Source: a virus
Reading direction: 5' to 3' (one strand)
Virus record (IMG/VR): IMGVR_UViG_3300037847_001213
Location: 1 to 21,249 of that record
DNA length: 21,249 nt
Shown: one piece after another, positions 1 to 21,249 of the stretch
Layout: the number at the start of each line of letters is the position of its first letter
Position numbering within the stretch: the first letter of the stretch is position 1
Notes under the pieces: model-generated
Database searches by the model: none
What the model was told of the DNA's origin: nothing
The model's input: the letters and a program-made list of their open reading frames with translations, nothing else
Program-made: the position numbers and the translations under genes

Positions 1-632
1 GTACCACCTAAATGTGTATTACCTGATACTGAAACATCATCATCAAAAGTTACTGCATCTCCAAATGTTTTATTTGTTAAGGTATCTGTAGTAGATGTAC
101 CAACTAATGTTGCTGAACTTGTTGGTAGTGTTATTGTTAAGTTACCACTAAATGACGAATGTGGAGGAGATTGTAAAGCTGCATAATGAGCATTAGAAGA
201 CTCACAGTATAATTTAATATTAGATTGTGAACCTGTATTTTTAATATCTATAGAACCACCAGAAACCATAACAGCACCTGTTAATGTTGTAGTTCCTGCT
301 ACATTTAATGTTCCTCCTGCTACAATATTTGATACAGATATATTACCTTCGATTGTAGCTGTAACTCCTGTTAAGTTTGTTCCATCTCCATAATATGTGG
401 ATGCACAGACTTTACCTAAAACTTGTATGTCTCCTGAAACAGATACATTACTTCCGACTCCAAATGTTCCTGCAACATGAACTGCTCCTGTTGCAACTTG
501 TAATGCAGTATTAACTCCATCACCTGTTTGAACATTTATTAAACTTGCACTAACTCCTTCATTGGCAGAGATTGCCATTTTAAGAATTTGTTTATATGTT
601 TGTGAAACTAATTTATTATCAAATGAACTCAT
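1..632 (-). CDS. Tail-fibre-like beta-repeat protein (N-terminal part; cut by window edge)
   Basis: The frame is open from an ATG at 632 to the window edge, giving about 210 residues with the C-terminus missing. The protein begins MSSFDNKLVSQTYKQILKMA, then turns into low-complexity Gly/Ser/Thr/Val-rich sequence with recurring VSVSG, LNVAG and STYYGDGTNLTGV motifs. Such repeats are typical of trimeric beta-structured phage fibres or adhesin-like virion proteins, so a host-recognition or tail appendage role is inferred. A GGAG lies about 6 bases upstream, and the start overlaps the stop of the preceding zinc-ribbon gene as ATGA, suggesting translational coupling. No catalytic or chaperone domain is visible in the part present. 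Confidence 0.7.
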   Translation of the reverse strand, partial: MSSFDNKLVSQTYKQILKMAISANEGVSASLINVQTGDGVNTALQVATGAVHVAGTFGVGSNVSVSGDIQVLGKVCASTYYGDGTNLTGVTATIEGNISVSNIVAGGTLNVAGTTTLTGAVMVSGGSIDIKNTGSQSNIKLYCESSNAHYAALQSPPHSSFSGNLTITLPTSSATLVGTSTTDTLTNKTFGDAVTFDDDVSVSGNTHLGG

Positions 633-907
633 ACATTACTCCAAAATCTAACTTTAGTATCATTCCAAATAAAATTAGCTTGATTCCAAGTTAAGTTTCT
701 GCCTGTTGTATCAGGTCTTGCATTTCTAATTACAATGTCTTCTCTTACATCTGGACTTTTATTTTGTGGATGATTTTTTAAATCATACTGACCTTCAAAA
801 CATTCAGGACATATTAATAAATTATAACTATTTAAACGCATAACTCTCATGTCATATACAAATGAACATGAATCACACATTGCTTTTGCTCTTCGATTAG
901 AAGCCAC
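629..907 (-). CDS. Small zinc-ribbon phage protein (two CxxC knuckles)
   Basis: This is a 92-aa protein with a GTG start, preceded by AAGGA at a 7-base spacing. It carries CDSC (residues 11-14) and CPEC (33-36), a four-cysteine zinc-ribbon layout, then a tail rich in Asn, Trp and Arg. Phage genomes often carry proteins of this type (ASNRRAKA..C..C) beside head-tail joining genes, but their function is not established. The GTG overlaps the stop of the adaptor-like gene upstream (TAGTG), and its own stop overlaps the fibre gene start, so it is translated within the structural operon. A virion or assembly role is inferred from position only. Confidence 0.7.
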   Translation of the reverse strand: MASNRRAKAMCDSCSFVYDMRVMRLNSYNLLICPECFEGQYDLKNHPQNKSPDVREDIVIRNARPDTTGRNLTWNQANFIWNDTKVRFWSNV

Positions 908-1587
908 TATACCGTCCTTAATTTAGGTTTAAAATAAATACTTGCTCTTTCTTTATCTTCTTCCATAGCTCTAGTTAATATTTCTTCATAATTTGCTTTT
1001 AACATATTAATTCTTGTTTCAGCAACTCCTGTTCTTTTCATTGATAAATAGTAAGCTAATCCTGCTGTTAAACAAGGTAAAAATCTAACAGGAGCATCTG
1101 CATTTTGTCCTGCTGATTTATTAACATCTTCAACTTGTCGAATAGCTTCGATATTTAAAATGTCTGTAGAATTATTTGGAGTTGGATATAAGAATAGAGT
1201 TGGGTTAGATAAGTTTCTTTTTATTGCATATTGAGTAGCTCGACCTGTTTGAAATTTATTTGGTAGCACGTTGAACTCCTCAAATGATATTCTTGTTAAT
1301 TGTGTTTCAGCTCCACCTGCACTTGTTTGAACTGTAACTACTAAAGCATCACTAACTGAGTCAGCTAATGAAACTGTATTTGTACTTGCAACTACTGTAA
1401 CTGCAGTTGTAAATGTACTCCATAATAGTATACCACGATTTTGCCAATCATTCAACATTAAATTTATTGAACGTCTAGCTGAAGCAGGTTCGTGTCCAAG
1501 AGTTTCTTCACCACCAATCATCTCAGTAGCTTCTTGAATAATCTCATCAATATCTAAATTAAAATTATATGTTCCTGATGTTGCCAT
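907..1587 (-). CDS. P22 gp4-like head-tail adaptor / tail accessory protein
   Basis: This is a 226-aa protein. The N-terminal helical region (EIIQEATEMIGGEETLG.EP..ARRSINLMLNDWQNRG) and the late segment LPCLTAGLAYYLSMKR followed by a helix resemble phage gp4-like adaptors, which form the ring below the portal in short-tailed phages. The middle region (residues about 60-130) is beta-rich. The call rests on overall pattern and on location in the structural module, not on a catalytic motif. A second protein of the same general layout is encoded at 5347-6030. The start overlaps the upstream stop as TAATG, with GAGG a few bases before it. Confidence 0.65.
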   Translation of the reverse strand: MATSGTYNFNLDIDEIIQEATEMIGGEETLGHEPASARRSINLMLNDWQNRGILLWSTFTTAVTVVASTNTVSLADSVSDALVVTVQTSAGGAETQLTRISFEEFNVLPNKFQTGRATQYAIKRNLSNPTLFLYPTPNNSTDILNIEAIRQVEDVNKSAGQNADAPVRFLPCLTAGLAYYLSMKRTGVAETRINMLKANYEEILTRAMEEDKERASIYFKPKLRTV

Positions 1588-1871
1588 TATCCTCTAGCCC
1601 TTTTTAATTGTTGTTTAGCTTGTTTAGCTAATCTAGCTTGTTCGTTTTTACCTTGTACTTTTGCTCTTTGTTCTAACACCGTTAATATCTGTATCTTTCT
1701 AGCATAAGGTTTTTTAATTCTTTTAACCTTTGCTATTGTTTTTTTTGCATCTGCTACAGTAGCATATTTAATACTTACTGTATCTTTAGGGTTCTCGTCA
1801 GTATATAATCTACGACCAGTACCTTTAGGTTTTTTTCCTGTTCCCTTTTTTGGGTCTTTTCTTTTTCTCAT
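1587..1871 (-). CDS. Small basic phage protein (GRRLYTDENPKDTVSIK family)
   Basis: This is a 94-aa very basic protein with the run KGTGRRLYTDENPKDTVSIK (residues about 16-35), followed by a helical Lys/Arg/Gln-rich C-terminus. I recognise this signature from small conserved marine phage proteins, but no function is known to me. DNA binding or a minor virion role is possible because of the charge, but that is inference. The ATG at 1871 lies inside the 3' end of the preceding gene (47-base overlap in another frame) and has no clear Shine-Dalgarno, so it may depend on ribosomes arriving from upstream. Its end encodes GAGGATAATG, which serves the next gene. Confidence 0.6.
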   Translation of the reverse strand: MRKRKDPKKGTGKKPKGTGRRLYTDENPKDTVSIKYATVADAKKTIAKVKRIKKPYARKIQILTVLEQRAKVQGKNEQARLAKQAKQQLKRARG

Positions 1872-2019
1872 TTTTTTTCACATAGTTTGCAACTATCTTC
1901 GCTTGATTTGCATGCAGCTTAGAAGCTTTTTTTAATTGTTTAGTTACTTTTTTTAATCTTCTTACCATATTATATTCTTGTTGTTGTTTTTTAAATACAA
2001 ATAATGTTTGATTATCCAT
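1825..2019 (-). CDS. Small lysine-rich protein, unknown function
   Basis: This is a 64-aa protein whose start is well supported by AGGAGGTGTGTTATGG. The sequence is helical and strongly basic (RRLKKVTKQLKKASKLHANQ, then KKNEKKKRPKKGNRKK at the C-terminus). I do not recognise a family. It is the first gene after the 69-base gap 2020-2088, and its 3' end overlaps the following gene by 47 bases. Basic charge suggests nucleic-acid binding, as for several neighbours, but this is inference. The poly-Lys tail comes from A-rich DNA, so composition alone could produce it. Confidence 0.5.
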   Translation of the reverse strand: MDNQTLFVFKKQQQEYNMVRRLKKVTKQLKKASKLHANQAKIVANYVKKNEKKKRPKKGNRKKT

Positions 2020-2055
2020 AACACACCTCCTAATTAAAGTTAGTGCGTTTCTTCG

Positions 2056-2084
2056 GTTATCCTACTTCCAACTCACAGAGTCAA
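2056..2084 (-). promoter_or_regulatory. Possible sigma70-type promoter in the 2020-2088 gap
   Basis: On the minus strand TTGACT (2084-2079) is followed, after 17 bases, by GATAAC (2061-2056). This is a 5/6 and 4/6 match to the -35 and -10 consensus. It sits in one of the few real gaps of the late operon, about 37 bases upstream of the 64-aa gene at 2019. It would add transcription of genes 2019 to 1. Confidence 0.35.
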
Positions 2085-2088
2085 ACGA

Positions 2089-2520
2089 TTATGCTGTTTT
2101 TTTCTTCTTTTTAAATGTTGACACAAATGTAGGTTTACCTCCTACTCCTTGTGCTTTACTCCTTTTTCTTTTTACTGCAGACCTACGTTGTGATGCTGTC
2201 ATTCTTTTTGCTTTAGCTAATGGAACACATTTAGGATATTTACGTTTAGAAGTTTTTGCATTCTTTCTTCCACAGGGTTGAAACTTTCCTCCTTTTTTAG
2301 GAGCTCCAATATCAACCCATTTTTCTCCCACCCATTTTCTAAGTCCACCACCAGTCTTAGCTCTAACAGTTTTTTTCTTTTTCTTTTTAGTTTTCTTTTT
2401 TCCTCCAGGTTTTATTTTGCCAGAACAAACTGCTGATGCATACATATTAGCATATGCTGATGGATATACATCAAACTTTCTTTTTGCTGCTGCCTTACCT
2501 TTTGGACAAAGTTTAGCCAT
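2089..2520 (-). CDS. Lysine/cysteine-rich basic phage protein
   Basis: This is a 143-aa protein. The N-terminus MAKLCPKGKAAAKRKFDVYP, with PSAYANMYASAVCSGKIKP after it, is a unit seen in small marine phage proteins. A poly-Lys linker follows (about 40-52), then a second unit with W..EKWVDI, QPCGRK, KRKYPKCVPLAKAKRMT and SQRRSAVKRKRSK, ending in poly-Lys. Both units recur in other phages to my knowledge, but their function is unknown. The order suggests a fusion of two small basic domains. The cysteines (residues 5, 32, 83, 98) might bind metal, although spacing does not give a clear finger. The start overlaps the stop of the 44-aa gene as TAATG. Confidence 0.6.
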   Translation of the reverse strand: MAKLCPKGKAAAKRKFDVYPSAYANMYASAVCSGKIKPGGKKKTKKKKKKTVRAKTGGGLRKWVGEKWVDIGAPKKGGKFQPCGRKNAKTSKRKYPKCVPLAKAKRMTASQRRSAVKRKRSKAQGVGGKPTFVSTFKKKKKTA

Positions 2521-2654
2521 TACTTAGTTCTACCACCAGACTTACGTCTAAGAGTTCCACCTTTTGACATATATTTAGTTCTCTTTGTGGGACCACCTCC
2601 CATTCTTTTAACAGTTCCACCTTTTGACATATATTTAGTTTTTTTACCTGGCAT
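2520..2654 (-). CDS. 44-aa basic protein with an internal repeat (KTKYMSKGGT)
   Basis: This small gene encodes 44 residues from an ATG at 2654, preceded by AAAGGA at a good spacing. It consists essentially of two copies of a unit, KTKYMSKGGTVKR and RTKYMSKGGTLRR, separated by MGGGPTK. The stop (TAA 2520-2522) overlaps the next start as TAATG, and only 2 bases separate its start from the upstream stop, so it fits the operon. The SKGGT(V/L) element matches Gly-Gly motifs at the ends of other proteins here, for example RRKGGTVIRN in the product of 12967-14316. Function is unknown. Confidence 0.6.
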   Translation of the reverse strand: MPGKKTKYMSKGGTVKRMGGGPTKRTKYMSKGGTLRRKSGGRTK

Positions 2655-2656
2655 TT

Positions 2657-3322
2657 TTATTTCCTTTCTTGTTTGTAAAGATTGTTAAATGTTTGCTCTG
2701 CATCTAAATAACTATCATGAATCTCTGATGAATGAAGATGTTGAGATGGTACAAAATCAGGAGCACCGTCTCCTTTTAACCAGAGAGCAGGACTAGTTAC
2801 TCGAACTCTATTATTTGGTAATGCTACTATATTACCTGTCCAATTACCTGCATCAATTAATTGTAAAACATGATTTTGTTTATGTTGAGCAGGACAATCA
2901 GAAATATCACTTTCTGTAAAATCTACGGTAAACATGTAACGACCTTTATAAAATTCACCACCAATTTTACATAACCAAGGACTTGCAGTTAACAAGTCTA
3001 ATTTAATAATTGAATGTGTTCTTGAAGAACAATCCCAAGGTTGAGCTAAATGTGTTTCCATTCTTTCAGGAGCTTCATCTAATACTTCGTCAGCTATTAA
3101 AGCTGTGATTGGCATTCTTGCCCACATTGCACCACCATGTACATTCTCTTTTTCTCCAACTCCTGTAAATACAACTTGAAATGATAAACATCTATCAGGA
3201 ATTGTTGTAACAGCAAAAGCTATACCATGAAGTAATTCATCGTCATATTTTAAATGGTTATGGGTAAATTCTTTTCTAACCCAACATTTAAAGTGGGGGA
3301 TATTACTTATTAAATATGACAC
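2657..3322 (-). CDS. Conserved phage protein, unknown function
   Basis: This is a 221-aa protein starting at a GTG (3322) with GGAGGT 5-6 bases upstream. It carries PHFKCWVRKEF near the N-terminus, a mid-region MWARMPITAL and LAQPWDCSSRTHSII, and KGRYMFTVDFTESD at about 126-139. These features recur in a phage protein often encoded near tail and structural genes, which I recall as uncharacterised. The mixed beta-rich composition without signal peptide or membrane segment suggests a soluble or virion protein. It is not basic, unlike its neighbours. The function remains open. Confidence 0.6.
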   Translation of the reverse strand: MSYLISNIPHFKCWVRKEFTHNHLKYDDELLHGIAFAVTTIPDRCLSFQVVFTGVGEKENVHGGAMWARMPITALIADEVLDEAPERMETHLAQPWDCSSRTHSIIKLDLLTASPWLCKIGGEFYKGRYMFTVDFTESDISDCPAQHKQNHVLQLIDAGNWTGNIVALPNNRVRVTSPALWLKGDGAPDFVPSQHLHSSEIHDSYLDAEQTFNNLYKQERK

Positions 3323-3589
3323 TTAACACCTCCATCTTCGTCTAGCTTGTCTTAACCTAGAATTTGGATTCTTAGCTGCTTTAGGAAACTTTTTCATTTG
3401 CCCTGCAGACCTAGCACAAAAACTTCTTCTTCTTGCTGCTCTTTTACCTGTAGGTTTTTTTTCTGTTACAGCAGTTTGTAATTTACTTCCAGGGTTTTGT
3501 CTTCTATATTTTTGAACACCTTTTTTAGTTAGACCTGCACCTTGTTTAGTGGGACGTTTATCTCCACTACCAATGGTCATGCCTTGCAT
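3323..3589 (-). CDS. Small Arg/Lys-rich phage protein (RRSFCARSAGQMKKFP family)
   Basis: From ATG 3589 this is 88 aa. It contains KKGVQKYRRQNPGSKLQTAV, GKRAARRRSFCARSAGQMKK and a C-terminal RLRQARRRWRC. I recognise this as a small protein widespread in marine phages, of unknown function; nucleic-acid binding is plausible from charge. The start is uncertain. The frame is open up to a TTG at 3643, and an in-frame TTG at 3622 would add PRKKKKKGKG, which may belong to the family. ATG 3589 was preferred because AAGGG lies 7 bases upstream. The downstream gene follows directly (TAAGTG). Confidence 0.6.
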   Translation of the reverse strand: MQGMTIGSGDKRPTKQGAGLTKKGVQKYRRQNPGSKLQTAVTEKKPTGKRAARRRSFCARSAGQMKKFPKAAKNPNSRLRQARRRWRC

Positions 3590-3614
3590 TCCCTTACCCT
3601 TTTTCTTTTTTTTC

Positions 3615-4241
3615 CTAGGCAATTTTAGTATAACCTGCAGCAACTATATCATTACCGTTATGACCAGAAGATTTATTTCCAATCATTCCACCATAACGTC
3701 TATTGATTAATCCACCTTGAGCTTTACCTTTTAACTTTTCTTGTTTAATAGTTTGTCCTACAGCTTTTTTACCTGATGGTGCAGGTGCAATCTTTAACAT
3801 ACCTTCAGCAACAGATTTCTTTTTTGGGTCAGCAGCTCTACCAATAAAAGCTGAAACTTTATCTTTATCTACTTTTACTCCTGCATTTTTAAGAAAATCT
3901 AATACTTGTCTTGGAGTTGTTTTACCTGCTTCAAAAGCTGCTTTAATACCTTTTCCAATACCAGTAATTCTAGTAGCTTGTCTAATTTTAACAGACCCTG
4001 CACCAGTTCCTTTAGTAGTTGTTGCTGCAGCTTTTTCTGTTGGTTTAGAAAACATTTTTAAATTATTTTTTAAAAATGAATTAGCAAACTTTTGTTTATT
4101 AGTATCAACAATATTTCCTAAACTTTTTTTAAAGTTTTCTGTTGATACATTTTTACCTTTCATAAAATTTTTAATAGCTGTATTAGCTTGTTTTTGAGTT
4201 TTCACTCCTTTTAATATTTTTCCTAATCTTATTAGTGACAT
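3615..4241 (-). CDS. Basic helical protein with C-terminal Gly-Gly tag
   Basis: This is a 208-aa Lys-rich protein, start ATG 4241 preceded by a GGGGG run. It is predicted mostly helical with an Ala/Thr/Gly-rich linker near 72-85. The C-terminus reads GGLINRRYGGMIGNKSSGHN and ends in GYTKIA. The YGGMIG part matches the RGGMIGGNEL tags of two genes upstream. No enzyme motif is visible. Similar Gly-Gly-tailed proteins occur among marine phage virion or ejected proteins, so a virion-associated role is possible, but this is inference. Confidence 0.55.
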   Translation of the reverse strand: MSLIRLGKILKGVKTQKQANTAIKNFMKGKNVSTENFKKSLGNIVDTNKQKFANSFLKNNLKMFSKPTEKAAATTTKGTGAGSVKIRQATRITGIGKGIKAAFEAGKTTPRQVLDFLKNAGVKVDKDKVSAFIGRAADPKKKSVAEGMLKIAPAPSGKKAVGQTIKQEKLKGKAQGGLINRRYGGMIGNKSSGHNGNDIVAAGYTKIA

Positions 4242-4253
4242 TTGTATTCCCCC

Positions 4254-4454
4254 TTATTTTACAAATATGTTTGGCACAGGTTTTAACTCTGTAGCAAAAT
4301 CTTTTGGTTGTTGATATTCTTCATTAACAACTGCATCTTGAATCGGACCATGAACGTCAGGTCCCTTTCTAGCAGCTCCGTATCCTTGACCTGTTGGTTT
4401 TCCTGTAATCTCAGAAAGCTTTGGGTTAGGATGTAAATTAGTTCTTGGTCCCAT
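4254..4454 (-). CDS. Small protein, unknown function
   Basis: This 66-aa product begins MGPRTNLHPNPKLSEITGKP and contains GQGYGAARKGPDVHGPI, ending VPNIFVK. It is rich in Pro, Gly and Asn and looks extended rather than globular. The start is well defined: AAAGGAGG, encoded by the last codons of the upstream gene, lies 7 bases before the ATG, and the two genes overlap as TAATG. I do not recognise the family. Placement in the structural operon suggests a minor virion or assembly protein. Confidence 0.5.
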   Translation of the reverse strand: MGPRTNLHPNPKLSEITGKPTGQGYGAARKGPDVHGPIQDAVVNEEYQQPKDFATELKPVPNIFVK

Positions 4455-4618
4455 TAGTTTCCTCCTTTATCATAGAACGATTGAATAAATTTATTTCCGT
4501 CATTGGATACTTTACCTCCATAAAGTTGGTATTGCATCCCAGTCTTCTTGTTCTTTTTATTTTTTTTATTACCTGGTTTAGTAATTTGTTGTGATATATT
4601 TGTTCTTAACATAACCAT
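4454..4618 (-). CDS. 54-aa protein with C-terminal YGG...YDK tag
   Basis: The start chosen is ATG 4618, one base after the upstream stop, with AAGG 6 bases before it; an upstream in-frame extension to 4654 lies inside the previous gene and lacks such a site. The product is Lys/Asn-rich in the middle (KPGNKKNKKNKKTG) and ends with LYGGKVSNDGNKFIQSFYDK followed by GGN. The layout YGG-x-NDGN-(8 residues)-YDK resembles the RGGMIGGNEL..LYDKV ends of the next two upstream genes. The final codons GAT AAA GGA GGA supply the ribosome binding site of the following gene. Function is unknown. Confidence 0.5.
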   Translation of the reverse strand: MVMLRTNISQQITKPGNKKNKKNKKTGMQYQLYGGKVSNDGNKFIQSFYDKGGN

Positions 4619-4619
4619 A

Positions 4620-4680
4620 TTATACCTTATCATATAGGAAAGATACAAGCTCATTTCCTCCTATCATTCCTCCACGTTTT
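4620..4680 (-). repeat. Copy 1 of a 61-bp direct repeat encoding the RGGMIGGNEL...YDKV tag
   Basis: The bases 4620-4680 match 5045-5105 with about 4 differences in 61. Both encode the C-terminal tag of adjacent genes plus the AAGG that serves the following start. The second copy is 425 bases away in the same orientation. The near identity at DNA level points to a recent duplication or to strong constraint. Confidence 0.75.
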
Positions 4681-5042
4681 TTATCAAAGATATCTCTTAA
4701 CAATTTTTCATTTTTAGTCATTTTTCTAGACCCTTCAATAACCTTTAATTTTGGAGGAGATTTTTTTGATGGTTGTGGAAGTATTTTTTTAGAAACTATT
4801 TCTGGTGCTTCTGAATTTGATTTTACAAAATTTTGTAATTGTTTTGTTGACATTGTTTTTAACTTATCTATCTCTTTTTTAGCTTCTGTGGTTACATATT
4901 TTTTAAAATCTTTCATGAAATTAATGTAATGTTTAGGTGCAGTTTTATCTGCTATACCTTTCTTTGCACTATCTAGTTCAAACTTGTTATTTAGTTTAAT
5001 TAACTTTGTAGCTTGTTTTAATAAATATTTTCTAGGGTCCAT
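4620..5042 (-). CDS. Gly-Gly-tagged basic protein, paralogue of the 5045-5347 product
   Basis: This is a 140-aa protein. The N-terminal two thirds is helical and Lys-rich (MDPRKYLLKQATKLIK onward). The C-terminal part (about 82-140) has PEIVSKKILPQPSKKSPPKL and ends KRGGMIGGNELVSFLYDKV. The next gene upstream ends almost identically, while the N-terminal parts differ, so the pair shares a duplicated C-terminal domain. The last codons (GAT AAG GTA TAA) contain AAGG, used by the downstream ATG at 4618. Function is unknown; a virion or host-interaction role is only inference. Confidence 0.55.
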   Translation of the reverse strand: MDPRKYLLKQATKLIKLNNKFELDSAKKGIADKTAPKHYINFMKDFKKYVTTEAKKEIDKLKTMSTKQLQNFVKSNSEAPEIVSKKILPQPSKKSPPKLKVIEGSRKMTKNEKLLRDIFDKKRGGMIGGNELVSFLYDKV

Positions 5043-5044
5043 AA

Positions 5045-5105
5045 TTATACCTTATCATATAGGGAAGCTATAAGTTCATTTCCTCCTATCATTCCTCCAC
5101 GTTTT
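5045..5105 (-). repeat. Copy 2 of the 61-bp direct repeat
   Basis: This is the partner of 4620-4680, with about 57 of 61 bases identical. It covers the coding sequence of the shared C-terminal tag and the stop codon region. Weaker similarity continues upstream (PPKLKV region, about 5128-5190 against 4737-4800), consistent with duplication of a whole C-terminal domain. Confidence 0.75.
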
Positions 5106-5347
5106 TTCTTTTTTGTAGGAACTACTTTTAATTTTGGAGGAGGTCTATTTGATGGTGAAACAATTTTTTTTCTTGTAACTATTTCTGGTTTAGGTGAAAA
5201 ATCTTTTATAATACTTTCTAATGTTTTTTGAGGATATCCTTGTAGCTCAGACATAATTTCTTTTACATTTCCTAAACGAATTTTAGGATTCTTTTTAGCA
5301 TACATTTTTAATATTTCTAAAGCTTTTGTTGCTAATTCTTTTTTCAT
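5045..5347 (-). CDS. Gly-Gly-tagged small basic protein, paralogue of the 4620-5042 product
   Basis: This is a 100-aa protein. The N-terminus is helical (MKKELATKALEILKMYAKKN), then comes PEIVTRKKIVSPSNRPPPKL and the tag KRGGMIGGNELIASLYDKV. Residues about 54-100 correspond to the C-terminal third of the downstream neighbour; the first half does not. The start overlaps the stop of the adaptor-like gene as TAATG. Its own end provides AAGG and TAATTATG for the next start. No function is known to me. Confidence 0.55.
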   Translation of the reverse strand: MKKELATKALEILKMYAKKNPKIRLGNVKEIMSELQGYPQKTLESIIKDFSPKPEIVTRKKIVSPSNRPPPKLKVVPTKKKKRGGMIGGNELIASLYDKV

Positions 5348-6030
5348 TAGTTTGACCCCTGTATTAAAGTATTAGGTCCACCTGTAGGACTATTTGCACT
5401 TTGCATATCATCTTGTCTTGTTCTTCTTGCTTGATTACGTAAACCATCTATGGCATTTTTATATCGTGTTTCAAACAATGTCATGTTTTCAAAGTTTTTC
5501 ATAAATACACTAGCTTCAATCATGCATGAATAAAATAATGCATCATAACAAAACTCACTAAAATAATTGGTGGGATTAGCTGAAGTTAAAGCTGCAGGAC
5601 GTGACACAGTTTGTATCTCTCCTGATAATGTAGAAGTGGGAGTTGGTACAATATAAATAGATGTATTATTTTTTCTTGAATAGTATCGAGGAACTCCTGT
5701 AGATGCACTAGCATAAGGAAAATAATCTATTGCATATTCATATGTTCTTTGTAATAGATTAACTTTAACTCCTGCTGAGACACCTGTAGTCGAAGCACTA
5801 GTTGTATAGTTTACATTTCTAACAACTCTAGTGCCTGAAGGAAGTGATACTGTAGGATTGCTTGCTGATAATGTAATAGTTGTAAAAACGTCCAACCCAA
5901 AATCATCTAAGTCTTTTGTTAAACGTATTTCTGCTTTCTCAATAAAATAAGGAATCTGGTCTGCAAACTCTGTAGAATCGTTTTCTGTTGTATTAATTAA
6001 ATCTGTTCTAAGAAACGAATAAGTAGACAC
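5347..6030 (-). CDS. SU10-type head-tail adaptor protein
   Basis: This is a 227-aa protein starting at GTG 6030, with AGGA encoded by the end of the upstream gene 7 bases before it. It has an N-terminal helix (IPYFIEKAEIRLTKDLDDFG), a beta-rich core with YAIDYFPYASASTGVPRYYS and SIYIVPTPT, and C-terminal helices (CYDALFYSCMIEASVFMKN, then LFETRYKNAIDGLRNQARR). This layout matches the phage adaptor family typified by phage SU10, whose ring sits under the portal of short-tailed virions. The PRYYSRKNNTSIYIVP..T segment is the most family-like part. It lies between the capsid genes and the small-gene cluster, as expected for a connector. Confidence 0.7.
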   Translation of the reverse strand: MSTYSFLRTDLINTTENDSTEFADQIPYFIEKAEIRLTKDLDDFGLDVFTTITLSASNPTVSLPSGTRVVRNVNYTTSASTTGVSAGVKVNLLQRTYEYAIDYFPYASASTGVPRYYSRKNNTSIYIVPTPTSTLSGEIQTVSRPAALTSANPTNYFSEFCYDALFYSCMIEASVFMKNFENMTLFETRYKNAIDGLRNQARRTRQDDMQSANSPTGGPNTLIQGSN

Positions 6031-6034
6031 TATA

Positions 6035-6313
6035 TTATCCTACAAATAAAGTGCATGAACTACCATCAGAAGGCATAGATACACTTACAGATGCATTAAA
6101 TTTTACTCCCATATCACCTATATAAATATCAGTTGCACTACTTACAAGAACTTGAAATTTAATTTTATCCCCTGTAGTATCTTTTAATGCAAAAGTACCT
6201 CCTGCTGTAACTGCAACTGCATGTATTGCTACAACTCTGGTAGTATCTGTTGTAGTGACAATAACTCCATTTGTTGCTCCAGTAAAAAACTTTGATGTTA
6301 TATTATTAGCCAT
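6035..6313 (-). CDS. Small beta-rich virion-type protein
   Basis: This is a 92-aa protein starting with MANNITSKFFTGATNGVIVT and rich in Thr, Val and Ala, with alternating hydrophobic residues predicting a beta sandwich. The start has AAGGAG 6 bases upstream. Proteins of this size and look occur just after capsid genes in marine phages and may be decoration or head-fibre proteins; this one cannot be assigned further. It is separated from the capsid gene by a terminator-like hairpin (6330-6355), so its translation may come from read-through transcripts or a separate promoter. Confidence 0.55.
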   Translation of the reverse strand: MANNITSKFFTGATNGVIVTTTDTTRVVAIHAVAVTAGGTFALKDTTGDKIKFQVLVSSATDIYIGDMGVKFNASVSVSMPSDGSSCTLFVG

Positions 6314-6329
6314 TTTAACTCCTTAAAAT

Positions 6330-6355
6330 AGGGAGAGTATATTTCAACTCTCCCT
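6330..6355 (-). terminator. Hairpin downstream of the major capsid gene
   Basis: AGGGAGAG (6330-6337) pairs with CTCTCCCT (6348-6355) over a 10-base loop. On the minus strand the stem is followed by ATTTTAA. It begins 15 bases after the capsid stop. A second small dyad, GTGGTTA/TTAACCAC (6364-6378), spans the stop itself. The T tract is short, so this may be a leaky terminator or a stabilising 3' hairpin that raises capsid mRNA relative to downstream genes. Confidence 0.55.
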
Positions 6356-6370
6356 AAATATTAGTGGTTA

Positions 6371-7351
6371 TTAACCACCTGGGTTTCCGAACCAACCTCT
6401 CCAGTCAGATACTCCAAAAGAATATCTTTCTCTGGCTTTAAATCTGAGGTTACCAGTATCAAAATCAGGTTCCATTTTAGTTTGTAAAGGTGTTCTTACA
6501 AACATCTTAGTTCCATTTGGTACATCAGTTTTAAGGAACCATGCATCGGTATCAGTAAAACGTCTGTTTGAATAGAACCCTTCTGGAATCAGACCCATAT
6601 GTCTAACAGCATTTATTCTGTTAGCAAGCACAGCAGTATCTTTTGCAGCAGAAGCAGGGAAACCGATTGTGTTTCCTGCAGCATCTGTTTGTGCTAGAAT
6701 ATTGGTTGAACCAGGAGAACCTAATACTTGGTCAGCAGTAAATATTAAATCTACTGGTACATGTAAAGATACAGGAGAAGAACCAATTAAGATACCTCTG
6801 TCATCTGTATATTTTTGTACTAAGGTTATAGCATTCTCTAATGAACCTTCTGATAAGTCAGCACCAGTAGCAGTATTGCTTTGGTTACCTGCACTTACAG
6901 TTGGGTGAGCATTTGAGAAAAATGCTACTCCGTCACCGATTTGGTTAGCAGCAGCAGCACTAAAACCAAAGTTGTAGATATCTGCAGCTTTAGCTTGTTT
7001 TGTGCTTGCCATAGCTCTAGCTAAACCTTTTGCTCTTAATTTAGCAAAAGAGTCATAGAGGTTATCCTCCATGGCTTCTTCGGTAATTGCAAAAGCTAAT
7101 GCGATTGTTTCGTTGGTATACCTTGCAGTATAACTCTCAGAAGCATCGTCAAAAACGACTGCAGCACCTTCTTGTTTAACAGGAGCTTCACCAAATCCTG
7201 TAAACAGAACTTCTTCTTCAAAAGCTCTGTCTGAGTTTTCTATTTCATAAAGAGGTTCGTGTTCGTTATTAACCTCACCATACTCCAATCCAAAAACTGA
7301 ATTTAGTCCAGGAAGGAGTTCTTTGCTTATAGCAGCTCTATTTATAGCCAT
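6371..7351 (-). CDS. Major capsid protein (HK97 fold, Mu-gpT-like)
   Basis: This 326-aa protein forms the icosahedral shell. It shows the pattern of Mu-like major head subunits: an N-terminal segment with the self-assembly helix, YTNETIALAFAITEEAMED (about 78-96), AMASTKQAKAADIYNFGF, and the FFSNAHP motif (144-150). A later stretch has SPVSLHVPVDLIFTADQVLG and PLQTKMEPDFDTGNLRFKAR before a Trp/Gly-rich end. It is the least AT-biased late gene to the eye, as expected for a highly expressed protein. AAAGGA precedes the ATG. It follows the scaffold and a conserved 171-aa gene and is followed on the mRNA by a strong hairpin. Confidence 0.88.
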   Translation of the reverse strand: MAINRAAISKELLPGLNSVFGLEYGEVNNEHEPLYEIENSDRAFEEEVLFTGFGEAPVKQEGAAVVFDDASESYTARYTNETIALAFAITEEAMEDNLYDSFAKLRAKGLARAMASTKQAKAADIYNFGFSAAAANQIGDGVAFFSNAHPTVSAGNQSNTATGADLSEGSLENAITLVQKYTDDRGILIGSSPVSLHVPVDLIFTADQVLGSPGSTNILAQTDAAGNTIGFPASAAKDTAVLANRINAVRHMGLIPEGFYSNRRFTDTDAWFLKTDVPNGTKMFVRTPLQTKMEPDFDTGNLRFKARERYSFGVSDWRGWFGNPGG

Positions 7352-7369
7352 GTTATATTTCCTTTCCTA

Positions 7370-8002
7370 TTAAGCAGTTGAGACTGTAGTTGTTATATAA
7401 TTATCATAGTGATTATTTAACTTAACTTCATACCAAGGGTATTGGTCTGTTACACCTGCTGAAGTACAAGTATCTGTATCCCAAGGAGCTCTTCTAATAA
7501 CTCTAAGATTTCTTTGAGCATCAGCAGCACCACTTGAGTCAAATACATAACCACTATTACCTGTTATTTTAGACCCTGTTCCAACAATCCAAGGCACGTT
7601 AGTTGGTTTAGGATTTCCTACACCAGATACTGCAACAACTGAAGCATCTCCTTGAATAAAATAAGTTTGAGCAGGGTCTCTAGATATATGAATTTTTATA
7701 TCTGTTCCTGAAGTTCCACTTTCCCAGTATCTTCTAAATACCTGTTCTCCGTCGACATTGACATAACTAATTCCTTGAAATACTCCAATACACTTGTCGT
7801 TAGCTTCAGCAGGAGCAGGTAAAACTGTACAACTGGTCCCTGCTTTTAAAGGGTCTCCAACGTACATGCTTCCTAATGCAGCAGATGGAAGTATGCTTGC
7901 ATCAGCTCCAAACCAAGAAATAGTATCAATACCAGTAGAATTGGAACCTTGACCATTTTTTCTCGCAAGAACTAATCCACGAGGGGCATTTACACTAGCC
8001 AT
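7370..8002 (-). CDS. Capsid decoration-type structural protein
   Basis: This is a 210-aa protein starting MASVNAPRGLVLARKNGQGS, an opening I associate with structural proteins encoded next to marine phage capsid genes. It is rich in Gly, Ser, Thr and Val with little helix, and contains KCIGVFQGISYVNVDGEQVF near 69-88, as in proteins that bind the outer capsid surface. AAAGGA lies 7 bases before the ATG. Its place between the 171-aa conserved gene and the major capsid gene supports a capsid decoration or stabilising role, but no decisive motif is visible. Confidence 0.6.
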   Translation of the reverse strand: MASVNAPRGLVLARKNGQGSNSTGIDTISWFGADASILPSAALGSMYVGDPLKAGTSCTVLPAPAEANDKCIGVFQGISYVNVDGEQVFRRYWESGTSGTDIKIHISRDPAQTYFIQGDASVVAVSGVGNPKPTNVPWIVGTGSKITGNSGYVFDSSGAADAQRNLRVIRRAPWDTDTCTSAGVTDQYPWYEVKLNNHYDNYITTTVSTA

Positions 8003-8035
8003 AGTTTATTCCTTTCTAAATAATGTGTAAGAGTA

Positions 8036-8551
8036 TTACTCCTGAAAAGCAGCAGTTTTTCCTCTTACGGTTTGCGTTGATTTACTAGTATTAGAAATTG
8101 GCATACGAGAGTTATTGTTTCTCATTAACTGACTGTTAACTGCATCCATTAAATCTCCTGCCTTTTTCTCATAAAATTTTTGTCGAGCTACATATCGTTG
8201 CTTTGGTAATTTTGCCAAAGCTAAGTCCCCACGACAGACTGTTCCGTTGTATCGACCACCCTCTCTCACGAAAGAGGTTGAAGCCATTTCAGGAACTTCC
8301 GTAGGAAGAATAAATTTCCATCCAGTTTGCGTTTTTTTACCTACGTTAGCTATATCATCTTGTCCACGCATAGCCACTCGAATCCAACGTAGTACCATTC
8401 CCTGTTCTTCAAATCTTTTTTGAACAGCATCAGGTATTTCTAATGCATTTGGTTCTGTAAATGTATATTCTTCTTCTCTAGTTTCCATTTCCCTAGTTTC
8501 TTCAGTACGTGATTTTACTCGTGTTGTTGTTGTATTATTTGTTTTAGTCAT
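8036..8551 (-). CDS. Conserved capsid-module protein, unknown function
   Basis: This is 171 aa from ATG 8551. A GTG at 8563 would add four residues, but the GGAG at 8562-8559 sits 6-7 bases before the ATG and is more likely its ribosome binding site. The N-terminus is charged and disordered (TRTEE-like repeats). The core has RFEEQGMVLRWIRVAMRGQD, then GWKFILPTEVPEM and CRGDLALAKLPKQRYVARQK, a pattern I recall from proteins encoded between scaffold and capsid in several podovirus-like phages. The last third is helical and polar. An assembly or minor capsid role is inferred from position. Confidence 0.6.
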   Translation of the reverse strand: MTKTNNTTTTRVKSRTEETREMETREEEYTFTEPNALEIPDAVQKRFEEQGMVLRWIRVAMRGQDDIANVGKKTQTGWKFILPTEVPEMASTSFVREGGRYNGTVCRGDLALAKLPKQRYVARQKFYEKKAGDLMDAVNSQLMRNNNSRMPISNTSKSTQTVRGKTAAFQE

Positions 8552-8564
8552 ATTAATCTCCACG

Positions 8565-9539
8565 TTATATTACATTTGTATACTCACCGTCAGCTTGTGC
8601 AGCTTTCAGTTTTTCTTGAGCATACTTCTCAAGAGGTATACCCCATTTTTCAGCAAGCTTAACATCATTTTGTGAAAGCTTAACTTTCTTTTTAGAGTTC
8701 GGAGAAGTACGTGAGCTTTTCCCAACCACTTGAGCAGGTTGTGACGTGTTTCCTGCAGCACGTTCATTTGGAACTTTTCCATTCGTTTTAAACTTATGTG
8801 GAAAGTTTTCTTGCATTCTTCTATCAATTTCTTCATAAAATTCATCATCAGTAGTGCTATATCCTTCAGCTTTTAATTCTGCATCAACAGCTAATGCTGC
8901 TGCTGTCATTACTCTGTCAGGACCAAACCAAGTATTTTTTGCTGCCCAATCTTGTGCTTTAGGGTCAGGTTGTGGTATTGGTCTTTGTACTGGTTGAGTT
9001 GGTTGAACTGGAGGAGCACCTGATATATCTTTCTTAGTGCTTCCTAAAGTTTTCAAATCAACCTGTGCTTCGTTTAACATCTCTTGAGCTTTTAAAATTT
9101 TATCTTTATCTTGTTGCTCATATGCATCTTTATAAGCTGTTCTAGCTAGTTCTATTTTATCTTTTAATTGTTTTTCTGTAGCTTCTAAATTTAATTTACT
9201 AACCTCTGAAAAACTTTTTTCTTTTTCTTCTAAATTTTTTTGTAACTGTTCCGTCTTATGTATTAACTGTTGAATTTGCTCATCACGTTCTTTTCTTTGT
9301 CTAATTAATTGTTTAATTCTTTTTTGAGCTCCATCAGTTTTAATACCTTCAAGTTCTTTTGGTTCTTCTTTTTTTAACTCAACGTCTGAAGGTGGTTCTA
9401 CATTTTCAGGTTCTTTTACTTCTTCCTTTACCTCTTCTTCCTTTACCTCTTCTTCTTTATCTTTTTCTAATTCAACCTCTATCTTTTCTTCTTCTTTAGG
9501 TTGTTCTACTTCTACATTATTCCAATTCTCTTTGTCCAT
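8565..9539 (-). CDS. Capsid scaffolding protein
   Basis: This 324-aa protein directs shell assembly and is expected to be absent from the mature head. The first 70 residues are almost all Glu, Lys and Val (strongly acidic). A coiled coil follows (about 75-165, with IKQLIRQRKERDEQIQQLIH), then a Pro/Gln linker. Next is a motif I associate with scaffolds of this phage group, WFGPDRVMTAAALAVDAELK (about 202-221). The C-terminus is a basic helical domain (about 270-324), as in scaffolds that contact the coat by a basic tail. AGGAG precedes the ATG. Order and composition both fit; sequence identity to a named family cannot be confirmed here. Confidence 0.8.
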   Translation of the reverse strand: MDKENWNNVEVEQPKEEEKIEVELEKDKEEEVKEEEVKEEVKEPENVEPPSDVELKKEEPKELEGIKTDGAQKRIKQLIRQRKERDEQIQQLIHKTEQLQKNLEEKEKSFSEVSKLNLEATEKQLKDKIELARTAYKDAYEQQDKDKILKAQEMLNEAQVDLKTLGSTKKDISGAPPVQPTQPVQRPIPQPDPKAQDWAAKNTWFGPDRVMTAAALAVDAELKAEGYSTTDDEFYEEIDRRMQENFPHKFKTNGKVPNERAAGNTSQPAQVVGKSSRTSPNSKKKVKLSQNDVKLAEKWGIPLEKYAQEKLKAAQADGEYTNVI

Positions 9540-9616
9540 TTTTCCTCCGTTGTTTACGAGACAAACGATTTTACGTTTATATTAATTATACTATATAATA
9601 TATCTATTATACAAAT
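9540..9616 (-). promoter_or_regulatory. AT-rich gap upstream of the scaffold gene with TATAAT boxes
   Basis: This 77-base gap is almost only A and T in its right half. On the minus strand it contains two perfect TATAAT boxes (9590-9585 and 9611-9606). No good -35 box lies at 16-18 bases from either. It may hold a promoter for scaffold and capsid genes, but the base composition makes such boxes likely by chance. Confidence 0.3.
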
Positions 9617-10045
9617 TTACGATGAAAATTTTGTTAAATTAAAAGTAGGGTCTAAATGTGTAGGGTCCTCTACTTTCATCATAACTTGGTCATCAAATAA
9701 AATAAGTAATCTTACTCCTTTATAAAATAACTTTGTACCAGTATGTTTACCATAACATATGTAATCTCCTACCTGACACCAAGGTCCTTTAGGAAATTTG
9801 TCGGTATCTTGATATGCTAAGTCTCCTACACCTAATACTTTACCAACTGTTGTTAAATAAGCTATATCATCTTTTGTTGAGTCAGGTAATAATATTCCAC
9901 CTTTAGTTTGAGTTTTAATTGAAATTGGTCGTACTAAAATATGAAACCCTGGTAACTCTGGTAATACTTTTGGGTCAGCTTGTTCTTTTTCATCTGTAAT
10001 CCAATCATTATTTTTTATAGCTCCACCTAATGTTGTTTGCTGCAT
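9617..10045 (-). CDS. GroES-like co-chaperonin (phage Cpn10)
   Basis: This is a 142-aa protein. After a 30-residue extension it has the Cpn10 fold sequence: PGFHILVRP (32-40), the mobile-loop region KTQTKGGILLPDSTKDDIAY (44-63) with a hydrophobic ILL tripeptide that would contact GroEL, GKVLGVG (68-74), WCQVGDYICYGKHTGTKLFY (89-108) and a final VRLLILFDDQVMMKV. Host GroES is about 95-100 aa, so this one has N- and C-terminal extensions. Phage co-chaperonins such as T4 gp31 modify GroEL for folding the coat protein, and the gene lies right before scaffold and capsid. It starts immediately after the stop of the 64-aa gene. Confidence 0.85.
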   Translation of the reverse strand: MQQTTLGGAIKNNDWITDEKEQADPKVLPELPGFHILVRPISIKTQTKGGILLPDSTKDDIAYLTTVGKVLGVGDLAYQDTDKFPKGPWCQVGDYICYGKHTGTKLFYKGVRLLILFDDQVMMKVEDPTHLDPTFNLTKFSS

Positions 10046-10240
10046 TTATTCGTCATCCTCCTGATATGTTCTTTTTTTAACTATACTTTTTAAATTTTGT
10101 CTGCACCATTCAATTCCTTGAATAGAACCGACTACTTGTTTGTAATGAGCAAAGTCTTCTGCTCCTCCTGAACCTAATGTATCTTTTAATCTATTCTGTT
10201 CTTTTACAAACTCTTGTATTACTTCATCCCAAATATTCAT
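10046..10240 (-). CDS. Small acidic/helical protein, unknown function
   Basis: This is a 64-aa protein starting MNIWDEVIQEFVKEQNRLKD and ending in KKRTYQEDDE. It appears helical and soluble. The ATG overlaps the stop of the gene before (TAATG), and its end carries AGGAGG upstream of the GroES-like start. I recall short phage proteins of this kind next to portal genes, with GGAEDFAHYKQVVGSIQGIE as the characteristic middle part, but no function is known to me. Confidence 0.55.
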   Translation of the reverse strand: MNIWDEVIQEFVKEQNRLKDTLGSGGAEDFAHYKQVVGSIQGIEWCRQNLKSIVKKRTYQEDDE

Positions 10241-10425
10241 TACTGTTTATTTGTTTTTGTGGTCTTAACTGGATTTGGATATTTCCAAGTATTTTCATCA
10301 TACTCGTTAAGAACAGAACTGTGTTGACGTAAACCAACAGAACCTTCTGTAATATCTTTTTCACTCCAGTCACCATAAGAAGTACCATAGTTTCGTACGT
10401 TTCTTATTTTATCACTTAGTGCCAT
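10240..10425 (-). CDS. Small protein, unknown function
   Basis: This is 61 aa from ATG 10425 (MALSDKIRNVRNYGTSYGDW). An upstream ATG at 10452 is in frame, but AAAGGAGG ends 5 bases before ATG 10425, which decides the start. This ribosome binding site lies in the last codons of the portal gene, and the two genes overlap by 14 bases. The protein is polar, with RQHSSVLNEYDENTWKYPNP in the second half. No family is recognised; the position suggests a minor head protein. Confidence 0.5.
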   Translation of the reverse strand: MALSDKIRNVRNYGTSYGDWSEKDITEGSVGLRQHSSVLNEYDENTWKYPNPVKTTKTNKQ

Positions 10426-12967
10426 CTTTACCTCCTTTAATTGTTTGTTCATCTAACTTCATAGCATCTGCCATTAATTTAGCAGAAGCTATTTCTCTTT
10501 TTGTTTTATCTTTTTCTTCGTCTCTAACTAATTCATTTAATAATCGTAGAGCATTTTGTCCTTCACTAGCTTTTACTCTAGATTCTTCTATAGCTAATTT
10601 TGTTAACATCTCTAAAGATTTAATCTGTTCTTTACTAATTCTATCTGATTGAGCTTTTTCACTTTTCATAGTATTTGTAACTTTTTTAGAAGCAGCATCT
10701 ACTAATAGTTCATTTTCTTTTAAGTCTAGTTCTTTTGTTTCTAGAGCCATCTTTGCATTTTGTACTGCAGCATCTACTTTAAGTTTTTCTTTTTCTAATT
10801 CTACTTTAGCTTGTTCTAGAGCAACCATTTGTTGTTCTGGAGACTGTACCATACCCATAGCTTTATTAGCATTTAAAATTTGTTGAGCTGCATTAGCCAT
10901 TACTATTTCTCCAACATTAGGAACTTGTTGTTGCTCTGGAGTTAATTGTTCTAAGCCAACTTTTGTCATACCACTAATTTGTTCTTGATATAATAATATA
11001 GAGTGTTCTTGTATATTAGCTTGTAATACAGGAACTATTCTAGCCATAATAGGATTAGCTCCATTTCTAGGGTCTTGTAAATAAGCTGTCTTTACTTTAA
11101 TATGTGCATCATGGTTTTGTCCAGGAAATGCTTTTACTGGAATACCTTTAGTAGCAGCTATAATATCTGAGATAGGGTCTAATGGTTGAGACTCTGGTTT
11201 TTGAGGTAAAATGTTTTCTAAGTTAGGCATATTAGCTGAATGTAATATAGTTCTATTTAACTCTTGAATATTAAACATACCTGGAGGTGACTGTTGTGCC
11301 ATTTGTAATGCCATATTAGCTAACATCATTCTATGTGCATTACTTGGAATATTAGGGTCACTTACAGGTATTACATCTATCTTACCATCAAAATCACTTT
11401 TAAAAACTGACCTATCTTCATTAGGAACTTCATATGGATATTCACTAGGTAAATATTCATAGTCAATTCTTGCTAAAATTTTAAATTCATCTCTTTGTGA
11501 TTTGTGAATACGTTTATGTATAGCTGTAAAAAATTTAGATGAAGCTTCTAATAAAGCCATAGTTGTTCCTACAGGTCCATAAGAAGCAGCATCGGAGACA
11601 ATTTGTTCTGTGCTATCAGCAAACTTTTGTCCTGCTTGAGCTACGAAATTGAGCATCTGGTATAGAGTTGAGGAGGGTTCTTTATATGGAAGAGGTATGA
11701 TAGCTTTTGAGAGGTCTACACCAGTTGCTTCAATTTCCTTAAATTCACCAGGAGCTATTGGTTCATTGTCTCCAACCATTCTAACTCCTTTAGCTTTAAA
11801 CCCTCCAGGGAGGTTCGCAAACTGTCCTGCATCTACAAGAGACCTCATAGCTGCAGTAGCAGTCATAGTTAGGTTACCTAGAAAATGCATTAAACCTAAA
11901 CCATAAAATCCAAAACCAGGAACAAATCTGTAATGTACAAAATGATTTCTTTTTTCTTTTGTTTTACTTTCAGGAGAATAGTTTCTTCTAATACTTAATA
12001 CAACTCCTGATTCTTGTTCTACTGTTACAATGTACGGTAATGGTTCATCTTCATCTTCTATTGTTAAAAATGTATGTTGTTCTAATAATACATGTTGTGG
12101 GTCATTATCATAGGATGGATTTAATCCTAAGATTGTATCCATCTTTTCTGTTAAACTACTTAATGTAGGATTAGAAGGCATCGGTAGTTGAGCATCTACA
12201 TACACACCTGAAGCAATATCTTTTTGTAAGTCTACAGGGTTTTTATAAATTACGTGAGTGTATCTTTCAGCATTTCTTAAATTACTTGCAAAGTAAGATA
12301 CATAAAATTGGTCTATTGGTATAAATTCTGATACAGGTCTTTTTAATGTTTCATCATAATATATTTTTTTAATAGCAGAACCTATTAATGGTAAATGAAA
12401 AAGCATTCTTTCAAATTCATCAAAGTATTCTGGCATTTGTTCTGTAAGCTGATAGTTCATAAATCCTTGAACTCTGTTAGCTTGTTTTTCTTTATCAGGA
12501 GTTACCTTACCAAGTATTTGAGATTTTACAGGACCTGCAGGAGGAAATAATTCTTGTGATGCTTTTGATTGAAACTTAACTGCTGATTCAATTAATAAAG
12601 GATGAACTGCAGTACAAGCACCTTCAAAAGGTTCTACAGCATCTTGTATTTTTAAACCAAGTAAATCAAATCCTCTTTCAAACATAGATTCCCAATCAGC
12701 TCTTGATTCTTTATCTGCTTGAAACTTATCTCTTACTTCTGCTGAAATATCAGCTAGAGTATCATCATCTAAATTTTCTACCATATTACCATAGAACTCT
12801 GCCATCTCTGGTTCAGCTTGCATTTCAACTTCTACACTTTCAAAGTCTACAGTTAAACCACCGTCAGGTTCTATTTCAAAACTAACTTGACTATCCTTAT
12901 TTTGAGGAAGTTCAATTACATTTGTTTTTTCTTTTTCAGATTCAAAAGGATTTTTTTCTATTGCCAT
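10412..12967 (-). CDS. Portal protein (P22-type, with long C-terminal helical barrel)
   Basis: This 851-aa protein forms the dodecameric DNA gate of the head and nucleates assembly. It has an acidic N-terminus (1-65) and a portal core beginning with SRADWESMFERGFDLLGLKI, KFQSKASQELFPPAGPVKSQ and EFERMLFHLPLIGSAIKKIY. The core continues with FVHYRFVPGFGFYGLGLMHF and the hinge-like region after it. The last 170 residues (about 680-851) are an uninterrupted charged coiled coil (EQAKVELEKEKLKVDAAVQN onward), comparable to the barrel of P22-like portals, which insert a helical tube into the capsid. Size and gene order fit that class. AAGGA lies 7 bases upstream of the ATG, which overlaps the stop of the previous gene. 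Confidence 0.82.
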   Translation of the reverse strand: MAIEKNPFESEKEKTNVIELPQNKDSQVSFEIEPDGGLTVDFESVEVEMQAEPEMAEFYGNMVENLDDDTLADISAEVRDKFQADKESRADWESMFERGFDLLGLKIQDAVEPFEGACTAVHPLLIESAVKFQSKASQELFPPAGPVKSQILGKVTPDKEKQANRVQGFMNYQLTEQMPEYFDEFERMLFHLPLIGSAIKKIYYDETLKRPVSEFIPIDQFYVSYFASNLRNAERYTHVIYKNPVDLQKDIASGVYVDAQLPMPSNPTLSSLTEKMDTILGLNPSYDNDPQHVLLEQHTFLTIEDEDEPLPYIVTVEQESGVVLSIRRNYSPESKTKEKRNHFVHYRFVPGFGFYGLGLMHFLGNLTMTATAAMRSLVDAGQFANLPGGFKAKGVRMVGDNEPIAPGEFKEIEATGVDLSKAIIPLPYKEPSSTLYQMLNFVAQAGQKFADSTEQIVSDAASYGPVGTTMALLEASSKFFTAIHKRIHKSQRDEFKILARIDYEYLPSEYPYEVPNEDRSVFKSDFDGKIDVIPVSDPNIPSNAHRMMLANMALQMAQQSPPGMFNIQELNRTILHSANMPNLENILPQKPESQPLDPISDIIAATKGIPVKAFPGQNHDAHIKVKTAYLQDPRNGANPIMARIVPVLQANIQEHSILLYQEQISGMTKVGLEQLTPEQQQVPNVGEIVMANAAQQILNANKAMGMVQSPEQQMVALEQAKVELEKEKLKVDAAVQNAKMALETKELDLKENELLVDAASKKVTNTMKSEKAQSDRISKEQIKSLEMLTKLAIEESRVKASEGQNALRLLNELVRDEEKDKTKREIASAKLMADAMKLDEQTIKGGKDGTK

Positions 12968-14316
12968 TATATTGTCCTTTGTGTGTTATAATTATTATTA
13001 TAGTTTCTTATTACAGTTCCACCTTTTCTTCTAGGTATTTGAAGTTCAGCATCTCCCATTTTTGTAGGACTTAATAAATATACTAAAGGAGACCGTTTTA
13101 CTCCTTTTGTAATTAAACTTTTAATACTGCCTGGAGGTACAGGTGCTTCTTGTTCTGTTTGCACAGGTATTTCTTTTTTATCTTGTACTTCAACTTCAAT
13201 AGCTTCAGGTTCTGGAAGTCTTTTTGTTGGAGGTGGTTGTTGTTCACCTGGTCTTAATTTTTCATATAATTTTTTACCTACATATTTTTGTCCTTGGTCT
13301 AAGGCAAAATCTAAAATATCTTTTCCAATATTTAGTGCTTCGTTAGTTTCATTTTGTTGAAAACTATTATGATATGTGTGGTCGTACATATCTCCTTGTT
13401 GATATAAATTTTTTCCTTGATATCCATACATATCTTCCATAAGATTATTATATTCATCAAATAGAGGGTCTTTTAAATCTTGTAAGTTTAATCCTGTTAG
13501 TCGTTTTAAAGTTTCTTGAGCTTGCTCTTCAGTACCAATGTCTCCATCTTCTTCAAAACTTGGAAGAATATCTTGTAACTCTACATCATTTAAATTATAC
13601 TTCTTTTTTATTTTGTTTCCAATATCTTTTAACGTTTCAGACTTTTTAAAATATTCTACAATAGGACTTGAACCATCTTTATATTCTTGTAAAAATATAT
13701 TTTTAATATTTGAAAAATTTTTTAATGTATCTTTATAAGATAAGAATCCTCCATCTTGTATTATTCCATATGTTTTATCTTGTACATCTGTTTTTCTTAC
13801 AGCATTTAATGGTAAATTATATTCTGTAACAGCATTAAATAATTTTGATTGATTTGATTTTTTTTCTAAAACTGTATTAATTTCTTCTATTGTTGGATTT
13901 TTAAGAAAGTCTTTACCTTCTACAAAGTCACCTGCATCTCCAATTATAGGTGGTATTTTATTTTCTGTAATTGTTTTAAATAATTTTTCTTTATAATATT
14001 CAGGGTCATTAATTCTATCTAAAGGACTTATTCCTTTTCTTTCATAAATAGCTATAGGTCCAAGTCTTCCTCCATCTGTAGTAAAACTTTTTAATAAAGC
14101 AAATATTCTATTTTCTCTTGGAGTCAATTCATTTTGTGCTAAACCTTGTAAAATATTTTTTGTTAAATCTAATTTTTGATTTATATCTAAACCCATCTTC
14201 ACAGCTTCTCCAATCGAAGCCAATCCTGAACCTGGTAAAGCTGTAGCACCTGCAACTTTAGCAGCTCCTTTTAGAAACTGTCTTCGAGTTATGTCTGGTA
14301 ATTTTTTCTCTGCCAT
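12967..14316 (-). CDS. Twin-arginine-signal-like protein between terL and portal genes
   Basis: This is 449 aa from ATG 14316; a TTG at 14331 would add five residues, and neither start has a clear Shine-Dalgarno. The N-terminus contains DITRRQFLKGAAKVAGATAL, a textbook twin-arginine (Tat) pattern: polar start, RRxFLK at 11-16, then a weakly hydrophobic Ala/Gly-rich stretch with a Lys. The rest is hydrophilic and helical, with a Pro/Glu-rich linker near 365-400. The end reads PRRKGGTVIRNYNNNYNTQR. No enzyme motif is visible. It stands where a head or injected protein would be expected. Tat export, or only a chance resemblance, cannot be decided here. Confidence 0.6.
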   Translation of the reverse strand: MAEKKLPDITRRQFLKGAAKVAGATALPGSGLASIGEAVKMGLDINQKLDLTKNILQGLAQNELTPRENRIFALLKSFTTDGGRLGPIAIYERKGISPLDRINDPEYYKEKLFKTITENKIPPIIGDAGDFVEGKDFLKNPTIEEINTVLEKKSNQSKLFNAVTEYNLPLNAVRKTDVQDKTYGIIQDGGFLSYKDTLKNFSNIKNIFLQEYKDGSSPIVEYFKKSETLKDIGNKIKKKYNLNDVELQDILPSFEEDGDIGTEEQAQETLKRLTGLNLQDLKDPLFDEYNNLMEDMYGYQGKNLYQQGDMYDHTYHNSFQQNETNEALNIGKDILDFALDQGQKYVGKKLYEKLRPGEQQPPPTKRLPEPEAIEVEVQDKKEIPVQTEQEAPVPPGSIKSLITKGVKRSPLVYLLSPTKMGDAELQIPRRKGGTVIRNYNNNYNTQRTI

Positions 14317-14370
14317 ATAAAAATAATTCAAATAATAACGTATATAAGATTATACTTACAAAGTATAGCA

Positions 14371-15909
14371 TTAGATTCTCCAGTAGGCAAGTTTTTTCTG
14401 TCGTCTTGGTTCTTCCCATTCAGGGTCTTCAGGATGTGATAAGTGCCAAGACTCCTTCATATAATGTATTGCCATAACCATAGCATCTACCTGGTCATCG
14501 TGAGCAGCATTTGGAAAACGCAATAATTCTTCTATAAATTCATCTGACCATTTTTTACCTGAGGGTATCCATACTCTTCCTGCTTCAAGCATAGGAGATG
14601 CAGAATATACTCTAGCTACTTTATCTCTATCAGGAGTATACTCTAAAACAGGTAAACCACTTCTACGTAAATCCTGAATCAACGATTGTCCAGAAGCTTT
14701 CTTTTCTATAATACAAACATCAGGTCTGTGTTGATAGTAAAGTGTCTGTGATAAACGTCGGAGCTCTGGATATTCAAACCGTCCTCTTATATTACCAAGT
14801 AATATTAAATTTGATTGATAGCTTTCATATCCGTAGTCATCTTGTTCGTAGTTTGAGAAGATACCCCATGTTTGAATCACACTATAGTCGGCAGTTGTTC
14901 TTGTAGAGAAAGCAGTATCGTACGTTTGAATAATAAAATCACAAGGTGGTGGTTCAGAATATTCCCACCATTGGAGCCAATTCTTTTTTATAAGCCCTCC
15001 TTCTTCAGGAGTTGGGTCTTGCATATATAGTGCATTCCAATATCGTGAACCATTGGATGCCTTAATTTCTTCTTCGTCTATTTTTAATAAATTGTTTGGT
15101 TTCCATTCAGGAAAGTAGGATGAACCAACAGGGAGTTTTAAAAGTTTGGCTGAGTCTTCGTCTAACCAAGCAGGAATACGGATAACCTCCCAAGGAAGAA
15201 TATCATACTCCGACATTTCTTCTTGTTGTTTTAGTAACCATCCACATAAATCGTCGTAATGGTACCTAGTATTAATAATTAGGATAGAACCATTAGGCAT
15301 TATACGTGTTCGTAGTCCTGCAGGGTACCAATCTTTTACATATTTACGTCCTGCTTCAGAATATGAGTCTTCTTCGGACATGACATCGTCTAGAATAGCT
15401 ATGTGAGCTCCACGACCTGCTATTTGACTTCTAACACCTGCAGCATAATACGTGCCACCTAGGTTGGTCTTCCATTTTCCTGCAGCTCTAACGTCAGACC
15501 TTAGTGTTACTCCTGGGAATATCTTTGTATATATCTCTGTAGATACTATATCTCTTACAGACCTACCAAAATCACTAGATAGTTGGTCACTATGGGATAC
15601 TGTTAGGATTTCATGCTCTGGATTCTTACCCATATACCAGGCAGGGAATAGTTTTGAGCATATTACAGACTTGGAAGAACGTGGTGGTAAAAAAACCATC
15701 AGACGTTTTATCTCTCCAGACTCTAATTGTTTTAATTTATTGGATATAACCTCTATATGTCTACCCATTTTCCAGTCAGATACTAGAGTGGGTGCCATTT
15801 TCCTGACGAAAGAAAGAAAATCTTCGTTGCAAATCTTTTTTGAAAGAGAAAATAAACGGTCTCTTAGTCCTAAATGGGCTTCAGTCTCGGCATTAAAGTT
15901 TTCTTCCAT
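14371..15909 (-). CDS. terL: Terminase large subunit (DNA-packaging ATPase/nuclease)
   Basis: This 512-aa motor pumps DNA into the prohead and cuts it. The ATPase domain shows a Walker A variant LPPRSSKS (74-81), Walker B AILDDVMSEE (171-180, acidic D174-D175) and a coupling motif NTRYH (213-217). The nuclease domain has the three acidic metal-binding positions in YDTAF (D331), IIEKKASG (E402) and HDDQVDAM (D471/D472). Full length and both domains are intact. No terminase small subunit gene is recognisable beside it. The ATG has no Shine-Dalgarno but lies about 10 bases after a perfect TATAAT, so its transcript may be nearly leaderless. Confidence 0.93.
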   Translation of the reverse strand: MEENFNAETEAHLGLRDRLFSLSKKICNEDFLSFVRKMAPTLVSDWKMGRHIEVISNKLKQLESGEIKRLMVFLPPRSSKSVICSKLFPAWYMGKNPEHEILTVSHSDQLSSDFGRSVRDIVSTEIYTKIFPGVTLRSDVRAAGKWKTNLGGTYYAAGVRSQIAGRGAHIAILDDVMSEEDSYSEAGRKYVKDWYPAGLRTRIMPNGSILIINTRYHYDDLCGWLLKQQEEMSEYDILPWEVIRIPAWLDEDSAKLLKLPVGSSYFPEWKPNNLLKIDEEEIKASNGSRYWNALYMQDPTPEEGGLIKKNWLQWWEYSEPPPCDFIIQTYDTAFSTRTTADYSVIQTWGIFSNYEQDDYGYESYQSNLILLGNIRGRFEYPELRRLSQTLYYQHRPDVCIIEKKASGQSLIQDLRRSGLPVLEYTPDRDKVARVYSASPMLEAGRVWIPSGKKWSDEFIEELLRFPNAAHDDQVDAMVMAIHYMKESWHLSHPEDPEWEEPRRQKKLAYWRI

Positions 15910-15918
15910 ACTATTTAG

Positions 15919-15947
15919 ATTATATAGAACTATTTATAGTTATACAA
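15919..15947 (-). promoter_or_regulatory. Probable leftward promoter of terL
   Basis: On the minus strand TTGTAT (15947-15942) is followed at 17 bases by a perfect TATAAT (15924-15919). Transcription would start near 15912, about 3-5 bases before the ATG at 15909. This agrees with the lack of a ribosome binding site. The surrounding DNA is very AT-rich, which lowers the weight of the match. Confidence 0.5.
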
Positions 15948-15983
15948 GTATTATTTTAAGTATTAATAACTAAATAATTAATC

Positions 15984-16024
15984 TAAGATAGTCTTAACTA
16001 TTATATAGTCTTAGATATCTAAGA
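15984..16024. promoter_or_regulatory. Paired dyads with CTTAGA/TCTAAG half-sites (possible operators)
   Basis: TCTTAGATATCTAAGA (16009-16024) is a perfect 16-bp palindrome. TAAGATAGTCTTA (15984-15996) is a second dyad with related half-sites, about 26 bases between centres. Both lie 40-80 bases upstream of the terL promoter in the divergent region. They could bind a dimeric regulator controlling the switch between late and early genes. No regulator gene is seen in the window. Confidence 0.4.
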
Positions 16025-16235
16025 ATATTTTTTGATATATCTATACTATATATTACTCCCCACTAAAAAGCAAGAACTTTTTTTTAAAAAAGAGTTAGTT
16101 ATATAGAAAAGACCAGGTAAAAGTTTTATCTAGACTGGCAAAATGATGAAAGTGCCGAGTTATTTCGTAAATATGTCACACCTATGTCTTATATATATAG
16201 CAGGGCTATACAGATTTTTGACGTACCCCCTACAC

Positions 16236-16302
16236 ACGTACAAGACGTATGAGGTCTCCTACGCAAACAGATACCTTACGAGACCTTATACGTCTTATAC
16301 GT
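16236..16302 (+). repeat. Long imperfect inverted repeat (23-position arms)
   Basis: The left arm 16236-16258 and the right arm 16280-16302 pair at 21 Watson-Crick positions plus one G-U, with a single C/A mismatch. The uninterrupted inner part is 17 pairs. The loop is 21 bases. Both arms contain ACGTA-type steps and the GGTCTC/GAGACC block. Confidence 0.85.
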
Positions 16303-16528
16303 ACGAGAAATGGAGACTCAGCAGTTCTCAGTCGTCTCATACGTGTCTGTAATGCATCATCTACGTGTAAGAAAATTATCTCGTATATACGTCCAAGACC
16401 TTGAAAAACCTAGTATATACACACGAAAACCCCTCACGTACTTACGGTCAATCAAAACCTTGGAAGTCATCAGAAAACCCCATCGTATGTACAATGTCGT
16501 CACGTATGTCGTCATAGGAGATTCTCTG

Positions 16529-16554
16529 AAACCCTCAGAAATCTGGGGTTTTTT
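16529..16554 (+). terminator. Rho-independent terminator (rightward)
   Basis: AAACCC pairs with GGGTTT, with an inner CAG/CTG pair set and an AAAT loop, and a run of six T includes the end of the stem (16549-16554). It lies just upstream of the early promoter, so it would end transcripts coming from the ACGT-rich region and isolate the early genes from read-through. Confidence 0.7.
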
Positions 16555-16561
16555 AGGGGGG

Positions 16562-16590
16562 TTGACAACCCTTTGAGGATTTGGTATTCT
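16562..16590 (+). promoter_or_regulatory. Early rightward promoter, TTGACA-17-TATTCT, with a dyad over the -35
   Basis: TTGACA (16562-16567) is a perfect -35 and TATTCT (16585-16590) a 4/6 -10 at 17-bp spacing. The start would fall near 16597, leaving a leader of about 107 bases before the ATG at 16704. The dyad GGGTTGACAACCC (16559-16571) is centred on the -35 box, a position where a bound dimer would block polymerase. Confidence 0.65.
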
Positions 16591-16623
16591 AGAGTTAGCT
16601 TTTTTCGAAGTGTTATCATAGCA

Positions 16624-16690
16624 TACACACGAAGAAAGTCGATGTTTGTTATGTACACACGAAGAGAGTTTTATTAACGTCATACACACA
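16624..16690 (+). repeat. Spaced TACACACGAAGA repeats in the early leader
   Basis: TACACACGAAGAAAGT (16624-16639) and TACACACGAAGAGAGT (16654-16669) differ at one position and are 30 bases apart. A third, shorter match TACACACA starts at 16683, just before the AGGAGG of the first early gene. Related TACACACGAAAA (16418-16429) occurs upstream of the promoter. They lie in the leader RNA and could be protein- or RNA-binding sites. Confidence 0.6.
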
Positions 16691-16703
16691 TTAGGAGGTT
16701 ATT

Positions 16704-17114
16704 ATGACAAAACTTACACGTACATTCATCAAACCTGCATTTTCTCTTACGTTATTCGGAAGAGAGATTGCACTCGTATCACTAGACCCACGTAAGAAGT
16801 GGACGTATACCGATGCCAAGGGTTATCTCTTGCAGACACGTACACGTCACTCTGGTGTCTGGGCTTCTCAGCACTCGTACAAGATGGCACTCAAGAATGG
16901 TGGCTCTCGTACGGTCGGAGGTGTGAAGCTAGACTCCAAAGGTCGTGGGGTCAAGGTTCTTGCGTCTAGCACACACTTTGCTGACAAACACAAGAGCTAC
17001 TACGTGTACGGATTTGTGCCGTTCCTCAAGAGGGTTTTCGGTTCATTTGGTTTACACAAACGTGGATACAATCCGTTCCACTCGTTGAAGAGAACGGACT
17101 TCGACAAAGCTTAG
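16704..17114 (+). CDS. Small basic early protein, unknown function
   Basis: This is a 136-aa basic protein, the first gene after the early promoter. AGGAGG (16693-16698) is 5 bases before the ATG. The sequence includes an N-terminal part with FIKPAFSLTLFGREIALVSL, a middle with TRTRHSGVWASQHSYKMAL and an aromatic stretch KSYYVYGFVPFLKRVFGSFG. There is no clear membrane segment or known motif. Position first in the early operon is typical of host-takeover proteins, but that is inference from place only. Its codons are richer in CGT and ACG than those of the late genes. Confidence 0.65.
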   Translation: MTKLTRTFIKPAFSLTLFGREIALVSLDPRKKWTYTDAKGYLLQTRTRHSGVWASQHSYKMALKNGGSRTVGGVKLDSKGRGVKVLASSTHFADKHKSYYVYGFVPFLKRVFGSFGLHKRGYNPFHSLKRTDFDKA

Positions 17115-17221
17115 ATGCACTAGCACGTGGGGGACTCTACATCCCTCACGAGTGCTTCTGTAAGTCCTATGCGTAGGATTTTCAGAAGCATTTCGCTTCA
17201 TTCCATAACACACACAAGGAG
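17115..17221 (+). promoter_or_regulatory. Structured intergenic RNA with consecutive hairpins
   Basis: Three stems follow one another. GCACT (17117-17121) pairs with AGTGC (17151-17155), and inside it CGTGGGGGA (17126-17134) pairs with TCCCTCACG with one G-U. The arms 17154-17169 and 17174-17189 form a 16-position stem closed by a TGCG loop. GAAGC (17185-17189) can instead pair with GCTTC (17195-17199). The second and third stems share bases and exclude each other, as in attenuators. No T tract follows, so an RNA-stability or translation-control role is more likely than termination. The ribosome binding site of the next gene lies just after. Confidence 0.55.
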
Positions 17222-17227
17222 GTAACA

Positions 17228-17443
17228 ATGGAATTTTACATCGTAGAAAATACGTACGGATGGAATCTTGAGACTCTAGACGTAGACGATTACATAGCAC
17301 TTGCCGAAGGTAGGCACAGCTACATCCAATCGTGGTCGGTCGGTGGTGAGTTGCTGTTCAAGACGTTCACGAACTACGACGAAGCCGTCAAGTATCGTGA
17401 CGAGAAGGAAGCCGAAGAGGAGTTCGAGAAAACCTATGGTTAA
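17228..17443 (+). CDS. Small acidic early protein, unknown function
   Basis: This is a 71-aa acidic protein (MEFYIVENTYGWNLETLDVD onward) ending in the charged helix KYRDEKEAEEEFEKTYG. AAGGAGGT precedes the ATG in a leader that resembles that of gene 16704 (CACACA...AGGAGGT..). It overlaps the next gene by 8 bases. It has no recognised family. Confidence 0.6.
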   Translation: MEFYIVENTYGWNLETLDVDDYIALAEGRHSYIQSWSVGGELLFKTFTNYDEAVKYRDEKEAEEEFEKTYG

Positions 17444-18134
17444 GCTTACTCTTCGTATGTGCAAGGACATAAATATGTGGGCATTAGACCGTCCAATTGA
17501 CGATATCCCAGATGCCCACGTGAAAGGTTCTTGCATTCACAAAACTTCGTTTTGTAAGCAAACGTGCTACAACGTGAAGTTATATCGTATGTTTCCGAAT
17601 ATGCGTAAGAAGGATATCGAAAACGAGCAATTCTGGCAGTCTCTCCCTTGGACACACGTGGATTGGGACAACGAAGCTCTGGCATTGCTCAAGGGTAAAA
17701 TCGACCGTATGCGTAAGAGACCAAAACGTATTCGACTGATGACACGTGGAGAAGCATTCAGCTCCATTGCTGATGTGTTTCGTGTGAAGGTACTATGCGA
17801 AGCATTCCCAGACATCGTGTTCTGGTGTCCTACTCGTGCTTGGAGACAAGGTCAGCTTCGAGGGGTCATACGTGACCACTTGTTCGAGGTGAAAAACTTA
17901 AACCTCAACGCATCACTCGACCCTACGACCACACGTGAGGAAAAGCAATCGTTGTTTGCCGAAGGGTGGTCGACGATGTTCTACGGAGACGATAGGATGG
18001 AAGCCCAAGCAGGTAGGTTTCTATGTCCGAAGACACACAAGAAGCTGAAGAAAATCTGCACGTTATGTAACCGAGGATGTTTCCGAGGGACTGCACAAGG
18101 TGTGCCATCCCACGTACATCTCTCACAACACTAG
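17436..18134 (+). CDS. Cysteine-rich GP88-like phage protein
   Basis: From ATG 17436 the protein has 232 aa; the frame is open further upstream, but only across the previous gene. It has a cysteine cluster CIHKTSFCKQTC (33-44; CX6CX3C), a central RIRLMTRGEAFSS (98-110) and VFWCPTRAWRQG (128-139). A second cluster, CPKTHKKLKKICTLCNRGC (197-215), contains CX2CX3C. The order, with early cysteines, R..GE and W.PTR, resembles phage GP88-type proteins, whose function is unknown to me. The cysteines suggest a zinc or iron-sulphur site. GAGGAG lies about 14 bases upstream of the ATG, so translation may depend on coupling to the preceding gene. Confidence 0.6.
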   Translation: MVKLTLRMCKDINMWALDRPIDDIPDAHVKGSCIHKTSFCKQTCYNVKLYRMFPNMRKKDIENEQFWQSLPWTHVDWDNEALALLKGKIDRMRKRPKRIRLMTRGEAFSSIADVFRVKVLCEAFPDIVFWCPTRAWRQGQLRGVIRDHLFEVKNLNLNASLDPTTTREEKQSLFAEGWSTMFYGDDRMEAQAGRFLCPKTHKKLKKICTLCNRGCFRGTAQGVPSHVHLSQH

Positions 18135-18149
18135 GAGGAGGTGAGCAGT

Positions 18150-18359
18150 ATGAAATGTTGTATATGCACACAAGAAATTGAGGTCGTACGTAATGACGAA
18201 GGTGACGTAATTTGGGACAGAGGAAACGATGCTATGCCGTTCAAGGATGGCAGGTGTTGTAACCGTTGTGACCAAGCCGTAGTGATGCCAATGCGTATGG
18301 GTAGGCAAGAGGAAGCAATGTTTAACGCATTCGTAATACGAGAGGAGGTGGGGGTATGA
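18150..18359 (+). CDS. Small zinc-type protein (CxxC...CCxxC)
   Basis: This is 69 aa from ATG 18150 (MKCCICTQEIEVV). A GTG at 18141 is in frame, but AGGAGG at a suitable distance before the ATG decides the start. CCIC (3-6) and GRCCNRC (about 34-40) form a four-cysteine knuckle pair of the kind found in a widespread small phage protein (..GRCC..C...V...R). Function is unknown; nucleic-acid binding is inferred from the zinc motif. Its stop overlaps the next ATG as ATGA. Confidence 0.65.
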   Translation: MKCCICTQEIEVVRNDEGDVIWDRGNDAMPFKDGRCCNRCDQAVVMPMRMGRQEEAMFNAFVIREEVGV

Positions 18360-18574
18360 AAACCAACACAGACATAGCAATGCTACTAACCGATGCAATC
18401 TTGAACGAGTTCGAACGTCTAGGGGTATGCAAAATACCCTTGGACGAGCATAAGTACTCGTTTGAGTTGCAGGACTTAATCACCGATACTCTTACGAGTA
18501 TTGCAAATCAGAGCAATGTGGACGATAATACCGTAGGGGTAGGTGAATTACCTACAGAAAGTGAGGAAAAATGA
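18356..18574 (+). CDS. Small acidic early protein, unknown function
   Basis: This is a 72-aa protein (MKTNTDIAMLLTDAILNEFE onward) with a helical first half and a polar, acidic tail (GELPTESEEK). It is coupled by ATGA overlaps to both neighbours, and GAGGAGGTGGGGGT precedes its ATG. No family is recognised. Confidence 0.55.
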   Translation: MKTNTDIAMLLTDAILNEFERLGVCKIPLDEHKYSFELQDLITDTLTSIANQSNVDDNTVGVGELPTESEEK

Positions 18575-18798
18575 AGAAAATTATACACGTAAATCAGCAC
18601 GTTATACGTGCAAACGGCAAGAGTGGGGACAGAAATCCCCCTCTTACGTGCAAGACGTACAAGCACAATGCATACTTCCACGAGATTGAGGTCAAGGGAG
18701 GATGCAAGATTGTGTACAGTCCAGACAAACCCTTATCGTGTGGTGCAAAGGTCTGGATTGAGACGAATGGTGAAGTCGTAGGTGTCTTACGAAAGTAG
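18571..18798 (+). CDS. Conserved small phage protein (IIHVNQHVIRAN...PLSCGAKVWIET)
   Basis: This is a 75-aa protein starting MKKIIHVNQHVIRANGKSGD and containing VYSPDKPLSCGAKVWIETNG near the C-terminus. I recognise this pattern from many phage genomes where it is a short hypothetical protein of the early region; no activity is known to me. The ATG overlaps the previous stop as ATGA. It is the last gene of the GC-richer early block. Confidence 0.65.
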   Translation: MKKIIHVNQHVIRANGKSGDRNPPLTCKTYKHNAYFHEIEVKGGCKIVYSPDKPLSCGAKVWIETNGEVVGVLRK

Positions 18799-18801
18799 GA
18801 C

Positions 18802-18837
18802 ACTTGCACTCGTGTTTATGCAAGTAAATTTTTTTTT
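18802..18837 (+). terminator. Hairpin with T9 tract after early module 1 (possible terminator)
   Basis: ACTTGCA (18802-18808) pairs with TGCAAGT (18819-18825), followed by AAA and nine T (18829-18837), 4 bases after the stop of the last gene. The T tract can also serve as the far arm of another hairpin, TGCAAGTAAA (18819-18828) with TTTATTTGCA (18835-18844), so the two folds compete. It could be a terminator or a switch between stop and read-through. Confidence 0.5.
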
Positions 18838-18848
18838 ATTTGCACAAG

Positions 18849-19092
18849 CACGATTGGTGCTTTGGCAACATGGAGAGTTGTCGCATGTGGGTCTACTGAG
18901 GTGAAGTAAGTGTGTGGACGCAACACTTAGTTATCGGAGTGATATCCCTTCAAGCAGGTAGGCATGGCACGTTTCTAGGGTAATACAAGACAATCTCAAG
19001 AGTTATAGCTTGAGTGCCTAGAGGGGGAACTGTAACTCCCTCAAGATTGGTTCGACTCCTTTACTCTCCACCTAATTCCTTACGTGTGTGTG
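18849..19092 (+). ncRNA. Candidate structured RNA with tRNA-Tyr-like 5' and 3' pieces
   Basis: No gene fits this stretch. The 5' part reads GGAGAGT, then TG and a possible D-arm TCG...TGA (18881-18899). The 3' part has CTGTAAC (19030-19036; an anticodon-loop form with GTA), TTCGACT (19051-19057; a T-loop form), ACTCTCC (19063-19069) pairing with GGAGAGT (18872-18878), and A-CC after it. Between the pieces lie about 120 bases with a 7-bp hairpin (18907-18929). The set AATCT/AGATT plus two inner hairpins (18991-19049) would compete with the T-arm. The T-stem has two mismatches, so it is not a normal tRNA. AAGCAC/GTGCTT (18847-18863) is another stem. Confidence 0.4.
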
Positions 19093-19098
19093 GGATAG

Positions 19099-19128
19099 CA
19101 CGAGGATGAAATTTTTTTTGTCCTCGTG
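19099..19128 (+). terminator. 8-bp perfect hairpin with T8 in the loop
   Basis: CACGAGGA (19099-19106) pairs perfectly with TCCTCGTG (19121-19128). The 14-base loop contains eight T. Because the T tract is in the loop and not behind the stem, this is not a standard terminator; it may be an RNA-end or protein-binding hairpin closing the structured block ahead of the second early operon. Confidence 0.4.
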
Positions 19129-19153
19129 TGTACTTAAATGAAAGGCAAGACCG

Positions 19154-19336
19154 ATGTACATAATAACACAAATCAATCCATACTACTTCGAAGATGATGT
19201 GATGATGGACGAAGATGGTATGCAAGTTTTAAAATTCAAAACCAAAGCTGAAGCTAATAAATTTTTAGCAGATGAATTTCATTTGACAGATTCTGAAATT
19301 TTTGCTAATGGTTTAGAAGTAGTTTATTTACAATAA
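19154..19336 (+). CDS. Small acidic protein, unknown function
   Basis: This is a 60-aa protein (MYIITQINPYYFEDDVMMDE onward) with an acidic middle and a helical KTKAEANKFLADEF segment. AAAGG lies about 10 bases before the ATG. It is the first gene of the AT-rich early block. I recognise no family. Confidence 0.55.
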   Translation: MYIITQINPYYFEDDVMMDEDGMQVLKFKTKAEANKFLADEFHLTDSEIFANGLEVVYLQ

Positions 19337-19359
19337 TTTTTTAAGGAGGTGAGACTATA

Positions 19360-19560
19360 ATGAGCAAGTATGATTGGCAAGGTAATGTTATCGAACAATG
19401 TGACCCATCACGTAATATTCACAAAGGTGATTATGTATTCAAGCTGAAGGATGCAAACGGTTACTCTTGTGGTAACGTGTGTGATTATTGTTACGACGAG
19501 GTCAAAGCTAAGTATAGACCAGAAATATTTGAACAACCCTATAACGATGAGGAGGTATAA
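19360..19560 (+). CDS. Small Cys-containing protein, unknown function
   Basis: This is a 66-aa protein starting MSKYDWQGNVIEQCDPSRNI, with GDYVFKLKDANGYSCGNVCD and a CGNVCDYC cysteine cluster followed by KAKYRPEIFEQPY. The cysteines (14, 37, 41, 44) could bind one metal ion. AAGGAGGTGA precedes the ATG. It may belong to a small conserved phage group, but I cannot name it. Its stop overlaps the next start as TAATG. Confidence 0.6.
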   Translation: MSKYDWQGNVIEQCDPSRNIHKGDYVFKLKDANGYSCGNVCDYCYDEVKAKYRPEIFEQPYNDEEV

Positions 19561-19769
19561 TGGACGAATGGAGAGATAAATTCTCTGAGCAAGAGTTATT
19601 AATCTATGATTTCTTAAAGGAAAACAAGATTGATATTGAAGACGTGATTGATGTAATCATCAAAGTTAATCGGCTTGTTGGTGTTGGCTTAGTAAGTTTA
19701 GAAGAACACGTAGTGAAGGCAATTAAGAAGCACCACAGACACGAATCATTTGAACAATTAATGAGATAG
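19560..19769 (+). CDS. Small helical protein, unknown function
   Basis: This is a 69-aa protein (MDEWRDKFSEQELLIYDFLK onward) with amphipathic helices and a basic KAIKKHHRHESFEQLMR end. The GAGGAGG encoded by the last codons of the upstream gene provides the ribosome binding site. No motif is recognised. Confidence 0.55.
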   Translation: MDEWRDKFSEQELLIYDFLKENKIDIEDVIDVIIKVNRLVGVGLVSLEEHVVKAIKKHHRHESFEQLMR

Positions 19770-19781
19770 AAAGGAAAAATT

Positions 19782-20078
19782 ATGCAATTATTAACTGAAG
19801 AAATTAAGAAAAAATTAGTTTCAAATCACGAAGCCCAAGACGGAACTAAAAAATTTAAGGCAGTAGTGAAGCTTTTTAATCCGACAGGTGTAGGAACGTG
19901 GTATCTGTCAGAATTAAATCCTAAAACGAATACTGCATTTGGTCTATGTTGTATCCACGAAGAAGAACTTGGCTACGTAGATTTGAATGAGTTATTATCT
20001 TTTAAAGGTATGATGGGATTAGGAATTGAACGAGACAAATTCTTCACACCTAAACCATTAGAAGAGTGTAGAACGTGA
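19782..20078 (+). CDS. DUF2958 family protein
   Basis: This is a 98-aa protein starting MQLLTEEIKKKLVSN, then KAVVKLFNPTGVGTWYLSEL (about 26-45), EEELGYVDLNELLSFKG (58-74) and GIERDKFFTPKPLEE near the end. This order (LLT.EI...L, KF..P.G.GTWY..E, ELGY..L.EL, IERD..F.P..L) is that of DUF2958, a family found in phages, plasmids and integrative elements, with no known activity. AAAGGAAA precedes the ATG. The next gene starts inside its stop codon region (GTGA). Confidence 0.8.
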   Translation: MQLLTEEIKKKLVSNHEAQDGTKKFKAVVKLFNPTGVGTWYLSELNPKTNTAFGLCCIHEEELGYVDLNELLSFKGMMGLGIERDKFFTPKPLEECRT

Positions 20079-20242
20079 GTCAGAAAAATATCATAATCCA
20101 AAAGGCACACGATGACATTCAAAATATTTATCAGAGTGTCATCCCTTGGATTAATGAAGCAGAAGGTGAGAGAGAAATTATCCACAGTTTGTTTCAAGAT
20201 TTATCTGATAAATTAATTGATAACAAGGAGAAGGAAAAGTGA
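20075..20242 (+). CDS. 55-aa protein with GTG start, unknown function
   Basis: The frame opens with a GTG at 20075 that overlaps the DUF2958 stop (GTGA) and runs to a TGA at 20240-20242, which overlaps the following ATG. The product, SQKNIIIQKAHDDIQNIYQ and onward, is helical, with IIHSLFQDLSDKLIDNKEKE at the end. The tight coupling on both sides and the lack of any other gene in 20079-20241 support it. No family is known to me. Confidence 0.55.
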   Translation: MSQKNIIIQKAHDDIQNIYQSVIPWINEAEGEREIIHSLFQDLSDKLIDNKEKEK

Positions 20243-20424
20243 TGCCAGACGTAGAAGAAAAAGAAACTCTAGCCCAACTTGTACAAGAAGGGTTAGAGAT
20301 GGGGTTGGAGCATTTCGAAGAACTGCAAGGATATGTAGCAGAACATTATGACTTGACATCTTCGGATGACTCCTATATTTTAGAACTATGGAATGAATAT
20401 TGGAGTAACTATAATGACAGATAA
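20242..20424 (+). CDS. Small acidic protein, unknown function
   Basis: This is 60 aa from ATG 20242 (MPDVEEKETLAQLVQEGLEM). A GTG three bases earlier is in frame, but AAGGAGAAGGAA is better placed for the ATG, which overlaps the previous stop (TGATG). The protein is acidic and helical with a Tyr/Trp-rich end (ILELWNEYWSNYNDR). It overlaps the next gene by 11 bases. Confidence 0.55.
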   Translation: MPDVEEKETLAQLVQEGLEMGLEHFEELQGYVAEHYDLTSSDDSYILELWNEYWSNYNDR

Positions 20425-20557
20425 AGAAAGAATAAAATTAATGCATGATGAATTGAAGAAGATTGCAGAAGAGTTAAGAGAAATGAAATCTAATTTATAT
20501 TTCTTCATGCTTCAGAAACTTCAAAGGAAAGAGAGTCAAGATGAGCAAAAGATTTAA
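20414..20557 (+). CDS. 47-aa helical protein, unknown function
   Basis: This small frame starts with an ATG at 20414 inside the end of the previous gene and stops at 20555-20557 inside the next. The product (MTDKERIKLMHDELKKIAEE onward) looks like a single coiled coil or helical hairpin. Support comes from position in a chain of overlapping genes and from the helical pattern. There is no strong ribosome binding site, so coupling is likely. Confidence 0.45.
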   Translation: MTDKERIKLMHDELKKIAEELREMKSNLYFFMLQKLQRKESQDEQKI

Positions 20558-20813
20558 ACAAGTAAACGTGCAACACTTTGCCACACTTGTGCAGGATATA
20601 GATATATCCAAGTATACTCAGAAAGAATACGTAGAGATTGTAGAAGAATTATATATGAGTATCTTCCGACACAATACCGATGGTGACTTTGTTGTAGAAA
20701 CATTACCTAACGAGAAGGGTAATTGGAGAGTGCATAAACCTTCTGCAACCAAAGAGGAAGTAATGGAGTTAATCCAGAAAGGAAAAATGGTATGGGACAA
20801 GAACGTAATCTAA
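20541..20813 (+). CDS. Small protein, unknown function
   Basis: This is a 90-aa protein (MSKRFKQVNVQHFATLVQDI onward) with a helical YTQKEYVEIVEELYMSIF part, a beta-like GDFVVETLPNEKGNWRVHKP and a final helix EEVMELIQKGKMVW. AAAGGAAAGAGAG precedes the ATG. No family is recognised. It overlaps both neighbours. Confidence 0.55.
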   Translation: MSKRFKQVNVQHFATLVQDIDISKYTQKEYVEIVEELYMSIFRHNTDGDFVVETLPNEKGNWRVHKPSATKEEVMELIQKGKMVWDKNVI

Positions 20814-20980
20814 CACCAACACAACATTGGGAACTGCATCAAGGACTGTGGCATATGCTAGGTTGTGATATGGAATTGTATAGTAAAAATAAAAATTATG
20901 TTATATATATTGACAATAAAACGAACAAACAATATAACTATTCAACACGAGGAAAAATAGAGGTAAAAAATGCCAACTAG
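20792..20980 (+). CDS. Small protein, unknown function
   Basis: This is a 62-aa protein starting MGQERNLTPTQHWELHQGLW and ending in a beta-like YVIYIDNKTNKQYNYSTRGK stretch. AAAGGA (20778-20783) is 8 bases before the ATG, within the previous gene. It overlaps the next gene by 11 bases. No family is recognised. Confidence 0.5.
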   Translation: MGQERNLTPTQHWELHQGLWHMLGCDMELYSKNKNYVIYIDNKTNKQYNYSTRGKIEVKNAN

Positions 20981-21140
20981 TGCTTATAAAAAGAAACCTA
21001 AGAAACCTACTTGGGCATGGATATATGGAGATGAGATGCCAGAGTTATGGGAACACTTTGGCTTTCCATATCCAGACCCAGACGATAGGATGAAAGTAAA
21101 GTTTGTTAAGTATGAATCAAAGGAGATGCAACGTGGCTAA
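20970..21140 (+). CDS. 56-aa protein, unknown function
   Basis: The ATG at 20970 has AGAGG 6 bases upstream. The product begins MPTSAYKKKPKKPTWAWIYG and contains WEHFGFPYPDPDDRMKVKF. It is basic at the start and Pro/aromatic-rich in the middle. The stop at 21138-21140 overlaps the following gene. No family is recognised, but the frame, start signal and overlap support it as real. Confidence 0.5.
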   Translation: MPTSAYKKKPKKPTWAWIYGDEMPELWEHFGFPYPDPDDRMKVKFVKYESKEMQRG

Positions 21141-21249
21141 ACAAAGAAAGGGTAGATTTATGTCTGATGTTTATTTAAATGCAGATGAATACATAGAGTA
21201 TTATTCTGAATTAGCAGATGACTTAATGCAAAAAAAATTAGGTAAAGAA
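21133..21249 (+). CDS. Partial gene with GTG start (runs off window)
   Basis: The GTG at 21133, with AAGGAG 7 bases upstream, opens a frame that continues to the window edge (39 codons). The part seen reads AKQRKGRFMSDVYLNADEYI and then YYSELADDLMQKKLGKE. It is basic at the N-terminus and helical after it. Too little is present for assignment. Confidence 0.5.
   Translation, partial: MAKQRKGRFMSDVYLNADEYIEYYSELADDLMQKKLGKE

Follow-up and report, generated by a model that had tools for sequence, protein, structure and literature searches.

A conserved, spaced DNA element beside the terminase gene of uncultured marine phages and a hairpin that elaborates it in one lineage

The non-coding block upstream of the terminase gene terL in an uncultured virus genome appears, from comparison with its relatives, to carry a DNA signal that is common to dozens of uncultured ocean phages and adjoins their DNA-packaging gene, while a striking hairpin is its local embellishment. 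The sequence analysed, called the window here, is a stretch of 21,249 nt that lies within a 26,003-base virus record, and its features are collected in Table 1. The element would be one precise short DNA target, with an octamer, a T-run, and a TA tract at fixed distances, which explains the location of the hairpin. We tentatively take the block, at somewhat less than even confidence, to be part of a cis-acting DNA element that lies between terL and the early genes transcribed in the opposite direction and that would act as the origin of replication and as a control region, and we place this reading first and a packaging (pac) site second. The phages are an uncultured group of marine tailed phages present in many ocean samples, and with a best deposited match of about 39% terminase identity, the start of replication, packaging, and transcription is undescribed for the group. 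Among the matches listed, that terminase is from HTVC023P, and the portal protein is about 42% identical to those of 023Pt_psg01 and DSL-LC04. No DNA similarity to deposited phages was found, and a terminase search of bacterial genomes returned no relative and thus no prophage or host clue.

Table 1. Features of the non-coding region and its flanking genes in the window
Feature	Position	Strand	Basis
terL, terminase large subunit, 512 aa, directed away from the element	14371-15909	-	phrog_38, E = 1.5e-112; Terminase_6C, E = 3e-16
Non-coding region between divergent transcription units	15910-16703	.	ORF list; position equivalent to relatives' non-coding regions upstream of terL
Left-hand conserved block, TATTTCGTAAATATGTCACACC..., some 20 bp ahead of the TA tract; weak resemblance to a promoter	16161-16189	+	Alignment of 23 relatives
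TATATATATA tract, beginning 80 nt before GATACCTT	16190-16199	.	Start position in 49 relatives
T-run (TTTTT) then GACGTACCCCC, the T-run/GC-rich block	16215-16230	.	T-run end in 51 relatives
TACGT/ACGTA words, repeated	16221-16507	.	At 16221, 16236, 16245, 16289, 16298, 16299, 16340, 16362, 16388, 16436, 16502
Left arm of 23-position dyad	16236-16258	+	Pairing inspected, fold computed
GATACCTTA, conserved octamer followed by A, within the hairpin loop	16270-16278	+	61 of 71 relatives; 76 distinct examples
Right arm of dyad	16280-16302	+	Pairing, fold; double changes in L001/L003/L089
Rho-independent terminator	16531-16554	+	Window and L001/L002; no conservation across the group at large
Sigma70-like promoter, TTGACA-17-TATTCT, TG before -10, toward early genes	16562-16590	+	Consensus match; same hexamers in L001
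Two 16-bp direct repeats, TACACACGAAGAnAGT, 30 bp apart, operator-like	16624-16669	+	Between the promoter at 16562-16590 and the first gene
First rightward gene, 136 aa	16704-17114	+	ORF list; PHROG search without a family match

The hairpin pairs as the first-pass annotation had described it, with 21 Watson-Crick pairs, one G-U (16251/16287), and one mismatch (C-A, 16241/16297). The 81-nt hairpin stretch folds at -31.7 kcal/mol versus -11.2 +/- 2.3 kcal/mol in dinucleotide-shuffled sequences (z = -8.8), of which 0 of 200 fold as well, and the hairpin is far beyond chance. Its loop (16259-16279) holds a sequence that is common to dozens of other phages and was absent from that annotation, and the octamer GATACCTT itself occupies 16270-16277. 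The direct repeats and palindromes reported for the block are also present, with repeated 7-mers above shuffles (z = 8.6), and the density of ACGT across 16221-16507 is 21.9 per kb versus 2.6 in late genes. ORFs of 51-110 aa overlap the block, and their coding potential was judged by inspection.

A hairpin pattern search of IMG/VR gave matches only in the two close relatives, one contig (L001/L002/L083) that is 96.6% identical to the window across the non-coding region and another (L003/L084) that is 92.7% identical over the portion covered. The hairpin is retained in both, and one of its pairs is altered on both sides (16250 T to C and 16288 A to G, turning T-A into C-G); L001 gains one pair and loses one. 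In the homologue L089, whose TerL is 80% identical, roughly two thirds of the pairs survive along with the loop sequence ACAGATACCTTACG, and several pairs are changed on both sides. Computed on a sequence-only alignment of four sequences from the window's sublineage, the covariation score of the dyad is 0.225, with four pairs changed on both sides, versus 0.092 +/- 0.033 after shuffling (2 of 500 reach 0.225) and at most 0.094 in slid controls. Paired changes of the kind by which the hairpin was to be checked are there at four pairs, and the dyad is therefore probably under selection, although both statements draw on about two independent lineages only. Between the window and L001, about 250 bp are identical at 16337-16590, many differences fall in the hairpin part (16190-16335), and substitutions are concentrated in the element. 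A second strong hairpin, with a 20-bp stem, one mismatch, and a TGCG loop, lies between the first two early genes (17150-17193).

Relatives with terminases 76-84% identical to that of the window were fetched from IMG/VR with TerL as the anchor, and in all of them the place of the window's block is taken by a non-coding region upstream of terL. The alignment of these regions shows TATATATATA at about -80, a T-run with a GC-rich block at about -50, and GATACCTT(A/G) at 0. Counted over the 71 relatives in which 420 nt or more precede terL, the octamer is present in 61 (shuffles expect 0.60) and the spaced pair TATATA-N64-84-GATACCTT in 55 (shuffles expect 0.00). Relative to the octamer, the start of the TA tract lies between -85 and -78 in 49 relatives. 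In each of the 51 relatives in which a T-run was found, the longest one stops between -52 and -48, beside the GC-rich block. The core motif derived from 76 distinct examples is AAnAGATACCTT(A/G), and no conservation is seen in the stretches that separate the blocks. The dyads or short repeats that surround the octamer are particular to each lineage, the 23-bp dyad of the window being the most extreme. Inverted arms on either side of the octamer occur more often than expected (mean z 0.91 versus 0.29 at a control point, with 21% above 2); they are unrelated in sequence in L099, L017, L146, and others, and those of the window are the longest. The octamer is missing in about 15% of relatives, of which L247, L256, L319, and L326 still keep the TA tract and the T-run, and it is inverted in L244. 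Although the element was defined and tested on overlapping data, the shuffle expectation of 0 of 71 leaves little doubt that it is real.

The element is absent from the six related deposited phages tested (HTVC023P, HTVC027P, 023Pt_psg01, DSL-LC04, MinM2, and CRP-810), and literature searches found no description of it. As a genome-wide regulatory site, GATACCTT was rejected, showing no clear enrichment over a reversed-pattern control. Upstream of terL in L018, GC-rich tandem repeats (CTAGGCCTAC.AGGCTCAGG) replace the usual AT-rich region.

Strong hairpins between phage genes do not necessarily signify an RNA, and the comparison of the relatives points to DNA here. The first-pass annotation had interpreted the block as a structured phage RNA of 300-450 nt. 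Such an RNA could be a transcript from about 16205 to 16554 with a functional hairpin, serving as a leader, antitermination, or small RNA (nut/put-like). The z score of the hairpin, the terminator followed by a separate promoter, the dyad pairs altered on both sides, and the weakly promoter-like blocks at the TA tract are consistent with such an RNA, and the position-conserved dyads before and after the octamer recall a boxA/boxB layout. However, RNAalifold found no pairs and no common structure on 68 aligned elements, and the folding excess is strand-symmetric. For the 360-nt block, the fold is stronger than in shuffles whichever strand is taken (z = -3.7 plus, -4.3 minus), so its fold signal is not strand-specific. 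In sliding windows across the relatives, folding is stronger than in shuffles immediately beyond the octamer (z about -0.9) and between -60 and -15 (about -0.5), to the same degree on either strand, and the flanking controls toward terL show no excess. An RNA stem should tolerate G-U, but the stems show no excess of it, with G-U/A-C counts of 16/21 after the octamer, 17/11 before it, and 18/18 further on. The terminator is missing in many lineages, the inverted octamer of L244 also argues against an RNA, and TATATATA is a poor sigma70 -10, the -35-like TTCGTA of the window lying 20 bp away. The proposed Rfam check matched no family in the block at the gathering score and gave nothing credible at E <= 1.

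The element resembles the lambda nut and HK022 put antitermination RNAs in its short conserved sequence, its variable hairpins, and its location near the presumed start of an early transcript, but it differs from them in having no conserved fold, no strand bias of pairing, and weak promoter evidence. Its hairpins flank the octamer with neither a G-U bias nor a common fold, and the octamer is, in our judgement, unlike boxA. In sum, the non-chance hairpin of the first-pass annotation stands, while its RNA is not supported as the conserved object; we regard a functional transcript as improbable, and the DNA role that the annotation named as an alternative (origin or packaging site) fits better. 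The block may be transcribed. In our reading, the dyads are palindromes in the DNA or sites for proteins, and a role in replication, packaging, or control is more likely for the element than one as an independent RNA.

The terminator, claimed at 16529-16554, is borne out with slightly different limits (Table 1), its sequence being ACCC-T-CAG AAAT CTGGGGT followed by TTTTTT. A conserved early terminator was rejected, as many lineages have none. Immediately behind it lies the promoter-like site at 16562-16590, unlisted in the annotation, with 10 of 12 consensus matches; all promoter statements here are consensus matches. The region could be only a divergent promoter/operator region, with the blocks serving as regulator and RNA polymerase sites and having no role as an origin or in packaging. 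A leftward consensus promoter (TTGACA-17-TATAAT) between the element and terL in relatives such as L008, and the promoter-like site with 16-bp direct repeats before the first early gene of the window, would suit this arrangement, but the element lies at least 100 bp from those promoters in the window, and its fixed 80-nt layout is more elaborate than an operator needs. We consider this explanation distinctly improbable, below the RNA in rank. A promoter for a phage-type RNA polymerase was also considered; a search for the enzyme (PF00940) gave no match in seven genomes and none in controls, and hence does not show its absence.

The adjacency to terL suggests a pac site, at which the terminase would recognise the octamer and the surrounding dyads and headful packaging would start beside terL. 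In the element-bearing genomes where terS (PF03592) was found, it lies on the other strand more than 20 kb from terL, whereas in four sister genomes without the element (G011, G012, G017, and G018) it is directly before terL, so that the non-coding element occupies the place of terS. A terS far from terL and on the other strand is seen in G001, G013, G014, G015, G019, and G020-G027. In G001, terS sits where transcription units converge, and no terS was found in the 26-kb record of the window. The coupling of element and terS is not strict, because five other long genomes with a remote terS have no intact element. Pac sites of known headful phages are commonly in or near terS, but in the element-bearing genomes where terS was found, the element is far from it. 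Contig ends are in slight excess at +2 to +23 from the octamer, with six of them in this interval and the contig-end hazard at its highest, but contig ends also arise where strains diverge, and these statistics, drawn from IMG/VR assemblies, are confounded by strain variation. In addition, for 67 of 88 distinct elements the contig extends 700 nt or more past the octamer, so that in most virions a fixed end (cos) is excluded, but a pac cut is not. Compared to the pac sites of P22 and SPP1, the element likewise lies beside a terminase gene and the contigs of the group look circularly permuted, but it is not in terS and is known from contigs rather than read ends. Taken together, a pac site is an unlikely reading, though the most probable after the origin.

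A cos site was rejected, as most element contigs run straight through and the ends show no single-base pile-up, which makes a fixed virion end in the element unlikely. The short blocks at fixed spacing upstream of terL and the variable GC-rich block do resemble the cos sites of lambda and HK97-like phages.

For the origin and control region that we place first, the evidence is an AT-rich tract with repeats and dyads in a non-coding region, dyads enriched beside and around the octamer, and lineage-specific repeated words. In a 56-kb relative, the region is at the cumulative GC-skew minimum and the divergence of gene orientation, and in the window it is at a GC-skew turn; GC skew alone is no proof of an origin, since it coincides with gene orientation. 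A T7-type DNA polymerase and a primase/helicase are encoded by the relative G001, and a primase/helicase by G000. In this scheme, a protein of the phage (or the host) would bind both the octamer and the dyads or repeats particular to the lineage, the TA tract would melt, and a replisome of the phage's own, with T7-type polymerase and primase-helicase as seen in relatives, would be loaded, with divergent transcription departing from both sides of the element. In that case, the hairpin would serve as a palindrome bound by protein, or form a cruciform, and would not be an RNA stem. Against the origin, no initiator protein was recognised among the proteins scanned, and about 15% of relatives are without the octamer, some keeping only the TA tract and T-run. 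Nor is the origin the sole fit, as adjacency to terL and coupling to the position of terS suit a packaging site equally.

Iteron/dyad origins of phages and plasmids, such as lambda ori, share with the element an AT-rich tract, lineage-specific repeats or dyads, a non-coding location, divergence of transcription, and a GC-skew turn, the last of these coinciding here with gene orientation, but no initiator gene was recognised for the element. To our knowledge, no known origin has an invariant octamer set at a constant 80 nt from a TA tract. Rolling-circle stem-loop origins with a loop nonamer are alike in their conserved loop motif, lineage-varying stem, and lineage-specific flanking repeats. 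In contrast to them, arms flank the motif in only about 20% of lineages here, no rolling-circle nuclease is among the proteins scanned, and the genome is that of a tailed phage of about 56 kb with its own T7-type replisome. It is conceivable, though very improbable, that the element represents an undescribed type of tailed-phage initiation site, with GATACCTT in a loop between lineage-varying inverted arms at a fixed 80 nt from TATATATATA, whose arms co-evolve with a lineage-specific protein and which replaced terS when terS left terL.

Several other features of the window were observed. An island at 16201-19100 has a CpG observed/expected ratio of 1.0-1.2 versus 0.38-0.58 on both sides, a GC content of 0.41-0.46 versus 0.32-0.33 on either side, and ACGT at 5 to 8 times the late-gene frequency; from its composition, it looks like an acquired module. 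A GP88-family protein (PF17338, E = 8e-13) is encoded at 17436-18134 and also in the early region of G001. GATC is absent from the window (68 expected) and from the remaining 4.75 kb of the record, L162 (12 expected). It is also absent in about 30 of 166 loci of the phage group, the others being near expectation (median 1.04), and L003/L084, with a 96% identical TerL, has near-normal GATC numbers. Judged from these counts, this looks like complete and recent GATC avoidance in some sublineages. Among the late genes, a glutamine riboswitch (RF01739; 2042-2089, minus strand; 44.4 bits, E = 6e-7) lies directly upstream of a 64-aa ORF (1825-2019, minus strand).
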